Assembly (NCBI RefSeq): GCF_025231485.1
Contig: NZ_CP104003.1
Coordinates: 1,550,001 to 1,614,000, forward strand
Reading direction: 5' to 3'
Length of the DNA: 64,000 nucleotides
Origin: Salinirubellus salinus
Lineage (GTDB): Archaea > Halobacteriota > Halobacteria > Halobacteriales > Haloarculaceae
In this document: positions 1 through 64,000 of the stretch, piece after piece
Layout: every line of letters starts with the position of its first letter
Position numbering within the stretch: the stretch's first letter is position 1
Program-made: the position numbers and the translations under genes
Notes under the pieces: generated by a model
What the model saw: the letters and a program-made list of their open reading frames with translations, nothing else
Databases searched by the model: none
What the model was told of the DNA's origin: nothing

Positions 1-776
1 GCCTCGGCGCCCCCTGGCGAGAACCGGCGGAACTCCTCCATCATCGCCGTGACCACGTCCGTGTCGGTCAGGTTCTCGAGGTCGAACTCGTCCAACTCCT
101 CCTCGTCCGGCGCGGTGAGCGTGAACACGGCCGCCAACAGCCCACCGACGACGGCGGTGACGAGGCCGACGATGGCGAGGCCGTCGAGGAGACTCACGAC
201 GATTCCGGGCCCGAGCGTCGCGGGGACGAACAGCGGCCCGGCGAACGCCTCCAGCAGGATGCCGAGGAAGAGGCCGACGCTCGCGCCGACGCCGAGCCCG
301 ATGGCGAGTGGGTCGCCCGCCCCAACGGCGAGGCCCCCCACGAGCTTCAGTTTCTCCAGCCCCGACAGCCGTGCCCAGAACCGCTGGATGGTGACCTGGA
401 TGTCGCGGTCGACGAGCGCCACGTCGATGCCGTGTTCCTCGGCCGTCTCGACGGCGGCCATCATGTCCGCGCCGGGCTTCACGTCGAAGCGCTCGCCCAT
501 CCGCGACTGGACGTACGAGAGCATCCAGTAGGCGATGAACTGGAAGACCGTGTTCCCCTTCAGCAGGTCGGCGGCGTCGAGGTCGTCTGGGGTGTCACCC
601 TTCAGCTGGCGGAACCGACCCTCGTCGAGTTCGACCGCGACCACGTCCGGTCGCTCCTCGGCGATGACCTCCTCCACCTCGCGGGCGCTCGCCTCGGAGA
701 CGTGTGCAGTGCCGACGACGCGGACGCTGCCGCGTGCTTCGGACGGGTCGGACGCGGACCCGGCGACGTCGCTCAT
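1..776 (-). CDS. TraB/PrgY-family membrane protein (3' end beyond window)
   Basis: The gene starts with ATG at 776 and runs off the left edge, so only the N-terminal 258 or so residues are visible. After a short acidic leader comes a strand-helix pattern with VRVVGTAHVSEAS (about residues 18-30) and VAVELDEGR (about 46-54), the conserved GTAHV and Glu motifs of the TraB/PrgY/GumN family. Roughly residues 145-215 are very hydrophobic with Gly and Ala and look like two or three membrane segments, followed by an acidic linker. Family members are thought to be metal-dependent peptidase-like proteins; bacterial PrgY limits pheromone signalling, but the archaeal role is unknown. It is divergent from the thioesterase at 890. 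The family call is firm; the function is not. Confidence 0.8.
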   Translation of the reverse strand, partial: MSDVAGSASDPSEARGSVRVVGTAHVSEASAREVEEVIAEERPDVVAVELDEGRFRQLKGDTPDDLDAADLLKGNTVFQFIAYWMLSYVQSRMGERFDVKPGADMMAAVETAEEHGIDVALVDRDIQVTIQRFWARLSGLEKLKLVGGLAVGAGDPLAIGLGVGASVGLFLGILLEAFAGPLFVPATLGPGIVVSLLDGLAIVGLVTAVVGGLLAAVFTLTAPDEEELDEFDLENLTDTDVVTAMMEEFRRFSPGGAE

Positions 777-889
777 TACCCGCAGGAAGCGGTCCCTCCC
801 GTTTACAGCTATCGACACGCACACGAGGTGTCACGCGCCTCGGGCCGCGGGTCGGGAACGTTTTGCCACCGCCGGGACACGCTCACGGT

Positions 890-1384
890 ATGTCGAACGC
901 GACGGCCACGCTCGCCACCTCCCGTACCGAGATGACCGAACTCCTCCTCCCCAACGAGACGAACAACCTCGGCCGCGCGCTCGGGGGGACGGTCCTGCAC
1001 TGGATGGACCTCTGTGCCGCGGTGGCGGCGATGCGCTTCTCGGGGCGCCAGTGTGTCACGGCGTCGATGGACCACACCGACTTCCTCTCGCCCATCGACC
1101 TCGGCGAGGTGGTCGAACTCGACGCCTACGTCTTCCGGACCGGACGGACGAGCCTCGACTGTCGGGTCTCGGTCCACGCCGAGGACCCGAAGGGCGGCGA
1201 GACGAACCGGCGCAAGACCACCACCTCGTTCTTCACGTTCGTCGCGCTGGACGACGAGGGACACCCGACGGGGGTGCCGGAACTCGTCTGCGAGACGGAG
1301 ACCGAGGAGGCGCTCCGCGAGAGAGCCATCGAGGAGCAGCGCGAGCAACTGGCGACGGTGGTGGCACGGCTGGAGGACGACTAG
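890..1384 (+). CDS. Acyl-CoA thioesterase, hotdog fold
   Basis: A 164-residue protein. Near the N-terminus it has NNLGRALGGTVLHWMD, which fits the hotdog thioesterase pattern of the YciA/BACH group, where a Gly-Gly turn precedes the hot-dog helix and the Asp of WMD is the expected catalytic residue. ASMDHTDFLSPIDLGEVVEL fits the following strands. It should hydrolyse acyl-CoA to free acid and CoA in the cytoplasm; the preferred chain length cannot be read. I chose ATG 890 because it follows the intergenic gap and begins the conserved region; the longer open frame upstream is Arg-rich and not haloarchaeal in composition. Its stop codon overlaps that of the convergent frameshifted membrane gene. 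Confidence 0.85.
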   Translation: MSNATATLATSRTEMTELLLPNETNNLGRALGGTVLHWMDLCAAVAAMRFSGRQCVTASMDHTDFLSPIDLGEVVELDAYVFRTGRTSLDCRVSVHAEDPKGGETNRRKTTTSFFTFVALDDEGHPTGVPELVCETETEEALRERAIEEQREQLATVVARLEDD

Positions 1385-1993
1385 TCGGGTGGGCCATCGG
1401 CCACCGACAGCCAGCAGGCCACGAACAGCGCCGACAACCCCAGTAGCGGCGGCGTGACGAACGTGAAGACGGGAGCGAGCACGGCCAGCACGGAGTCGCC
1501 GAACCCACCGAGCGGCGCGAGCAGCACCCGGAGGTCGTCCAGGCGGAGCGAGCAGGCGAGCAGGAGGCCCCCGGCGACGGCCCACCCGCGCGCCCGTCCC
1601 TCGAAGTGGTAGACCATCGGGACCAGCGGGTACGCGAGGAACAGCAGGTAGACGGGGAACGACGGGAGGAACGCGAGCAACCCGCCGAGCGTCGCGTAGA
1701 CGCCGACGAGGCGGCCTCGAACCGTCGCCACGTCGGTTCTCGTGTAGAGGGCCGCGACGGGCGGCCCGACGACGAGCGCGGCGCCGGCGGTGAGTGCAGT
1801 CCCCGTGAGGCCGAGGACCGAGAGCGGCCGCCGGACCGTGACGTAGGACGCCTCGGGCGGGAGGCCACCGGGCAGGTCGAAAGCGCTCGGGGCGGCGGGC
1901 GAACGTGAACCCGAGGTACGCGAGGCCGAACAGGAGACTGACGAGGAGGACGGCGCGTGGGCCACGCCGGGGTGTCGACGGGACCCGAGCCAT
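1381..1993 (-). pseudogene. Small membrane protein gene with a frameshift near 1889-1900
   Basis: Two reading frames together make one sensible membrane protein. From ATG 1993 one frame encodes a short basic start and a clean membrane segment, AVLLVSLLFGLAYLGFTFA, then turns Arg/Pro-rich. The next frame picks up at the same place with SAFDLPGGLPPEASYVTV and continues with four or five hydrophobic segments to the stop at 1381. Removing one base from the G/C-rich tract at 1889-1900 would join them into a protein of about 203 residues. I see no domain I recognise. It could be a true pseudogene or a base-calling error in a GC run. An alternative is a shorter protein starting at an internal GTG in the second frame. 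Confidence 0.6.
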
Positions 1994-2075
1994 ACCGCGG
2001 CGTCGGCATTCCCGGCCTTCGCCGTACCGGTCCGGCGGGGCACGGTTTATCCCCACCGCCGACCTCCTGTCGGCC

Positions 2076-2537
2076 ATGAGTCTCGACGTGGACGCGCCCG
2101 AACCGCCGGAGCTCGAACCCGGCGTGGACGCCAACGAGTACGAGGACGCCACCATCGTCGGGGACACCGACTACCGGCGTGAGGAACTCGACGAGTACCT
2201 GCAGGACGGGGCGTGGGAGCGCTCGTTCTACGAGTGGGCCGAGCACACCGACCTCGGCGTCGAGGAGTGGGCCATCGTCACCGACCTCGAACTGGTGCGG
2301 CGCTTCGACTTCTTCTGGGACGACTTCGCCGACCGGGTGGGCTACCACGCCCCCGGCCTCCCCGAGGACTGGAAGGAGCGTGACCTCCACCCCGACCTCT
2401 CCTCGTGGGGACAGGTCTCGGCGATCAACGCGGGCCTGACCGAGCTCGGCCAGGTCGTCTCCGACGTGCTGAAAGAGGAGTACATCGAGTGGGAGTCGGC
2501 CTTCGAGGCGCCGGACGACCTCCCGGAGTTCGAGTAG
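2076..2537 (+). CDS. Conserved acidic haloarchaeal protein, function unknown
   Basis: A 153-residue, very acidic soluble protein with no signal peptide, membrane segment or metal motif. It is rich in aromatic residues (repeated WxxxFY and FDFFWDDF-type stretches), which suggests a compact helical fold. ATG 2076 is a natural start about 35 bases after a T-rich stretch (CGGTTTATCCCC at 2043-2054) that can serve as the TATA box. Composition and codon use match the neighbours, so I take it as a real gene. I do not recognise the family. It is followed by a 28-bp direct repeat and hairpin region. Confidence 0.7.
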   Translation: MSLDVDAPEPPELEPGVDANEYEDATIVGDTDYRREELDEYLQDGAWERSFYEWAEHTDLGVEEWAIVTDLELVRRFDFFWDDFADRVGYHAPGLPEDWKERDLHPDLSSWGQVSAINAGLTELGQVVSDVLKEEYIEWESAFEAPDDLPEFE

Positions 2538-2540
2538 GGC

Positions 2541-2645
2541 GAGGACCCGAGTGTGCGAAGCGAACGAGGGTCCTCGAGATCGTGAGCGGGAGCGACCGGA
2601 GGGAGCGACACGCGAGGCGAGTGTGCGAAGCGAACGAGGGTCCTC
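2541..2645. repeat. Pair of 28-bp direct repeats with inverted arms
   Basis: An identical 28-base sequence occurs at 2548-2575 and 2618-2645, 70 bases apart. The first copy is preceded by GAGGACCC (2541-2548), which pairs with GGGTCCTC (2568-2575) around a 19-base loop. It lies just after the stop of the gene at 2537, so it may act as a transcript end. It also resembles the GCGAAGCGAACGAG-type dispersed intergenic sequences common in haloarchaeal genomes. Confidence 0.6.
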
Positions 2646-2757
2646 CAGGGTCACCGGCATCCGTCACGGCGTTCGAGACAGTCCCAGTGCCGTGATTGGC
2701 GCGCGCCCACTCGGGATTCTTCAGCGACCGTGGGCTATCCACCTCCAGTGATTCGAC

Positions 2758-3171
2758 GTGTTCGAAACGATACTGGTCGCGGTAGACGGTAGCGAACGGG
2801 CAGAACGAGCCGCGGACCTGGCGGTCGGACTCGGCGCGGAACACGGCGCGACGGTCCACGGCGTCTACGTGGTCGACACGGGCCTGCTCGGTGAGCCGGC
2901 GCTCTCCTCGGCGGAGCTCTCGGTCGACGCCGTCGAGGACTTCGGGCACGAGGTCCTCGATGACGTGGCGTCGACCGCCGCCGAGCGGGACGTGGAGTTC
3001 GTCACCCGCGTCTGCCACGGCATCCCGAAAGAGGAGATACTGGACTACGCCGAGGAGATCGACGCCGATCTCGTCGTGGTCGGCGCGTTCGGCAACAACC
3101 CCGGTCACCGGACCGGGAGCGTCGCCGAGCACGTGGTGAAGAACGCGCCCCGGCGCGTGCTGAAGGTCTGA
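2758..3171 (+). CDS. Universal stress protein, UspA family
   Basis: A 137-residue single-domain Usp. It opens with MFETILVAVDGSERAERAADLAV, the first strand and nucleotide-facing turn of UspA, and ends with the ATP-binding signature as VVGAFGNNPGHRTGSVAEHVV, followed by the final strand RRVLKV. In ATP-binding members the pattern is G-x2-G-x9-G-S/T. Here the first Gly (VVGAFG) and the GSVAEHV segment are kept, so nucleotide binding is plausible. It starts with GTG at 2758, directly at the conserved first strand. The cellular role is unspecified stress resistance; no operon partner is evident because the next gene follows after 59 bases and is unrelated. Confidence 0.88.
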   Translation: MFETILVAVDGSERAERAADLAVGLGAEHGATVHGVYVVDTGLLGEPALSSAELSVDAVEDFGHEVLDDVASTAAERDVEFVTRVCHGIPKEEILDYAEEIDADLVVVGAFGNNPGHRTGSVAEHVVKNAPRRVLKV

Positions 3172-3230
3172 CCCGGGTGCGGCAGCGAACGCGAGCGTAG
3201 CCTTTTGTCCGGTGGCCGGCAACGTACCGT

Positions 3231-3902
3231 ATGCCGGAACACCCGCTGAAACAGCGGTTCGTCCTCGACACCTCCCTGTTCCTCACCGACGAGATACGCG
3301 AGGACGGAGAGTCGCTGGCCGACGCCCTGGAGCGGTTCCTCGATCTGCTCGCCGAGGCGAAGCTCGAACTCAACATCTCCTGTTACATCCCGCCCTCGGT
3401 GTACGAGGAACTGACCGGGATGCTCGCCGACCGGTCGGTGCCAGAGGCCACCGTCTCGAAGTTGAACACCTGGCTCATCAAGAAGCACCCCGACCGCTAC
3501 GGCGTGACCGTCCCCGCCGACGTGGTCTACGAGTACATCGACGAGATGACCGGTCGTGTCAACCGGGGCCTCCGCGTCTCCGAGCGCGCGGTCCGTCGGG
3601 CGGAGGACTCGATGGCCGACGCCGCCGAGGGAGACGAGAGTCCCATCTCCGCCGTCGACCGGGTGGTCTCCGAGCTGCGCGACGAGTACCGGGACGCGCT
3701 CCGCGGGGGCATCCTCGACTCGCGCGAGGACTTCGACCTGCTGGTGCTGGCCCGCGAACTGGAGGCTGGCGTCGTCACGGAGGACCAGGGCATCGTCGAC
3801 TGGGCCGAGGCGTTCGGCCTGCGGTACATCCGCGGCCGTGACTTTCCGACGCTACTGGACGAGTACCTGAGTGCGAGCGTCGACCGGCGGTATCCGGAGT
3901 GA
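3231..3902 (+). CDS. HARP / PIN_5-family ribonuclease (RNA ligase partner protein)
   Basis: A 223-residue PIN-domain protein. The N-terminal [14 protein letters not shown] carries the first catalytic Asp, followed by a helical insert (about residues 25-120, including [14 protein letters not shown]). The C-terminal part has [34 protein letters not shown] with the remaining acidic PIN residues. This order and length match the UPF0278/PIN_5 family, annotated either as RNA ligase partner protein or as HARP, homologs of the Aquifex protein-only RNase P, which trims the 5' leader of pre-tRNA. Work on Haloferax volcanii HARP showed it is not the main RNase P there. No RNA ligase gene is adjacent. 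The family is clear; the in vivo substrate is open. Confidence 0.88.
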
Positions 3903-3964
3903 TGACTCGGCGGTTGTAGAAACGGGACGAGAGCCCGCGAATGGAACCCGGACGGGAGACGTTT

Positions 3965-4229
3965 TCCACAGCCCGTACGGCACTTCCGGCACCGGCCGTT
4001 CGTACTGCGCCGGGTTCTCGAACGCCCCTCACGCGGCGTCCGGTACTTCGCCTTCTCGCCAGTCCGTCGCGACGGACGGGTCCTGGGCTGCTGCGGTTCT
4101 CCTTCGGAGCGTTGACCTCGTCGCCCTGTTACGGGCCCTTCGGTTGTTGCCCCCAACCGGAACCGTACTCCCTTGAAGGGTTTCTTGCTCCGGTCGTCCG
4201 GTGTGTTCTCGCGGCTCCCGCCGCACACC
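3965..4229 (-). ncRNA. Unidentified structured RNA candidate
   Basis: Read on the minus strand this stretch folds into a series of short perfect hairpins. They include GGTGTG/CACACC (4200-4229) enclosing CGGC/GCCG, CCCTTCAAGGG (4170-4180), GTCCGTCGCGACGGAC with a CGCG loop (4062-4077), CTCCGAAGGAG, and GTACG/CGTAC enclosing CGGC/GCCG near 3975-4005. A good promoter-like box (minus-strand CAACGTTTATG, 4248-4258) sits about 26 bases upstream of 4225. I looked for the RNase P CR-I (GAGGAAAGTC) and CR-V elements and for the SRP helix 8 motif and found neither. It is not a tRNA. Base composition is lower in GC than the flanking genes, as is usual for haloarchaeal stable RNAs. Ends are approximate. 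Confidence 0.42.
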
Positions 4230-4247
4230 GTGGTATGTCACGACACA

Positions 4248-4258
4248 TCATAAACGTT
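4248..4258 (-). promoter_or_regulatory. TATA-like promoter for minus-strand RNA candidate
   Basis: Minus strand CAACGTTTATG matches a BRE plus TTTATG box. It lies just past the end of the AMP phosphorylase gene and points into the gap, so it would drive a separate transcript starting near 4225. Confidence 0.45.
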
Positions 4259-4262
4259 GCGC

Positions 4263-5741
4263 CTACAGGTGCTCGACCACCGACTCCCCCGGCGGTCGGA
4301 CCCGGATGGGTTCGCTCCCGACGAGCAGGCCGCGTGCCTCCTCCAGTTTCTCCTCGTGTTCGGCGTAGACGGTGAGCAGCGCGTCGCCCTCGGCCACCTC
4401 CTCCCCGAGCCGCCGCTGGAGTTCGAGGCCCGCGCCGGCGTCGCGGGGCGCACCCGCCCGGCGGGCCACCTCCGAGACGAGGCCGTTGTCGACGTGGCTG
4501 ACGACGCCCGGCCGGCGCGCCTCGAGGGTGTGAGTGTGCTCGCCCGGCGTCAGGTCAGCCAGCGACACGTCCCGGTCGCCCCCCTGGGCCGCGACGATGT
4601 CGCGGAACGCCCGCTCTGCGGCCCCCGACTCGAGCAGTTCGTCCGCGTCCGCGTTGACGCCGCAGGCGTCCAGCAACAGCCCCGCGAGCCGCACGCTCTT
4701 CTGTCGCAGGTCCTCCGGGCCGTCGCCCGACAGCACCGCGAGGACGTCGCGCGCCTCCAGCACCGGCCCGATGCCGCGGCCGATGGGCGCGTTCCCCCGC
4801 GTGATGGCGCAGGTGAGGTGGAGCCCGAGGTGGTCGGCCACCTTCTTGAACTCCTCGGCGAGTTCCCGCGCCTCCTCCAGTGACCCGGTCTTCGCGTCCT
4901 CGCCGTACGGCACGTCGAGGACGACGTGGGTCGACCCGGCCGAGCGCTTCTTCGAGAGGACGCTCGCGACGAGCTGGCCCTGCGGGTCGAGTGAGAGGGG
5001 GTACTCCGCCCGGATGATGCGGTCGTCGGCCGGCGAGAGGTCGACCCCGCCACCCCAGACGAGACAGCCACCCGCCTCGTCGACGATGCGCCGGATGCCG
5101 TCGGCGTCGAACGACACGTTACAGAACACCTCCATCGTGTCCGCGGTGCCGGCGGGCGAGGTGATGGCCCGCGAGGACGTCTTGGGCACCGTCACGCCCG
5201 CGGCGACGACGATGGGGACGAGGACGGGCGTGACGCGGTTGCCCGCCACGCCGCCGATGGAGTGCTTGTCCGCCACCACGTCCGTGTCCCACGAGAGGCG
5301 GTCGCCCGCCCCGGTCATTGCCTCGGTCAGCGCGAGCGTCTCCGCCGAGGAGAACCCGCGGGTGTAGACGGCGGTGACGTACGCCGAGAGTTCGATGTCC
5401 GAGAGCCGGTCCTCCGTGATGTCCTCGGCGATCCGTCGGACCTCGGTGGGTTCGAGTTCGATGCCGTCGAGTTTCTTGCGGACGTACTGGACCGACCGGG
5501 GCCGCGGCGCGAGCGTCACCTCCACCATCCCGTCGAGGTGCCCGACCCGCTCGGTGGCGCCGAGTTCGCCCGGTGGTACCAGTTCCTCTGTCACCTCGAC
5601 GATGCAGACCACCGACCGGCCGTTCCAGCGGACCTGGACGCGGTCCAGCGGGTTGACGCCGAGTTCCCGCGCGTCGGCCGCGTTCAACACGACCGTCGGT
5701 GACCGCGTCACGAGGTCGATCGCCTCCGCGTGGAGTTCCAT
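4263..5741 (-). CDS. AMP phosphorylase (archaeal DeoA-like)
   Basis: A 492-residue protein, the usual length for archaeal AMP phosphorylase (thymidine phosphorylase superfamily). It converts AMP (or CMP/UMP) plus phosphate to the base and ribose-1,5-bisphosphate, feeding the archaeal pentose bisphosphate/RuBisCO III route. An N-terminal domain of about 85 residues precedes the alpha domain, as in archaeal members but not in bacterial DeoA. The phosphate and sugar site is visible as DVVADKHSIGGVAGNRVTP and KTSSRAITSPAGTADTMEV. No RuBisCO or ribose-1,5-bisphosphate isomerase gene lies in the window. ATG 5741 begins directly at the conserved start. It is separated by 28 bases from the upstream P-type ATPase gene on the same strand, so co-transcription is possible. 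Confidence 0.92.
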   Translation of the reverse strand: MELHAEAIDLVTRSPTVVLNAADARELGVNPLDRVQVRWNGRSVVCIVEVTEELVPPGELGATERVGHLDGMVEVTLAPRPRSVQYVRKKLDGIELEPTEVRRIAEDITEDRLSDIELSAYVTAVYTRGFSSAETLALTEAMTGAGDRLSWDTDVVADKHSIGGVAGNRVTPVLVPIVVAAGVTVPKTSSRAITSPAGTADTMEVFCNVSFDADGIRRIVDEAGGCLVWGGGVDLSPADDRIIRAEYPLSLDPQGQLVASVLSKKRSAGSTHVVLDVPYGEDAKTGSLEEARELAEEFKKVADHLGLHLTCAITRGNAPIGRGIGPVLEARDVLAVLSGDGPEDLRQKSVRLAGLLLDACGVNADADELLESGAAERAFRDIVAAQGGDRDVSLADLTPGEHTHTLEARRPGVVSHVDNGLVSEVARRAGAPRDAGAGLELQRRLGEEVAEGDALLTVYAEHEEKLEEARGLLVGSEPIRVRPPGESVVEHL

Positions 5742-5769
5742 ACCCGCTGTCGGGCGTGGGGGTACGTGA

Positions 5770-8394
5770 CTATTGTGCCGCCGTCCCGGTGTCCCGTGCC
5801 CACCGCCGGGACAGCACGGCCGAGGCGACGAAGCCGGGGACGGCGAGCACCAGCGCCCCGCCGATGAGCCCCCAGTCGGCCAGCGAGAGCGGCACCGTCC
5901 CGAACGGCCCCGAGAGCGGCGTGTAGAGCACCGTCAGGTGCAGGAGGAACGAGACGACGACGGCCACCTCGAGCCACCGGTTCGTCCCTGGCAGAGTCCC
6001 GCGCGCCCACCGGACGACGTAGAGTTTCGTGAACTCGAAGACGACGAACGCGGTGAACACCATCGTCACGGCGTACTCGGTGGCGGTGGGCGCCCCGTCC
6101 AGCGTCAGGAACGTCAGGCCGAGGAGGACGACGGTGGTGGTGAGCGCCACACCCCCGCCCACCCGGAGGAGGCCGCCGTCGATGACCCCCTTCTCCGTGT
6201 CCCGCGGCGGCCGCTCCATCACGTCCTCGCTGGCGGGGTCCGCGCCGATGGCGAGCGCCGGGAGGCCGTCTGTCAGGAGGTTGATCCAGAGCAACTGGAC
6301 CGCCGGCAAGATGAGGTAGCCCGCGAGCGACGCCAGCAGGACGAGGAGGACCTCCGCGAGGTTCGCCGAGAGCAGGTAGGCGACGAACTTCCAGACGTTG
6401 TCGAAGATGGTCCGTCCCCGTCGGACCGCGTTGCGGATGGTGGCGTAGTTGTCGTCCAGCAACACCACGTCGCTGGCCTCTCTGGCCACGTCGGTCCCGC
6501 GGATACCCATCCCGATGCCCACGTCGGCCCGGCGGAGCGCGGGCGCGTCGTTCACGCCGTCGCCGGTCATCGCCACCGCGTGGCCGTTCTCCTGCAGCGC
6601 CTCGAGCAATCGCACCTTCCCGCTGGGCGTGACGCGGGCGAACACGTCGACGGACTCGACGCGCTCGGCGAGCGTGGCGTCGTCCATCCCGTCGACCTCG
6701 CTGCCGGTCAGCACCTCGCCGCCGATACCGACCTGTTCGGCGATGGCCGCCGCCGTACCGGGGTGGTCACCGGTTATCATCTTCACCGCCACGCCCGCGT
6801 GCTTGGTGTCCTCGATGGCCTCGGCCACCTCCTCGCGCGGCGGGTCGAGCATCCCCACCAGTCCCAGCAGTGTCAGCGAGGACTCCGGGTTCGCCGGGTC
6901 CGACCCCTCGGCGACGGCCAGCACCCGGAGCGCCCGGTCGGAGAACGCCTCGACCTGTTCGAGGACCCGGTCACGGGTCGCGTCGTCGAGCGGTTCGTCG
7001 CCGTCCGACCCGCGGTAGGCGGTGGCACGGTCGAGCACCGCCCCCGGCCCCCCCTTGACGTAGACGTCCTCGCCGTGGACCGTCGCCATCCGCCGCCGGT
7101 CGGCGTCGAATGGCCGCTCGTCGGTCCGGGGTCGGCGCTCGCGAAGCGCCGCCACGTCCATCCCAACGTCCTCGGCGGCGAGGACGAGGGCGCGCTCGGT
7201 CGGGTCCCCGTCCTCCACGGTCGCGTCGTTGCAGAGCGCGCCGGCCTCGAGGAGGCCCCGGAGGCGCTCGTCCTCGGCCACGTCGTCGAGTTCGAACGTC
7301 TCGTCGGGCACCCACGCCTCGGTCACCCGCATCTCCCCCTCGGTGATGGTGCCCGTCTTGTCGGTACAGACCACGTCGACGGCACCGAGCGCCTCGACCG
7401 CGGGGAGTCGACGGACGAGGGCGTTCTCCGCGGCCATCCGGCGGACGCCGAGCGCGAGGGTGAGCGTCACCACTGCCGGTAACCCCTCCGGGACGGCCGC
7501 CACGGCCAGCGAGACGGCCGTGAGTGCCGCCTGCACCGTGTCGGTCCCGCCGAGGACGAGCAGGGGGAGCACGACCGCCGCGACGACGAACACGCCGACG
7601 GCGAGCCGCCGCCCGAGCTGGTCGAGGTCGGCCTGCAGCGGCGTCTCCTCGTCGGACGACTCGCGCAGCGCGGTGGCGATACCGCCGAGTTCGGTGTCGC
7701 TCCCGGTGGCGACTATCACGGCGCGGGCCCGCCCCCGGGCGACGCTCGTCCCCCGGAAGACGAGGTCGGTCCGGTCGGCCAGCGGCGTCTCCGGGTCGAG
7801 TGGGTCGGTCGACTTCTCGACGGGGACGGACTCGCCGGTCAGCGACGCCTCCTCCGCCGAGAGCGACTCCGCGGTCACGAGGCGGGCGTCCGCGGGGACG
7901 CTGTCGCCAGACTCGAGGACGACCACGTCGCCGGGGACGAGTTCGCGGGCGTCGACCCGTTCGGTCCCGTCGGGGCGACTGACCGTGGCCTCCAGCGCGG
8001 CCATCTCCCGCAGCGCCTCCAGCGCCCGCTCGGCCCGGTAGTCCTGGACGAAACCGAACAGGCCGTTGGCGACGAGGATGCCGGCGATGAGGACGGCGTC
8101 GATGACGTGGCCCGTCGCGGCCGAGAGCGCCGCCGCGACGACGAGGACGAGCACGAGGACGGAGCGGAACTGGTCTGCCAGCACCGAGAGGGCGCTCCGG
8201 CCGTCGGCCGCCGGGAGTTCGTTCGGGCCGTACCGCTCGCGACGCGTCGCCGCCTCCGCGGCCGAGAGGCCGTCCGCGCCGCTGTCGAGTCGGTCGAACG
8301 TCTCCTCGACCGAGAGGGCGTGCCAGTCCGTGCCGGTGCTGGTGCCGGCGTCGGTGGGCTGGTCGTCGGTCGTCGTGGCCGCCGCGTCGCTCAC
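5770..8394 (-). CDS. P2A-type (calcium-type) cation-transporting ATPase
   Basis: An 874-residue P-type ATPase with the full domain order: N-terminal cation ATPase domain (about 24-75), M1-M2, actuator with [11 protein letters not shown] (about 184-194), M3-M4 with AVPEGLPAV (Glu303), phosphorylation Asp345 in CTDKTGT, nucleotide domain with VKGGPGAV, hinge [12 protein letters not shown], and M5-M10. Residues that bind calcium in SERCA are kept: Glu303 in M4, Asn and Glu in M5 (SANLAEV), Asn-x2-Thr-Asp in M6 ([13 protein letters not shown]) and an acidic residue in M8 (VFEFTK). This points to calcium export rather than sodium/potassium. No HMA domain is present. The start is GTG 8394; the Thr-rich first 20 residues are probably disordered. 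Confidence 0.9.
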
Positions 8395-8493
8395 GGGGAC
8401 AGTCGACGACGGGGGGAGACAAAAACAGGTGGGGCGGTCGGAGGGCTGGACCGGGACAGTGGTCGGTCGACTGGCCGGCGGCTGGACGGCGAC

Positions 8494-8637
8494 CTACTCT
8501 CTCGGGACGGCGATGTTGCGGACCTCGCCGGTACACTCGGGACACTCCCCGCGGTGACCCGAGACGGTGACCCGGTGGCCACAGTCGTGACACTCGTACG
8601 TGGACAGTTCGGGGGTGTAGGGGTCGATTCCGCGCAT
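8494..8637 (-). CDS. Small rubrerythrin-like zinc-ribbon protein
   Basis: A 47-residue protein with two CxxC knuckles, YECHDCGHRV and GECPECTGEVRN, the rubredoxin-like zinc ribbon seen in small haloarchaeal rubrerythrin-like proteins. ATG 8637 lies about 25 bases from a TTTTATCC box, fitting leaderless transcription; a longer frame extends 15 codons upstream across that box and is less likely. It probably binds one zinc or iron. Its role is unknown. Confidence 0.75.
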   Translation of the reverse strand: MRGIDPYTPELSTYECHDCGHRVTVSGHRGECPECTGEVRNIAVPRE

Positions 8638-8660
8638 GTGATAGACAGTCGCAATCGAGC

Positions 8661-8668
8661 GGATAAAA
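8661..8668 (-). promoter_or_regulatory. TATA-like box before zinc-ribbon gene
   Basis: Minus strand TTTTATCC lies about 25-30 bases before ATG 8637. A second A/T-rich box (minus CGAATTATATTC, about 8692-8703) lies further upstream. Confidence 0.5.
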
Positions 8669-8738
8669 CGGTTGTCCTGCAAGCCATACAGAGAATATAA
8701 TTCGTTAATACGCCACCGAGTGGACGTTCGTCAAGAAA

Positions 8739-9296
8739 TCACTCGGCGCGGAGGCTGGCGACGAACGTCTCCCGGCGCTCGGAGCCGTGCTCGACGACGA
8801 GGCCGGCGGCCTCGGCCATCGCCTCCGCGTCGGCGAGGGCGTACCGCTCGTCACGGGGCGGGCCGGCCTCCCCCCGGCCGTTCGCGGACCAGTCGGCGAC
8901 GCCGAAGCGGGCGCCCGGCGCGAGGACACGAGCCACCTCTGCCATCGACTCCTCGGTGGCGAACTCGTGGAACGTCATCGTGGTGAACGCGCCGTCGAGG
9001 GCGTCGTCGTCGAACGGCAGGTCGGCCACCTCGGCGGTGACGAACGCGACGTTGTCGGGCGCGCCTTTCTCCCGGTAGAACGCGTGCATCTCCTCCTGGA
9101 CGTCGACGGCGTGGACGGTGTCGACGTACGGCGCCACGTCGTCTGTGTAGAACCCCGTCCCGCTCCCGAAGTCGGCGACGACGTCGTCCTCGCTCGGGTC
9201 GAACAGTGCGAGCAGCTCGTCCACCGAGACGTACCGGTAGCGCCCCTCGTCCTCGAGTCGCTCCGCGTGGCCCGCGTCGAACGTGTGGAAACCCAT
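8739..9296 (-). CDS. Class I SAM-dependent methyltransferase
   Basis: A 185-residue Rossmann-fold methyltransferase. Motif I is VVADFGSGTGFYTDDVAPY (about 41-59), motif II the acidic VHAVDVQEEM (about 64-73), and motif IV DGAFTTMTFHEF followed by the typical RVLAPGARFGVADW strand. The family transfers a methyl group from SAM to small molecules or macromolecules; the substrate cannot be inferred here. ATG 9296 is the only sensible start and precedes a short Phe/His-rich leader. It is a standalone gene between the zinc-ribbon gene and the PEBP lipoprotein, all on the minus strand. Confidence 0.85.
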   Translation of the reverse strand: MGFHTFDAGHAERLEDEGRYRYVSVDELLALFDPSEDDVVADFGSGTGFYTDDVAPYVDTVHAVDVQEEMHAFYREKGAPDNVAFVTAEVADLPFDDDALDGAFTTMTFHEFATEESMAEVARVLAPGARFGVADWSANGRGEAGPPRDERYALADAEAMAEAAGLVVEHGSERRETFVASLRAE

Positions 9297-9346
9297 ACCC
9301 GCCGTAGGATGCGGGGTGACATGAGTCCGGCCATCGGGCCGCGGGT

Positions 9347-9964
9347 CTACTCGAGCGGCGTCCGGGTGGCCGTCCCCCCGGCGTCGTCGCTCCCCAGCGG
9401 TCGCCGGAAGTAGGTCGTCAGCCGCTTCGACGCGAGCGTGGCCGTCTCGAGCGCGTCGTCGACCGGGTCACGCTCGCTCCCGGCGGGCACGTCGAGTTCC
9501 CGACGCAGGGCGTACAGCGTGAGCCAGTAGCGCTGTGGCTCCTCGGACGGCGGGGGACAGGGACCGACGTACCCGACCCTGCCGGTACCGTTCTGGCCCT
9601 GGACGCCACCGTCGAGTTCGGGCGGCGACGAGTCGGTCGGCACCGCCTCCGGGACGCGGTCGGTGTCCGCCGGGAGGTTCCACGCCACCCAGTGGGTGAA
9701 CGTGCCACCGACGCTGTTCGGGTACTCGAAGACGAGCGCCAGCGCCTCCGTCGGCGGCGGGACGCTGGTGATCTCGATCGGCGGCGAGACGCCGACGCCG
9801 TCGTCGGCCTCGCAGGTGTAGCGGGTCGGGACCGTCTCGGCGGCCGTCGGGAGGGAGAACTCGAGCAGGTCCGGGGTGGTCGGCCCGCCGGCGTCGGCAC
9901 ACCCGGCGAGACCGAGTGAGCCGCCGGTGCCGAGTGCCGCGAGCAGGGACCGTCGACGTACCAT
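9347..9964 (-). CDS. Tat lipoprotein of the PEBP family (YbhB/YbcL-like)
   Basis: A 205-residue exported protein. The N-terminus MVRRRSLLAALGTGGSLGLAGCADAGG has twin Arg, a hydrophobic core and the lipobox LAGC, so it is predicted to leave through Tat and be lipid-anchored. The mature part is a phosphatidylethanolamine-binding protein fold: PTRYTCEADDGVGVSPPIEI, LVFEYPNSVGGTFTHWVAWNLP (DxxxxxxFxHW-type ligand loop), GRVGYVGPCPPP and RYWLTLYAL are the classic PEBP/YbhB segments. Ligand and role are unknown; bacterial YbhB binds small anionic ligands. The internal start at 9964 is chosen because it begins the Tat signal; the open frame upstream is not signal-like. Confidence 0.87.
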   Translation of the reverse strand: MVRRRSLLAALGTGGSLGLAGCADAGGPTTPDLLEFSLPTAAETVPTRYTCEADDGVGVSPPIEITSVPPPTEALALVFEYPNSVGGTFTHWVAWNLPADTDRVPEAVPTDSSPPELDGGVQGQNGTGRVGYVGPCPPPSEEPQRYWLTLYALRRELDVPAGSERDPVDDALETATLASKRLTTYFRRPLGSDDAGGTATRTPLE

Positions 9965-10039
9965 CGCCCGACGTAGGGCCGCCCCGGTAAAAGTGCCACC
10001 GGCCGCGGCGTTCAATACCCCCGGCGACCCAGAGGGGGT

Positions 10040-10228
10040 ATGACCGTCGAGATCGTGCCGCCCACCGAGCGGGCGTGCACCCGCTGTGGCCGCCGGGACG
10101 TCTGGGACGCGGAGACGGAGAACTGGGTCATCGAGACCGTCGACGGGGAGCGTCGAGTCGGCCGGCCCCACTGCGTCCACGAGTGGGACATCAACGGCTC
10201 GTACAACCCCGTCCGCCGCACCGCGTAG
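10040..10228 (+). CDS. HEWD-family small zinc-binding protein
   Basis: A 62-residue haloarchaeal protein with a CTRCG pair near the N-terminus, a second Cys/His group (RPHCVHEWDINGSYNP) and the HEWD sequence that gives the family its name. It likely folds around one zinc ion; the role is unknown. Its stop is one base before the ATG of the cutA-like gene, so the two are probably co-transcribed. Confidence 0.78.
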   Translation: MTVEIVPPTERACTRCGRRDVWDAETENWVIETVDGERRVGRPHCVHEWDINGSYNPVRRTA

Positions 10229-10229
10229 G

Positions 10230-10538
10230 ATGCCGACCGCGTACGTCACCGCCCCGCCCGAGGCGGCCGCGGACATCGCGCGGACGCTCGTCGAGGAGCG
10301 TCTCGCGGCCTGCGTGAACCGGGTCGACTGCGACTCGACCTACCGCTGGGAGGGCGAGGTACACGAGGAGCGCGAGGTGGTGTTGCTCTGCAAGACGACC
10401 GACGCGGGGTACGACGCGCTGGCCGAGCGGGTCGTCGACCTCCACCCGTACGACGTGCCCTGCGTCGAACGCTTCGAGGAGGACGACGTGTTCGCGCCGT
10501 TCGCCGCGTGGCGGGCGGACGTGGTCGGCCCCGAGTGA
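10230..10538 (+). CDS. cutA: CutA1-like divalent-cation tolerance protein
   Basis: A 102-residue CutA1 family protein. It has the family pattern: TAYVTAPPEAAADIARTLVEERLAACVNRV at the start, the WEGEVHEEREVVLLCKTT strand pair, and HPYDVPCVERF near the end. CutA1 forms a PII-like trimer and was linked to copper tolerance in E. coli, although the mechanism is unsettled. ATG 10230 is one base past the HEWD stop, indicating translational coupling. A longer upstream frame is Arg/Ser-rich and rejected. Confidence 0.9.
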   Translation: MPTAYVTAPPEAAADIARTLVEERLAACVNRVDCDSTYRWEGEVHEEREVVLLCKTTDAGYDALAERVVDLHPYDVPCVERFEEDDVFAPFAAWRADVVGPE

Positions 10539-10560
10539 TCGGTCTCGAGTCGCCCTCGTC

Positions 10561-11709
10561 TCAGAACGGCGTCGGGATCGTGTTCTGGGTCAACACCCCG
10601 GCCACGTCGAGGACCGCGAGGAGGAACGACGTGAGGAGGATGGCCACCATCGGCGGGTCGAGGTGGGTGTCGGCGTGCGCGTAGAGCACGCGCTGGGCCA
10701 CCTCACCGACGAGCGCCGCGAACGTCCCCACCAGCGCGCCGGCGACGAGGGCGACGGCGGGTGAGACGGCCGCGGCGACCGCCCCGCCCGTCGCACTCCC
10801 CGCGAGGCCGACGACCGCGACGCCCGCCGGCAGCGCGACGTGGTAGGTCACGGGGAACGCGTCGGGGATGCGCTCGTCGTCGACGAGGACGAACGCGAGC
10901 GAGGCGACGGCCAGCCCGAACGCGAGGAGCGGCCGGCCGGTGAGGTAGGTGACGAGCGCCGCGAGGACGCCCGCGCCAACGCCGACGAGCGCGACGCGCA
11001 CCCAGTCGGACTGCTCTGGGCGCCACGGTTCGACGACGAACCGCGAGAGGTGGGTCGACGCCAGTTCCTCGGCGTCCGGGGGCGAGGCGTCCTCGTCGCT
11101 CCGGGTCGGAGGCGGCCCGCGACGCTCGCCCCGGGCGTAGGGCCGCATGTCGAGGACACCCCCGCGGACGGTGCCGACCAGCGGGTAGCCGAAGGCGAGG
11201 CGGTGGAGGAACCCCGAGACGACGATGGAGAAGGCGAGCGGGTCCCAGGGGAGGCCGGGCCAGGGGAGGGTCCCGCCGACCGGGCCGAAGGTCCCGGCCG
11301 AGAGGCCGGTCAGCAGGAGGCCGACGACGCCGAACGCGCCACCGGCGACGAGGGCGTCGGCGCGGAGTCCCAGTGGGCGGGCCACGGCCTTCGCGTGGTG
11401 GTACGGGAACGGGTGGTCGAGGGAGCCCTTCCGGGCGGCGAAGGCGGCCGCCGCCGCCCCGCCGGCGAAGGCGACCTGCGGGCCGAGGAAGGGGCCGAGC
11501 CCCACGCTCGCGGTGAGACCGGTCGCTCCGAGCGCCACGGGACTCCCGGCCGTCGGGGGAGGCGCGCCCCCGAGGAGCTCCGCGAGTTCCCCGACGACGA
11601 GGGCGACGCCGGCGAGGGTGAGCGCCGGGAGCGCGCCGACGGCCGCGCCGAACGCGCCGCCCGCGAACGCGGCGACGACGACGACGAGGAGCCCGACGGG
11701 GTCAACCAC
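10561..11709 (-). CDS. Polytopic membrane protein, unknown family
   Basis: A 382-residue protein from GTG 11709. Hydrophobic segments cover most of the sequence, about ten predicted membrane spans, broken by one soluble loop of about 50 residues in the middle (Arg/Asp/Glu/Pro rich around the PYARGERRG stretch). The first span begins right at the start (VVDPVGLLVVVVAAFAGGAFGAAVG). The open frame continues 110 codons upstream but there it is Arg/Ser/Pro-rich and overlaps the PadR gene antisense, so I reject it. I do not recognise the family. The internal symmetry of Gly/Ala-rich spans suggests a transporter or permease, but this is only inference. Confidence 0.7.
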   Translation of the reverse strand: MVDPVGLLVVVVAAFAGGAFGAAVGALPALTLAGVALVVGELAELLGGAPPPTAGSPVALGATGLTASVGLGPFLGPQVAFAGGAAAAAFAARKGSLDHPFPYHHAKAVARPLGLRADALVAGGAFGVVGLLLTGLSAGTFGPVGGTLPWPGLPWDPLAFSIVVSGFLHRLAFGYPLVGTVRGGVLDMRPYARGERRGPPPTRSDEDASPPDAEELASTHLSRFVVEPWRPEQSDWVRVALVGVGAGVLAALVTYLTGRPLLAFGLAVASLAFVLVDDERIPDAFPVTYHVALPAGVAVVGLAGSATGGAVAAAVSPAVALVAGALVGTFAALVGEVAQRVLYAHADTHLDPPMVAILLTSFLLAVLDVAGVLTQNTIPTPF

Positions 11710-11839
11710 GGTGCGACCCCTCCGCGGTACAGTCCATACGGGGGCGTCTCCGGGTGGCGTGTAAAGCCTTCCCCGTTCGAGAGGGCGGCCGCTCGGCGAG
11801 GGGATAACGTGAGAAGTGGGGAGGTGGTCGTCGAACGCG

Positions 11840-12319
11840 CTACAGGTCGCCGGCGACCTCCTGCAGGAACGCCCCGAGCAGGAGGTGCTGGCGGGCCGCG
11901 GCGGCGACGCGCTCGCGGGACAGGTCCGCGTCGTCGACGGCGTACTCCTTCGTGCGGACGAGTTCGCGGGTCTCCAGACAGCCGTCCTCCTCCAGGTCGT
12001 GGAGGCTGGGGTAGACCGTCCCCGGCGAGAACTCCGCACCGAACGCCGTCGCGAGCGTCTCCATCAGGCCCTTGCCGTGCGTGTTGTGGTCCTGCGTCGC
12101 CACCAGCGCCAGCAGCACCGCGTCGAGGTTCCCCTTGACGACCGACTCGTCGAGTTCGACCGCCTCTCCGGGGAAGAGTGCATCCGAGACGTCACCGAGC
12201 AGGTCCGTCGGCGACTCGATGTCTCCGGACCCACCGCCGCTACTCAGTTCGCGGTACAACATCTCGACGGTGACACTACTCTCCTTGTCCTCTCGGTCGA
12301 TGCCCGGGGCGAATGCCAT
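11840..12319 (-). CDS. PadR-like winged-helix transcriptional regulator
   Basis: A 159-residue DNA-binding protein. The C-terminal 95 residues are a PadR winged helix: NLDAVLLALVATQDHNTHGKGLMETLATAFGAEFSPGTVYPSLHDLEEDGCLET, with the Y/F-P-x-L-x-x-L-E-x-x-G signature. The first 60 residues are acidic and probably a dimer or sensor extension. PadR proteins usually repress nearby genes; the closest are the unknown membrane protein downstream and a small protein upstream. ATG 12319 is preceded at the right distance by a strong TTTATATG box, so the longer upstream reading is unlikely. It also resembles the GvpE group, but no gas vesicle genes are present. Confidence 0.8.
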   Translation of the reverse strand: MAFAPGIDREDKESSVTVEMLYRELSSGGGSGDIESPTDLLGDVSDALFPGEAVELDESVVKGNLDAVLLALVATQDHNTHGKGLMETLATAFGAEFSPGTVYPSLHDLEEDGCLETRELVRTKEYAVDDADLSRERVAAAARQHLLLGAFLQEVAGDL

Positions 12320-12342
12320 ACTCGCGCAATGGGGTGTGCACA

Positions 12343-12350
12343 TATAAACA
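12343..12350 (-). promoter_or_regulatory. TATA box of the PadR gene
   Basis: Minus strand TTTATATG centred 26-27 bases before ATG 12319, which is the classic haloarchaeal leaderless arrangement. Confidence 0.65.
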
Positions 12351-12480
12351 CTCGCTCGGGCTTCAGAATCTGAGCCGGCCGTTCCGCACCCCGTGAGCGC
12401 CTCTACCTCGCCTCTGTCTGTCGGTTTCACTTTCACTCCGGGTGGCTGACGTTCATAGTCCCGAGACACTTACGCAGTGT

Positions 12481-12648
12481 ATGGCCATCGACACGATACA
12501 CACCAGGCCGGACCGCCAGCGACGGACGCTCCCGGGGGCCGTCGACGTCTCCGACCTCCCCGCCGACCGCGTCCCGGAGATCGCCGCCGACGAGGAGGTC
12601 TACCTCGAGCGCCGCGGCGGGCGCACCTACCTCGTCCCCGCGAACTGA
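12481..12648 (+). CDS. Small hypothetical protein
   Basis: A 55-residue protein from ATG 12481 with mixed charge, a central acidic stretch (DVSDLPADRVPEIAADEEVYLE) and a C-terminal RRGGRTYLVPAN. It has no Cys, no signal and no membrane span. It fits a short antitoxin-like or regulatory protein, but nothing specific supports that. It lies 57 bases before the nucleotidyltransferase gene on the same strand. The frame extends 13 codons further upstream; I prefer the internal ATG because the extension has no clear promoter spacing. Confidence 0.5.
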   Translation: MAIDTIHTRPDRQRRTLPGAVDVSDLPADRVPEIAADEEVYLERRGGRTYLVPAN

Positions 12649-12705
12649 CCGAGCCGAGTCGACCGGACCGTCGCGTTCTTCCCGCCGCCGCCCCACTCCC
12701 AGCGC

Positions 12706-13407
12706 GTGCAGGCCGTCGTCCCCGCCGCCGGCCGTGGCTCGCGCCTCGGCGCACTCACCGCCGACCGCCCGAAGCCGCTGGTCCCCGTCGGCGGCACGCC
12801 GCTCGTCGAACACGTCCTCGACGCGCTCGCTCCGGCCGTCTCCGAGTACGTCGTCGTGGTCGGCTACCGGGGTGACCGTCTCCGTTCGCACCTCGGCGAC
12901 CGGTACGCGGATTGCCCCGTCACCTACGTCGAACAGGCCGAGCCTCGGGGGCTGGCCGACGCCCTCCTGTGTGCCGCACCGGCCGTCGACGGCCCGTTCC
13001 TCCACTGCAACGCCGACAACGTCTTCGCCGCCGACCTCTCCCGGCTGGCGACCCACCGCGAGGCCACGGACGCCGACGCCGTCCTCCTGACCGAGCGCGT
13101 GAGCGAGGACGTGGCCCGCGAGACCGGCGTCCTCGTCCGCGACGAGGCGGGCCTGCGCGTCGTCGAGAAGCCCGACGACCCGCCGTCGCTGGAGGTACAG
13201 ACGGGCGCGTTCGCGTTCTCGCCGGCCGTCTTCGACGCCTGCCGGGCCGTCGACCCCTCCGCACGTGGGGAGTACGAACTGAGCGACGCGGTCACCCGTC
13301 TCGCGCGCGACGGGCGCGTGGAGACGCTCACACTGGCGGCCGACGAGTGGCGTGTCAACGTCAACACGGCCGCCGACATCGCCGCGGCCGAGCGCCGACT
13401 CCGCTGA
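12706..13407 (+). CDS. Sugar-1-phosphate nucleotidyltransferase
   Basis: A 233-residue enzyme of the NTP_transferase family (RmlA/GlmU-like). The start MQAVVPAAGRGSRLGALTADRPKPLVPVGGTPLVEHVLD contains the GxGxRL nucleotide loop and the PKPLVPV segment. CNADNVFAADL supplies the metal-binding Asp, VVEKPDDPPS is the sugar-phosphate contact, and WRVNVNTAADIAAAERRL matches the second Asp-containing end (here Asn/Asp). It should join NTP and a hexose-1-phosphate into NDP-sugar, but lacks the beta-helix acetyltransferase domain of GlmU. The GTG start is at the first conserved residue. The product probably feeds glycan synthesis, although no glycosyltransferase is adjacent. Confidence 0.87.
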   Translation: MQAVVPAAGRGSRLGALTADRPKPLVPVGGTPLVEHVLDALAPAVSEYVVVVGYRGDRLRSHLGDRYADCPVTYVEQAEPRGLADALLCAAPAVDGPFLHCNADNVFAADLSRLATHREATDADAVLLTERVSEDVARETGVLVRDEAGLRVVEKPDDPPSLEVQTGAFAFSPAVFDACRAVDPSARGEYELSDAVTRLARDGRVETLTLAADEWRVNVNTAADIAAAERRLR

Positions 13408-13455
13408 CACTGCCCCGAACGCCGGGGTTTAGCCGCCAGCGGTCGACCCCCCGCC

Positions 13456-14493
13456 GTGCTCTGCATCTACGGCGCCTACGGCTACACCGGCGAACTCGTC
13501 GCCGAGACGGCGGTCGAGGCGGGACTCGACCCCGTGCTGGCCGGACGGAACGGGGCTCGACTCGCCGACGTGGCCGCGGCCAACGACTGCGAGTACCGTG
13601 CGTTCCCCGTCGAGGAGACGGGCGCGAACCTCGACGGCGTCGACACCTTGCTGAACTGTGCGGGGCCGTTCGTCGACACCTACGAGCCCGTCGTCGACGC
13701 CTGTCTCGAGCACGGCGTCGACTACCTGGACATCACCGGAGAGATAGCGGTGTTCGAGGGTATCGCGGCCCGCGACGGGGTGGCCGCGGACGCCGACGCC
13801 ACCCTGCTGCCCGGCGTCGGCTTCGACGTGGTGCCGACCGACTGCACCGCCCGCCACCTCGCTGACCGACTCCCGGACGCGACGCACCTCGAACTCGCGT
13901 TCGCGGGCCTCTCCTCCGTCTCGCGGGGGACGGCGCTCTCGGCACTGGAGAGTCTCGGACAGGGGGGCGCGGTCCGCCGCGACGGGAGACTGCTCCACAG
14001 GCCGGTCGCCCACGCCACCCGCAGGGTCCCGTTCGCGGACCGCGAGCGGACGGTGACGGCCATCCCGTGGGGCGACCTCGCGACGGCCCCGTGGACCACT
14101 GGCGTCCCGAACGTGACGACCTACGCGGCCATCCCGCAGGTGGCCCGGCTCGGGATGCGCGGGTCGCGGTTCCTCCCGTCGGCAGGGCTGCGGCTGGCGA
14201 AGCCACTCCTGCAGACGCTGGTGGAGCGCACCGTCGAGGGGCCCAGCGAGCGACGGCGTGAACGCGGCCGGGCGGAGGTGTGGGGCGAGGCACGCGACGA
14301 GCGGACCGGCGAGTCGGTCCAGACACGGCTCACGACGCCCGAGCCCTACGCGCTGACCGCCGACGCCGCCGTGGCGGCGGCCGAGCGCGTCCTCGGGGGG
14401 GACGCCGATCCGGGCTTCCAGACGCCGGGCGGCGCGTTCGGTGCCGCGTTCGTCACCGACCTGCCGGGGGTCTCCGGGTTCGACGACCTGTGA
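13456..14493 (+). CDS. Saccharopine dehydrogenase-like / trans-acting enoyl reductase family protein
   Basis: A 345-residue oxidoreductase beginning LCIYGAYGYTGELVAETAVEAGLDPVLAGRN, a GxxGxxG dinucleotide-binding fold. It continues with the family segments TLLNCAGPFVDTYEPVVDACLEHGVDYLDITGE and LLPGVGFDVVPTDC, which place it in the saccharopine dehydrogenase-like group that includes mycobacterial trans-acting enoyl reductases. In archaea the substrate is unknown; roles in lipid side-chain reduction are possible only by analogy. GTG 13456 is the first possible start at the first strand. Its TGA is immediately followed by the stop of the convergent UspA gene, with no spacer. Confidence 0.83.
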   Translation: MLCIYGAYGYTGELVAETAVEAGLDPVLAGRNGARLADVAAANDCEYRAFPVEETGANLDGVDTLLNCAGPFVDTYEPVVDACLEHGVDYLDITGEIAVFEGIAARDGVAADADATLLPGVGFDVVPTDCTARHLADRLPDATHLELAFAGLSSVSRGTALSALESLGQGGAVRRDGRLLHRPVAHATRRVPFADRERTVTAIPWGDLATAPWTTGVPNVTTYAAIPQVARLGMRGSRFLPSAGLRLAKPLLQTLVERTVEGPSERRRERGRAEVWGEARDERTGESVQTRLTTPEPYALTADAAVAAAERVLGGDADPGFQTPGGAFGAAFVTDLPGVSGFDDL

Positions 14494-14940
14494 CTACGCG
14501 TCCCGGTCCTCGGCCTCGTACCGGTCGCGGAGTACGGTCACCACCGGGCAGGTGGCCTCCAGGAGGAGGTCCTGTGTCACGTCGCCGAACAGCGCCTTGC
14601 CGACGGGGCTCCGGCGCTCGCCGCCGGCGACGATGTAGCGGGCCTCGCGGTAGCCGGCCTCGCGGATGATGGTCTCGACAACGTCGCCGACCTCGCCGGC
14701 CACCTCGACGCCGTCGAACCCGCCGAGCGTCGCGCGGACGACGCGACGGGCGGTGCTCCGGGCGTCCTCCTCGGCCGTGTCGAGGTAGTAGTCGGGTTTC
14801 TCCTGCCGGTCCGCGAACTCCTCGTCCGGCATCACGTGCAGGACCACGAGCGTCTCGTCGTGAGCCTCCGCCAGGTCCTTGCCGACGGCGACCACGCGGT
14901 CGTAGTCCCGTTCGCCGTCGACGGCCGCGAGTACGGTCAT
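14494..14940 (-). CDS. Universal stress protein, UspA family
   Basis: A 148-residue Usp domain: MTVLAAVDGERDYDRVVAVGKDLAEAHDETLVVLHVM at the start and YIVAGGERRSPVGKALFGDVTQDLLLEATCPVVTVL at the end. The ATP loop is changed from the usual G-x2-G-x9-G-S to GGERRSPVGKALFGDV, retaining the S-P-V-G-K-x-L-F-G-D motif typical of many haloarchaeal Usps. It is the second Usp in the window. It faces the end of the saccharopine-like gene and has about 170 bases of empty sequence upstream before glpK. Confidence 0.87.
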   Translation of the reverse strand: MTVLAAVDGERDYDRVVAVGKDLAEAHDETLVVLHVMPDEEFADRQEKPDYYLDTAEEDARSTARRVVRATLGGFDGVEVAGEVGDVVETIIREAGYREARYIVAGGERRSPVGKALFGDVTQDLLLEATCPVVTVLRDRYEAEDRDA

Positions 14941-15108
14941 GCTCGATTCTCCGCTGCGGGGCCTGAAGAAACCCCGGCAAGTACTGCGAGACACGGGTCG
15001 CGGTGACACGGGTGACGGGGCAGGCACGGCGCGCTACCGGGGGTCCCCGACCCGTGCCGCACGGCTCGTTCCGCGCGCGCCACGACGAGGTGCCGCGCGC
15101 GCCCTCAC

Positions 15109-16626
15109 TCAGTCCGCTGCCCACCCCTTCGCGCGTTCGACGGCCTCCAACCACCGGTCGTAGCGGTCGGCCACCGCGGCGTCCGGGTCCGGGTCGAACG
15201 TCCGGTCGACCCGGTGGTTCGCCCGCAGGTCGTCGAGGTCGTCCCAGTAGCCCACCGCGAGGCCCGCGGCGTAGGCCGCCCCGAGCGCCGTCGTCTCGTC
15301 CACCTCCGGGCGGACCACGGGTACCCCGAGCGCGTCGGCTTGCAACCGGCACAGGAAGGAGTTCTTCACCGCCCCGCCGTCGACCTGCAGGCTCTCGACG
15401 GGGCCAGCGTCGGCCGCCATCGCCTCGACCACGTCGCGCGTCTGGAAGGCGATGGCCTCCAGCGTCGCCCGGACGAGGTGTTCACGACCCGTCCCGCGGG
15501 TCATCCCGACGATGGTGCCGCGGGCCCGGCCGTCCCAGTGGGGCGCCCCGAGGCCGGTGAAAGCGGGGACGAAGTAGACGCCATCGGGCGAGTCAACCGA
15601 CCGGGCGAGGCGCTCGGTCTCGGCTGCCTCCTCGACGAGGCCGACGTCCGTGAGCCACTCGACGGCTGCGCCGGTGACGAACACCGACCCCTCCAGCGCG
15701 TAGCGTGGGGCCTCGCCCGATCGCTGGAACGCGACGGTCGTCAGCAGGCCGTGGTCGCTCTCGACGGCCTCGGTGCCGGTGTTACAGAGCAGGAACGACC
15801 CCGTCCCGTAGGTGTTCTTGGCCTCGCCGGCCTCGAAACAGCACTGGCCGAACAGGGCGGCCTGCTGGTCGCCGAGCGCGGCCGTCACCGGCACCGCGGC
15901 GCCGAGCAAGCCGTCCGGGTCGGTCCGGCCGTACTCCGCCTCGTCGCTGGAGGGCCGGACCTCGGGGAGCACCGCATGCGGCACCGAGAACTCCGCCAGC
16001 AGGTCGTCGTCCCACGCCAGCTCGTGGACGTCGAACAGCATCGTCCGCGAGGCGTTCGTGACGTCCGTGACGTGCTCGCCGGTGAGCTTCCAGACCAGCC
16101 ACGAGTCTATCGTGCCGAACGCGAGGTCGCCGGCCTCGGCCCGCTCGCGGACGCCCGGCCCGCTCCGGTCCGGTTCGATGGGGTCGGCCTCCTCCAGCAG
16201 CCACTCCAGTTTCGTCGCCGAGAAGTACGCGTCCGGCTCCAGCCCCGTCCGTCGGCGTATCTCCGGCGCACGACCCTCCTGTTCGAGTCGCTCGACGCGC
16301 TCGGTCGTCCGGCGGTCCTGCCAGACGATGGCGGGGGCGACCGGCTCGCCGGTCTCGCGGTCCCAGAGGACCGTCGTCTCGCGCTGGTTCGTCACGCCGA
16401 TGGCCGCGAGGTCGGACCCGGCACAGTCGGCCGCCTCGAGCGCGTCGCGGACCACCGCTACCGTGTTCTCCCAGATCTCGACGGCGTCGTGTTCGACCCA
16501 CCCCGGCTCGGGGTAGAACTGCTCGTGGGTCTCGTAGGCACTCCCGACGACCCGGCCCGCTCGGTCGAACACCATACACCGGGTGCCGGTGGTCCCCTGG
16601 TCGACGGCGGCGACGTACTCGGACAC
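15109..16626 (-). CDS. glpK: Glycerol kinase
   Basis: A 505-residue FGGY carbohydrate kinase. It has the ATP-binding start AAVDQGTTGTRCMVFD, the glycerol-binding IGVTNQRETTVLWDRETGEP and PAIVWQDRRT, the phosphate loop YGTGSFLL, and the C-terminal QVDGGAVKNSFLCRLQADALGVPVVRP. It phosphorylates glycerol to glycerol-3-phosphate, a major carbon source for haloarchaea living with Dunaliella. ATG 16626 is 3 bases after the stop of the gamma carbonic anhydrase-like gene upstream, so the two may share an mRNA. The divergent GlpA-like gene at 17255 is the likely next step. Confidence 0.95.
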   Translation of the reverse strand: MSEYVAAVDQGTTGTRCMVFDRAGRVVGSAYETHEQFYPEPGWVEHDAVEIWENTVAVVRDALEAADCAGSDLAAIGVTNQRETTVLWDRETGEPVAPAIVWQDRRTTERVERLEQEGRAPEIRRRTGLEPDAYFSATKLEWLLEEADPIEPDRSGPGVRERAEAGDLAFGTIDSWLVWKLTGEHVTDVTNASRTMLFDVHELAWDDDLLAEFSVPHAVLPEVRPSSDEAEYGRTDPDGLLGAAVPVTAALGDQQAALFGQCCFEAGEAKNTYGTGSFLLCNTGTEAVESDHGLLTTVAFQRSGEAPRYALEGSVFVTGAAVEWLTDVGLVEEAAETERLARSVDSPDGVYFVPAFTGLGAPHWDGRARGTIVGMTRGTGREHLVRATLEAIAFQTRDVVEAMAADAGPVESLQVDGGAVKNSFLCRLQADALGVPVVRPEVDETTALGAAYAAGLAVGYWDDLDDLRANHRVDRTFDPDPDAAVADRYDRWLEAVERAKGWAAD

Positions 16627-16629
16627 GGC

Positions 16630-17169
16630 TCAGCCCTCGTCGTCGGCCGGCGGCCACTGCTCGTACAGCACCTCGCTCTCCGTCGCGTGCGCGTCCGCGA
16701 GGTCTGTGTACACGTCGGCGGCGAACGCCCACGGGGACTCGCCCTCCCCCCCCTCGCGCACCACCTCGGCGGGCGTTCCCATCGCCACCGCGTAGTCCGA
16801 GATCTCGGTCCCCTCGGTGACCAGTGCGTTCGCGCCGACCATCGCCTGTTCGCCGACGACGCAGTCGTCGAGGACGATGCTCCCCATCCCGACGAGCGCA
16901 CGCTCGCCCACCTCGCAGCCGTGGACGATGGCCGTGTGCCCGACGGTCGCGTACCGACCGATGTCCGCACCCTCGTGGACGACGCTGTTGTCTTGGACGT
17001 TCGCGCCCTCCCGCAAGCGGATGGCGCCGTGGTCGCCGCGGAGGACGACGTTCGGCCAGACGGAGGCGTCGGCCTCGATGGTCACCTCGCCGATGACGGT
17101 CGCCGCCGGGTCGACGTACGCGTCGGGGTGGATGTCCGGTTCGGTGCCCTGGTACGAGCGGATGGTCAT
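16630..17169 (-). CDS. Gamma carbonic anhydrase-like hexapeptide protein
   Basis: A 179-residue left-handed beta-helix protein with hexapeptide repeats (IGEVTI-EADASV-WPNVVL-RGDHGA-IRLREG-ANVQDN-SVVHEG) and the histidines that bind metal in gamma carbonic anhydrases (VVHEGADI, VGHTAIVHGCEVG). It may hydrate CO2 or belong to the related PaaY/YrdA acyltransferase-like group. The start ATG 17169 sits at the first conserved strand. It is placed directly upstream of glpK, with a 3-base gap, and divergent from the glycerol-3-phosphate oxidase/dehydrogenase-like gene; whether it has a glycerol role is unclear. Confidence 0.85.
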   Translation of the reverse strand: MTIRSYQGTEPDIHPDAYVDPAATVIGEVTIEADASVWPNVVLRGDHGAIRLREGANVQDNSVVHEGADIGRYATVGHTAIVHGCEVGERALVGMGSIVLDDCVVGEQAMVGANALVTEGTEISDYAVAMGTPAEVVREGGEGESPWAFAADVYTDLADAHATESEVLYEQWPPADDEG

Positions 17170-17254
17170 GGCTGGCCTTCCGCCGGCGACGCCAAGACTG
17201 TTCGGCCCAGACGGAGACGGCAAGGAACACGTACCCGCCGAGCCAAGCGCGGGT

Positions 17255-18445
17255 ATGGACCACGAGACGGACGTCGTCGTCGTCGGTGGGGGCGCGACGG
17301 GCGTCGGCGTCGCTCGCGACCTGTCGCTGCGCGGTGTCGACGTGACGCTGCTCGACCGGGACGGCCTCTCGGCGGGGACGACGGGCCACACCCACGGCGT
17401 CCTCCACTCCGGCGGTCGGTACGCGAACGACGACCCGGACGGTGCCCGCGAGTGCATCCGCGAGAACCGTGTCCTCCGGAACGTCGCGCCCGTCGCCGTC
17501 ACGGACACGGGGGGCCTCCTCGTCTCCTGCGAGGCCGACGACCCCGCGTACCTCGAGGAGAAGCGCGAGGCCTGCGAGGCGTGTGGCATCCCGACCGAGC
17601 GACTCGAGGGCGCGGCCCTCCGCGAGCGAGCGCCCGAACTCCCGGAGACGGTGCGGGCCGCCCTCGCCGTCCCGGACGCCGTCGTCCACCCCTCACCGCT
17701 GGTCGCGGCGACGGCGGGCGACGCGGCCGACCGGGGCGCACGCATCGAGACGCACACCCCCGTCACCGACCTCGTCGTCGAGGACGACACCGTCGTCGGC
17801 GTCGAGACGCCCGCGGGCACGGCCCGTGCGGCCCACGTCGTGAACGCGGCGGGCGCGTGGGCCGGGCAGGTGGCGTCGACGGCCGGCGCCGATCTCGAGA
17901 TGCACCCCTCGAAGGGCGTGATGGTGGTCGTCGACCGCGAGGCGTCGGCGGTGCTGAACCGCGCCCGCCCCCCGAGCGACGGCGACATCGTCGTCCCCGT
18001 CGGTGGGCGCGCCATCCTCGGGACGACGAGCGAGACCGTCGCGGACCCGGACGACTACCCGCGGGAGGGCGCGGCGACCGCGGCGATGGTCGAGGCTGCG
18101 CACGCGCTCCTCCCGGACCTGACCGAGGACGAGGTCGTCCGGTCGTACTGGGGGGTCCGCCCGATCCCCGCCGTCGCCGGCGAGGGGCGGGACGCCTCGC
18201 GCGGGTTCCTCGTGCGAGACCACGGCGAGACAGACGGCGTCGCCGGCCTGACCAGCGTCGTCGGGGGGAAGCTCACCACCCACAGGCTGATGGCCGAGGC
18301 GACGGCCGATCGGGTGTGCGAGGAACTGGGCGTCGACGCCGACTGCGAGACGGCCGAGACGCCGCTCCCCGACGACGCCGACCGGGTCGCGTCGCTCGTC
18401 GAGCGATACGACGCCGCCTCCCCCGCCGACGCGGACCGGCGGTAG
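17255..18445 (+). CDS. GlpA-like FAD-dependent glycerol-3-phosphate dehydrogenase, short form
   Basis: A 396-residue FAD oxidoreductase (DAO fold). The FAD loop is DVVVVGGGATGVGVARDLSLRGVDVTLLDRDGLSAGTTGHTHGVLHSGGRYA, very close to the N-terminus of GlpA, and the C-terminal flavin site is GLTSVVGGKLTTHRLMAEATADR. It should oxidise glycerol-3-phosphate to dihydroxyacetone phosphate and pass electrons to the membrane quinone pool. It stops soon after the catalytic domain, lacking the Cys-rich BFD [2Fe-2S]-like tail of full GlpA, and no glpB or glpC follows. It is divergent from the gamma-CA/glpK pair with an 85-base shared upstream region. The substrate call is likely but not certain. Confidence 0.8.
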   Translation: MDHETDVVVVGGGATGVGVARDLSLRGVDVTLLDRDGLSAGTTGHTHGVLHSGGRYANDDPDGARECIRENRVLRNVAPVAVTDTGGLLVSCEADDPAYLEEKREACEACGIPTERLEGAALRERAPELPETVRAALAVPDAVVHPSPLVAATAGDAADRGARIETHTPVTDLVVEDDTVVGVETPAGTARAAHVVNAAGAWAGQVASTAGADLEMHPSKGVMVVVDREASAVLNRARPPSDGDIVVPVGGRAILGTTSETVADPDDYPREGAATAAMVEAAHALLPDLTEDEVVRSYWGVRPIPAVAGEGRDASRGFLVRDHGETDGVAGLTSVVGGKLTTHRLMAEATADRVCEELGVDADCETAETPLPDDADRVASLVERYDAASPADADRR

Positions 18446-18473
18446 CCGGCGACGTCGGAGGACCGGCCGCCGC

Positions 18474-18671
18474 TCAGGGGTCGTGGCCGTGCCCTAGCGA
18501 GAGCGCGACGGCGTGGGCCGCGAGCAGCCCGACGAACAGGGCCAGCTCCCGACGACCGTCGAACCCGTCGGCGACCATCGGTAGGTAGGCGGACGGGAGG
18601 ACGACGGCGCTCCAGCACGCGACGCTCCTGAGCGGGACGGCCACGTCCGGGACGTTGCGGGACGGGTGCAT
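18474..18671 (-). CDS. Small two-span membrane protein, hypothetical
   Basis: A 65-residue protein with two hydrophobic stretches (about residues 10-32 and 42-58) and a short His/Gly/Asp tail. It lies in its own gap between the GlpA-like gene and the rhomboid gene. Alternative long frames across the same DNA are Arg-rich. No family recognised, and the start at ATG 18671 is the only one giving a membrane-like N-terminus. Confidence 0.5.
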   Translation of the reverse strand: MHPSRNVPDVAVPLRSVACWSAVVLPSAYLPMVADGFDGRRELALFVGLLAAHAVALSLGHGHDP

Positions 18672-18735
18672 ACACCGACTGGGAGCCGGGCCACCACGTT
18701 CGTTTCCCAGATTCCCCCGGACGCTCCCCCACGCG

Positions 18736-19338
18736 TCACCGTTCGGTCACGACCGGGCGGGCGTCCGGGCTCTGGAGCAGTCGACGCCGGCCGGCCAGCA
18801 GTCCCAGCAACAGGCCGGTGAAGTGGGCGACCAGCGCGAGTCCCGGCCCGGCCGTCGCGATGGTGAGCACCAGCGCGACGGCGACGTAGAGGCCGAGCGT
18901 GAGCGACCGGTCGAGACGCACTCGACGACCGACGGCCCCCACCGCGCGGTTCCCGGCCAGCGCGTACCCGAGCAGGGCGAACACCGCGCCCGAGGCGCCG
19001 ACGACCGCCGTCCCCCCCGCGAACAGCGCGGCGACGAGCAGTTCCGCCACGCCCGCGAGCGCCCCCGCGAGGAGGAAGAACGCGTGGAACCGGAGCGGGG
19101 TGGTTCCACGTTCGACGACGAGGCCGACGAGCACGAGCGCGAGGAGGTTCGCCACGAGGTGCGCCACCCCGACGTGGGCGTAGGTAGCGAGGACGAGCGT
19201 CCACGGCCGCACCCAGAGCGGGAGGGAGAGCGCGAACGCCCCCACGCCGACACCGAGGACGCCCAGCACGGACTGGACGACGAAGACGCCGAGACACGCG
19301 AGGGCCGTCTGGACCGTCGGTCGGTCGGTGAGCGACAC
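18736..19338 (-). CDS. Rhomboid-family intramembrane serine protease
   Basis: A 200-residue six-span membrane protein with rhomboid signatures. TYAHVGVAHLVANLLAL holds the H60-x3-N64 pair, VGASGAVFALLGY holds the catalytic Ser116 in GASG, and VAHFTGLLLGLLAG holds the catalytic His172 in the last span. Both residues of the Ser-His dyad are kept, so it should cleave membrane-embedded substrates. It starts with GTG 19338. The next gene upstream on the same strand is DUF368 (42 bases away), then aglB; they may be one transcription unit. Deletion of a rhomboid in Haloferax volcanii has been reported to affect glycosylated surface proteins, which makes the location next to aglB notable. Confidence 0.88.
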   Translation of the reverse strand: MSLTDRPTVQTALACLGVFVVQSVLGVLGVGVGAFALSLPLWVRPWTLVLATYAHVGVAHLVANLLALVLVGLVVERGTTPLRFHAFFLLAGALAGVAELLVAALFAGGTAVVGASGAVFALLGYALAGNRAVGAVGRRVRLDRSLTLGLYVAVALVLTIATAGPGLALVAHFTGLLLGLLAGRRRLLQSPDARPVVTER

Positions 19339-19380
19339 GACGGGAGGAGGCCCGCGAGCGAGATAGGCGTGGCGGCCTCG

Positions 19381-20373
19381 CTACAGGAGGTCCTCGGTGA
19401 AGTGGTCGAGCGCCAGCACCGCCCCCGCGCCGACGACGGCGGCGAGGACGAGTGGCGCGACGACGGCGGGCGTGAACTCCGGCGTGGCTCCGAGCACCCG
19501 TTCGGCCGGGAGGCGCAGCGCCCCCACCATCAGGCTCACGAGGAACGTGAGCGTCGCCGGGCGGTAGTGTTCGAGCGCCCACTCGATGACCCGCGAGATG
19601 GTGAGCAGGCCGACGACGGCGCCCGCGGCGAACGACGCGAGGACGGACCCGTCGGCCACGAGCGCCGAGGCGTCGAACGCGACGACGGCGTCGGTGAACT
19701 GCCGCAGCGACCGGACGACGTACTCGTACTGTCCGAGGACGAGCAGGAGGAACGACCCCGAGATGCCGGGGAGTATCATCGCCGAGATGGCGACGACGCC
19801 CGCGAGGAAGACGACCAGCGGCGTGTTCGGCAGGATGGCCGTCACCTCGCCCGTGAGGACGAACGCGAAGACGAAGCCGAAGACGGCCGCCGCGACGCGA
19901 CGCGGGGTGTTCACGTGGACCTCGCCGTAGAGGACGACGGCGCTCGCGGCGATGAGGCCGAAGAAGAACGCGAACGTGAGCGCGGTGTACTCGACGAGCG
20001 CCACCTCCAGCACCCGTGAGACGGTGATCAGCGCCGTGGCGACGCCGAGACCGAGCGAGACGAGGAACGCGAGGTCGAGCGCCCGGACCCGTCCGAGGAA
20101 CTCGGCGCGCCCGTCGGCGGTGTGGACGCCGAGCAGTGACCGCAACAGGTCGACGTCGAAGTCCGTGATGGCCGCGATGAGTCGCTCGTAGATACCCGCG
20201 ATGAGCGCGATGGTCCCGCCGGAGACGCCCGGGACCGCGTCCGCGGTCCCCATGGCCGTGCCCTTCAGGTAGACGACGAGGTAGTCCCGAAGGCCGTCGT
20301 CGGTGTCGAGTCGGGGGGTAGCGCCGGCGGTGTCCGTGCCGCCGTCACCGGCCGTCGGCGACTCGTCCGTCAC
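19381..20373 (-). CDS. DUF368 (PopT-like) polyprenyl-phosphate flippase candidate
   Basis: A 330-residue membrane protein of the DUF368 family. The family motif KGTAMGTADAVPGVSGGTIALIAGIYERL lies just before the first span, and its inverted-repeat partner VAISAMILPGISGSFLLLVLGQYEYV lies in the second half. About eight to nine spans follow. Bacterial DUF368 proteins (PopT) were shown to return undecaprenyl phosphate to the inner face of the membrane. Here GTG 20373 starts one base after the aglB stop codon, so this gene is tightly coupled to the oligosaccharyltransferase, and recycling of dolichyl phosphate after N-glycan transfer is a reasonable inference. The first 25 residues are acidic and likely disordered. 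Confidence 0.87.
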   Translation of the reverse strand: MTDESPTAGDGGTDTAGATPRLDTDDGLRDYLVVYLKGTAMGTADAVPGVSGGTIALIAGIYERLIAAITDFDVDLLRSLLGVHTADGRAEFLGRVRALDLAFLVSLGLGVATALITVSRVLEVALVEYTALTFAFFFGLIAASAVVLYGEVHVNTPRRVAAAVFGFVFAFVLTGEVTAILPNTPLVVFLAGVVAISAMILPGISGSFLLLVLGQYEYVVRSLRQFTDAVVAFDASALVADGSVLASFAAGAVVGLLTISRVIEWALEHYRPATLTFLVSLMVGALRLPAERVLGATPEFTPAVVAPLVLAAVVGAGAVLALDHFTEDLL

Positions 20374-20374
20374 G

Positions 20375-23300
20375 CTAGCCTCGCGTCGGTGCGACGACCG
20401 GCGGTCGCACGAGCGACGCCGTGTCGTTCGTGCTGGTGGTGTTGGTCGACGTGCTGTTCGTCCCGTCGGTGCTCGTCGAGTCGCTCGAGTTCGTGCTCGT
20501 GTCGGTCGTCGAGTCCGACGTGTTCGTGCTGTCCGTCCCGTTCGTGTTCGCGCCCTCGGGCTGGGAGAGCACCTGCTCCTCCATCGTCACCTGCACCGGG
20601 CCGTCCTCGGCACCGACGACCTGTCCCTCGCTCACGTCCACGCTGGCGAACGAACGCGTGATGTACGCCGACTCGTTGGCCGTCGGCTGGGTGCTGAACT
20701 GGTACGGACCCGTCGCCCGGACGCTGACGTTCGTGTAGCCGTTCTCCGGGCCGTACTCGTCGTAGCCCGTCGTGGAGTACGGGAGCACCATCTCGAACTG
20801 CCCGTCGGCGTCCGTCTCGGCGTGCTGGACGTAGGTGAAGTTCCCCGCGCCGCCGGGCACCTGCATCCGGACGCGCGCGGTGACCGTGGTGTCGGCCGGC
20901 CCCTCACCCTCGACGGTGGCGCCCTCGACGCGCTCGAACGTCTTGACCCACGGCTGGACGTTGATGGGCTGGAGCGCGTTCGGGTTCTGCTGTGTACGAG
21001 CGGCCTCCGTGAACCGGAAGATGCGACTCGCAGGGGTCTCGCTGGCCGTGTTCTGCGGGCTGGTGTCGACCAGCCGGTAGTGCTGGAGCGCGGGCAGGTC
21101 CGTCGGCGGCTCGCCGAGGACGCCACCCACCTGCGCGGTGCCGTCCTGCCGGACGAACTCCTCGGCCTCCGAGAGGTTACCGAACGCGCGGAGCGGCTGG
21201 TTGTTCGACGGCAGGACCGGGTACTGCTGGCCCTGGATGCTCGTCGTCTCCCAGTCGACGACGACCACCGTGCTGCCGAGCGCGCTGTTCGCGGACTCCG
21301 GCCCGACGGCGCTACCGTGGTGCTCGTAGAGTCGGGTGCGCATCGAGCGCATCCCGCGCTCGGTCTTCGCGGAGAACCCGAGCTGGAGGCTCCCCTGAGA
21401 CTGGACGAGTACCGGCTGCGAGAGTTCGCCCCCGGTCACGTCGTGCGCGGACTCCCAGGCCGCCGGCGCGGAGTACTTCCGCGTGCCGGCGAGCCCGAGC
21501 TGGTAGTCGAGCATCACGTAGCGGGTCTGCTCGCCACTCTCGCTCACGAGGACGCCACTCGCCTCAGTCTCGTTGGTCGCCAGCAGGAAGTTCGCCGCCT
21601 GCTCGGCGTTCTGCTGGAACGGGTTGGCGAACGCCGGCCGCTCGCCGAGCGTCGTGATCCAGTGGCCGTAGTCCCACCACGATATCACGCCGTAACTCCC
21701 CTCGGAGTAGGCGAAGTCGTCCTGTCGCGGGTACGTGCCGTAGTACTCGAGGAGTTCGCCCTCGTCGCCGGTCCCGTAGGCACCGACCTCGGGGGTCTCC
21801 GTGCTCATCCACGCCAGCGACTCGTCCCAGTTCTGGACGAGGCCGGGACCAGCCTGCTGGTCGGCCGACTGCATCGCGTTGGCGTAGGTACCGCCCGGCC
21901 GGTAGGTCATCGGCACGGTCAGCACCATCACGACGGCGAGGATGGTCAGCACCTGGTAGGCGCTGAGGTTCGAGACGTCGCGGGCGAGCGAGCCGAGGTC
22001 GACGAGGTCGAACACCCACGAGAAGAAGACGGCGTTCGCGCTCGCCACCGCGAGGACGAGGTAGTAGTCGAAGCGCTGCTGGGTCATCGTCGCCAGGAAG
22101 AGGAACACGCCCCAGACGGCGAGGAACAGGAACTTCGGGGCGAGTTCGCGGTCGGTCGCCGAGCGGTAGAGCGCCAGCACGAGGCCGGCGACGGCGGTGA
22201 AGAACGCGAGGCCGTAGGAGTCGTAGATGAACTGCGAGGGGTTCGACGGGGGCTGGGCCTCGCCGACGGTGAGTGCCGTCGCCGTGCTCGAGAGGCCGAC
22301 GACGCGGGTCACCTGCGTGCTGAAGAAGCCGAACACGTCGGGGAGCACGAGCGCGACGACGAACGCCGACCCGAACGCGAGGGTCAAGAGCGCGAGCGGG
22401 AACCCGCGCTTGTCGAGGTCACGGGCGTCCCAGACGCGGGCGCCGCCGGCGACGACGGCGGCGCCGGCGGCGAGTCCGAGGGCGAGCAACGGCTGGGCCA
22501 ACGAGAAGTTCGTCGCGCTCAGGCCGAACTCGCTGATGGGGACCAGCGCGAGGACGGCCGCGACGAGGCCGACGGTGACGCCGACGATACCGAGGTGGTC
22601 CGGACTGACGCCGCTGACGTACTGGAGGAGCATGGCGACGCCGAAGAAGACGCCGAGGATACCGACGAAGAAGACGCCCGGTGGCCACACCCAGATGTAG
22701 AGCGCGGCGGCGACGCCGGCCAGCCCGCTCCAGAGCAACGTCGGGCGGAGCGCGTCGAACTCGCCGGCGCGGAGGAGTTCCCAGGCGGGCTTGTCGCGCA
22801 TCGCCACGTCGATGGCGACCAGCAGCGCGAGCGCCGCCAGCGCCATGAACATCGTCTCGGCGACGTGGTGGTCGGCGAAGCCGACGAGCGAGCGGGTGAG
22901 GAACTGGCCGGGCGTGAGCGCGACGACGAGCGCCGCGACCAGCCCACCGACGCGGTTCGAGAGCCGCGCGCCGATGAGGTAGACCGGGACGATGACGAGC
23001 GCGCCCATCACGGCGGGCGTGAACAGGACGACCATCCGGATCTGCTCGGTGGTCGGGGAGCCGAGGCCGACGATCAGGGCGGCCAGCGCCATCAGCTGGT
23101 CGAACAGGGTGCCGAACTGGCCGACGCTCGTGCCCTCGGGGAAGCGGGTCCACGGGTCGAACGGCATCGTCGCGGGGAAGTTCCGGACGGTGTACTCGAC
23201 CATCCGGTAGTGGTACCAGGCGTCGTTGCCGGAGAAGAGCACCTGTCCGTCCACCTGGAACCGCTCCCAGTGGCGGGCGCGGACCCAGAGCATGAACGCG

Positions 23301-23410
23301 AACATCGCCCCCAGCAGGGGGACGTGGTACACCTCACGGAGGCTGTCGAGAGCGCCGTCGAGGCCCTCGATGCGCTCCGAGAGCGACTCGGACTCGGAGG
23401 GTTGACTCAT
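20375..23410 (-). CDS. aglB: Dolichyl-phosphooligosaccharide-protein glycosyltransferase AglB (STT3)
   Basis: A 1011-residue archaeal oligosaccharyltransferase that moves a lipid-linked glycan to Asn in N-x-S/T sites on the outer face of the membrane. The first external loop has the metal-binding GNDAWYHYR, a second DxD-like site is GFADHHVAET, and the sequon-recognition motif is SWWDYGHWITT. About 13 spans are followed by a large extracellular domain. The last 60 residues are almost all Asn, Ser, Thr, Asp and Gly, and contain several N-x-S/T sites themselves. ATG 23410 fits the leaderless pattern with CTTATGCG 26 bases upstream. It is followed by DUF368 with a one-base gap and is divergent from an AglG-type gene. 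Confidence 0.95.
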   Translation of the reverse strand: MSQPSESESLSERIEGLDGALDSLREVYHVPLLGAMFAFMLWVRARHWERFQVDGQVLFSGNDAWYHYRMVEYTVRNFPATMPFDPWTRFPEGTSVGQFGTLFDQLMALAALIVGLGSPTTEQIRMVVLFTPAVMGALVIVPVYLIGARLSNRVGGLVAALVVALTPGQFLTRSLVGFADHHVAETMFMALAALALLVAIDVAMRDKPAWELLRAGEFDALRPTLLWSGLAGVAAALYIWVWPPGVFFVGILGVFFGVAMLLQYVSGVSPDHLGIVGVTVGLVAAVLALVPISEFGLSATNFSLAQPLLALGLAAGAAVVAGGARVWDARDLDKRGFPLALLTLAFGSAFVVALVLPDVFGFFSTQVTRVVGLSSTATALTVGEAQPPSNPSQFIYDSYGLAFFTAVAGLVLALYRSATDRELAPKFLFLAVWGVFLFLATMTQQRFDYYLVLAVASANAVFFSWVFDLVDLGSLARDVSNLSAYQVLTILAVVMVLTVPMTYRPGGTYANAMQSADQQAGPGLVQNWDESLAWMSTETPEVGAYGTGDEGELLEYYGTYPRQDDFAYSEGSYGVISWWDYGHWITTLGERPAFANPFQQNAEQAANFLLATNETEASGVLVSESGEQTRYVMLDYQLGLAGTRKYSAPAAWESAHDVTGGELSQPVLVQSQGSLQLGFSAKTERGMRSMRTRLYEHHGSAVGPESANSALGSTVVVVDWETTSIQGQQYPVLPSNNQPLRAFGNLSEAEEFVRQDGTAQVGGVLGEPPTDLPALQHYRLVDTSPQNTASETPASRIFRFTEAARTQQNPNALQPINVQPWVKTFERVEGATVEGEGPADTTVTARVRMQVPGGAGNFTYVQHAETDADGQFEMVLPYSTTGYDEYGPENGYTNVSVRATGPYQFSTQPTANESAYITRSFASVDVSEGQVVGAEDGPVQVTMEEQVLSQPEGANTNGTDSTNTSDSTTDTSTNSSDSTSTDGTNSTSTNTTSTNDTASLVRPPVVAPTRG

Positions 23411-23432
23411 TGGTCGAAACACCGGGAAAACG

Positions 23433-23440
23433 CGCATAAG
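23433..23440 (-). promoter_or_regulatory. TATA-like box of aglB
   Basis: Minus strand CTTATGCG, preceded by AAAAGG, lies about 26 bases before ATG 23410. It is in the 146-base gap shared with the divergent glycosyltransferase gene. Confidence 0.55.
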
Positions 23441-23556
23441 CCTTTTGTCATCGGCGCGCGCTCCGTCTCGGCCGCCAGACTCTTGAGGCTCCGATCGCCG
23501 TGCGACGCCCCCGAAGCGAAAACGGTAGGGTGGCGGGTCCAGACCCCCCGGTAAGG

Positions 23557-24510
23557 ATGCGCGTCTCCGTCGTCCTCTGTACGCACACGCTGGACCGCTA
23601 CGAGCACCTCCGGGAGGCGGCCCGGTCGGTCCAGCGGGGCACCTACGACGACTGGGAGCTGGTCCTCGTCAGCGACGGCAACCCCGAGGTGGCCGAGCGG
23701 ATGCACGAGGAGTTCGCCGCCGAGCGCGAGGTCGGCGACGCGGTGGTCCACGAGAACGACGAGAACCTCGGCCTGCTCGGCGCCCGGAACAACGGCGCTC
23801 GGATCGCGTCGGGCGACGTGGTCGCCTTCCTCGACGACGACGCTATCGCCGACGAGCGCTGGCTGGAACTGCTCGTCGCGGCCTACGAGGAGCGCGACCC
23901 CGTCGCCGTCGGTGGCCGGATGGTCCCCGCGTGGGTCGCCGGCAAACCCGCGTACCTCCCCGCGGAGTTCTACTGGCTCGTCGGCGTGACCCACCGTGGC
24001 TTCGGGCCGGACGGCGGCTGGGACGGCTGGACCACCGCGGGCGAGGTGCGCAACACGAAGGGGTCGAACATCTCCTTCCGCGCCGAGGTGTTCGAGTCGC
24101 TCGACGGCTTCGAGACGGACATCGGGGGCCGGAAGGGCGACAACCACCTGCAGGGCGGCGAGACCGAACTCTGTGCCCGGATGCGCGCCGAGTACGGCGA
24201 GGGCGTCTGGTACGTCCCCGAGGCCGAGGTCGCGCACAAGGTGTTCGAGTACCGGACCGAACCGCGCTGGCTCCTTGAACGCGCGTTCTGGCAGGGCTAC
24301 TCGAAACGCGGGATGGAGCACTTCGTCCCCGAGTCCGCGGGCGAGGAGGACGCGTTCCTCGCTGACCTGTTGACCGAGTTCGTGCCCCGTCGACTCCGGT
24401 CGCTCGTCCGTCGTCCCTCGACGGCGAAGCTATCGCAACTCCTGTTCCTCGGCCTGTTCACGGCGTTCGTGGGGGTCGGCTACCTCTACGGCGCGACGAA
24501 GTGGCGGTAG
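23557..24510 (+). CDS. AglG-type family 2 glycosyltransferase (glucuronosyl/hexuronosyl transfer)
   Basis: A 317-residue GT-A protein. It begins MRVSVVLCTHTLDRYEHLREAARSVQRGTYDDWELVLVSDG, then has the DxD-type site VVAFLDDDAIADERWL and the acceptor loop GGETELCARMRAEYG. A hydrophobic segment near the C-terminus (LSQLLFLGLFTAFVGVGYLYG) anchors it in the membrane. This layout matches Haloferax AglG, which adds glucuronic acid to glucosyl-dolichyl phosphate during N-glycan assembly. Position next to aglB supports this. ATG 23557 begins the first strand; an in-frame ATG 19 codons earlier gives an Arg-rich leader and is rejected. The exact sugar is not readable. Confidence 0.85.
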   Translation: MRVSVVLCTHTLDRYEHLREAARSVQRGTYDDWELVLVSDGNPEVAERMHEEFAAEREVGDAVVHENDENLGLLGARNNGARIASGDVVAFLDDDAIADERWLELLVAAYEERDPVAVGGRMVPAWVAGKPAYLPAEFYWLVGVTHRGFGPDGGWDGWTTAGEVRNTKGSNISFRAEVFESLDGFETDIGGRKGDNHLQGGETELCARMRAEYGEGVWYVPEAEVAHKVFEYRTEPRWLLERAFWQGYSKRGMEHFVPESAGEEDAFLADLLTEFVPRRLRSLVRRPSTAKLSQLLFLGLFTAFVGVGYLYGATKWR

Positions 24511-24550
24511 CGGGCCAACGGTCTTTGTCGTCGGGTCCGAACCGGCCGTC

Positions 24551-25690
24551 ATGTCCTTCCGACTGACCCCCGAACAGGAGGCCATCCGCGACGCCGTCCG
24601 GGAGTTCGGCGAGCGCGAGATTCGGCCGGTCGCCAGCGAGTACGAGGCCAAGGAGCGCTACCCCGAGGAACTCCGCCAGCAGGCGGCCGACCTGGACCTC
24701 GTCGCGCCGCACGTCCCCGAGGCGTACGGTGGGGCCGGGATGGACGCCGTCTCGACCATCGTCGTCACCGAGGAACTGTGGCGGGCCGACCCCGGCGTGG
24801 GCGGGGCCATCGCGGCCGCCGACTTCGGGACCGGGATGATACACGACTACGGCGAGGAGTGGATGAAAGAGGAGTGGCTCCCGGCCATCACGGGCGGGGA
24901 GACGCCCATCGCCACCTGCATCTCGGAGCCGGCCCACGGCTCGAACGTGGCGGGGATGGAGACCCGTGCCGAACGCGACGGCGACGAGTGGGTCGTGAAC
25001 GGCGAGAAGATGTGGATCACGAACGGTACCGTCGCGGACGTGGCAATCGTCATGGCCAAGACTGACCCCGAGGCGGGTCACCGCGGCATCACCGCGTTCC
25101 TCACGGAGACCGACGTGCGGGGCTACGAGGCCAGCCGCATCGACAACAAGCTCGGCATCCGGGCGCAGGACACCGCCGAGGTCCACCTCGACGACCTGCG
25201 CATCCCCGAGGGGAACGTCGTCGGCGAGGTGGGTCGCGGGTTCTACCAGTTGATGCAGTTCTTCGCGCCCGCACGCGCCGACGTGGCCGCGCAGGCGACG
25301 GGCGTCGCGCAGGCCGCGTTCGAGGCCGCCCGCGACTACGCCGGGGAGCGCGAACAGTTCGACCAGCCCATCGCCGAGTTCCAGGCCATCCGGCACAAGC
25401 TCGCGGAGATGGCGACCAGCATCGAGGCGGGCCGGTCGCTCGCCTACCGGGCCGGCACGGCCATCGACGGGGGGGACGACGCGCTGGCCACCCGGCTGGC
25501 GTCGATGGCGAAACTGTTCTGCTCGGAGCACGCCGTCGACGTGGCCGACGAGGCCCTGCAGGTGTTCGGGGGTGCCGGGTACGTCTCGGACCACCCCGTC
25601 GAGCGTTACTACCGCGACGCGCGCATCACGAAGATCTACGACGGGACCTCGGAAATCCAGAAGAACATCATCGCGGACGACCTGCTGTAG
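24551..25690 (+). CDS. Acyl-CoA dehydrogenase
   Basis: A 379-residue FAD enzyme with the three acyl-CoA dehydrogenase domains. The FAD/substrate segments are ATCISEPAHGSNVAGMETRAERDGDEWVVNGEKMWITNG and the C-terminal QVFGGAGYVSDHPVERYYRDARITKIYDGTSEIQ. It desaturates an acyl-CoA at C2-C3 and passes electrons to an electron-transfer flavoprotein. In most short- and medium-chain members the catalytic base is the Glu of YEGT; here the same place reads YDGT, an Asp. That may change activity or move the base elsewhere as in isovaleryl-CoA dehydrogenase. ATG 24551 is certain from the conserved start. It stands alone between aglG-like and MOSC genes. Confidence 0.9.
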   Translation: MSFRLTPEQEAIRDAVREFGEREIRPVASEYEAKERYPEELRQQAADLDLVAPHVPEAYGGAGMDAVSTIVVTEELWRADPGVGGAIAAADFGTGMIHDYGEEWMKEEWLPAITGGETPIATCISEPAHGSNVAGMETRAERDGDEWVVNGEKMWITNGTVADVAIVMAKTDPEAGHRGITAFLTETDVRGYEASRIDNKLGIRAQDTAEVHLDDLRIPEGNVVGEVGRGFYQLMQFFAPARADVAAQATGVAQAAFEAARDYAGEREQFDQPIAEFQAIRHKLAEMATSIEAGRSLAYRAGTAIDGGDDALATRLASMAKLFCSEHAVDVADEALQVFGGAGYVSDHPVERYYRDARITKIYDGTSEIQKNIIADDLL

Positions 25691-25747
25691 CGGGGACCCG
25701 TCTCACGGGTGGGAAACGGCTAACTCCGTCGAGGCGAACCCCCCGGC

Positions 25748-26200
25748 ATGAACGGTACAGGCGAGGTCGTCGCCCTCCACACCGCTCCCGCGCCGGGCGA
25801 ACCGACCGAGGCGCGAGAGACAGTCGAGGTCGTCGCCGGCAAGGGCGTCCGTGGCGACCGGAAGTTCCGCGAGGACGGCGCGGGCCGGGGCGCGGCGCTC
25901 ACGCTCATCGAGGCGGAGGCCGTCGAGGCCGTCGCACGCGAGTACGACGTCGACGTCTCGCTGGCCGACCACCGGCGGAACGTCACCACCCGTGACGCCG
26001 CGCTGAACCACCTCGTCGGCGAGCGCTTCCGCGTCGGCGACGTGGTGTGTGAGGGCGTCCTCCTCTGTGAACCGTGCAGCCACCTCGAGTCGCTCACCGA
26101 GGCGGGCGTCCGCGAGGCGTTCGTCCACCGCGGCGGCCTCCGCGCGGACGTGCTGGAGGGCGGGCGCCTCCGCGTCGGCGACACCCTCGAGCCGCTCTGA
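25748..26200 (+). CDS. MOSC-domain protein
   Basis: A 150-residue single MOSC domain (C-terminal domain of MoCo sulfurase, also in YiiM). Typical segments are GKGVRGDRKFREDGAGRGAALTLIEAEAVEAVAREYDVDV, LADHRRNVTTRDAALNHLVGERFRVGDVVCEGVLLCEPC, then LESLTEAGVREAFVHRGGLRADVLEGGRLRVGD. The conserved Cys in LCEPCSHLE is the expected reactive residue for sulfur or for reduction of N-hydroxylated compounds. It has no N-terminal beta-barrel partner. Role in molybdenum cofactor handling is inferred from the family only. Confidence 0.87.
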   Translation: MNGTGEVVALHTAPAPGEPTEARETVEVVAGKGVRGDRKFREDGAGRGAALTLIEAEAVEAVAREYDVDVSLADHRRNVTTRDAALNHLVGERFRVGDVVCEGVLLCEPCSHLESLTEAGVREAFVHRGGLRADVLEGGRLRVGDTLEPL

Positions 26201-26309
26201 GACGTCGGAACCGTTCGGTCGGTCGGGTGAAACGGATTTCAGTAAGGTCGCCTACAGAAATACCATTCAGATTACACTTATCCCGCTCACGCCCGTCCGT
26301 CTAGCCGTG

Positions 26310-26582
26310 ATGCGACAGAACCCCGGTCAGTTCGCGCCGCGTACCGCCCCGGAGCCCGGCCTCCAGGAGACACTCGTCGGGACGGCGCTGGCACTCGGCC
26401 TGTTCGCCGTCCTGTTCCTCGCGCTGCTGTTCCCCGTCGTCGGGGTGGCCGTGCTCACGGTGTTCCTCGGCGCCGTCCTCGTCCGGGTCGGGGGCACCCG
26501 CTTCCGAGGGGCGGGTGTGGCCCTCCGACGCCGTGGCCGACGTGCCCGCCTCGCCGTCGAACGCTCCCGGACCGGCCCCTGA
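26310..26582 (+). CDS. Small two-span membrane protein
   Basis: A 90-residue protein with a polar start, two hydrophobic segments in tandem (about residues 22-62) and a basic, Arg-rich tail. It follows a promoter-like stretch (ATTACACTTATCCCG near 26271-26285). No family recognised. The Arg-rich tail is unlike most neighbours but is common for the inside face of haloarchaeal membrane proteins. Confidence 0.6.
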   Translation: MRQNPGQFAPRTAPEPGLQETLVGTALALGLFAVLFLALLFPVVGVAVLTVFLGAVLVRVGGTRFRGAGVALRRRGRRARLAVERSRTGP

Positions 26583-26607
26583 GTCGACGCGTGACCCGGC
26601 CGTCGGA

Positions 26608-27513
26608 TCAGCCGCGGAACAGCGCCTCGCAGTGGACGAACTTCGGGTCGAGTTCCGTCCGGGCGTACCGGAGCAGCTCCTCGAACTGCTCGCGGAACCG
26701 CTCGGATCGGAAGTCGTGGTAGTGCAGCGCGAGACAGAACTTCCCCTCGAGCGCGTCGGCCAGCCGGAGTTGGCGTTTCACCCGCGCCAGCCCGGCCGAC
26801 TCGACGAGCGAGACGGCCGTGAACTCCCAGCCACCGTCGACACGGTACGGTTCGGGCCGACTCGCCAGCCCCACCGACCGGTCGCCGATGGCCCACAGCC
26901 GGTAGAGGTCCTGCAGGAACGTGAGTCGCCCGCCCGTCCGGTGGCGGTACTTGAACAGCGCGTCCGCGGCGAACGTCCGGACGACGGCCGGACTCCGCGT
27001 CCGACCCCGGAGCGTGAGGTAGTGGAGGGTCCGCATCCGCTCGCGTTCGAGTGCGCGCGACCCCGCGCTCGAGAGAGCCCCGTCCGGCGGCACGAACACG
27101 TCCACGTCGACGTCGAGCGTCGACTCGAGGTGCTCGCGGCCGTCGACCAGTCGCTCCTGCAGGTCGCCGTGTCTGGCGAACTCCGGGCCAGCGGGAGTGC
27201 GGACGTGGTCGTAGCCGTGCTGGAGGACGGAGTACCGGTCCGCCTCGACACCGTCGCGCAGGTACTCGACGAGCGCCTCGTTGTCCGCGAGCGGGAACCG
27301 CTCGTCCGGGTCCCGGTCGTACCAGTAGTCCTCGGGGACGGCGGGCGACCGGGTCGGGCCGTGCTTCGGCACCACCGCGAGCGACACCGGCAGGTCGTAC
27401 CGGCCCCAGACCCGGTCGAGTTCCTCGGGGTCGGTGTGGTAGTTGGTGTCTGCGTCGCGGATGGCGAACTCGAACATCGGCGTGTTCGGCCTCGCTTCGC
27501 CCACGCCGGACAT
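26608..27513 (-). CDS. Polysaccharide deacetylase-like (DUF2334-type) protein
   Basis: A 301-residue soluble protein with a deacetylase-like TIM-barrel pattern. MFEFAIRDADTNYHTDPEELDRVW carries the first acidic motif, SVLQHGYDHVRTP the His-x-x-x-His-type metal site, and LALHYHDF the last His. The order matches the DUF2334 group of putative polysaccharide deacetylases. It would remove acetyl groups from a surface glycan or its precursor. It is divergent from the GT4 glycosyltransferase at 27614, and the two are likely part of one surface polysaccharide pathway. ATG 27513 is chosen; an alternative start 12 codons later sits directly at MFEFAIRD. Confidence 0.72.
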   Translation of the reverse strand: MSGVGEARPNTPMFEFAIRDADTNYHTDPEELDRVWGRYDLPVSLAVVPKHGPTRSPAVPEDYWYDRDPDERFPLADNEALVEYLRDGVEADRYSVLQHGYDHVRTPAGPEFARHGDLQERLVDGREHLESTLDVDVDVFVPPDGALSSAGSRALERERMRTLHYLTLRGRTRSPAVVRTFAADALFKYRHRTGGRLTFLQDLYRLWAIGDRSVGLASRPEPYRVDGGWEFTAVSLVESAGLARVKRQLRLADALEGKFCLALHYHDFRSERFREQFEELLRYARTELDPKFVHCEALFRG

Positions 27514-27613
27514 GAAGGTTGAGGAACCGCGCTCGGACGGGGGGCGGCTCCGAGTCCCCACCACGCGACCCGAACCCGCGGCTTTTTGTCGGGGCGTTCC
27601 GACCCCGAGACCG

Positions 27614-28768
27614 ATGGACGACTCGCTCCCCGGCGTCTGTGTCGTCACCCACCCGCTGTCGGCCGCCGGGGAGAACGCCACCCGTTCGCTGCTCGACATC
27701 CTGAGCGCGATCACGACCGTCACACTGGTGACCGCCGACCTCCCGGCCGACTCCGAGATACGCGGCCGTCACGAACTCGTCGAACTCACGCGCGAGGGTG
27801 TCGGCGACAGCGTCCCCGTCGCCGCCGCCCGATTCGTGCTGAACCAGCTCCGGATGTGTCGGGTCCTGCTCGGTCGGGACGAACCAGTCGTGCTGTTCTA
27901 CGGCGCCACCGCCTACCTCCTGCCGATGGTCGTCGCGCGCCTCGTCGGAAAGACCGTCCTCGTCGAACCCCGCGGTGACGTGCCGCTCACGCTGCGGCTC
28001 GACTGGGAGCGTCGGATGCCCGCTCCGCTCGCCCGCTTCCTCGCCGGGCTCGTGCGGGCGCTCGAACGCACCGGCTTCGCCGTCGCCGACGGCGTCGTCA
28101 CCTACACGCCGAACATGGCCCGCCAGCTCGGGCTGGACCCCGAGGCCCCCGGCGTCTACCCGGACGGTGCCCGCTACGTCCGGACCGAGACGTTCACCGT
28201 CGAGACGCCCTACGCCGAGCGACCGAATCGGGTGGGCTTCCTCGGCCGTCTCGCCGAGGAGAAGGGCATCCGCGACCTCGCGGCCGTCGCGAAGCGCCTC
28301 CCCGAGGACGTGACGTTCACCTTCGTCGGCGACGGTCCCCTCGCCGACTGGCTCCGCGAGGAACTCGCGGACGAGATCGCCGCGGGGCGAGTGGAGCTGC
28401 GCGGCTGGGTCGACCACGACGAGGTGCCCGCCGAACTCAACCGCCTGCGACTGCTGGTGATGCCCTCCTCGCCCACCGAGGGTCTGCCGACCACGATTCT
28501 GGAGGCGATGGCCTGCGGGACGCCCGCGTTCGCCACGCCCGTCTCCGGCGTCCCCGACGTTGTCCGTGACGGCCAGTTCGGGTTCCTGATGGAGGAGACG
28601 GCACCCGACGCCATCGCCGCCGAGGTAGTGCGTCTCCTCGCCGAGGAGGACCTCGAGGGGGTCAGCGCGAACGCGCGAGGGTTCCTCGAACGACAGTTCA
28701 GTTTCGAGGCGGCCACGGACCGCTACACGGCGATACTCCGAGCGGCTGGGACTCGGGCGAACGCCTAA
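27614..28768 (+). CDS. Family 4 glycosyltransferase
   Basis: A 384-residue GT-B enzyme. The N-terminal acceptor domain begins DDSLPGVCVVTHPLSAAGENATRSLLDIL. The C-terminal donor domain has NRVGFLGRLAEEKGIRDLAAVAKRLPEDVTFTFVGDGPL, then the nucleotide-binding EGLPTTILEAMACGTPAFATPVSGVPDVV with the E-x7-E pattern of retaining GT4 enzymes. It adds a sugar from NDP-sugar to a lipid-linked or polysaccharide acceptor at the membrane face. ATG 27614 is internal to a longer open frame, but the upstream 57 codons are Arg/Pro-rich and overlap the divergent gene antisense. Confidence 0.88.
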   Translation: MDDSLPGVCVVTHPLSAAGENATRSLLDILSAITTVTLVTADLPADSEIRGRHELVELTREGVGDSVPVAAARFVLNQLRMCRVLLGRDEPVVLFYGATAYLLPMVVARLVGKTVLVEPRGDVPLTLRLDWERRMPAPLARFLAGLVRALERTGFAVADGVVTYTPNMARQLGLDPEAPGVYPDGARYVRTETFTVETPYAERPNRVGFLGRLAEEKGIRDLAAVAKRLPEDVTFTFVGDGPLADWLREELADEIAAGRVELRGWVDHDEVPAELNRLRLLVMPSSPTEGLPTTILEAMACGTPAFATPVSGVPDVVRDGQFGFLMEETAPDAIAAEVVRLLAEEDLEGVSANARGFLERQFSFEAATDRYTAILRAAGTRANA

Positions 28769-28792
28769 GACCCGGCGCCTCCACCGCCCGCC

Positions 28793-29365
28793 ATGGCACA
28801 CCTACGAGACGACGCCCTCGGCGAGTTCGAGGTGCCGGACTACGAGGACCTGCCGGAAGACCTGCAAGCGCGCATCGACGAGGAGTCCGAACGCGCCGGC
28901 TTCACGCCCAACGTGTTCTCCGCGATGGCGCGCCGGCCCAGCCAGTTCCGTGCGTTCTTCGACTACCACGACGCGCTGGTCGAGGAGTCACCGCTCGAAC
29001 GTCACGAGATCGAGATGCTCGTCGTGGTCACCTCGGGGGTGAACGGCTGTCTCTACTGCGTCGTCGCGCACGGCGCGCTCGTCCGGGTGTACGCGAAGGA
29101 CCCCAAGCTCGCCGACCAGTTGGCGACGAACTGGCGGACCGCCGACCTCTCGCCCCGCCACGAGGCGATGTGTGCGTTCGCCGAGCAACTCACGGCCGAC
29201 CCGGCGAGCGTGAGCCACGCGGAGATGGAGGCCCTGCGCGAGCACTTCACCGACGAGGAGATCTGGGACATCGCCACCACGGTGGGGTTCTACAACCTCT
29301 CGAACCGGCTGGCGACGGCGTTCGACATGCGACCCAACGAGGAGTTCTACGCGATGGGTCGGTAG
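28793..29365 (+). CDS. AhpD-like carboxymuconolactone decarboxylase-family peroxidase
   Basis: A 190-residue helical protein of the peroxidase-related AhpD-like group. ERHEIEMLVVVTSGVNGCLYCVVAHGALVRVY holds the E-x-x-C-x-x-C-x-x-x-H active-site pattern, with both Cys and the His kept. The C-terminal half (TDEEIWDIATTVGFYNLSNRLATAFDMRPNEEFYAMG) is a family hallmark. It probably reduces alkyl hydroperoxides with a dithiol partner. ATG 28793 lies 24 bases after the glycosyltransferase stop, so it may be read from the same mRNA, though the functions are unrelated. Confidence 0.87.
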   Translation: MAHLRDDALGEFEVPDYEDLPEDLQARIDEESERAGFTPNVFSAMARRPSQFRAFFDYHDALVEESPLERHEIEMLVVVTSGVNGCLYCVVAHGALVRVYAKDPKLADQLATNWRTADLSPRHEAMCAFAEQLTADPASVSHAEMEALREHFTDEEIWDIATTVGFYNLSNRLATAFDMRPNEEFYAMGR

Positions 29366-29390
29366 GTCCGAAAGCCCACGAGCCGAACGA

Positions 29391-29404
29391 CTTAGGAATC
29401 CAAA
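29391..29404. promoter_or_regulatory. Copy 1 of shared copper-block element (CTTAGGAATCCAAA)
   Basis: This 14-mer lies 17-30 bases before ATG 29421 of the Lrp-TRASH gene, overlapping where its TATA box would be. It resembles the elements at 30400-30413 and 30617-30630; the three agree with CTT(A/C)(A/G)GAATC(C/G)AA(A/T). Confidence 0.45.
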
Positions 29405-29420
29405 GCGACTAGCGTCGAGT

Positions 29421-30008
29421 ATGCGCGAACTCGACGCCACCGACCGCGAGATACTCTCGCTCCTGCTCGAGGACGGCCGCCGGCCCTGGGCCGACATCGC
29501 GGAACACGTCGACCTCTCGGCGCCCGCCGTCGCCGACCGCGTGGAGCGACTGCGCGAGGTGGGCGTGGTCCGCGGGTTCAGCGTCGACCTCGACCGGAGC
29601 CGGCTCCGGGAAGGGGTGGAGGTGCTCGTCGAACTGACGACCGAACCGGGCGAGACCGAACGCGTCCGGGCGGCCACGAGCGGTCTCGACGGCGTCGAGC
29701 ACGTCTTCACCACCGCGGGCGGCGGCGTCGTCCTCACCGGCACCTTCCCGGCCGACGTCGACGCCCACCTGGCGAGCGAGGTGCCGATGGACGCCGTGCG
29801 CGAGTACGAGGTGCGACTACTGACCGACGTGGCGTGGCACCCGTCGCTCGGCGAGGCGAAACTGGGGTTGCCCTGCGCGGAGTGCGAGAACACCGTCACG
29901 AGCGAGGGCGTCACGGCGACGCTCGGCGGTGAGACGTACGCCTTCTGCTGTTCGTCCTGCAAGAGTCAGTTCGAGGAGCGCTACGAGCGACTGGCGGAGG
30001 GTGCCTAG
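29421..30008 (+). CDS. Lrp/AsnC-family regulator with C-terminal TRASH domain (copper-responsive type)
   Basis: A 195-residue regulator. Residues 1-60 are an AsnC winged helix ([53 protein letters not shown]). A divergent ligand-like domain follows to about 140. The C-terminus has [12 protein letters not shown] and [17 protein letters not shown], the Cys-rich TRASH fold that senses metal. The same architecture in Halobacterium (VNG1179C) controls a copper P-type ATPase. The neighbouring SHOCT and copper ATPase genes make a copper regulon likely here too. A shared 14-mer occurs in front of this gene, the SHOCT gene and the ATPase gene, suggesting that this protein binds it. Its stop is immediately followed by the stop of the convergent SHOCT gene. 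Confidence 0.88.
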
Positions 30009-30362
30009 TCAGTTCTCCAGGGTCTCGCGACGACGACGGAACTCCTCCTCGTCTATCTCGCCGGCGGCGTATCGCTCGCGGAGTCGTTTGAGGGCGGTGT
30101 CGCCGCCGTCGTCACCACGCCGCACGAGGAGCAGGCCCAGGAACGGGAGGAGGACGATGGCGAGGAGTCCGCCCAGCATCCAGAGCCAGCCGAGACCCAC
30201 GCCCCACCAGCTGCCGTCGTGCATCCCGAAGGTGCCTTCGTGGTGGTGGCGTCCGTCGTCGCCGCCGTGGGCGGCGGCCCCGCCGGTGGCGAGGCCGACC
30301 GCCAGCACCACGAGCCCTACCGCAGCCAGGACACCGACCCGGTGCCGATTCCGTGCGGTCAT
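30009..30362 (-). CDS. SHOCT-domain membrane protein
   Basis: A 117-residue protein. It has an N-terminal signal or membrane segment ([25 protein letters not shown]), a His/Gly/Trp-rich external stretch ([23 protein letters not shown]), a second span, and a C-terminal SHOCT motif ([27 protein letters not shown]). The His and Met cluster between the spans could bind copper. It is divergent from the CopA gene and convergent with the Lrp-TRASH regulator, and its upstream region carries the shared copper-block element, so I infer a role in copper handling. Confidence 0.82.
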
Positions 30363-30399
30363 GGCTAGTGGTACGCACTGCCCGTTCAGTGGTGTTACG

Positions 30400-30413
30400 C
30401 TTCAGAATCGAAA
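30400..30413. promoter_or_regulatory. Copy 2 of shared copper-block element (CTTCAGAATCGAAA)
   Basis: Lies about 40-50 bases upstream of ATG 30362 of the SHOCT gene. It differs from copy 3 at two of 14 positions and contains an imperfect TTC/GAA inverted pair. Confidence 0.5.
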
Positions 30414-30616
30414 GTCGGGGTGCGGGCCGGTCGGCTCGGGCGGTGACCTCGTGGGCGGCGGCGGCGACGGCCGCGACGAGCAGGCCGACGTCGGCTCCCC
30501 CCTCGACGGTCGCCGCACAGCCAGTACCGCTCGTGCCGGCGACGGGCAGCGGGACGCTCGTGCCTGCTGGTGCGGCCGCGACCCACCCGCCGGGGTCGAC
30601 ACGGGCGGCCGTTCGA

Positions 30617-30630
30617 CTTCGGAATCGAAT
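30617..30630. promoter_or_regulatory. Copy 3 of shared copper-block element (CTTCGGAATCGAAT)
   Basis: Lies about 70 bases before ATG 30700 of the copper ATPase. TTCG and CGAA form a perfect inverted pair around GAAT, as expected for a dimeric regulator. Confidence 0.5.
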
Positions 30631-30699
30631 TTCTCGGCCGAGTTCGACGTTCGTTCCGAAAGCAGAAACCGAATCAACCAGGCACCCCTCTCTAGACCT

Positions 30700-33333
30700 A
30701 TGAGCGAGCGCACCAGACGCGAGCGGGTGGCCATCTCCGGGATGTCCTGCGCCAACTGCTCGCAGACGGTCTCCGAGGCGGTGGCGGGTCTCGACGGGGT
30801 GAGCGACGTCTCGGTCAACTTCGCCACCGACGAGGGGACGGTCGAGTACGACCCGGATCGGACCTCGCTGGCCGAGATATTCGGCGCCATCGAGGGAGCC
30901 GGCTACGACCCCGTCACCGACTCCGTGTCCGTCGCCATCTCCGACATGCACTGTGCGAACTGCGCGACGACGAACGAGGACGCCCTGCTGGCGCTCCCCG
31001 GCGTCGTCCACGCGGACGTGAACTACGCCACCGACGAGGCCACCGTCGTCTACAACCCCGAGTCCGTGGCCCTCTCGGACCTCTACGACGCCATCGAGGG
31101 GGCCGGCTACACCCCCGTCCGCGAGCACGACGAGAGCGGCGACGGCGGGACGGCCGACGGGTCCGGCGACGGCGCCCGCGAGACGGCCAGGAAGGGCGAG
31201 ATCAGCCGGCAGTTACGGCTCACCCTGTTCGGCGCGGCGCTCTCGGTGCCCCTGCTGGCCATCATGGTGGGCCACCTGTTCGCGCCGGACCTCGTCCCCG
31301 ACACGGTGTTCGGCGTCGACTTCGGCTGGGTGTCGTTCGCACTCGCGACGCCCGTCTACGTCGTCCTCGGTCGCGAGTTCCTCGAGAACTCCTACACCGC
31401 CGTCGTGAGGAACCGGCGGGCGAACATGGACGTGCTCATCGCGCTCGGGTCGACGACGGCCTACGGCTACAGCGTCGTCTCGCTGGTCGGTCTGCTCCCC
31501 GGTGCCGGGCTCTACTTCGACACGGCCGCGTTCATCCTCGTGTTCATCACGCTCGGGAACTACCTCGAGGCCCGCTCGAAGGGGCAGGCCGGCGAGGCGC
31601 TCCGGAAACTGCTGGAGATGGAGGCCGACGAGGCCACCCTCGTCCGCGACGACGGGACCGAGGAGGCCGTCCCTCTCGACGAGGTGCAGGTCGGCGACCG
31701 GATGAAGGTCCGGCCCGGCGAGCAGATCCCGACGGACGGTGTCGTGGTCGAGGGCCAGAGCGCGGTCGACGAGTCGATGGTCACCGGCGAGTCCGTCCCC
31801 GTCGAGAAGACCGAGGGCGACGAGGTCGTCGGGTCGACCATCAACGAGAACGGCGTCCTCGTCGTGGAGGCGACGAAGGTCGGGAAGGACACGGCGCTCC
31901 AGCAGATCGTCCAGACCGTCAAGGAGGCCCAGTCCCGCCAGCCCGAGATACAGAACCTCGCCGACCGCATCTCGGCGTACTTCGTCCCCGCGGTCATCGT
32001 GAACGCGGTGTTCTGGGCCACCGTCTGGTACGCCTTCCCCGAGTTCCTCGCGGGCGTCGTCGGGGCGCTCCCGCTCTGGGGACTGGTCGCGGGCGGCCCG
32101 GGCGCCATCACGGTGTTCGAGTTCTCCATCGTCGTGTTCGCCTCGGCCGTCCTCATCGCCTGTCCGTGTGCGCTCGGCCTCGCCACCCCCGCAGCCACGA
32201 TGGTCGGGACCACCATCGGCGCCGGCAACGGCGTCCTGTTCAAGGGCGGTGACATCCTCGAACGCGCGAAGGACGTCGACACGGTCGTCTTCGACAAGAC
32301 GGGCACGCTGACGAAGGGCGAGATGGAACTGACAGACGTGGTCGCCATCGACGCGGCGATGCCGGACGGGGGGCAACTGGAGCCGCCCGAGACACTCACC
32401 GAGGAGGACGTGCTCCGCCTCGCCGCGAGCGCCGAGTTCGACAGCGAACACCCGCTCGCGCAGGCCATCGTCGAGGGCGCCCGCGAGCGTGGCCTCGACG
32501 TCTCCCCGGCCGACTCGTTCGAGAACGTCCCCGGCCACGGTGTCCGGGCCACGGTGGACGTCTCCGGCTTCGCCGGCGGCTCGTCGGACGGGCCCGACGG
32601 TGGCCGCGAGGTGCTGGTCGGGAACCGGAAACTGCTCCGTGACCACGGCGTGGACCCCGACCCCGCCGCGGAGGCGATGGAACGCCTCGAACGCGAGGGG
32701 AAGACCGCGATGCTCGTCGCCGTCGACGGCCGCATCGCCGGCGTCGTCGCCGACGCGGACACCGTCAAGGAGAGCGCGAAGCAGGCGGTGAGCGAACTCC
32801 GCGAGCGTGGCCTCGACGTGATGATGATCACGGGCGACAACGAGCGGACCGCCCACGCCGTCGCCGAGCAGGTCGGCATCGACCCCGAGAACGTCCGGGC
32901 GGAGGTGCTCCCCGAGGACAAGTCCGACGCCGTCGAGGCCATCCAGGCGGAGGGCCGCAAGGCCATGATGGTCGGCGACGGGGTCAACGACGCGCCCGCG
33001 CTCGCCGTGGCCTACGTCGGGACGGCCATCGGGAGTGGCACCGACGTGGCCATCGAGGCGGCCGACGTCACCCTGATGCGGGACGACCCGCTCGACGTCG
33101 TGAAGGCCATCCGCATCTCGGACGCCACGCTCCAGAAGATACGCCAGAACCTCGTCTGGGCGCTCGGCTACAACACCGCGATGATTCCGCTGGCCTCGCT
33201 CGGCCTGCTCCAGCCCGTGCTCGCCGCGGGCGCGATGGCCCTCTCGTCGGTGTCGGTGCTGTCGAACAGCCTGCTGTTCCGGCGATACACGCCGGACCAC
33301 GACTACCGGCTGCTCGGCTTCCTCCGGCGATAA
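30700..33333 (+). CDS. copA: Copper-exporting P1B-type ATPase
   Basis: An 877-residue P1B ATPase. Two HMA metal-binding domains come first, with GMSCANC (Cys17, Cys20) and DMHCANC (Cys85, Cys88). Then come a charged linker, eight spans, the actuator TGESVPVEK, the transport site [11 protein letters not shown] (CPC, the copper/silver type), [10 protein letters not shown], the ATP-site SEHPLAQAI and [12 protein letters not shown]. The C-terminal spans hold YN and MxxSS-type residues ([20 protein letters not shown]), typical of Cu(I) pumps. It exports Cu(I) from the cytoplasm. ATG 30700 precedes the first HMA; the open frame upstream is non-coding. An Lrp-TRASH regulator and a SHOCT protein lie next to it. 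Confidence 0.93.
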
Positions 33334-33420
33334 CCGACCGCCCACGCGGTCACACCCGCGCCGTCGGTGGCCGTGGTACTGCGTCACGCGTGACTTTCTT
33401 CGCACGTTCGCCCCTACCGT

Positions 33421-34500
33421 GTGTGTGAACGATTCGTCTCTCTCGTCCCGCCACGGGTGGTCCGGTCGGTGACCACACTCGTCTCGGCGCTCCGGGACCG
33501 CCTCTCGGTCGGTGCTCGGTACCGCGATGCGGCCCTGTTCGTCCTGCTCGCGGCCCTGTTCGGCATCTCGTTCGTCGCCATCAAGACCGGCCTGCGCGAG
33601 TTGCCGCCGGTGTTCTTCGCCGGTCTCCGGTTCGACGTGGCAGCCCTCGTCCTGCTGGCGTCCCTCGCGGCGACCCGCCCACGGCACGAGTGGCTCCCGC
33701 AGAGCCGGCGTGACCTCGCCGGCATCGCCGTCGCCGGGGCGTTCCTCATCGCGCTGAACAACGGCCTCCTGTTCGTCGGGCAGGGGCCGACCACGCCCGC
33801 GGCGGCGTCGGTGATGTACGGCCTGAATCCCATCCTCGCGCCGGTGTTCGCGTGGGCGCTGCTGGGCCAGCGACTCTCGAAGGTGGGCGCGCTCGGCATC
33901 GGCGTCGCCCTCGCTGGCGTCGTGATAATCGTCCAGCCCTCCCCCGAGGCGTTCGCGGGCGGTGACGAGGTCGTGGGACAGCTGCTCGTCCTCGGCGCGG
34001 CCGCCGCGGTGGCGCTCGGGAGCGTCTCGCTCCGTCGCGTCGAACCCAGCCTGAACAGCCTCCCCGTCACCGCGTGGGCGATGGCGCTCGGCGCGGTCCT
34101 CCTCCACGGGGCGAGCGCGGCGATGGGTGAGGCGACCGGGCCGTTGCTGGCGGTGGACACGCTGACCGTCCTCAGCGTCCTCTCCATCGCTCTCCCCTCG
34201 ACCGCGCTCGCCTACCCCATCTACTTCGGTCTCATCCGCCGCGTGGGACCGGTCCGGGCGAACCTCGTCGCCTACGCGATGCCGGTGTTCGCGGCCTTGA
34301 CCGGATTCGTGCTCCTCCGTTCGCCCATCGACGCGACCACCGTCGTCGGCTTCTTCGTCGTCTTCGCCGGGTTCGCGCTGGTCGAACGGCGCGTCATCCG
34401 CGAGGAGCTCAAGCAGGTGTTCGAGACGGAGTCCGGACCCGCCTCGACGGTCGCCGACGGCGGAGGCGACGACCATTCGGACGCGCCTTGTGACGACTGA
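33421..34500 (+). CDS. EamA/DMT-family transporter
   Basis: A 359-residue membrane protein with ten predicted spans in two EamA repeats. Repeat one includes LAALFGISFVAIKTGLRELPPVFFAGLRFDVAALVLLA; repeat two begins near LLVLGAAAAVALGSVSLRRVEPS. The motif pair of Pro- and Gly-rich ends (PTTPAAASVMYGLNPILAPVFAWALLGQRLS) is characteristic. Family members export amino acids, nucleotides or drugs; the substrate here is unknown. The start is uncertain: GTG 33421 gives a 30-residue polar leader, while a GTG near 33469 starts closer to the first span. The C-terminus is acidic. A 34-bp repeat begins just before its stop. Confidence 0.83.
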   Translation: MCERFVSLVPPRVVRSVTTLVSALRDRLSVGARYRDAALFVLLAALFGISFVAIKTGLRELPPVFFAGLRFDVAALVLLASLAATRPRHEWLPQSRRDLAGIAVAGAFLIALNNGLLFVGQGPTTPAAASVMYGLNPILAPVFAWALLGQRLSKVGALGIGVALAGVVIIVQPSPEAFAGGDEVVGQLLVLGAAAAVALGSVSLRRVEPSLNSLPVTAWAMALGAVLLHGASAAMGEATGPLLAVDTLTVLSVLSIALPSTALAYPIYFGLIRRVGPVRANLVAYAMPVFAALTGFVLLRSPIDATTVVGFFVVFAGFALVERRVIREELKQVFETESGPASTVADGGGDDHSDAPCDD

Positions 34501-34634
34501 CGGGGTCGCCGTCGTGACAACCGGCGTCGACTGACGAGGTCGCCGTCGTGACAACCGGCGTCGACTGACGAGGTCGCCGTCGTGACAACCGGCGTCGACT
34601 GACGAGGTCGCCGTCGTGACAACCGGCGACGACC
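34499..34634. repeat. Four tandem 34-bp repeats
   Basis: A 34-base unit is repeated at 34499-34532, 34533-34566, 34567-34600 and 34601-34634. Units 2 and 3 are identical, unit 1 has one change (GACGGGG for GACGAGG), and unit 4 diverges in its last few bases. Each unit contains CGCCG and CGGCG arms 10 bases apart, so each could form a small hairpin. There are no spacers, so it is not a CRISPR array. It lies between the convergent EamA and HMG-CoA reductase genes and starts at the last two bases of the EamA stop. Confidence 0.9.
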
Positions 34635-34671
34635 GAGCGGAGAGCGTGAGAAGGTCGCGGTCCGTCTGCGT

Positions 34672-36291
34672 CTACCGGTTCCGGCCGAGCTCGTCGTGGC
34701 TGGTGACCCAGTCCGACGCCGAGATGGCCGAGGCCAGCGAGAGCTCGCCGGCGAGCACCGTCGCCGCGGCGATCTCCGCGAACTTCATGACGTTGCCGCC
34801 GCCCGCGCAGTCGAGCATCTCGAGACACTCGCGCTGGGTCGGCAGGTTCGTCCCGCCCCCGTACGTGGCGACGATGAGCGAGGGGATGGTGACCGAGACG
34901 TGCAGGGAGTTGTCGTTGAGCAGCGTCGTGTTGACCATCGCCGCGGAGGACTCCGCGACGTTCGCCTCGTCCTGCCCGGTGGCGATGAACAGCGACGCCA
35001 GCCCGTTCGCCGGGTGCGCGCCGTTGGTGTTCGCGCCAGAGAAGAACGACCCGAGCGTGGCCACCTGCGCGTGGTGGTGGATGCTGGACGGTTCGACGCC
35101 GAGGTGGTGCAGCATCGTCTCCTCCGAGAGCGTGACCTCGGCGGTGACGCGCTTGCCACGCGTCTGCAGGTCGTTGATTTTGGAGGCCTTCTTGTCCGTG
35201 GCGAAGTTACCCTCGAGGTAGAAGTTCTCGACGTAGCCGTCATACTCGGAGAGGATCCAGTTACACGCGGCGAACGTCGCCTTGCCGACCATGTTCTGCC
35301 CGGCGGCGTCGCCGGTGGTGAAGTCGAAGCGGAAGTGCGCGTGGTTGTTGGTGAGGTAGTCCTCGATGCGGACGAGCTTCCCGGTCGAGGTGGTCGCCTC
35401 GGCCTTCTCCTTGATGGTATCGAAGTGCTCGAACACCCAGTCACGGAAGTCACGGGCGTTGCGGGCGTCCTCGAAGACGAACACCGGCGCCCGGTTCATG
35501 TTGTCGTCGACGACCGTGGTCTTCGCGCCGCCCGAGAGGTTGATGGCCTTCATCCCACGGCTGTAGGAGGCCACGAGGGTGCCCTCGGTGGTCGCCAGCG
35601 GGATAGGGTACTCGCCCTGTGCGTGCTCGCCGTCGACCTTCACCGGGCCGGCGACGCCGATGGGCATCTGTGCGACGCCGACGAAGTTCTCGACGTTCCC
35701 CTCGGTGACCTCGGGGTCGATGGAGTACGAGCCGACGTGTTCCAGCGTCGCGCCCGTCTCCTCCTCGATGTACTCGTGGCGCATCCTGATGGCGTCCTCG
35801 GAGTAGTTGTTCTCGCTGTCCCGCGGGATGCCACCGACCATCTCCTCGCTGCGGATGGTGTCGGTCACGTCGAGGGTCAGGTCGCCGAACGGGGCCGCGG
35901 TGAAGTCGATCTCGATGTTGTGTTTCCCCTTCGTCACCGTCACGTCGTCCATCACGACGGTGACCGTACGGCCGACGGGGAAGTTGATGTAGCTCTCCTC
36001 GTCGACGTCGTCGAGTTCGTAGACCTTCTCGTCGGCCGTGACGAGGCGGATGTCCTCGACAGGGACACGCTCGCCATCGACGACGACGCGCGAGACGCCC
36101 GTCACCTTCGCGTCCTGGAGGCGATTCTTTATCTCGAACTGCGCCCCACCGTCGCTGTCTTTCAGGCTCCCGTAGGTGTAGAGCCGCTGTAAGATACGGT
36201 CCGGGATGTCCAGGGAGATGAAACCGCCGGAGCCCACGAGGTTCGCGTAGATTCGCTTCAGCACGCCGCTGTCCGGTGTCGGAATGACCAT
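34672..36291 (-). CDS. hmgA: HMG-CoA reductase with extra N-terminal domain
   Basis: A 539-residue enzyme; typical haloarchaeal HMG-CoA reductases are about 400. Residues from about 195 hold the catalytic core: ENFVGVAQMPIGVAGPV, the Glu236 loop ATTEGTLVAS, GDAAGQNMVGKA with the Asp, FATDKKASKIND with the Lys, GGGTNLPTQRECLE, and a C-terminal SHDELG with the His. It reduces HMG-CoA to mevalonate for isoprenoid lipids. The first 150 residues form an additional predicted beta-rich domain (YTYGSLKDSDGGAQFEIKNRL, GRTVTVVMDDVTVTKGKHNIEI, APFGDLTLDV) that I recall in some bacterial homologs but cannot name. ATG 36291 fits a TTTATT box about 33 bases upstream; an in-frame start 8 codons earlier is possible. 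Confidence 0.85.
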   Translation of the reverse strand: MVIPTPDSGVLKRIYANLVGSGGFISLDIPDRILQRLYTYGSLKDSDGGAQFEIKNRLQDAKVTGVSRVVVDGERVPVEDIRLVTADEKVYELDDVDEESYINFPVGRTVTVVMDDVTVTKGKHNIEIDFTAAPFGDLTLDVTDTIRSEEMVGGIPRDSENNYSEDAIRMRHEYIEEETGATLEHVGSYSIDPEVTEGNVENFVGVAQMPIGVAGPVKVDGEHAQGEYPIPLATTEGTLVASYSRGMKAINLSGGAKTTVVDDNMNRAPVFVFEDARNARDFRDWVFEHFDTIKEKAEATTSTGKLVRIEDYLTNNHAHFRFDFTTGDAAGQNMVGKATFAACNWILSEYDGYVENFYLEGNFATDKKASKINDLQTRGKRVTAEVTLSEETMLHHLGVEPSSIHHHAQVATLGSFFSGANTNGAHPANGLASLFIATGQDEANVAESSAAMVNTTLLNDNSLHVSVTIPSLIVATYGGGTNLPTQRECLEMLDCAGGGNVMKFAEIAAATVLAGELSLASAISASDWVTSHDELGRNR

Positions 36292-36321
36292 CGCTCTGTC
36301 CGGTACACCGACCACCGACGA

Positions 36322-36327
36322 ATAAAG
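36322..36327 (-). promoter_or_regulatory. TATA-like box of hmgA
   Basis: Minus strand TTTATT (within ACCTTTATTCG) about 31-36 bases before ATG 36291; supports that start and a short 5' leader. Confidence 0.55.
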
Positions 36328-36391
36328 GTTGTGTAGGGGGAGTACGGGGGTTGAAAGGCTCCTGTCCGGCGTTCACATGGGGCTGGTCCGC

Positions 36392-37024
36392 TCAGTCGTC
36401 ACGGCGTCGCAGGCGGCCTCGCACGAACGGGTCGGCCGGGAACACCCCGATGTCCACCCGCTCTACCTCCACCACCTCGAATGCGTCGTGTGCGGTGAAC
36501 AGGCCCGCGGTGTCGCGGGTGACGTGACAGCCGCCGGCGAACCGCTTCCACACCGGTTCGACGAGCGCCTGTGCCCACGCCGTCCGTCCGTGGTCACGGA
36601 CGTGTTCGAGGAAGCGGAACTCACCACCCGGCTTCAGGACGCGAGCCACCTCGTCGAGTGCCGCCTCCGGCTCCGGGATGGTACAGAAGACGATACCGGC
36701 GACGACGGCGTCCATGCTCCCGTCCTCGTAGGGGAGCGCTTCGGCGCCGGTCTGACGGAGGTCGACGTCGAGGCCGACTCTCGCGGCCCGACGGCGTGCC
36801 CGCCTGAGCATGTGTGAGTCCGGTTCGATAGCGTGCAGGCGGATATGCTCGCACCCGGCGAAGTACGGGAAGTTCGCGCCCGTCCCGCTCCCGAGGTCCA
36901 GCACCTCGCCCGAGACATCCGTGAGGTACTCGCGGTGCGGCGGGAACAGGCGCCGCTCGGCGGCCTGCATGAACGGGTCGTACATCCGGGCGAACACGCG
37001 GTCGTAGACCCCCAGCAGGGCCAT
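36392..37024 (-). CDS. Class I SAM methyltransferase coupled to photolyase
   Basis: A 210-residue methyltransferase resembling the METTL7/PrmA-like small-substrate group. It has a helical start (MALLGVYDRVFARMYDPFMQAAERRLF), motif I EVLDLGSGTGANFPYF, the acidic motif II LHAIEPDSHML, and the post-motif segments IVFCTIPEPEAALDEVARVLKPGGEFRFLEHVRD. The last is close to many thiopurine or membrane-lipid methyltransferase-like proteins annotated in haloarchaea. Its ATG overlaps the stop of the Fe-S photolyase gene (ATGA, 37022-37025), so the two are translated together. The substrate is unknown; a shared function with DNA repair is not obvious. Confidence 0.85.
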   Translation of the reverse strand: MALLGVYDRVFARMYDPFMQAAERRLFPPHREYLTDVSGEVLDLGSGTGANFPYFAGCEHIRLHAIEPDSHMLRRARRRAARVGLDVDLRQTGAEALPYEDGSMDAVVAGIVFCTIPEPEAALDEVARVLKPGGEFRFLEHVRDHGRTAWAQALVEPVWKRFAGGCHVTRDTAGLFTAHDAFEVVEVERVDIGVFPADPFVRGRLRRRDD

Positions 37025-38553
37025 CAGAGCGCACCTCGGGCCGCCATCTCGCGGAGTTCGGCCGCTCGTTCGCGGATGGCCTCGCGTTCCTCGTCCTCCT
37101 TCTTGTCCCAGTGTGAGTAGACCAGCCCCATCCGGCCCGTCGAGCGCAGGCGCTCCTCGTTGCGACCCAGGAACTCCCAGTAGAGCGTGTTGAACGGGCA
37201 GGCACCCTCGCCCGTCGTCTTGGTCTTGTAGTACCGGCAGTCGGCGCAGTGGTCGCTCATCCTGTCGACGTAGTTCGCCGACGAGGCATAGGGTTTCGTG
37301 GCGAACACGCCCATCCCGAACGACCCCATCTCGACGACGTTCGGCGTCGTCACCCAGTGGTAGGCGTCGACGTAGGCCGCGTGGAACCACTCGTTCAGCT
37401 GCTGCGGCTCCACCCCGTAGATCAGCGCGAAGTTCGAGAGTACCATCAGCCGCTCGATGTGGTGGCTGTACCCCCGCTTCCGGACGCCGTCGACGACCGT
37501 CGACAGGCAGTTCATCTCCGTCTCGCCCGTCCAGAACGCCTTGGGCAGGTCCTCGCTCGCGTCGAGCTGGTTCGCCTCGGCGAGGTCCGGCATCGACACC
37601 CGGTAGACCTGTCGCAAGAACTCGCGCCACCCCAGTACCTGCCGCACGAACCCCTCCAGCGAGTTCAGCGGGACGTCGGGGTCCTCGTGGGCGGCCTCGA
37701 CGACCGTCTCGACGACCTCGCCCGGGTGCAGGAGGCCGAGGTTGATGGCCGCCCCCAGCAGCGCGTGGTTCATCGCCCACTCCTCGCCCACCATCGCGTC
37801 CTGGTAGGGGCCGAACTCGACGAGCCGGTGCTCGCAGAAGTGGTCGAGCGCCTCGAGCGCCTGCTCACGGGTCACCGGCCAGAAGAACGGTTCGGGGTCT
37901 GCCCACGCGCCCCCGAGCGGGTCCGTGTCGTAGCTCCCGTCGAACGTCTCGGCGACCCACTCGGCCACCGCTTCGGTGGTCCCGTCCGGCTCGAACCGTG
38001 GCGGGTCGGGCGCCTCGTAGTCGCTGCCGGGGAACTGCTGGTTCTCGTCGTCGTAGTTCCACTCGCCGCCGAGCGGTTCCCCGTCGACCATCAGGTAGCC
38101 CGTCTCGCGGCGCATCATCCGGTAGAAGTGCTCCTGTCGGTACGGCGGGTCGCCGGCCCACTCGTCGAACCGGTCGTTCGAGCAGAGGTAGAGGTCGTTC
38201 TCGACCACGTCGAGCGTGCCGCCACGCGCTTCGACCAGCCCGCGGAGCGAGTCGGCCGCCCCGTGGGAGGCCGGTTCCATCGCGACCAGCTCGTCGTCCG
38301 GGTGCTCGTCGAAGTACGCGTCCAGTCCCTCGCCGAACGTCTCGGCCTCGTAGTAGGCCACCTCCCGGCCCCGCTCGCGGAGTTCGTCGCGGAAGTGCCG
38401 CATCGCCGAGAACAGCATCGTCAGTTTGTGCGGGTGGTAGGCGTGCCGGCGGGCGAACGCGCGCGCCTCTATCAGGAGGACCCGCTCGTCCTCGCGTCGC
38501 GCAAGTGGCCCGTGGGTGTGCGAGAGCTGGTCGCCGAGGACCCAGACGGTCAT
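37024..38553 (-). CDS. Fe-S type deoxyribodipyrimidine photolyase-related protein (FeS-BCP)
   Basis: A 509-residue protein of the bacterial/archaeal FeS cryptochrome-photolyase family, which includes (6-4) photolyases such as PhrB. It starts MTVWVLGDQLSHTHGPL (antenna domain) and has the FAD domain with SLEGFVRQVLGWREFLRQVY and GYSHHIERLMVLSNFALIYG; the paired His (SHHIE) is the His used in (6-4) repair. Four Cys in ETEMNCLS, RMSDHCADCRYY and GACPFNTLYW bind the [4Fe-4S] cluster. It likely repairs UV photoproducts with blue light. The open frame reaches two codons further upstream; ATG 38553 is at the conserved start. It is co-translated with the methyltransferase downstream. Confidence 0.93.
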   Translation of the reverse strand: MTVWVLGDQLSHTHGPLARREDERVLLIEARAFARRHAYHPHKLTMLFSAMRHFRDELRERGREVAYYEAETFGEGLDAYFDEHPDDELVAMEPASHGAADSLRGLVEARGGTLDVVENDLYLCSNDRFDEWAGDPPYRQEHFYRMMRRETGYLMVDGEPLGGEWNYDDENQQFPGSDYEAPDPPRFEPDGTTEAVAEWVAETFDGSYDTDPLGGAWADPEPFFWPVTREQALEALDHFCEHRLVEFGPYQDAMVGEEWAMNHALLGAAINLGLLHPGEVVETVVEAAHEDPDVPLNSLEGFVRQVLGWREFLRQVYRVSMPDLAEANQLDASEDLPKAFWTGETEMNCLSTVVDGVRKRGYSHHIERLMVLSNFALIYGVEPQQLNEWFHAAYVDAYHWVTTPNVVEMGSFGMGVFATKPYASSANYVDRMSDHCADCRYYKTKTTGEGACPFNTLYWEFLGRNEERLRSTGRMGLVYSHWDKKEDEEREAIRERAAELREMAARGAL

Positions 38554-38712
38554 ACGCACTGTACGTCCGCGGGGCGTATCAAGCCCCCCGCGCCGGCGGG
38601 CGTGGCCGGTTCCTCACCGGACAGCCGTTCGGACGCGAGCGGCGGCCTACTCGTCGTTTGGACGGGGTTGTCAGAAGCCATCTTAGGGTCGGTTGGGGAG
38701 GGAGACGTACAC

Positions 38713-40842
38713 ATGGCACAGCGAGACGACCTCGCGGAGGCGACGCGGCGGACGGTGCTGAAGACGACGGCGGCGGCGCTGGGCGTCGGTGCCGCGACCG
38801 GCACCGCGAGCGCCCACGAGTGGAACACCACGCAGTCGGGAGACGGCAACCCTAACCGGAAGCCCGAGCAGGTGGGGAGGTCGACGGGCAACGTCGAGGA
38901 CGTGGGCTACCACAGCGTCGGTGGTCGGGGGTCGGAATCGGGGCGAAACGGACAGGCCCGGACCCCCCACTACGGGGCGTTCACCGAGATCCGGACGCAC
39001 GGCGACTACGCCTACGTCGGGATGTTCTCCTCGCGAGGCGACAGCGAGGGCCGCGGGATGGCCATCGTCGACATCGGGGACTACAACCGGGCCGAGAGCG
39101 AGGCCGAGGTCGAGGACGCCGAGATGCGCGTCGTCTCCTTCTTCCGGAACACGAACGCCGCGACGGCGATGATGGACCTGAAGGTGTCCGACGACGGCGA
39201 GTTCGTCTTCCTCGGCACCCAGCCCATCACGGCGCTGTTCGACGAGACGCCCACCTCGCCGGGCTACGACCTGAACGACAGCAGTACCTCGGGACCGAAC
39301 ACCGGGGGCGTGCTCGCCGTCGACGTCTCGGACCCGTTCGACCCGACGCTCGTCGACGCGGCGGAGACGTTCACCACGGGTATCCACAACCTCTTCCACC
39401 ACCGCATCGGCGGCTCTGAGTACGTCTTCGCCTGCAAGGACATCGAACTCGACGGCACGGCCGGGGTCTACGTCTTCGAGTTCGACCGTAGGGCGAGCCA
39501 GCTCTCGCTCGTGAACCGCTGGACCGCGACCGGCGGCAACAACGCACGGGGCGAACTCACGCCGACGGGCGGGATGGACTTCTACTGTCACGACGTCGAG
39601 GTGCAGAACGACCCCCGCACGGGCCGGCCCACCGTCTACGTCGCCTACTGGAACGCCGGCGTCCGGGTGCTCGACGCGACGGACCCGACGGCGATGGAAG
39701 AGATCGGTCACTTCCCGATGCGGCAGGCCCACTTCGTCACGCCCGCCCCGGCCCTCGTCGACGGCAAGCGCGTCCTCGTCGCCAGCCACGAGGAACCCGG
39801 GAGCGACACCGACGGTTCGACCTCGGGTGAGCCGGTCGAGGGCAAGACCAACCCCTACAGCACCGGGACGGTGTTCGTCGCGGACGCCGACGGTATCTAC
39901 GACCACGTCCTCGACACCGGTGAGAAGACGGGGGAGCCGACCGTCACCGAGATCGGCGAACTCGACAACTGGACGTGGCAGGACGCCGCGGAGCTGGCCG
40001 GGACGGACGACGTCGAGTTCGCCAACTTCGAACTCTCGCCGCACAACTCCGAGATAGCGGAGCACGCCGACGGGTCGTTCTGGGTCCACCAGGCCCACTA
40101 CCACGGCGGGATCCGCTTCCTGCAGATCCAACCCGGGAGCGACGACGGCGTGACGGGACCCTCGGGCGAGCGCGACGTGAGCGGCGTCGACTGGACCCTG
40201 TCCGACGAGGGCTGGACGCGACCGGACTACGGCGTCCCCGACGAGTCCACCATGCAGGGACTCAGCGGCGTGACCCCGAACGTCTGGGGCGCGGTGGAGT
40301 CGAACGGGGTCACCTTCGGCTCCGACATCAACCAGGGCGTCCTCGCGGCCCGGAACACGGACGTCCCGCTGGGTGGCGGCCCGGCCGTCGTCGAGGTCGT
40401 CGCCGCCGACGACGGGTTCGCGTTCACCGGCGGCGGGACGGACCAGATCGACCTCGAACTCGCGCACCTCGCGCGCTACGACTCGGTCGAGGTGCGCGAC
40501 CGACTCGCCCCCGGGTGGCGCGTGGTCGGCGGCGACGGCCACTCCACGACCGTCGCCGGCGGGTCGACGTTCGTCGAGTTCGACGCCGAGGTGAGCGAGG
40601 GCGACAGCCGCACCTACTTCGCCGAGGCACCGAGCGAGAGCGGGTCCTCGCAGTTCGGTCCCGTCGAGGTCAGCACCGACGGCGGCGACACGTGGCAGGC
40701 CGTCCCCGGCACCGTCCGGTCGAACTACGTGGCGGGTACGGGCGTCGCGCTCGGGACGGCCGCCGGTGCCGTCGGCCTCCTCGGCAGCCAGCGCGAACGA
40801 CTCCGCGAGCGAGTCTCACGGTGGCTCGGACGCGAGGAGTGA
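38713..40842 (+). CDS. Tat-exported LVIVD-type beta-propeller surface protein
   Basis: A 709-residue protein. The start MAQRDDLAEATRRTVLKTTAAALGVGAATGTASA has twin Arg and a long hydrophobic core ending in an Ala-rich cleavage site (ASAHE). The body has repeats of the type GMAIVDIGDYN, GGVLAVDVSDPFDPTLV, AGVRVLDATDPTAMEEIG with LVIVD-like strands, so a beta-propeller is likely. Several His-containing loops (GIHNLFHHRIGG, WVHQAHYHGGIRFLQI) could bind metal. A C-terminal span (VALGTAAGAVGLLGS) followed by an Arg-rich tail (RERLRERVSRWLGREE) anchors it. Function unknown; it lies before the copper protein halocyanin. Confidence 0.8.
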   Translation: MAQRDDLAEATRRTVLKTTAAALGVGAATGTASAHEWNTTQSGDGNPNRKPEQVGRSTGNVEDVGYHSVGGRGSESGRNGQARTPHYGAFTEIRTHGDYAYVGMFSSRGDSEGRGMAIVDIGDYNRAESEAEVEDAEMRVVSFFRNTNAATAMMDLKVSDDGEFVFLGTQPITALFDETPTSPGYDLNDSSTSGPNTGGVLAVDVSDPFDPTLVDAAETFTTGIHNLFHHRIGGSEYVFACKDIELDGTAGVYVFEFDRRASQLSLVNRWTATGGNNARGELTPTGGMDFYCHDVEVQNDPRTGRPTVYVAYWNAGVRVLDATDPTAMEEIGHFPMRQAHFVTPAPALVDGKRVLVASHEEPGSDTDGSTSGEPVEGKTNPYSTGTVFVADADGIYDHVLDTGEKTGEPTVTEIGELDNWTWQDAAELAGTDDVEFANFELSPHNSEIAEHADGSFWVHQAHYHGGIRFLQIQPGSDDGVTGPSGERDVSGVDWTLSDEGWTRPDYGVPDESTMQGLSGVTPNVWGAVESNGVTFGSDINQGVLAARNTDVPLGGGPAVVEVVAADDGFAFTGGGTDQIDLELAHLARYDSVEVRDRLAPGWRVVGGDGHSTTVAGGSTFVEFDAEVSEGDSRTYFAEAPSESGSSQFGPVEVSTDGGDTWQAVPGTVRSNYVAGTGVALGTAAGAVGLLGSQRERLRERVSRWLGREE

Positions 40843-40959
40843 CCCACGAATCGGCGGAACGGCCCGTACCGGCACCGTTCGCCGGTACGATATCCGTCCC
40901 CACGTTCACACGACTCGCGCCTCACTTTTGACCCTGCACACCCTAGTATCAGGTCGGAC

Positions 40960-41523
40960 ATGACCGACAAAATCGACCGACGCAAGTTCCTCGCCGCGGC
41001 CGGCGCGACGGCCGCCACGGTGGGGCTGGCCGGCTGTTCGAGCGGTGGCAACGGCAACGGCGACGGCGACGGCGGCGGCGACGAGACCCCGGAGCCGACC
41101 GACAGCCCGACGCCGACCGCCAGCGGTGGTGGCGGTGGCGGGGCCGAGGTCTCGGACGAACAACAGTCCCGCGTCGACGAGTTCGTCACCTCGGACAACT
41201 ACGACGGGACCATCGTCGACGCCACGGGCCAGGACGAGGTCGTGGTCGACGTCGGCGCGGAAGGCAACGGCGGCGCGTTCGCGTTCGACCCGCCGGCGGT
41301 CGCCATCTCGGCCGGCACCACCGTCTCGTTCCAGTGGACCGGCGAGGGCGGCCTCCACAACGTCGTGTCGGTCGAGGACTCGGACTTCGACTTCGACAGC
41401 GGCGACCCGAAGGAGACCGGCGACCCGTTCGAGCAGTCGTTCGACGACACCGGCGTCGGCCTCTACCAGTGTGAGCCCCACGCCAGTCTGAACATGTTCG
41501 GCGCCGTCGTCGTCCTCGAGTAG
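40960..41523 (+). CDS. Halocyanin-type blue copper lipoprotein
   Basis: A 187-residue protein. The start MTDKIDRRKFLAAAGATAATVGLAGCSSGG is a Tat signal with lipobox GLAGC. A long Gly/Asp/Thr/Pro linker follows (to about residue 65). The plastocyanin-like domain has the type 1 copper ligands in GGLHNVV (His), GLYQCEPH (Cys and His) and NMFGAV (Met). It carries electrons on the outer face of the membrane. ATG 40960 is certain from the signal. It is followed by a short gap and a UDG-like gene. Confidence 0.93.
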   Translation: MTDKIDRRKFLAAAGATAATVGLAGCSSGGNGNGDGDGGGDETPEPTDSPTPTASGGGGGGAEVSDEQQSRVDEFVTSDNYDGTIVDATGQDEVVVDVGAEGNGGAFAFDPPAVAISAGTTVSFQWTGEGGLHNVVSVEDSDFDFDSGDPKETGDPFEQSFDDTGVGLYQCEPHASLNMFGAVVVLE

Positions 41524-41577
41524 GACTCGGCGCGCGAACTGACCGACTTTTTGCCGGGCGGCCCCTACCGCATCACT

Positions 41578-42171
41578 GTGGAGAACGTCACGGACCGGAC
41601 GAGCAACCCGTTCGGGATGCGGATACCGGGCGGCGCGGTGTACGGCTACGGCGACGTGAACGCGGACTTCCACGTCGTCGGCGACGGTCCCCTGTGCCAC
41701 GGTGGACTCACGACGGGCGTGCCGTTCACGGACTCCGTCGCCGGCGTCCGCCTCCAGCGTGTCCTCGCGGCCGTCGGCCTCGCCGCGGAACCGTACGCCG
41801 AGCGTCCGCGCCTGTCGAACGCCTACCTCTCGTACCTCCACCCGACCGTCGACGCGAGCGCGGTGGCCGGCGACCCCGAGCGGTTCCTCGACGCCGAGTT
41901 GCGGGCCATCAACGCCCACATCCTCCTCGTCGTGGGAGACCGCCCACTCGAGTACGCGCTCCGGGAGCACACGAGCCGGTGGAACGACCTGCCACACGAC
42001 GCGAGCGCCCTGCACGCCACGGAGGTCCGGGGCCGCGGCTTCCTCGTCGTCCCCGTCGCCGACCCGGACGAGTGGACCGCGAGCGACGAGCGGACGCTCA
42101 CCGAGACGCTGTCGCGGCTGCTGGACTCGGACTACCGGCAGACGAAGGGTGTGGCGACGACCGTAGGGTGA
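41578..42171 (+). CDS. Uracil-DNA glycosylase superfamily protein (haloarchaeal type)
   Basis: A 197-residue protein. It opens MENVTDRTSNPFGMRIPGGAVYGYGDVNADFHVVGDGPLCHGG, then GVPFTDSVAGVRLQRVLAAVGL, and later AINAHILLVVGDRPLEYAL, matching the strand-loop order of the UDG superfamily (first motif with Gly-Asp-Gly-Pro instead of the classic GEAPG). The active-site loop is changed, so it may act on another base or not at all. I choose GTG 41578, which begins the conserved region; a TTG nine codons earlier is possible. The C-terminus includes a DSDYRQTKG stretch typical of the haloarchaeal members. Confidence 0.75.
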   Translation: MENVTDRTSNPFGMRIPGGAVYGYGDVNADFHVVGDGPLCHGGLTTGVPFTDSVAGVRLQRVLAAVGLAAEPYAERPRLSNAYLSYLHPTVDASAVAGDPERFLDAELRAINAHILLVVGDRPLEYALREHTSRWNDLPHDASALHATEVRGRGFLVVPVADPDEWTASDERTLTETLSRLLDSDYRQTKGVATTVG

Positions 42172-42333
42172 GGCCGGACTGGCAGGCGGACTCGACCGTG
42201 GGGTGAGGGCTGTCGCGGGGCGTGACGGTGTACCCCGTACCGCGATTCGCCGGGCCGTTCGGCTCGATAGAGACGAGTACGGCACCGACGGGCTGCTCGA
42301 CTCGACACCCCACGACAACGGAGACGGACGGGC

Positions 42334-42840
42334 CTACGCTGCGTCCTCCACGAGCGGCGAGGGGCCGAGGATCTCGAGGTCGTACGTCTCGAGGTACCGG
42401 CCCAGCCGCTCCTGCATCTCCTCGGTCGGTGGGTCGGCCGGGGGCGCGCCGTAGCCCTCGATGTCGAGGCCGATGTCGGCGAAGAACTGTTCCTTGCCGC
42501 CCTCGCGAACGTCCAGCCAGCGAGAGCCGTCCTCGTCGACGCGGAAGGCGTGCGGGACGCCGTGTGGGGCGAACACGGTGTCGCCCGGTCCCGCGACCAG
42601 GTCCTCGCCGTCGACGTGGAAGGTCACCTGCCCCTCGACGACGTAGAACAGTTCGTCGTCCGAGTGGTGGACGTGGAGCGGGGTCGCCATGCCCGCGTTC
42701 GCGCGCTGCTCGACGAGGCCGAACGAGCCGTTGGTCTCGGCGGCCGTCGCCTTCAGGATGGCGAGCCCGTTGAAGATGTTGTAGGTCTCGCCCTCGTCGG
42801 CGTGGCGGATCATCGGCTTCGCGGTCTGTGTCTTCGACAT
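42334..42840 (-). CDS. Cupin-fold protein
   Basis: A 168-residue single cupin. Motif 1 is PLHVHHSDDELFYVVEGQVTFHVDG with the His-x-His-x4-Glu metal ligands, and motif 2 is GDTVFAPHGVPHAFRV with the last His. A longer helical C-terminal extension follows (EEMQERLGRYLETYDLEIL). It probably binds Fe, Mn or Zn; quercetin dioxygenase-like or mannose isomerase-like activity is possible but unproven. It sits alone, 90 bases from the haloalkane dehalogenase-like gene on the same strand. Confidence 0.85.
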   Translation of the reverse strand: MSKTQTAKPMIRHADEGETYNIFNGLAILKATAAETNGSFGLVEQRANAGMATPLHVHHSDDELFYVVEGQVTFHVDGEDLVAGPGDTVFAPHGVPHAFRVDEDGSRWLDVREGGKEQFFADIGLDIEGYGAPPADPPTEEMQERLGRYLETYDLEILGPSPLVEDAA

Positions 42841-42929
42841 GACGCCGTTCTGGATGAGCGGGGCAGAGCAAAGCCGTAATTCACCGGTTTCGGACGTTCC
42901 GCCCGCCGAGTGGTGGGCGTCGAGTCGGC

Positions 42930-43838
42930 TCAGGTCCGGTCGACGAACTCGACGATGTGCTCGGCGATGGCCTCACCGGCGTCCTCCTGCAGGAAGTGCA
43001 TCGCCCCTTCGACCCAGACGTCCGGCTGGTCGCTGGCCGTCGGGATGAGGTCACGGAGCGGGTCCCGGTTCCCGCGGGTGATTGGGTCCGAGTCGGCGAA
43101 CAGGACGAAGGCGGGCTTCTCCCACTCCTGTAGCTCCTTCGCCGCGCGCTGGGTGTGCTCGGCGCCGTCGCCGCCGCCCTTCCGCGGGACCATGTCGGGG
43201 AACTCGCGGGCGCCAGCCTTCGCCGCCTCGGTGTGGAAGGGCGCCTCGTAGGCTGCCAGTTCCGCGTCCGAGAGCTCCGTCGCGGTGGCGTTCTGGATGA
43301 GCATCCCGATGGGGAGTTCCTCGACCCGTTCGACGAACGAGCGGAACTCCTCCCACGCCTCGGGCATCTCCTGTCGGCCGGAGGGGACGCCGGTGTTCAT
43401 CGGGACGAGGCGGGCGAACCGCTCCTCGTTGGCGGTGGCGTACGGGAGTCCGAGGATGCCACCCCAGTCCTGACAGACGAGGGTGACGTTCGAGAGGTCG
43501 AGCTGCTCGACGAACGAGTCGAGCGCCCGGTAGTGCAGCTCGTAGTCGTACGCCTCGCGGGAGTCGTACTTGTCCGAGCGGCCGAACCCGAGGAGGTCGG
43601 GGACGACGACGCGGCCACGCTCGCTGAGACCGGGGATCATCTTCCGGTAGAGGAACCCCCACGTCGGCTCGCCGTGGAGACAGAGGAACGTCTCGTCGCC
43701 CGCCCCCTCGCCCTCGACGTCCACGTAGGCCATCTGCGGCGTCTCGTCGCGGCCCACGTCCACCTCGAGGAACTGGGGGTCGTAGTCGTAGTCCGGCACG
43801 TCGGCGAATCGCTCCTCGGGGGTGGTGAGCAGTGACAT
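42930..43838 (-). CDS. Haloalkane dehalogenase-like alpha/beta hydrolase
   Basis: A 302-residue alpha/beta hydrolase close to haloalkane dehalogenases. It has the oxyanion-site HGEPTW (residues 55-60), the nucleophile Asp124 with the halide-binding Trp125 in VCQDWGG, a candidate acid Asp251, and the catalytic His281 in AMHFLQED. These spacings match DhlA of Xanthobacter (Asp124, Trp125, Asp260, His289). It may release halide from short haloalkanes made in saline water. The second halide Trp in the cap is not obvious. ATG 43838 is secure. It lies upstream of a cupin gene on the same strand; a functional link is not evident. Confidence 0.87.
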   Translation of the reverse strand: MSLLTTPEERFADVPDYDYDPQFLEVDVGRDETPQMAYVDVEGEGAGDETFLCLHGEPTWGFLYRKMIPGLSERGRVVVPDLLGFGRSDKYDSREAYDYELHYRALDSFVEQLDLSNVTLVCQDWGGILGLPYATANEERFARLVPMNTGVPSGRQEMPEAWEEFRSFVERVEELPIGMLIQNATATELSDAELAAYEAPFHTEAAKAGAREFPDMVPRKGGGDGAEHTQRAAKELQEWEKPAFVLFADSDPITRGNRDPLRDLIPTASDQPDVWVEGAMHFLQEDAGEAIAEHIVEFVDRT

Positions 43839-43969
43839 CCGTGGCGGTCAGTCCGCCGGGGGCCTGAAAACTGTTTGGCCCTCGTACACCACTGCTTTAC
43901 GATGGTAGGCCCTACACGGCTGACGTTTCCACGGGTAACGACTTTACCCCCCACCCCGTACGGCTTCCC

Positions 43970-44263
43970 ATGCGAACCGAGTTCGTCCTGCGTGGGACGC
44001 TGGCCGACGCCGTCGACGCCGGTGCCGAGGCCGTCTCGCTCGAACGCGACGTCGCCGGCGAGACGGTGGGCGCCGCCGTCGAGACGCTGACCGACGCCTA
44101 TCCGGCGCTCGAACCACTCGTCCTGGACTCGAAGGGGAGACTCCGGGCACACCTCGCGCTCCGGCGCGACGGCGAAGACGTCCGGGACGGAGCGTGGCTG
44201 GCGACGCCGCTGGCTGCCGGCGAGCGACTGGAACTGGAACCTGGCACGAAGGGGGGCTGTTGA
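43970..44263 (+). CDS. MoaD/ThiS-like beta-grasp protein ending in Gly-Gly-Cys
   Basis: A 97-residue ubiquitin-like protein (SAMP/MoaD type). It has a beta-grasp pattern, with strand 1 at RTEFVLRG, a helix in VGAAVETLTDAYPALEPLVLD, and the end PLAAGERLELEPG. MoaD, ThiS and SAMP proteins end in Gly-Gly, which is adenylated for thiolation or conjugation; here the last residues are Lys-Gly-Gly-Cys. The end sits in a run of six G, so a one-base change could alter it. Its stop TGA overlaps the ATG of the MBL hydrolase by one base (44263), so the two proteins are produced together. Confidence 0.75.
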   Translation: MRTEFVLRGTLADAVDAGAEAVSLERDVAGETVGAAVETLTDAYPALEPLVLDSKGRLRAHLALRRDGEDVRDGAWLATPLAAGERLELEPGTKGGC

Positions 44264-45318
44264 TGCGGGTCGACGAGTACGACCCACGCCTGCCGTTCGC
44301 GATGGGCCACGTCACCCTCGGGAACTTCGCGTTCGAGGGGCTGAACAACTGCTACGTCCTCGGGCTGGAACCGGACGCGACGACCACGCTGGTGGACACC
44401 GGCGACGCCTACCCCGCCACCGAGGCGGAACTCCGTGACGGCCTCGCCGACCTCGGTCTCGAGTTCGCGGACGTCGAGCGCGTCTTCCTCACCCACTGGC
44501 ACGAGGACCACACCGGCCTCGCCGGCACGGTACAGGAAGAGAGCGGCGCGAGCGTCCACGTCCACGAGGCAGACGCCCCGCTCGTGTCGGGCGACGAGGA
44601 CGCGCGAGCCGCGATGCGCGAGCGGATGGAGAGCATGCTCGCCCGCTGGGGGATGCCCGATGCCTCGCGCGAGGAACTGCTGGGGTTCATGGACGGCACA
44701 GAGGCCAGCGGCGACCCGCCCGAGGTGACGCCGTTCGCCGGCGGCGAGCGATTCGACCTCGGGTCGGTCACGCTCGAACCGGTCCCTCTACCCGGTCACG
44801 CCGCTGGCCTCTCCGGCTTCACCCTCGAGAGCGACCGGGGGACGGAACTGTTCAGCGGCGACGCACTCCTGCCGTACTACACCCCGAACGTGGGCGGCGC
44901 CGACGTGCGCGTCGAGGGGGCGCTGGCGGCCTACCTCGAGACCCTGACCGGCATCGTCGAGGCCGACTACGCACGGGCGTGGCCCGGCCACCGCGGCGCC
45001 ATCGTCGACCCGGCCGGTCGCGCCGCCGACATCGTCGCCCACCACCGCCACCGGACCGAGCGCGTCGTGGACGTCCTCCGTGACGGGCCGGCCGACCCGT
45101 GGACCGTCTCCGCGGAACTGTTCGGCGACCTCTCCTCGATACACATCCTGCACGGCCCGGGGGAGTCGCACGCCCACCTCGAACACCTCGAGTCGGCGGG
45201 CGTCGTCGCCGGCAGCGGCACGCCACGCGAGTACGAACTGGTCGAGCCCGAGCCGGATCTCGACGCGCTCTTCCCGGACGTGGGCTACGCGCCCGAGGAA
45301 CTGGTCGCCGACGACTGA
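44263..45318 (+). CDS. Metallo-beta-lactamase fold hydrolase with C-terminal winged helix
   Basis: A 351-residue MBL protein. The first part has a strand pattern NNCYVLG, then the metal site THWHEDHTG (HxHxDH), a second His in VPLPGHAAG and the Asp in LFSGDALLP. A final GH occurs in AWPGHRG, giving the full set of MBL ligands. After residue 260 comes a winged-helix-like domain (HHRHRTERVVDVLRDGPADPWTVSAELFGDLSS, HLEHLESAGVV). This layout matches the LACTB2/GloB-like hydrolases. The ATG overlaps the stop of the MoaD-like gene. The substrate is unknown; a thioester or adenylate made by the partner is possible. Confidence 0.87.
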   Translation: MRVDEYDPRLPFAMGHVTLGNFAFEGLNNCYVLGLEPDATTTLVDTGDAYPATEAELRDGLADLGLEFADVERVFLTHWHEDHTGLAGTVQEESGASVHVHEADAPLVSGDEDARAAMRERMESMLARWGMPDASREELLGFMDGTEASGDPPEVTPFAGGERFDLGSVTLEPVPLPGHAAGLSGFTLESDRGTELFSGDALLPYYTPNVGGADVRVEGALAAYLETLTGIVEADYARAWPGHRGAIVDPAGRAADIVAHHRHRTERVVDVLRDGPADPWTVSAELFGDLSSIHILHGPGESHAHLEHLESAGVVAGSGTPREYELVEPEPDLDALFPDVGYAPEELVADD

Positions 45319-45390
45319 CGACCGGCGGAAGCGATTCGGTGGAGGACGAGAGAGGAACGAGCCGAGCGGAGGGAGCGGGGCCGACCGCGG

Positions 45391-46017
45391 TCAGTCGCTG
45401 ACGGCGTTCTGCAGCCGGACGAGCAGTTCGACGCGGAGGTACTGGCTGGCGGTGAACAGCGCGACGCTCCCGACGAACGCCAGCGTGGCGACGCTGTTGA
45501 CCGAGAGCCACTCGACACCCGTGGCGGCGAACGGGCTCCGTCCCATCGTCTGGACGTAGGCCTCCACGAGTTCGACCCCGCCGAGACCGATGGAGGTGAA
45601 CAGGAGCGTGAGGAGGATACCCATCCCGCCGGTACCGATACCGAGCAGTGAGGCCACCTCTTCGACGTTCAGCAGGGTGTCGGCCTGCCGCTCGGTCATC
45701 CGTCCCTCGAGCCTGACCCGGAGGACGCCCACGGTCGTCAGCACGATGCCGCCGACCAGCACGACGGTCCCGCCGACGAGGCCGAGCACGACCACCTTCG
45801 GCGCGCCCGTGACCGGGAGGAGTGCCCGCACGTCGGCGGGGAACACCGCCATCAGCGGGAGGAGGAGCGCCAGCCCGAACAGGAGGACGCTCTGCCACCT
45901 GAGTTTGGTGTGGATCGGCTGCTTGAACAGGCCGTGACGCGTCGCTCGGAGCCGGTCGTAGTGTGATTCACCCAGCAGGGCGGCCGTCACGGAGTCGGGA
46001 TAATCGTCGTCTCTCAT
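45391..46017 (-). CDS. Membrane protein with four or five spans, unknown
   Basis: A 208-residue protein with a polar N-terminus (about residues 1-38), two spans at about 42-90, an amphipathic helix (RVRLEGRMTERQADTLLNVEEVASLLG), and further hydrophobic segments to the end. The helical linker suggests a cytosolic regulatory segment. I do not recognise the family. ATG 46017 is preceded by an A/T-rich stretch at 46062-46071 (minus strand GGTATTTGTC). Confidence 0.7.
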   Translation of the reverse strand: MRDDDYPDSVTAALLGESHYDRLRATRHGLFKQPIHTKLRWQSVLLFGLALLLPLMAVFPADVRALLPVTGAPKVVVLGLVGGTVVLVGGIVLTTVGVLRVRLEGRMTERQADTLLNVEEVASLLGIGTGGMGILLTLLFTSIGLGGVELVEAYVQTMGRSPFAATGVEWLSVNSVATLAFVGSVALFTASQYLRVELLVRLQNAVSD

Positions 46018-46185
46018 CTACGGGTCACGCTCGTGGTCCACCCTTCGATTACGAATTTCCGGACAAATACCTTCTGTTGGATACAGCATCTGCGTGGTCG
46101 CTCCGACCCTCGGCGGATGCCCGGCGGGACGTGTCCAGTCGGTCTGGTGACGGGGATCGGCGGTCCGCTGTCGCTGGACGGAGCA

Positions 46186-46199
46186 CGGGCGTGACGGGA
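46186..46199. repeat. 14-bp copy of tRNA-Arg 3' end
   Basis: The 14 bases CGGGCGTGACGGGA at 46186-46199 repeat the same bases at the tRNA-Arg 3' end (46259-46272). This could be an old attachment-site remnant or a chance match in a GC-rich region. Confidence 0.4.
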
Positions 46200-46258
46200 G
46201 TGAGCCGAGCGCCGCGAGGCGAACTACGTCACGCCTGCGAACGAGCGTAGCGAGAGAG

Positions 46259-46331
46259 CGGGCGTGACGGGATTCGAACCCGCGATCGAGAGGTTAGGAA
46301 CCTCTCGCCCTGTCCACTAGGCCACACGCCC
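46259..46331 (-). tRNA. tRNA-Arg (anticodon CCT)
   Basis: Minus strand folds as a 73-base tRNA with acceptor stem GGGCGTG/CACGCCC, the D-arm region TGGCCTAGTGGACAGG, anticodon arm AGAGG-TTCCTAA-CCTCT giving anticodon CCT, and T-arm GCGGGTTCGAATCCCGT. It reads AGG (Arg). No intron is seen. Confidence 0.95.
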
Positions 46332-46496
46332 TGCCGGTGGTACGCCGAACCGTGAAAAACCGTTTTCGCTCCGTCTGGTCTCCGGGAGGGTCCTCGACGG
46401 CGCGGCCGCCGGCCATCGACGGGTGACGCCTCGGCAGGCGAGTGCCCTCGCTCGAGGGGACAGATAACGGGAGAGAAGCCGGCGGTGGCCGTCCGT

Positions 46497-46805
46497 TCAG
46501 TTGCTCTTCTCGGTCTCGGCGTCGGCGATGTCGGCCGTCTCCGACTCGGTGTCGGTCGACTCCGTGGCCGGCTCGCTCTCGACGTCGGCCTCCGAGGCCT
46601 CCTTGTCCTTGCCCTTGCGCATCTCCTCGAGTTCCTGTTCGACCTCCTCGCGGCCCTTCTGGAACTCACCCATCGCCTCACCCGTCGAGCGAGCGAGCTT
46701 GGGGATCTTGTTCGCGCCGAACAGCAACACGGCGATGAGCAGTATCACCAGCAGCTCCGGCCCACCGGGGATGCCAGGGAACAGGGGAACGAGTGCTCCG
46801 TTCAT
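46497..46805 (-). CDS. tatA: Twin-arginine translocase subunit TatA (copy 1)
   Basis: A 102-residue TatA. A short external start is followed by FPGIPGGPELLVILLIAVLLFGANKIPKLARSTGEAMGEFQKGREEVEQELEEM, which is the single span, FGxxKIP hinge and amphipathic helix of TatA. A Glu/Ser/Thr-rich tail follows. It multimerises to form the Tat pore for folded proteins, which is the main export route in haloarchaea (several Tat signals occur in this window). It is the downstream member of a tandem pair; its sequence in the span and helix is nearly the same as copy 2. Confidence 0.93.
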   Translation of the reverse strand: MNGALVPLFPGIPGGPELLVILLIAVLLFGANKIPKLARSTGEAMGEFQKGREEVEQELEEMRKGKDKEASEADVESEPATESTDTESETADIADAETEKSN

Positions 46806-46949
46806 CTCTACCGTTCGTAACGTACATTCGATTATAGGCTTTTTCCTCCGGTCTCGGCCGTGACCGCCGGACGTGAGGGTCCTCGCCGCCGGCTGTGGGG
46901 AGCGTGGTCGTCGAAGGAGTAGTCGTGCCGGCGGACCGCGCCGGTCGCG

Positions 46950-47213
46950 TTACGAGGACTCCGGTTCGGCGTCGCGCGTGCGGGTCTCGTCGCTCTCGGC
47001 CTCCTCGCCCGCATCGCGGCCCTTGCGCATCTCCTCGAGTTCGCTCTCGACCTCCTCGCGGCCCTTCTTGAACTCGCCGAGCGCCTCCCCGGAGGACCGG
47101 GCGAGCTGCGGGATCTTGTTGGCGCCGAACAGCAACACGGCGATGAGCAGTATGACGAGTAGTTCCGGTCCACCGGGGATACCCGGGAACAGCGGAACGA
47201 TGGTTTCGAACAT
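46950..47213 (-). CDS. tatA: Twin-arginine translocase subunit TatA (copy 2)
   Basis: An 87-residue TatA with the same core FPGIPGGPELLVILLIAVLLFGANKIPQLARSSGEALGEFKKGREEVESELEEM and a shorter acidic tail. The two tatA genes are tandem, 144 bases apart, and are very similar at DNA level through the core, which points to a recent duplication. ATG 47213 is secure. No tatC is in the window. Confidence 0.93.
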   Translation of the reverse strand: MFETIVPLFPGIPGGPELLVILLIAVLLFGANKIPQLARSSGEALGEFKKGREEVESELEEMRKGRDAGEEAESDETRTRDAEPESS

Positions 47214-47394
47214 CTACTCCGACCTGAGGAGTGTCCACTTGTAGGCCTTTCGCAGCGGATGACTGTCCGACTCTGCCGCAACCTTCTTGCGAACCATCCC
47301 GGGCTGGAGAGTGTCCGGCTCCGACCACACGAGCCAGGACGACGACGGCGCTGCCGTCACCCCTACTTTTCACGCTCGGCGCCCACCGGAAGGT

Positions 47395-48231
47395 ATGAGC
47401 GACACCGGGACCGAGCGCGAGACCGACACGGGCAACGGCGGCCACTACTACCGTCCCGAGGCCGACCACGCGTTTCCCGAGGAGAAGGTCAACCGCGTCA
47501 TCGAGCACATCGAGACCGACGAGGAGGTGACCGCCTACCTCGAGGCGCAGAACGTCAACCCCGTCCAGCGCAAGGGGTACAACGACCACGGCACCAAGCA
47601 CATCGAGATCGTCAGCAACCGCGCGCTCTGTCTCTACGACCTGCTGAAACGGGGTGGCTGCGAGTTCAACGGCGCCGCCCAACAGGGGCTCGAGGAGGCC
47701 GACGAAGCCGTCATCGTCTACCTCGCGGCGAAGATACACGATATCGGCCACGTCGTCCACCGCGACGAGCACGCCTACTACTCCATCCCGCTGGCGGCCG
47801 ACCTCCTCGACCGACTGCTCCCCGAGATGGGCTACGACACCGCCGAGACCGTCCGCCTGAAAGGGGAGGTACTCCACGCCATCCTCTGTCACCACACGGA
47901 GGAGGACCCGCTGACGAAGGAGGCCGGGGTCGTCCGCGTCGCGGACGCCCTCGACATGGAGCGCGGCCGCTCGCGCATCCCCTACGAGAAGGGTGGCCGT
48001 GGCATCAACACGCTCTCCTCACAGGCCATCCGCAACGTCTCGCTCCACCCCGGCGAGGACCGACCCGTCCGCGTCGAGATCGAGATGACCGACGCCGTCG
48101 GCGTCTACCAGGTGGACGAGCTATTGAAGTCGAAACTCCACAAGTCGATGCTGGAAGAGGAGGTACGCATCGTCGCGCTGAACGTGAGCCAGAGCGACGG
48201 GGAGCGGTTGGTGGAGCGTATCGAACTGTAG
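47395..48231 (+). CDS. HD-domain metal-dependent phosphohydrolase
   Basis: A 278-residue HD-superfamily protein. The motif series is NDHGTKHIEIVSNRALCLYDLL (first His), AAKIHDIGHVVHRDEHAYYS (HD pair), AILCHHTEEDP (His) and VADALDMERGRSRIPY (Asp), the order of metal ligands in HD hydrolases. A C-terminal alpha/beta part follows (RVEIEMTDAVGVYQVDELLKSKLHKSML). It likely hydrolyses a phosphorylated nucleotide or second messenger; the substrate is unknown. The start ATG 47395 follows an A/T-rich CCCCTACTTTTCACG stretch and begins with a short polar Thr/Asp segment. Confidence 0.85.
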   Translation: MSDTGTERETDTGNGGHYYRPEADHAFPEEKVNRVIEHIETDEEVTAYLEAQNVNPVQRKGYNDHGTKHIEIVSNRALCLYDLLKRGGCEFNGAAQQGLEEADEAVIVYLAAKIHDIGHVVHRDEHAYYSIPLAADLLDRLLPEMGYDTAETVRLKGEVLHAILCHHTEEDPLTKEAGVVRVADALDMERGRSRIPYEKGGRGINTLSSQAIRNVSLHPGEDRPVRVEIEMTDAVGVYQVDELLKSKLHKSMLEEEVRIVALNVSQSDGERLVERIEL

Positions 48232-48298
48232 AACCAATCGTTTCCGCTCGGGTGCACCTCCGGCGCACCGCTCGCGCAACACTTTGGATTCAAAAGGC

Positions 48299-48321
48299 GG
48301 CGCTCGCTTCGCTCGCGCCGG
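48299..48321. terminator. GC palindrome after HD-domain gene
   Basis: CGGCGC and GCGCCG arms around an 11-base loop (TCGCTTCGCTC). It lies in the 214-base gap between the HD gene and the MFS gene; possible transcript end, but no T run follows. Confidence 0.3.
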
Positions 48322-48414
48322 GTAGGTGTGCCAGCCTCTCCGCAACCGCGTCCAGCACAGCCCTGCCACCCCGAACCCCGCTACCACACCCCGACCCGTT
48401 CCGGGAAAGCCGAA

Positions 48415-48423
48415 CCTAAATAC
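48415..48423 (+). promoter_or_regulatory. TATA-like box of MFS gene
   Basis: CCTAAATAC about 26 bases before ATG 48446 supports the chosen start and leaderless reading. Confidence 0.5.
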
Positions 48424-48445
48424 GGCACCCCCGCACCTGTCGCCA

Positions 48446-49735
48446 ATGGGTTCGCTGTCCCTCTTGCGTGACCGGGAGTTCCTCGCGCTGTCGGGGACGG
48501 CGTTCGCCCGCGCGCAAGCCTACTCCACCATCGCCATCGCGCTGGCACTCTACGCCGAGCAGTTCGGCACCACGTCGACGGTCGAGGGACTGTTCGGGAC
48601 GGCGTTCGCGCTCGCCCAGCTGGTCATCGTCCTCCCGCTGGGCCGCAAGATCGACACCGGGAACGCCAAGCGCTACCTGCTGGCGGGACTGGTGCTCAAC
48701 GTCCTCGTGTTCGTCGGCTTCGTCTTCGTCGGCAGCGTCGAACACGTCATCCTCGTCCGCGTGGTGCAGGGCCTCGGTGCGAGCCTGCTCTGGATAACGG
48801 GGAGCACGGTCGTCGGCGAGATATCCCCCGACGGCGAACGCGGCCAGTGGCTCGGGACCTACAACCAGGTGGGCGCGTTCTCCTCACTCGCGGGCGACCT
48901 CGTCGGTGGCGCGCTGCTCGCGCTCTACGGATTCACGCTCACCTACGCCGTCCTCGCCGCCGTCACCGTCGGCGCCGCGTTGCTCGTCCTCCTCGCCCTC
49001 CGGGAGAATCCCGGCGGCCGCACGGACCCCGAGGAGGCAACCGGCGTCGAGACCATCCGGAACCTGCTGGGTCGCCGTGCCATCCGGGCGCTGGTGACCT
49101 TCCGTCTCGGCCTCTCGTTCGGGAAGATGTGCGTCATCCTCTTCCTCCCCATCTACGCCCGCACGGCGTTCGGGATGAACCCCTTCCTCGTCGGCGGCAT
49201 CCTCGCCGGCGGCAAGGTGACGAAGGGGCTGACCCAGGGCTACGTCGGCACCCTCACGGACCGCCTCGGCGGGAAACACCGCTTCGTCGCGGCCGGCGCA
49301 CTCCTCTACGCCGTCGGCACGGCGCTCATCCCGCTCGCGGAGGTCGGTGACCGCTTCTTCCCAGCCGTCACGCTGACGCTCCCGCCCGGCATCGCGACCG
49401 GGACGGTGACGCTCGTCCCCGCGTTCTTCGTCCTGTTCGGCGCCTACGGCGTCTGTGGGGTCGCCGACAGCATCCGCCTGCCCGCGAGCATGGCGCTGTT
49501 CGTCGAGGAGGGTGAGGAGTTCGACGCCGTCGCCGGCAGCATGAGCCTGCGCTCCATCGCGTGGAAGGTCGGACAGGTCACCGGCCCGGTCACGGTAGGG
49601 GCGGTCTGGGACGCCACCGACGTGACGACGGCGTTCGTCACCGCCGCGGCGTTCATCGCCGTCGCCACCGGCGTCTTCGTCCTGCTCTACCGCGGGGTCA
49701 CGGCGCCGGACGTGGTACCCACGCCGGGGGACTGA
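48446..49735 (+). CDS. Major facilitator superfamily transporter
   Basis: A 429-residue MFS protein with about twelve spans. The loop 2-3 motif is LGRKIDTGNAKRYLLAG (a GxxxDxxxxxR-like A motif), and the second half has LTDRLGGKHRFVAAGALLYAVG in the matching place. The substrate (drug, sugar or metabolite) cannot be read. ATG 48446 follows a good box; the open frame extends 40 codons further upstream into a Pro-rich stretch and is rejected. Confidence 0.88.
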   Translation: MGSLSLLRDREFLALSGTAFARAQAYSTIAIALALYAEQFGTTSTVEGLFGTAFALAQLVIVLPLGRKIDTGNAKRYLLAGLVLNVLVFVGFVFVGSVEHVILVRVVQGLGASLLWITGSTVVGEISPDGERGQWLGTYNQVGAFSSLAGDLVGGALLALYGFTLTYAVLAAVTVGAALLVLLALRENPGGRTDPEEATGVETIRNLLGRRAIRALVTFRLGLSFGKMCVILFLPIYARTAFGMNPFLVGGILAGGKVTKGLTQGYVGTLTDRLGGKHRFVAAGALLYAVGTALIPLAEVGDRFFPAVTLTLPPGIATGTVTLVPAFFVLFGAYGVCGVADSIRLPASMALFVEEGEEFDAVAGSMSLRSIAWKVGQVTGPVTVGAVWDATDVTTAFVTAAAFIAVATGVFVLLYRGVTAPDVVPTPGD

Positions 49736-49800
49736 CCCGCCCGTGACCACCGTCGGCGCTACCGCTGGCGAGTCGCTCCCACACGCCACGGTGCCACCGA

Positions 49801-50415
49801 CTACCCCTTCGTGAAGCCCGTCCCCCGGAGGTCGACCGTCTCGTCCTCGTCGACCCGTGCCTCGCAGTCGAAGATGGCACGGACCGTGTTCACCGTCTGG
49901 TCGTCGTGCATCCCCGGTTCGAGCGTGAACACGCCGAGCAGTCCGCCCGAGCGGATACGCGAGGTGAACACGTGGAGGAACCGGAACACCGTCTGCACGT
50001 CTGCGTACATCAGCAGCGTCGACACCGAGACGAGCCCCACCCGGATGCGGTCGCCGCTGCCGGCCTGCTCGAACCGCTGGGCCAGTTTCGCGAAGCCGAG
50101 ACTCATCCCGGTGAGGTCGCCCGGCGACCCCAGCCGTTCGACCGGGAGGCCCTCGGGGACCGGCATCGAACTCCCGCTGGCGTCGACGATTCCCAGCCTG
50201 ACGGTGGTGTCGACGCCACGCTCGCCGAACCAGTCGACGGCGCTGGCCGCGCCGTCGTTCGTCGAGATGAACACCACCGTCTCGGAGCCGGAGATGTCGT
50301 CCAGCACGTCGAGGGCCGCCTCGCGGCCCGCGCCGACGGGCCCCGTGACGAGCAGACTGCTCCCGTCGTCGAACCGGACCGTCGAGTCGGCCAGCCCCTC
50401 GACCACGTACGTCAT
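49801..50415 (-). CDS. Haloarchaeal RecA/KaiC-like signalling protein (DUF7504-type)
   Basis: A 204-residue protein with a P-loop-like fold: SSLLVTGPVGAGREAALDVL resembles a Walker A loop but lacks the Lys-Ser/Thr, and VGLVSVSTLLMYADVQTVFRFLHVFTSRIRSGGLLGVFTL resembles the later strands of KaiC/RecA-like proteins. Small proteins like this accompany HalX or bacteriorhodopsin-type regulators in haloarchaea. It overlaps the HalX response regulator gene by four bases (ATGA, 50412-50415), so both are produced as a pair. Because the P-loop is broken, it may bind a partner rather than ATP. Confidence 0.75.
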   Translation of the reverse strand: MTYVVEGLADSTVRFDDGSSLLVTGPVGAGREAALDVLDDISGSETVVFISTNDGAASAVDWFGERGVDTTVRLGIVDASGSSMPVPEGLPVERLGSPGDLTGMSLGFAKLAQRFEQAGSGDRIRVGLVSVSTLLMYADVQTVFRFLHVFTSRIRSGGLLGVFTLEPGMHDDQTVNTVRAIFDCEARVDEDETVDLRGTGFTKG

Positions 50416-51032
50416 CGGCCGTCCTCCCTCCCCCCGGGCCGCCGGTCGTCACCGTCCTCGTCGCGGTTCTCGATGTCACGGACCATCGCCACGAAGTCGC
50501 CACTCCCCATGTCGGGGAGCGTCTCGTCGAGCCGGGCACGGAGGCCGTCGATACGTTCGGTCAGGTCGGCGTACTCCTCGCTCGTCTCCAGTTGCTCGAC
50601 GGACTTCGCCGACTCCAGCGCCGCCCGTTTCTCCACACACGCGTAGAACTCCTGTTCCAGTCCCGCGAACGACGAGCGTGAGACGAGCCGGTCGACCGTC
50701 TCCACCAGTTCCTCGCGGTCGACGGGCTTCGTGAGGTAGTCGTCGAACCCCATCGTGATGATGTCGAAGTCGGGCTCGACCGCCGTCACCATCGCCACGC
50801 GGGGTTCGAACCCACGCTCGCGGATGGCCGCCAGCACGTCGTCACCCGACATCCCCGGCATCAGCCGGTCGAGCAACACGACGTCGACGTCCTCGTCGAG
50901 TTGCTCCAGTGCACTCTCACCGTTCTGCGCGGTGCGGACCTCGAAGCGGTCACCCAACCACCGGGCGTAGATCTCGATGAGTGGTGCCTCGTCCTCTACG
51001 ACGAGCACCGTCGGAGGGTCCGCCTCAGCCAT
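50412..51032 (-). CDS. Response regulator with C-terminal HalX domain
   Basis: A 206-residue two-component regulator. The receiver domain (VLVVEDEAPLIEIYARWLGDRF) has an acidic pocket, the phosphorylation Asp55 in VVLLDRLMPG, and the Lys in DDYLTKPVDREELV. The C-terminal half is a HalX helical domain (RSSFAGLEQEFYACVEKRAALE through LDETLP), known only from haloarchaea and thought to pass the signal on. No DNA-binding domain is seen. No sensor kinase is adjacent; the DUF7504-like protein is its translational partner. ATG 51032 is secure. Confidence 0.88.
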   Translation of the reverse strand: MAEADPPTVLVVEDEAPLIEIYARWLGDRFEVRTAQNGESALEQLDEDVDVVLLDRLMPGMSGDDVLAAIRERGFEPRVAMVTAVEPDFDIITMGFDDYLTKPVDREELVETVDRLVSRSSFAGLEQEFYACVEKRAALESAKSVEQLETSEEYADLTERIDGLRARLDETLPDMGSGDFVAMVRDIENRDEDGDDRRPGGREDGR

Positions 51033-51103
51033 TTCGTCACATCATTGATTGGGTCAGGGGATAGGTATTGTGTTCGAGTCGAAGCGGGAGCGGCCAGGCC
51101 GAA

Positions 51104-51166
51104 TCAGCGCTCGTCGTCGTCGTCGCTCTCCAGGCGCACGTCGTACGTCTCCCTGTCTTCGTACAA
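51104..51166 (-). pseudogene. 3' fragment of a small acidic gene cut by the TnpB element
   Basis: On the minus strand the sequence from 51166 to the stop TGA at 51104-51106 reads LYEDRETYDVRLESDDDDER, an acidic haloarchaeal-type C-terminus of 20 residues. Its upstream continuation is the insertion element (left end near 51166). The matching 5' fragment lies on the other side of the element at 52734-52794. I infer a single small gene of about 42 codons that was split by the insertion. Confidence 0.55.
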
Positions 51167-51219
51167 GGAGGGAATCCCAGCCTGAAGGCCTGGAGGGAAT
51201 TCGACACCTACTGAACTAA

Positions 51220-51366
51220 CTACGCCTCGTCGCTCGGTTGGGACTCCAACGTGCGTTGGGCCTTCAGCAACATCCCTTTCCACGTAAACCCGTAGTGGTC
51301 TTTCGTCTCTTTCAACGACTCGTACTGCTCCTCGTTATCGAACTCGATCTTTACGTACTTCGTCAT
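51220..51366 (-). CDS. Small accessory protein of the TnpB element
   Basis: A 48-residue protein starting MTKYVKIEFDNEEQYESLKETKDHYG and ending KAQRTLESQPSDEA, with FTWKGMLLK in the middle. It has a mixed-charge helix-strand look, and I recall very similar short proteins beside IS1341-type elements in other haloarchaea. A ribbon-helix-helix-like or antitoxin-like fold would fit, but this is inference. It is divergent from tnpB with 54 bases between starts, so both share one A/T-rich promoter region (TTACATATTAGTTATG). Confidence 0.65.
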   Translation of the reverse strand: MTKYVKIEFDNEEQYESLKETKDHYGFTWKGMLLKAQRTLESQPSDEA

Positions 51367-51420
51367 ACATGATGTTACATATTAGTTATGTTTAGGTGTG
51401 TCTGATTCGTACAGGGTACT
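51367..51420. promoter_or_regulatory. Divergent promoter region of the element
   Basis: 54 bases between the starts of the small accessory gene and tnpB. It is very A/T-rich (ACATATTAGTTATGTTTAGG) compared with the host DNA, enough for two TATA boxes facing opposite ways. Confidence 0.5.
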
Positions 51421-52662
51421 GTGTCGGCAACCGCGAACAAGACGCTGGAAGCCACGCTCGCCCCACCCACGCGGTGCAAAGAGCAACGCCTCCAGCAAAC
51501 CCTCACCGAGTACCGAGAGGCACTCCACGAGGCGTTCGACAACGGTTGCACGACGATGAGCGCCACGAACGACGTGGTGACACCGTACAACTTGCCGTAT
51601 CAAGCGAAAGACGCCCTCAAATCCTACGTCCCCAAACTCCACAACACGTACAACGCCAACGAGTTAGACGGCGAACACCCTCTCCGATTCGTGAACCGAG
51701 CCGGGAAGTTCGACCTTGACACCGAGCGTGAGCACGAAATCTGCTGGAACGTTCCGCAACCCGGTCGCGGAACCAACTTCTGGATACCACTCCGACTGAA
51801 CCCAGACCAGCAAGAATTGTGGGGGGAACTGCTCGATGACGAGTCGAGTACCAAAGTAGGCGAACTTCGCTTGCAGAGACACCGGAAGACGTGGACGCTC
51901 CACGTTACCGTCGAATACGAAATCAAGGACACCTCTGAACTCCCCGAGAATCCGACTCGGGTTGGATTCGATATTGGCGAGTCGATGTTGGTCACGGGCT
52001 GTGCCCTCCAACACGACACTCCCACCAAACCACTGTTAATCAACGGGAAGGAAGCCAAACGACTCCGCAAAGAGATGTTCACGACCCTGAAACGTCTTCA
52101 AGAAAGAGACGCTTCCGAGTGGCGTATCGAAGAACGCTTCTCGTACCACCAGAACCGACTCACGGACATCATCGAGAAAGCATCTCGTGAGTCCGTGGAG
52201 TACGCTCGCCAATTCGAGAATCCTGTTATCGTGATGGAAGACTTAGCGTTCATTCGAGTGTCGTTGGACTACGGGAAGTACATGAATCGACGCCTGCACT
52301 CGTGGGCGTTCGCTCGCTTGCAGGGCCGTATCGAGGACAAGGCCCGAGACGCCGGAATCCCAGTCCGGTACGTCCACCCGCAGTACACCTCGAAGACGTG
52401 CCACTCGTGCAAACGCATCGGGTATCGGCCTCGGCAAGCCGAGTTTAGGTGCAAGAACCCAGCGTGCCGCGTATCGACGTTCCAAGCGGATATTAACGCG
52501 AGTGCGAATATTGCACGTCGCGTAGACCCGTGGGGAGAGAGTCTGCCAGTGAAACAGGTAGGCGATGACTCGCCTCGGGATGGGAGCCGTTGTGACACGG
52601 CCACAGTCCACCGTGAGACGAGCGCACCAGCGCAAATGAACCTCACGACGCATCAGGACTGA
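51421..52662 (+). CDS. tnpB: TnpB RNA-guided nuclease (IS1341-type OrfB)
   Basis: A 413-residue TnpB. The RuvC nuclease residues are intact: Asp184 in VGFDIGES, Glu273 in VIVMEDL and Asp357 in QADINAS. The zinc ribbon is C327-H-S-C330 and C344-K-N-P-A-C349. The N-terminal half matches the wedge and REC parts of TnpB, so the protein looks active. TnpB uses a right-end (omega/re) RNA to cut DNA beside a short target-adjacent motif, keeping the element in place. It starts with GTG 51421. Codon use is more A/T-rich than in the host genes. The frame runs to within 71 bases of the right end and overlaps the likely guide RNA scaffold. Confidence 0.92.
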   Translation: MSATANKTLEATLAPPTRCKEQRLQQTLTEYREALHEAFDNGCTTMSATNDVVTPYNLPYQAKDALKSYVPKLHNTYNANELDGEHPLRFVNRAGKFDLDTEREHEICWNVPQPGRGTNFWIPLRLNPDQQELWGELLDDESSTKVGELRLQRHRKTWTLHVTVEYEIKDTSELPENPTRVGFDIGESMLVTGCALQHDTPTKPLLINGKEAKRLRKEMFTTLKRLQERDASEWRIEERFSYHQNRLTDIIEKASRESVEYARQFENPVIVMEDLAFIRVSLDYGKYMNRRLHSWAFARLQGRIEDKARDAGIPVRYVHPQYTSKTCHSCKRIGYRPRQAEFRCKNPACRVSTFQADINASANIARRVDPWGESLPVKQVGDDSPRDGSRCDTATVHRETSAPAQMNLTTHQD

Positions 52663-52753
52663 AATCTTCAGGCGCTCGGCCTGAGTCCCCGTGTCGGGGA
52701 AGCCCCGTCGTTTATAACGGGGAGGGATGTCACATATGCGGGTCCGCGTGCGG
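52560..52753 (+). ncRNA. Predicted reRNA (omega RNA) scaffold and guide of TnpB
   Basis: In TnpB systems the scaffold overlaps the 3' end of tnpB and ends exactly at the right end, and the following flank is the guide. Here the right end is GGGATGTCAC (52724-52733) after two hairpins, so the guide would be ATATGCGGGTCCGCGTGCGG (52734-52753). That guide lies in the 5' fragment of the split small gene. The 5' limit of the scaffold (about 52560) is my estimate from known lengths. Confidence 0.5.
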
Positions 52754-52794
52754 CCCACACACGAACCGCGCCCACCCCGCTCGTTGGCACTCAT
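52734..52794 (-). pseudogene. 5' fragment of the small gene split by the TnpB element
   Basis: On the minus strand ATG 52794 opens a frame of 20 codons plus one base ending at the element right end, reading MSANERGGRGSCVGRTRTR then I. Joining it to the 3' fragment at 51104-51166 gives about 42 codons that end in the acidic run DDDDER. Taken with the insertion between them, this is best read as one gene cut in two. Whether it was expressed is unknown. Confidence 0.5.
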
Positions 52795-53129
52795 CTGAAC
52801 CTGGACGTGCTCCCGAGTCTGTCGATCACACACTGCGGACGGTATCAGACGCGAAACCGTGCACGAACGGCTGGCTCCGATCGTGTCATTGCGCGCGCGG
52901 AGAGTTCACCGAGCGACGAGCAGAACGAGTCCATCGGAAGTGCGCCGGCCGGGACTGAGCGAACGCGCAGCGTTCGCGAGGATCGGGCGGCGCACGACCG
53001 CTATAGAGTGCGCCGGCCGGGATTCGAACCAGAATCAGACGTGCTCGCTCGTCCCTCGCGGCGCGCGACTGATAGGGTTCAAATCTCTCTCTGGCGCAGA
53101 AACGTCTCTCACGTTTGTTCGAGACGGTA
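52754..53129. other. Gene-poor stretch between TnpB element and tRNA-Gly
   Basis: About 375 bases with no credible protein gene; the open frames are basic and Arg/Ser/Thr rich. It includes the rest of the split small gene and three partial copies of the tRNA-Gly 3' end, so it looks like remnants of past integration events. Confidence 0.6.
52941..53098. repeat. Partial copies of the tRNA-Gly 3' end
   Basis: The last 22 bases of tRNA-Gly (TGCGCCGGCCGGGATTTGAACC on the plus strand at 53130) recur with one change at 53009-53030, and the first 14 of them at 52941-52954. A weaker inverted version (GGGTTCAAATCTC...CTGGCGCA) lies at about 53077-53098. No full tRNA arms are present at any of them. 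This pattern is typical of repeated integration or excision at the 3' end of a tRNA gene. Confidence 0.65.
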
Positions 53130-53200
53130 TGCGCCGGCCGGGATTTGAACCCGGGCCATGAGCTTGGAAGGCTCAGGTCCTGCCACTAGACCACCGGCGC
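53130..53200 (-). tRNA. tRNA-Gly (anticodon TCC)
   Basis: Minus strand folds as a 71-base tRNA: acceptor GCGCCGG/CCGGCGC, D-arm TGGTCTAGTGGCAGGA, anticodon arm TGAGC-CTTCCAA-GCTCA giving TCC, T-arm CCGGGTTCAAATCCCGG. It reads GGA (Gly). No intron. Its 3' end is the probable attachment site for past insertions on its right side in transcript direction (lower coordinates). Confidence 0.95.
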
Positions 53201-53347
53201 TCACTCGCTCACTCCGTTCGCTCGTTCACGCCGGGGTTCGCGAATCCGTGGGATTCGCTCACCACCGGCGCTCGTCTCCCAGACGGAGAACCGAACACCC
53301 GGAGCGTACTCCCGCCTACCCCCGCCCCAAGTATGTGCGTTTCCCTT

Positions 53348-54013
53348 CTACGTTCGCACCCGCGCGTAACAGTTCCCACTGGAGACCACGCTCGACACGA
53401 CGGTCAGCCCGGCCCGTTCGAGGTCCGCATCGAACTCAGCCGGGTCGTAGATGTGGTAGAACCGTCCGACCGTCTTGCCGTCCGGGAGCGTCCAGTCGAC
53501 GGTCGTGTCGAACCCCGCGTCGTGGTCGACGAACCGATCGTGTTCGGTGCTCCACGCGCTGACGAGCGCCCGGCCGTCGGGCGCGAGCACACGACCGAGT
53601 TCACGGAGGCTCCGGACGCGCAACGCGCGGGTCGGGAGGTGATGGAGCGTCGCGACGTACACCGCGAGATCCACGCTGTCGTCGGCGAGCGGGAGGGTGG
53701 CGGCGTCACCGACGACCGGGTCGAACGCGGCCGCCCAGCCCCGCTCGCGGGCCCGCGCTCGCGCCAGCGCGACCAGCGAGCGACTGGCGTCGACTCCCAC
53801 CACGCGAGTGACGTGCTCGGCCAGCAGTTCGCTGTGGCGACCGTTGCCGCACCCGACGTCGAGTCCGGTGGCGGCGCCGTCGCTGGCGTCCTCGACGAAG
53901 TCGACGACCTCGGGCCACGCGTACTCGCGGGTGGCCGCGAACCCCTCTGCGATCTCCTCGTAGGTGGCCCTGACCCCCGAGCGGGTGGGGTCGGCCGGTG
54001 AATTCCCCGCCAT
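53348..54013 (-). CDS. Trm9/ALKBH8-like tRNA methyltransferase candidate
   Basis: A 221-residue SAM methyltransferase. The start VRATYEEIAEGFAATREYAWPEVVDFVEDA matches the Y-x-x-IA-x-x-F-x-x-TR-x-x-xWP-x-V-x-x-F pattern of Trm9/ALKBH8, the enzymes that methylate the carboxymethyl group on wobble uridine of tRNA. Motif I is GLDVGCGNGRHSELL, motif II VVGVDASRSLV, and later YVATLHHLPTRALRVRSLRELGRVLAPDGRALVSAW as in Trm9. Its ATG overlaps the stop of pilC (ATGA). The tRNA role is inferred from the family and not proven here; a general small-molecule methyltransferase is the alternative. Confidence 0.8.
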   Translation of the reverse strand: MAGNSPADPTRSGVRATYEEIAEGFAATREYAWPEVVDFVEDASDGAATGLDVGCGNGRHSELLAEHVTRVVGVDASRSLVALARARARERGWAAAFDPVVGDAATLPLADDSVDLAVYVATLHHLPTRALRVRSLRELGRVLAPDGRALVSAWSTEHDRFVDHDAGFDTTVDWTLPDGKTVGRFYHIYDPAEFDADLERAGLTVVSSVVSSGNCYARVRT

Positions 54014-56112
54014 CAGCCGACGAACTGGAGGCCACTGAACAGGAGGAACACGGTGTAGGTGATGGCGAGCATCACCGTGGCGTGTTTCGCACCGTCCTTG
54101 ATGCTCCCGTTGCCCATCTGGCCGCCGACCAGTCCGGAGAGGGTGGACTGGATGAGCGCCGCGTGGAAGAACGTCAGGCGGTACGACTCGGTCCCCTCGT
54201 TGCTCACCTGCAGGAACCCGGTCGCCCCTGTCTCGGGGAGGTTCGAGGCGTCCGGCAGGTTCGGGATGAGCACCGTGTCGATGGCGGCGATGACGACCAC
54301 GAACACGATGAACGCGACGTAGATGACGACGAGGTAGGTGAGCATCTCCTGTCTGCGCTGGCGTTTCAACTGTCGGTCCGACCGGGCCTGTTCCGCGGCG
54401 ATGCGCACGACCGGTGCGATCTCGTTCGACGCCCGCATCGCGTTGTTGATGAGGGTCACCGTCCGGGTCACGGAGGGTGTCTCGACGCGTTGCTGGAACC
54501 GGGCGAGCGCCTGTTCGACCGTCGCCCCCCACTGGATGTCGCGCCAGATGCGCTCTGCCTCCTCGTCCAGCTCGCCGATGTCGGTCCGCCGGACCCGGTC
54601 GAGCGACGAGACGATGGAGACGCCGGCCTCGTTGAGGCTGGCGAGCCGTTCGAGCAGGTCGGGGAGGCTCCCCTCCAGCCGTTCGAGTCGGCGCCGACTC
54701 ACCTCGTAGACGACGGCGTAGGTGGCGAGGACGAACAGCGTCGCGTGGACGAGCACGTCGTCGAACACCCGGAGGTCGAACCCGGCGCCGAAGACACCGG
54801 GGAGCCGCAGCAGTACGTACCCGACGGCGAGCGGCACGGTGACGAACAGTATCAGTTCCGGCCGGACGACGAGTTCATCGATGGGGGAGGTGAGGCTCCG
54901 CCGGACCTGTTCGACGCGCTTGAACCACGCGAGCCGACGCCGGTTGGCCGCGTCGTCCGTCCCGTCGAACGCCACGGTCGAGAGGCCACCGTCGGCCGCC
55001 ACCGCCGCCGAGGTCGTCGGCTCCAGCGAGAGCCGGTCCGCACGGACGTTCGTCCCACCGGCGTCGAGCCCGTCGCCGGTGTCGCGGGTCGCCTTCAGCG
55101 GCTGGGTCACCTCCGCGAGGTACGCCACGAACACCACGTTCGTCGCGGGCAGGACGGCGTACGTGATGAGCTGGACGAGCACGAGCGTGTCCCCGCTCGT
55201 GATACCGATGACGAACAGGATGGTGATGAGGAACAGCATCCCGGCGACGACCACCGTGACGTACACCTCGGCGGCCGTCGCCAGCAACTCGAGTATCTCC
55301 TCCTGCTGCTCTTCGGCCTGCTCGCGGTACCGCCGGTACTCCTGCCCGAGGAACTCGGCGAAGTTGCGGCCGGACTGGAGTACCGACGAGAGGTTCTGCA
55401 TGAAGTTCCGCAGGTTCTCGCTCGGCGTCCGCCGCGAGGTCTGTCGCACCGCCGTCACCACGTCCGTGCCGAACAGGTCCATGTCGCGGACGCCGACGGC
55501 CATCTCCTCGGCGCCGGCCCCGAACACGCCTTCGTTGCGGGCGAGTGACTCCATCACGTCCGGGATGGACATCCCGCCGCGCGCGAGAGCGTAGATGAAC
55601 GCCACCATCCGCGGCATCGAGGCGTCGATCTGCCGGCGACGGGTGTCCGCCTGGAACGACGGGAGTTGCCACCGGACGAAGTAGACGACGAAGAACGAGA
55701 GGACGCCGAGCAACAGGGCCGTCCCGCCGAGGATGGCGGCCTGCTTGGCCGCCAGCGTGAGGAACCCCTCCGGGACGGGGTCGGCGAACCCCGACGGCAC
55801 CCGGTTCGAGAACCCCTCGACCCCGAGGACCTGGATGAGGAACGCGCCGACGTACGCCCCCACCACCGCGCCGACGAACCCGCCGACGGTGCCGTAGAGG
55901 TACGTCTTCGCGGCGTAGATGCGGTACGGCGTCCCGATACCCGCACTCCGGAGCGCACGCTGGCGTCGGTCGTCGGCGCTCGCCTCCGCGTCACCGAACA
56001 GGCGGTAGGCGACGCTCGTGACGGCGATCTCGACGGTCCGACTCGCGGGTTCCAGCGCGAGCACCGCGACGAGCGCCAGCGCCAGTCCCAGCGGGACGAA
56101 CTCGAGGACCAT
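54013..56112 (-). CDS. pilC: Type IV pilus platform protein PilC (T2SSF family)
   Basis: A 699-residue membrane protein with two T2SSF domains. The first is centred on MPRMVAFIYALARGGMSIPDVMESLARNEGVFG, the second on LPDLLERLASLNEAGVSIVSSLDRVRR, each flanked by spans (nine or so in total). This two-domain layout is the haloarchaeal PilC type. It is the inner membrane base on which the ATPase PilB acts to assemble pili for adhesion. The gene overlaps pilB by one base (ATG A) and the methyltransferase gene by four, forming one tight operon. No pilin gene is adjacent, as usual in haloarchaea, where pilins are scattered. Confidence 0.92.
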   Translation of the reverse strand: MVLEFVPLGLALALVAVLALEPASRTVEIAVTSVAYRLFGDAEASADDRRQRALRSAGIGTPYRIYAAKTYLYGTVGGFVGAVVGAYVGAFLIQVLGVEGFSNRVPSGFADPVPEGFLTLAAKQAAILGGTALLLGVLSFFVVYFVRWQLPSFQADTRRRQIDASMPRMVAFIYALARGGMSIPDVMESLARNEGVFGAGAEEMAVGVRDMDLFGTDVVTAVRQTSRRTPSENLRNFMQNLSSVLQSGRNFAEFLGQEYRRYREQAEEQQEEILELLATAAEVYVTVVVAGMLFLITILFVIGITSGDTLVLVQLITYAVLPATNVVFVAYLAEVTQPLKATRDTGDGLDAGGTNVRADRLSLEPTTSAAVAADGGLSTVAFDGTDDAANRRRLAWFKRVEQVRRSLTSPIDELVVRPELILFVTVPLAVGYVLLRLPGVFGAGFDLRVFDDVLVHATLFVLATYAVVYEVSRRRLERLEGSLPDLLERLASLNEAGVSIVSSLDRVRRTDIGELDEEAERIWRDIQWGATVEQALARFQQRVETPSVTRTVTLINNAMRASNEIAPVVRIAAEQARSDRQLKRQRRQEMLTYLVVIYVAFIVFVVVIAAIDTVLIPNLPDASNLPETGATGFLQVSNEGTESYRLTFFHAALIQSTLSGLVGGQMGNGSIKDGAKHATVMLAITYTVFLLFSGLQFVG

Positions 56113-57845
56113 CAGTCGAGTCCGGCCCCCGCTTCGGCCTCCGAACCGACCCCGTCGTCACTCCCCGACTCCATCCCGGCGAGCGGCCCGTCGGCCGCCG
56201 CCTTCGCCCGCTCCATCACGCCCTCCGGGTCCGCGTAGTAGCGGTTGATCATCGCCGTGAACTGCCGGTACTGCGTGATGTCCTGCTGGCTGAGGAAGTC
56301 GAGGAACCGCTTGCGCCGGCGGAACTCCTTCAGCAACTCGGTCTGTGACCAGCCACGCTCCTCGCGGATCTCGTCCAGCAGGTTCCGGTTGCCCTCCCGG
56401 ACCGTGTCGTCGGCCGCCCGCCACTCGAACGCGGTGGCGTAGTCGAGTTCGCCCGTCCGCTGGTCGATGCCCTCGATCTCGGCGATGGCGTCGGCCCGTC
56501 GGACCCGCTCGCCCTCGAACCGCGCGAGCGTCTGGACGCAGAGCACGTCCAGCGACTGGACCATCGGCCGCGGGACGTTGATGGGTTCGTTCTCGAGGCG
56601 GTTGATGACCGTCTGCACGGAGTCGGCGTGCATCGTCGACAGCGTGGTGTGGCCGGTGTTCATCGCCTGGAACAGCGTGATGGCCTCCTTCCCGCGCACC
56701 TCGCCGACGAGGATGTACTCCGGCCGGTGGCGCAGTGCCGACCTGAGGAGGTCGTACATCGTCACGTCGGCCGCCTCGTCCAGTCGCTCGCGGGTGACCG
56801 CGGAGAGCCAGTTGTCGTGGTAGAGCGAGAGTTCCCGCGTGTCCTCGATGGAGATGAGCTTCGAGCGCGGGGGGATGAACATCGAGATGGCGTTCATCGA
56901 CGTGGTCTTGCCCGAGGCGGTACCGCCGGCGAAGATGATGTTCTTGTTGTGCTCGATGGCCATCCAGAGGTAGGCCATCTGTTCGAGGTTGTAGGTGCCG
57001 AAGTCCAGCAGGTCGATGGGGGTGAACGGCTCCGCGGAGTACTTCCGGATGGTGAACGCCGACCCGCGGGGGGTCACCTCCTCACCGAGCGCGAGTTCGG
57101 CGCGCGAGCCGTCCTGCAGGGTCGTCTCGACGACCGGGTTCCCGACCGAGATGTGCCGGCCGGACTGCTGGGCGAGTTTGATGACGAACGAGTCGAGTTC
57201 CTCCTCCTCGTCGAACTGGACGCTGGTCTCGATGTCCTGGTACTCGTCGTGGTAGGCGTACAGCGGCAGCGAGTAGCCGTCGCAAGAGATGTCCTCGATG
57301 TTCGGGTCGTGCATCAGCGCGTCTATCTTCCCGAACCCGCGGAACCGGCGGTTGAGGTAGTAGAACAGCGTGTAGAACGTGGCGGTGTCGATGCGGACGC
57401 CGTACTCCTGGAGCCGGTCGCGCAACTCCTCCTTCAGCGTCTGCTCCGGGTCACCGTCGAGCCCCTGCTTGAACAGCAGCGGGTCGCGGATGTCGTCGTA
57501 GAGCGTCTCGAGCAACTCCGCGTCGAACTCGGAGAGCGAGGGTTCGACCACGTCGTAGTAGTGCTCGTTCTCCTCGTCGTCGTAGGTGATGGAGGCGTAC
57601 GCGAACGGCGCGTTCAGCCAGTACCGGTCCACCTCCTCGTGTCCCGTCGGGACGTCGGACTCGACGAGCGGGGCGTCCTCGAGTGGCGCGTACGGCCGGA
57701 GTTCGACGCTCGACCCGGTGAGCATCTCGACGAACCGGGAGAGCCGGTCGACGAGTCTCGACCGCTCGTCGTCGCCCCCGGTGGTCGCATCCCCGTCCCC
57801 CGCCGCCCCGCCGTCGTCCGGCGTTCGTGGTTCCTGTTCGGACAT
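56112..57845 (-). CDS. pilB: Type IV pilus assembly ATPase PilB
   Basis: A 577-residue secretion ATPase of the archaeal PilB/GspE type. A variable N-terminal domain of about 150 residues leads into FRGFGKIDALMHDPNIEDISCDGYSLPLYAY. Then come the Walker A FAGGTASGKTTSMNAISMFIPP, the Asp/His boxes ISIEDTRELSLYHDNW and HRPEYILVGEVRGKEAITLFQAMNTGHTTLSTMHADSV, and Walker B ILVGEVRG. It powers pilus assembly together with PilC. The stop overlaps the pilC start. Archaella genes (arlI/J) were considered but the N-terminal length and the absence of arl genes argue against that. Confidence 0.93.
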   Translation of the reverse strand: MSEQEPRTPDDGGAAGDGDATTGGDDERSRLVDRLSRFVEMLTGSSVELRPYAPLEDAPLVESDVPTGHEEVDRYWLNAPFAYASITYDDEENEHYYDVVEPSLSEFDAELLETLYDDIRDPLLFKQGLDGDPEQTLKEELRDRLQEYGVRIDTATFYTLFYYLNRRFRGFGKIDALMHDPNIEDISCDGYSLPLYAYHDEYQDIETSVQFDEEEELDSFVIKLAQQSGRHISVGNPVVETTLQDGSRAELALGEEVTPRGSAFTIRKYSAEPFTPIDLLDFGTYNLEQMAYLWMAIEHNKNIIFAGGTASGKTTSMNAISMFIPPRSKLISIEDTRELSLYHDNWLSAVTRERLDEAADVTMYDLLRSALRHRPEYILVGEVRGKEAITLFQAMNTGHTTLSTMHADSVQTVINRLENEPINVPRPMVQSLDVLCVQTLARFEGERVRRADAIAEIEGIDQRTGELDYATAFEWRAADDTVREGNRNLLDEIREERGWSQTELLKEFRRRKRFLDFLSQQDITQYRQFTAMINRYYADPEGVMERAKAAADGPLAGMESGSDDGVGSEAEAGAGLD

Positions 57846-57972
57846 CGTGGTCAGCCGTCACCGCCGACGGTCGTTGGCTTCCTTACCGACTGCCGACGTA
57901 TAAATGTCCCTCCGAGTTCGGCCGAAGCGACCGGACACGGGGCCGCTACCGCCCGAGCCTACCGACGCCCGC

Positions 57973-58512
57973 TCACTCCGGGGTCGCCGCGGCGTCCGTC
58001 TCCTCGGGGTCGTCGGGTGCCCGCTCGACGACCAGCAGGAGGTACCCCAGCGCCAGCAGGAAGAACACGCCGATGGGGACGGTCAGACCGACGTAACTGG
58101 AGACCACCAGGACCGAGGCCAGCCCGAGGACCAGTCCGGTCGCCAGCAGGAGGACCGCCATCAGGCGGACGGGGTCGATGGCCAACCTCGCCTCGAGTCG
58201 CTCGTCGAGGGCGTAGTAGCCGACGCTCAGCACCAGCGCCAGCACGAACACGCCGGCACCGACGAGCCAGACGGTGTAGGCCCGCTGGACCGCTCCGGAC
58301 TCCCGTGCGACGGCCCGCAGGACCGTCTGGAACGGCTGTTCACCCTCGAGCGAGAGGTTCAGCGTGAACTGGAAGAGGAACAGCGGGAACCGGAGCACGA
58401 CCAGCGTGACGGGGCCGGCCTGCGCGAACGACACCGACCACGGTAGCAGGGCCGAGAGCCACGCCGAGAGGACGGCGAACTCGCCGGCGTACTCCGAACG
58501 AACCCAGACCAT
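57973..58512 (-). CDS. Conserved haloarchaeal membrane protein
   Basis: A 179-residue protein with four or five spans, starting MVWVRSEYAGEFAVLSAWLSALLPWSVS and keeping a motif-like WVRSEYAGEFA N-terminus that I associate with a haloarchaea-only membrane family (DUF7549-type). Function unknown. It precedes the pilB operon on the same strand, 127 bases before pilB, and could share regulation, but there is no direct evidence. Confidence 0.7.
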   Translation of the reverse strand: MVWVRSEYAGEFAVLSAWLSALLPWSVSFAQAGPVTLVVLRFPLFLFQFTLNLSLEGEQPFQTVLRAVARESGAVQRAYTVWLVGAGVFVLALVLSVGYYALDERLEARLAIDPVRLMAVLLLATGLVLGLASVLVVSSYVGLTVPIGVFFLLALGYLLLVVERAPDDPEETDAAATPE

Positions 58513-58630
58513 ACCGGGTGGCCGCGAGCGCCGCGCCTAAAGCTATCGACTACCGGGCGGGACCCCGCATCGTCCGTCGCGGTCGTCACGTTCAAGCACG
58601 AGCGTCACCAAGTGAAAGTTACACAAGGGT

Positions 58631-59089
58631 ATGAGGCGTGACTACTTCACCCTCGACGTCTCCAACGTCGACGGGGAGGCCGAGACGGCTCCGGTCGTCC
58701 GTATCGACTTCGACGGCCCGAGCGAACAGCTCACCGACCGACTCACCGACGACGCCGGGGACCTTCTCACGGCCGAGGAACTGGACGTCGCCTACCGACT
58801 CCACGGCCCGGTCAACGACGAGGACACCACGGGCGTCGTCGCGGTCACCAACCGCGTCACCGGGGAGTTCATCCTCGAACTCAACGCCGACGCGCGCGAC
58901 GTCGTCCGGTTCGTCGACGCCGCCCGTGCCTACGGGAAGACGACGGACACCGACACCCGTTACGTCGTCGAGGTGGCCGTCGACGGCGACCCGCTCGGCG
59001 AGTACGAGAAGTCCACCTTGCTGGTCTACGACCCCGAGGGCGGTCTCCTCCGACAGCACAGCCTCATCCCCAGCGGCGTCGAACTCTGA
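58631..59089 (+). CDS. DUF5793-type haloarchaeal protein
   Basis: A 152-residue acidic protein starting MRRDYFTLDVSNVDGEAETAPVVRIDFDGPSEQL. It is an alpha/beta-looking domain found across haloarchaea and annotated as DUF5793. No catalytic motif, metal ligand or signal. It is the first gene of the right-hand plus-strand group and is separated by 81 bases from the phosphohexomutase. Confidence 0.78.
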   Translation: MRRDYFTLDVSNVDGEAETAPVVRIDFDGPSEQLTDRLTDDAGDLLTAEELDVAYRLHGPVNDEDTTGVVAVTNRVTGEFILELNADARDVVRFVDAARAYGKTTDTDTRYVVEVAVDGDPLGEYEKSTLLVYDPEGGLLRQHSLIPSGVEL

Positions 59090-59170
59090 GCCGGCCACGA
59101 CGCTTCTCGCGGACACCCGCACCGTCCAGCGACCGCTGATACCTAAGTACCCGCCCGACGGAGTCCGCGT

Positions 59171-60541
59171 ATGGAACTGTTCGGGACCGCGGGTATCCGC
59201 GGTGACGTGCGTGAACGGGTGACGCCGGGGCTGGCGCTGCAGGTGGGGCGAGCAGCAGCAGCCGACGCGGCGGCGGCCGGGGACCACGAGTTCGTCGTCG
59301 GCCGCGACGGCCGGACCACCGGGTCGGCGCTGGCGGCCGCCGTCGAGGCGGGCCTCACCGCGGGTGGCGCCCGCGTCGTCCGCGTCGGGCAGGTGCCGAC
59401 GCCGGCGCTCGCCTACGCGTCGCGTGGCCGACGCGGCGTGATGGTCACGGCGAGCCACAACCCACCGACGGACAACGGCCTGAAACTGTTCGTCGACGGC
59501 GAGGAGTACGACCGGGACGCCGAACGTCGCGTGGAGGCCGCAGTCGAGCGTGACGACCCGCCCGCCGAGTGGGTCGACTGGGCCGGCAGCGAGCGGTCGT
59601 CGGTGCTCCCCGAGTACCGGGAGCGCGTCGTCGAGTACGCGAGTGGCGTCGGTGCGCCGCTCGATGGCCTCCGCGTGGCCGTCGACTGCGGCAACGGGAT
59701 GGCCTCGCGGGCCACGCCGCAGGTGTTGCGGGCGCTCGGCGCGGACGTGGTCGCGCTGAACGCCAACGTCGACGGCCACTTCCCCGGCCGGGAGTCGAAA
59801 CCGACACCCGAGAGCCTGCGTGACCTCCGGGCGTTCGTCCGGGAGGGTCGCGCCGACCTCGGCTTCGGGGCCGACGGCGACGCCGACCGCATCGTCGTCG
59901 TCGACGCCGAGGGCGAGGTGGTCCACGAGGACACCGTCGTCGCCATCCTCGCGGAGTCGTACGTGCGCGCGAGCGAGGCGAGCGACCCAGTCGTGGTGAC
60001 GACGCCGAACGCCTCGGGCCGCATCGACGACCGGGTGGAGGCGGCGGGCGGCCGCGTCGAACGGGTTCGCCTCGGGGCGCTCCACGAGGGGATCGCCGCG
60101 GCCCGCGAGGCTGGCGAGGAGGGGACCGAGGTTGCGTTCGCGGCCGAGCCGTGGAAGCACGTCCACACGCAGTTCGGGCCGTGGATCGACGGCGTCGCGA
60201 GCGCCGCCGTGTTCGCGCGACTCGTCGCCGCGTCCGGGCTGGACGGCCTGCGCGAACCGATCGTCGAGCGGCCCTACCGGAAGGTGAGTGTCGAGTGTCC
60301 GGACGACGCGAAGGCGGCGGTGATGGCCGACCTCGGCGAGCGTCTCCCCGCCGCGTTCCCCGAGGCGAGCGTGGCGACGGAGTACGGGGTCCGCCTGACG
60401 TTCCCGGACGCCTCCTGGGTGCTGGTCAGGCCCTCCGGTACCGAACCGTACGTGCGGGTGTACGCCGAGGCAGACGAGGTGGACGCGCTGGTGAGCTCGA
60501 CGACGGAGACGGTACGGGCGGCGGTCGAGTCAGCCGACTGA
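59171..60541 (+). CDS. Phosphohexomutase (phosphoglucosamine/phosphomannomutase type)
   Basis: A 456-residue alpha-D-phosphohexomutase. The first loop is ELFGTAGIRGDVRERVTP, the phosphoserine loop VMVTASHNPPTDNGLK, the metal loop GFGADGDADRIVVVD (D-x-D-x-D), and the phosphate-binding C-terminal VRPSGTEPYVRVYAEA. It interconverts hexose-6- and hexose-1-phosphates; archaeal members with this length are usually annotated as phosphoglucosamine mutase (GlmM) or phosphomannomutase. ATG 59171 is secure. It could supply sugar-1-phosphate to the nucleotidyltransferase at 12706. Confidence 0.9.
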   Translation: MELFGTAGIRGDVRERVTPGLALQVGRAAAADAAAAGDHEFVVGRDGRTTGSALAAAVEAGLTAGGARVVRVGQVPTPALAYASRGRRGVMVTASHNPPTDNGLKLFVDGEEYDRDAERRVEAAVERDDPPAEWVDWAGSERSSVLPEYRERVVEYASGVGAPLDGLRVAVDCGNGMASRATPQVLRALGADVVALNANVDGHFPGRESKPTPESLRDLRAFVREGRADLGFGADGDADRIVVVDAEGEVVHEDTVVAILAESYVRASEASDPVVVTTPNASGRIDDRVEAAGGRVERVRLGALHEGIAAAREAGEEGTEVAFAAEPWKHVHTQFGPWIDGVASAAVFARLVAASGLDGLREPIVERPYRKVSVECPDDAKAAVMADLGERLPAAFPEASVATEYGVRLTFPDASWVLVRPSGTEPYVRVYAEADEVDALVSSTTETVRAAVESAD

Positions 60542-60573
60542 CCCAAACGCCCGGAAACCGGTGGCATCGGTGT

Positions 60574-60580
60574 CTTTATG
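60574..60580 (+). promoter_or_regulatory. TATA-like box of BMP transporter gene
   Basis: CTTTATG about 28-34 bases before ATG 60608 supports the start of the binding-protein gene. Confidence 0.5.
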
Positions 60581-60607
60581 CCCGAATCGTGTGCAACGGA
60601 CACCTAG

Positions 60608-61765
60608 ATGCGCCTCAATAGACGGCGGTTCGTCACGGGCATGGGTACAGGGGCTGGAATCGCGCTCGCGGGCTGTGTCGGCGGGCCGCAGGACTCCGGC
60701 GGGGACGACACGCCGACGGACGACGGTAACGGCGACGGCGGCGACGACGAGGAGAGCACGCCGACCGCCACGCCGATGGACCCGGTCAACGTCGGGATGG
60801 TGTACGCGACCGGTGGCCTCGGCGACGGGTCGTTCAACGACCAGGCGCAGACCGGTATCATCCAGGCCGAGGAGGAACTCGGCATCCAGTACTCCGAGGC
60901 CCAGCCCTCGGAGGTCTCGGAGTTCGCCAACCTGCAACAGCAGTTCGCCTCCTCGGAGGACCCCACCTACGAGCTGGTCTCGTGCATCGGGTTCCTGCAG
61001 ACCTCCGCGCTCGCGCAGAACGCGGCGGACTACCCCGACCAGAACTTCATGATCGTCGACAGCGTCCCGACGACCGAGGACGGCGAGCAGTTCGGCAACG
61101 TCGCCTCCTACGTCTTCGCCGAGCAGGAGGGGTCGTACCTCGTCGGCCAGCTCGCGGGCCTGCTGACGACGCAGTCGTTCTCCGCGGGGGCCGGGTCCAC
61201 GCAGTCCGACTCCACGAACGTGGGGTTCGTCGGCGGCGTCGAGTCACCGCTCATCCGGCGGTTCGAGGCGGGCTACATCGCGGGCGTGCAGGCCGCGAAC
61301 GACGACGTGGACGTCCAGACGAGCTACGTCGGCGACTTCAACGACCCGGCCGGCGGCCGCGAGGCCGCGCTGGCGATGTACAACTCCGGCGCGGACATCG
61401 TCTACCACGCCGCGGGGAACACGGGCACCGGCGTCTTCCAGGCCGCACAGGACCAGAGTCGCTTCGCCATCGGTGTCGACTCCGATCAGTCGCTCACGCG
61501 CTCGTCCTACGCGGACGTCATCGTCGCGTCGATGGTCAAGCGCGTCGATACCGCCGTCTTCGAGGGTGTCTCTTCGGTCGTGAACGACGAGTTCGCCGGC
61601 GGCACGACGCAGGCGCTCGGTCTCGCAGAGGACGGCGTCGGCATCGTCTACGGCGACCAGATCGGCGGCGACGTCCCGGATGACGTCGTGAGCCAGATCG
61701 AGGAGTCCCGGCAGGCCATCGTCGACGGCGACGTCGAGGTCCCGACGGACCCGTCGAACGTCTGA
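60608..61765 (+). CDS. BMP-family ABC transporter substrate-binding lipoprotein
   Basis: A 385-residue protein. The start MRLNRRRFVTGMGTGAGIALAGCVGG is a Tat signal with lipobox. After an acidic Gly/Asp/Glu linker comes the BMP (PnrA-like) fold beginning VNVGMVYATGGLGDGSFNDQAQTG, with VSCIGFLQTSALAQNAADYPDQNFMIVDS and NVGFVGGVESPLIRRFEAGYIAGVQAANDDV. Such proteins bind purine nucleosides or simple sugars. It is the first gene of an ABC transporter operon with the ATPase and permease. Confidence 0.9.
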   Translation: MRLNRRRFVTGMGTGAGIALAGCVGGPQDSGGDDTPTDDGNGDGGDDEESTPTATPMDPVNVGMVYATGGLGDGSFNDQAQTGIIQAEEELGIQYSEAQPSEVSEFANLQQQFASSEDPTYELVSCIGFLQTSALAQNAADYPDQNFMIVDSVPTTEDGEQFGNVASYVFAEQEGSYLVGQLAGLLTTQSFSAGAGSTQSDSTNVGFVGGVESPLIRRFEAGYIAGVQAANDDVDVQTSYVGDFNDPAGGREAALAMYNSGADIVYHAAGNTGTGVFQAAQDQSRFAIGVDSDQSLTRSSYADVIVASMVKRVDTAVFEGVSSVVNDEFAGGTTQALGLAEDGVGIVYGDQIGGDVPDDVVSQIEESRQAIVDGDVEVPTDPSNV

Positions 61766-61816
61766 GACGGCCCGACAACTCGAATCGAGTCGACAGGAAA
61801 ACCCGGCTAAAACACC

Positions 61817-61826
61817 GATTTTAAGC
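61817..61826 (+). promoter_or_regulatory. TATA-like box of ABC ATPase gene
   Basis: GATTTTAAGC about 24-33 bases before ATG 61850, in the 84-base gap after the binding protein; the ATPase may have its own start site as well as read-through. Confidence 0.5.
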
Positions 61827-61849
61827 GTCCACCCCCCGAGCCACGCGTA

Positions 61850-63463
61850 ATGACCGACGCCGTCCACCTCGACGGAATCACCAAGCGGTTCCCCGGGGTC
61901 GTGGCGAACGACGACGTGGACCTCCGTGTCGAACGCGGTACGGTCCACGCGCTCCTGGGTGAGAACGGGGCGGGCAAGACCACCCTGATGAACGTGCTCT
62001 ACGGGCTCTACGAACCGACGAGCGGCCGCGTCCTCGTCGACGAGGTCGAACGGCAGTTCGACTCCCCCCGCGACGCCATCGACGCCGGAGTCGGGATGAT
62101 ACACCAGCACTTCATGCTGGTCGACCCGATGACCGTCGCCGAGAACGTCACACTGGGCAACGAACCGTCGAAGGCCCTCGGCCTCTCCGTCGACCGCGAG
62201 GGCGCCCGCGAGCAGGTCCGCGAGCTCTCCGACCGCTACGGCTTCGACGTCGACCCGGACGCCCGCATCGAGGACGTCTCGGTGGGCGTCCAGCAGCGCG
62301 TCGAGATCCTGAAGGCGCTCTACCGGGGTGCGGACGTGCTCATCCTCGACGAGCCGACCGCGGTGCTCACTCCGCAGGAGGTCGAGGAGCTGTTCGGCGT
62401 CCTCGAGGAGTTGACCGAGCAGGGCAAGACTATCATCTTCATCACGCACAAGTTGGGCGAGGCGATGACCGCCGCGGACGACGTGACCGTGCTCCGCGAC
62501 GGGAAGAACGTCGGGAGCGTGAAGGCCGACGAGACCACCCGCGAGGAACTGGCCCGGATGATGGTCGGCCGCGAGGTGCTGCTCGAACTCGAGCGCGCCG
62601 AGGCGGACCCCGGCGCCGAGGTACTGACCGTGGAGGGGCTGACGGTTCAGGACGAGCGTGGCGTCGTCGCCGTCGACGACGTCTCGCTCACCGTCCGGGC
62701 TGGCGAGGTGTTCGGCATCGCCGGCGTCGACGGCAACGGCCAGTCCGAGCTCGTGGAGGCGGTGACGGGCCTCCGGAAGCCGGACGAGGGGCGCGTCACC
62801 TTCGACGGGGAGGACGTGACCGACTGGTCGCGCGGCCGCCGCATCCGCGAGGGGATGGCGTTCGTCCCCGAGGACCGACAGGAGCGGGGACTGGTGATGG
62901 AGTTCGACCTCGTCGAGAACGGCGTCCTCGGCAGTCAGCACGACGCCCCCTACGCGAAGGGCGGCCGCCTCGACTGGGACGCCATCGAGGGGCACGCCGG
63001 CGACGTGGTCGAGGAGTACGACGTCCGTCCGGCGAACGTGCGGGCGAAAGCAGAGGCACTCTCGGGCGGGAACCAGCAGAAGTTCGTCGTCGGCCGGGAG
63101 TTCGCCCGCGACCCGTCGCTGCTCGTGGCGATGCACCCCACCCGCGGCGTCGACATCGGCTCGACGGAGTTCATCCGCGAGGAACTGCTCCGACTGCGGT
63201 CGGAGGGGGTCGGCGTGCTGCTGGTCTCCTCGAAGTTGGAGGAGGCACAGGGACTGGCCGACCGCCTCGCCGTGATGTACGAGGGCGACCTGATGGCCGT
63301 CGTCGACCCGGACGAGGTGACGGAGTCCGACCTCGGCCTGCTGATGGCCGGTGAGTACCCCGACTGGATGGACGAGCGGTCGCCACCCGACGTCGGACCG
63401 GACGCCGTCTCGGAGACCGGTGCGGAGCGCGGGGTCGCGACCGATGGGGAGGGCGGTCGATGA
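61850..63463 (+). CDS. ABC transporter ATPase (double domain, nucleoside/sugar type)
   Basis: A 537-residue ATPase with two nucleotide-binding domains, as in the BMP/RbsA type. Domain 1 has Walker A GENGAGKTT, Walker B LILDEPTAV and the signature in altered form (SVGVQQRVEI). Domain 2 has a degenerate P-loop (GVDGNGQSE, no Lys-Ser), the signature LSGGNQQK, and a Walker B ending AMHPTRGVD, with His in place of the catalytic Glu, which is normal for the second half of this family. It powers import of the substrate bound by the lipoprotein. Its stop overlaps the permease ATG (ATGA at 63460-63463). Confidence 0.92.
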   Translation: MTDAVHLDGITKRFPGVVANDDVDLRVERGTVHALLGENGAGKTTLMNVLYGLYEPTSGRVLVDEVERQFDSPRDAIDAGVGMIHQHFMLVDPMTVAENVTLGNEPSKALGLSVDREGAREQVRELSDRYGFDVDPDARIEDVSVGVQQRVEILKALYRGADVLILDEPTAVLTPQEVEELFGVLEELTEQGKTIIFITHKLGEAMTAADDVTVLRDGKNVGSVKADETTREELARMMVGREVLLELERAEADPGAEVLTVEGLTVQDERGVVAVDDVSLTVRAGEVFGIAGVDGNGQSELVEAVTGLRKPDEGRVTFDGEDVTDWSRGRRIREGMAFVPEDRQERGLVMEFDLVENGVLGSQHDAPYAKGGRLDWDAIEGHAGDVVEEYDVRPANVRAKAEALSGGNQQKFVVGREFARDPSLLVAMHPTRGVDIGSTEFIREELLRLRSEGVGVLLVSSKLEEAQGLADRLAVMYEGDLMAVVDPDEVTESDLGLLMAGEYPDWMDERSPPDVGPDAVSETGAERGVATDGEGGR

Positions 63464-64000
63464 GCGGGGACGACTCGACCGTCGACGACCTCCGGACGCG
63501 GGTGCGAGCGGGACTGATCCGGCTCGGGCAGGCGTCGGCCACCGAACGCATCGCGCTCTCGCTCGCCGCGCTCGCGCTCTCCATCGCCGTCGGGACGCTG
63601 CTCATCCTCGTCGCCGGTCGGGCCACCACGTGTCAGACCGCGGCGTTCACGCTGACCCACCCGACTCCGTTCGGCCTCCCGCGGCTGTTCTCGATGGGGT
63701 TCTGTTTCGATCCGGTGCAGGTGTTCGACCGGCTGTTCCTCGGTGCGCTCGGCGATCCGATACAGGAGGACTGGCAGCTGCTGACCGTCGGCTTCGACCC
63801 GTTCGTGTTCTACTTCGACCTGAACCCGTTCGCGGCGGACTACTCGCCGCTGAACGCGCAGATGGCGGTCACGCTCCGCCAGACGACCGTGCTCGTGTTC
63901 ACTGGGCTCTCGGTCGCCATCGCGTTCAAGGCCGGCATCTTCAACATCGGGTCGCAGGGCCAGCTCGTCGTCGGGGGCCTCGCAACCGCGGTCACCCTGC
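63460..64000 (+). CDS. ABC transporter permease (cut by right edge)
   Basis: The start ATG 63460 overlaps the end of the ATPase gene. The visible 180 residues begin with an acidic leader, a span (IALSLAALALSIAVGTLLILVAG), then a large outside loop, and the family segment QMAVTLRQTTVLVFTGLSVAIAFKAGIFNIGSQGQL, typical of the nucleoside/simple-sugar permeases of the BMP system (YufP-like). The remaining part lies beyond the window; a second permease probably follows. Confidence 0.87.
   Translation, partial: MSGDDSTVDDLRTRVRAGLIRLGQASATERIALSLAALALSIAVGTLLILVAGRATTCQTAAFTLTHPTPFGLPRLFSMGFCFDPVQVFDRLFLGALGDPIQEDWQLLTVGFDPFVFYFDLNPFAADYSPLNAQMAVTLRQTTVLVFTGLSVAIAFKAGIFNIGSQGQLVVGGLATAVTL

Follow-up and report, generated by a model that had tools for sequence, protein, structure and literature searches.

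By which route is dolichyl phosphate brought back across the membrane once the oligosaccharyltransferase AglB has taken the glycan from it? This question, which is also asked of N-glycosylation in eukaryotes, is raised by a locus of Salinirubellus salinus in which the gene of a DUF368 membrane protein follows aglB almost without interval. If DUF368 returned the carrier, as we propose, this would be the first step of dolichyl-phosphate recycling to be assigned in archaeal N-glycosylation. No literature linking DUF368 with aglB was found among open-licence papers. The positions given here are those of the window, that is, the whole stretch of 64,000 nucleotides that was analysed.

The aglB gene (20375-23410, minus strand) was recognised by TIGR04154 with 862.7 bits, above the cut-off of 450, as well as by PF02516, PF22627 and PF18079, and its set of Pfam domains (STT3, core and L1) was complete. 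Its longest open reading frame covers 20375-23437 (minus strand), the ATG at 23410 being the likelier start according to the codon model and the start context. The junction with the following gene (20371-20377, minus strand) reads ...GGC TAG C GTG ACG... on the minus strand: the TAG stop of aglB (20377-20375) is separated by the C at 20374 from the GTG start at 20373, so that reading the sequence confirmed the single intervening base reported in the first-pass annotation. The downstream gene (19381-20373, minus strand) encodes a membrane protein of 330 amino acids of the DUF368/PopT family, a candidate dolichyl-phosphate translocase, which matched PF04018 with 231.8 bits (cut-off 26). Divergently from aglB lies aglG (23557-24510, plus strand), coding for a glucosyl-dolichyl phosphate glucuronosyltransferase and scoring 461.5 bits against the NF041394 equivalog cut-off of 440. 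This is the AglG-type enzyme that the first-pass annotation had placed nearby, its divergent position is kept in most linked loci, and the span proposed for the group, 19381-24510, was correct, with the DUF368, aglB and AglG profile matches inside it. A rhomboid-family membrane protease (18736-19338, minus strand; PF01694) is found 42 bases downstream of DUF368, and its presence is probably incidental.

The PF04018 match, a family that Pfam names "undecaprenyl phosphate translocase-like", covered model positions 1-226 of 246. Likeness to the DUF368 undecaprenyl-phosphate translocases of Vibrio cholerae and Staphylococcus aureus (VCA0040/PopT) thus extends over almost the full model, and it includes two repeats with PG.SG motifs. 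However, the scores of 205.0 bits with NF052564 and 108.4 bits with NF052563 were under the NCBIfam equivalog cut-off of 400 bits, and for this reason the S. salinus protein is, as far as profiles can tell, a family relative of bacterial PopT and no equivalog. It would further differ from the bacterial proteins in its carrier, which would be dolichyl rather than undecaprenyl phosphate, and its gene is paired with that of an oligosaccharyltransferase. The N- and C-terminal halves of the protein were homologous to each other (hhalign E 3.6e-12), and the structure model (mean pLDDT 86.5) placed a helical hairpin at the PG.SG motif of each half. The first repeat motif (residues 37-54, KGTAMGTADAVPGVSGGT; 20212-20265, minus strand) forms the conserved core of the first hairpin, with model helices at residues 52-58 and 62-70, and the second (residues 198-206, AMILPGISG; 19756-19782, minus strand) occupies the equivalent, likewise conserved, spot in the second half; conservation was seen at P48-G53 and P202-G206. 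A sequence search for solved relatives gave no match of note, and Foldseek with the model gave none at an E value of 0.001 or better. The matches of the model obtained with VIA-align, mostly to the C-terminal half, were within the range of common helical arrangements and have no bearing on the novelty of the fold.

Whether the pair is peculiar to S. salinus was examined in 242 genomes of Halobacteria, one per species, by profile searches with PF04018 for DUF368 and TIGR04154 for aglB, plus two supplementary searches. DUF368 was present in 239 of them, and linkage was scored in the 220 genomes where both genes could be placed, with an adjacency threshold set on the domain matches. In 153 of these 220 species, which represent 50 of the 73 genera and 9 of the 10 families, DUF368 came directly after aglB in the same orientation, with no more than 543 bases separating the two domain matches; random gene placement would give about 0.06 linked genomes among the 220. 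Another 9 of the 220 had DUF368 on the same strand 1.8-2.7 kb downstream of aglB; in the remaining genomes the two genes were far apart (32) or on different contigs (26). Some of the latter cases are probably assembly breaks, as in a genome (G162) where both genes were near contig ends, and linkage is therefore, if anything, undercounted. The first-pass annotation had made its proposal dependent on how often the two genes are neighbours in this class, and had considered that DUF368 might be scattered without link to aglB in most haloarchaea; what we found was a widespread coupling, probably of ancestral origin. Pairing is not obligatory, since about one quarter of the species have AglB together with an unlinked DUF368 only.

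Start distances were obtained from 76 linked loci examined as sequence, 64 of which had a usable start candidate. The predicted upstream-most start of DUF368 overlapped the aglB stop or was within 20 bases of it in 35 of these 64 loci, and it was within 100 bases in 54. The direct order was found in Haloferax mucosum, Halonotius, Halogranum, Haloprofundus, Halobium, Natronorubrum, Natrinema and Halomarina, among others, and aglM, for UDP-glucose dehydrogenase, was located between aglB and DUF368 in Haloferax marinum, Halogeometricum limi and Haloquadratum walsbyi. In one genus (g69; genome G204, contig C36, 205071-207818, and genome G234, contig C1, 649264-652020) the TIGR04154 match of aglB, in a single open frame, came in two pieces (approximately positions 2-317 and 277-830), which suggests an insertion or a divergent stretch.

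An experimental link comes from Haloferax volcanii, whose DUF368 protein HVO_RS12060 complemented, at least in part, a V. cholerae vca0040 mutant for its defect in growth at alkaline pH (Sit et al., PMC9876793). In this organism aglB is HVO_RS12050 (PMC5131992; PMC7749143), and aglG, aglI and aglF are HVO_RS12045, HVO_RS12040 and HVO_RS12035, respectively (PMC7749143). Locus tags step by five per gene here, so that a single gene should separate HVO_RS12060 from the preceding aglB, in parallel with the order aglB-aglM-DUF368 that we observed in H. marinum. Going by this tag order, the protein tested in V. cholerae is very probably the DUF368 of the H. volcanii agl cluster. It resembles the S. 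salinus protein in being a DUF368 of the same archaeal class encoded in the agl region, two tags past aglB, but aglM is often interposed in Haloferax-type loci, whereas the S. salinus genes abut; orthology between the two rests on the genus-mates and the tag order.

To see which genes travel with the pair, we compared the neighbourhoods of 27 loci with linked or nearby DUF368 copies, with genes called by the codon model. DUF368 was preceded by aglB in nearly all of them and a divergent AglG or related GT2 gene upstream of aglB was common, but the gene after DUF368 differed widely. The rhomboid protease, to which the first-pass annotation had given a place in the context, was clustered beside DUF368 in the S. 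salinus genome alone among the loci sampled; it carries no weight, and we rejected it as a part of the system. The unit that needs an explanation is thus aglG/aglB/DUF368, with aglB-DUF368 as the tight pair. The linkage is unlikely to be a by-product of gene order being conserved in general, because the pair was kept while the gene after DUF368 varied.

A tree of 123 DUF368 proteins, built by a quick search and with support values obtained without bootstrapping, placed 30 of the 36 copies labelled as unlinked in a single clade (SH-aLRT 97); of the six others, one (G215) had simply been left unchecked for aglB. With 20 DUF368 proteins of other classes in the phylum as the outgroup, linked copies were distributed over the deep branches of the Halobacteria; nested among these, next to linked copies of one family, was the unlinked clade (SH-aLRT 99). 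Second DUF368 copies in genomes that also have a linked one fell in the unlinked clade in six of seven cases. Given the occurrence of linked copies over the deep branches and the grouping of most unlinked ones in a single nested clade, the aglB-DUF368 pair is probably ancestral in Halobacteria. On the simplest reading of the tree, the pair would be ancestral, the unlinked subfamily would have arisen once and spread, and some members of the class would have lost their linked copy. Outside Halobacteria, DUF368 was patchy in a phylum-wide sample, and none of the 28 non-halobacterial genomes of the phylum that bear it had an STT3 gene within 5 kb, so the tight pair appears to be restricted to Halobacteria. 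In the three sampled members of one family (f30; L213, L215 and L222), DUF368 and an STT3 gene were approximately 13 kb apart on the same strand, an arrangement that may be a looser version of the cluster.

Taking these data together, we consider that the most likely role of DUF368 is that of a PopT-type translocase returning dolichyl phosphate after AglB, with a probability of about two in three. A PopT-type polyprenyl-phosphate translocase would be produced together with AglB; as AglB moves the glycan from dolichyl monophosphate onto protein, dolichyl phosphate would be released directly at the outer face, and DUF368 would then carry it from the outer to the inner leaflet. Judging from the chemistry of the reaction, a pyrophosphatase or phosphatase step would not be needed, and the return flip would be the very next step. 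In the pathways of H. volcanii and Halobacterium salinarum the N-glycan is built on dolichyl monophosphate (PMC3871713; PMC8674786), and since the published haloarchaeal AglB pathways use this carrier, the by-product of AglB would itself be a substrate of the PopT type. In agreement with the first-pass annotation, which had put the protein forward as a recycling candidate, we could add membership of the translocase family and a widespread, probably ancestral, coupling to aglB; the linkage of the genes is observed, and we infer the recycling itself, with dolichyl phosphate as the substrate, an inward direction and a functional connection to AglB.

No match to PF00953, the type of enzyme that initiates dolichyl-pyrophosphate glycans, was found in the S. 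salinus genome; as controls, Sulfolobus acidocaldarius and Methanocaldococcus jannaschii gave matches and H. volcanii gave none. One PF02397 phosphoglycosyl transferase is encoded outside the aglB locus, and some pyrophosphate-linked glycans may therefore exist. The same job, the return of a lipid carrier, has been proposed for the DedA/UptA undecaprenyl-phosphate translocases, which belong to another Pfam family (PF09335); S. salinus has five such DedA/VTT-domain proteins, all encoded away from the aglB pair, and these may also recycle the carrier in parallel, so that deletion of DUF368 alone may show little. The points that speak against the recycling role are these five proteins, the PF02397 enzyme, the pair not being universal, the lack of STT3 linkage within 5 kb in the 28 non-halobacterial genomes and the PopT scores below cut-off.

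The protein could instead work in the opposite direction, flipping dolichyl phosphate charged with the glycan outward and so supplying the donor of AglB rather than returning the spent carrier. AglR and Agl15, the proposed dolichyl-phosphate-glycan flippases, are not known to be DUF368 proteins. They share with the S. salinus protein a part in the membrane steps of the same pathway, but they are proposed to move the charged carrier outward, AglR acting on dolichyl-phosphate mannose and Agl15 on the low-salt glycan, and no H. volcanii protein has been clearly assigned as the flippase of the AglB donor glycan (PMC3871713). Gene linkage, moreover, is equally compatible with supply and with return. 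However, those bacterial proteins of the family that have been characterised handle undecaprenyl phosphate without a glycan, and one of them is replaced in part by its H. volcanii homologue (PMC9876793), which points to a bare carrier and makes outward flipping unlikely.

A broader function is also conceivable, in which DUF368 would be a general polyprenyl-phosphate recycler serving N-glycans, dolichyl-phosphate mannose and exopolysaccharide, its co-transcription with aglB merely matching dosage. Many species that retain AglB have an unlinked copy as their sole DUF368, and residues conserved among linked copies were likewise conserved in unlinked and non-halobacterial ones, with no marker residues separating linked from unlinked proteins at the thresholds applied in the alignment comparison. 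Against this, the close coupling persists in 50 genera with aglB specifically, over other genes whose products use the carrier, and we regard a purely general role as improbable. The neighbours of unlinked copies (loci L126-L158) included genes for a thermosome-type chaperonin, a GT2 glycosyltransferase, a methyltransferase, a MutS-like protein and M20 and M24 peptidases, and no common pathway was suggested by them. In part of one family (f3) the unlinked DUF368 is flanked by a thermosome-type chaperonin gene on one side and a GT2/methyltransferase pair on the other, an arrangement that shows no obvious link to glycosylation.

A main role in salt or alkaline-pH fitness, through ion coupling or another lipid and with the place after aglB reflecting co-regulation with the S-layer, would fit the importance of VCA0040 for V. 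cholerae under alkaline and high-sodium conditions, as well as the enrichment of the family in halophiles (PMC9876793), but it is very improbable given that the V. cholerae phenotype was itself traced to undecaprenyl-phosphate recycling and that the junction with aglB is direct and often overlapping.

Returning to the recycling of dolichyl phosphate after AglB, a more far-reaching proposal, which we advance tentatively and at somewhat less than even odds, is that Halobacteria inherited from their common ancestor a dedicated pair of AglB and a PopT-type protein, in which dolichyl phosphate would be taken straight from AglB and returned, and that in part of the class this task passed to a second DUF368 lineage without linkage to aglB. 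The question is directly testable, with a conserved gene pair, a homologue, very probably of the agl cluster, that is active in a bacterial test and a genetically tractable host in H. volcanii.

Elsewhere in the window, HMG-CoA reductase, an enzyme of the mevalonate pathway that feeds isoprenoid and dolichol synthesis, is encoded at 34672-36315 (minus strand), approximately 11 kb from aglB. The protein encoded at 51421-52662 (plus strand) has a TNB domain of the Cas12f1-like type (PF07282), which is also that of TnpB in IS200/IS605-type elements, and a pair of genes for type IV pilus assembly, T2SSF and PilB3-like, lie side by side at 54013-57845 (minus strand).
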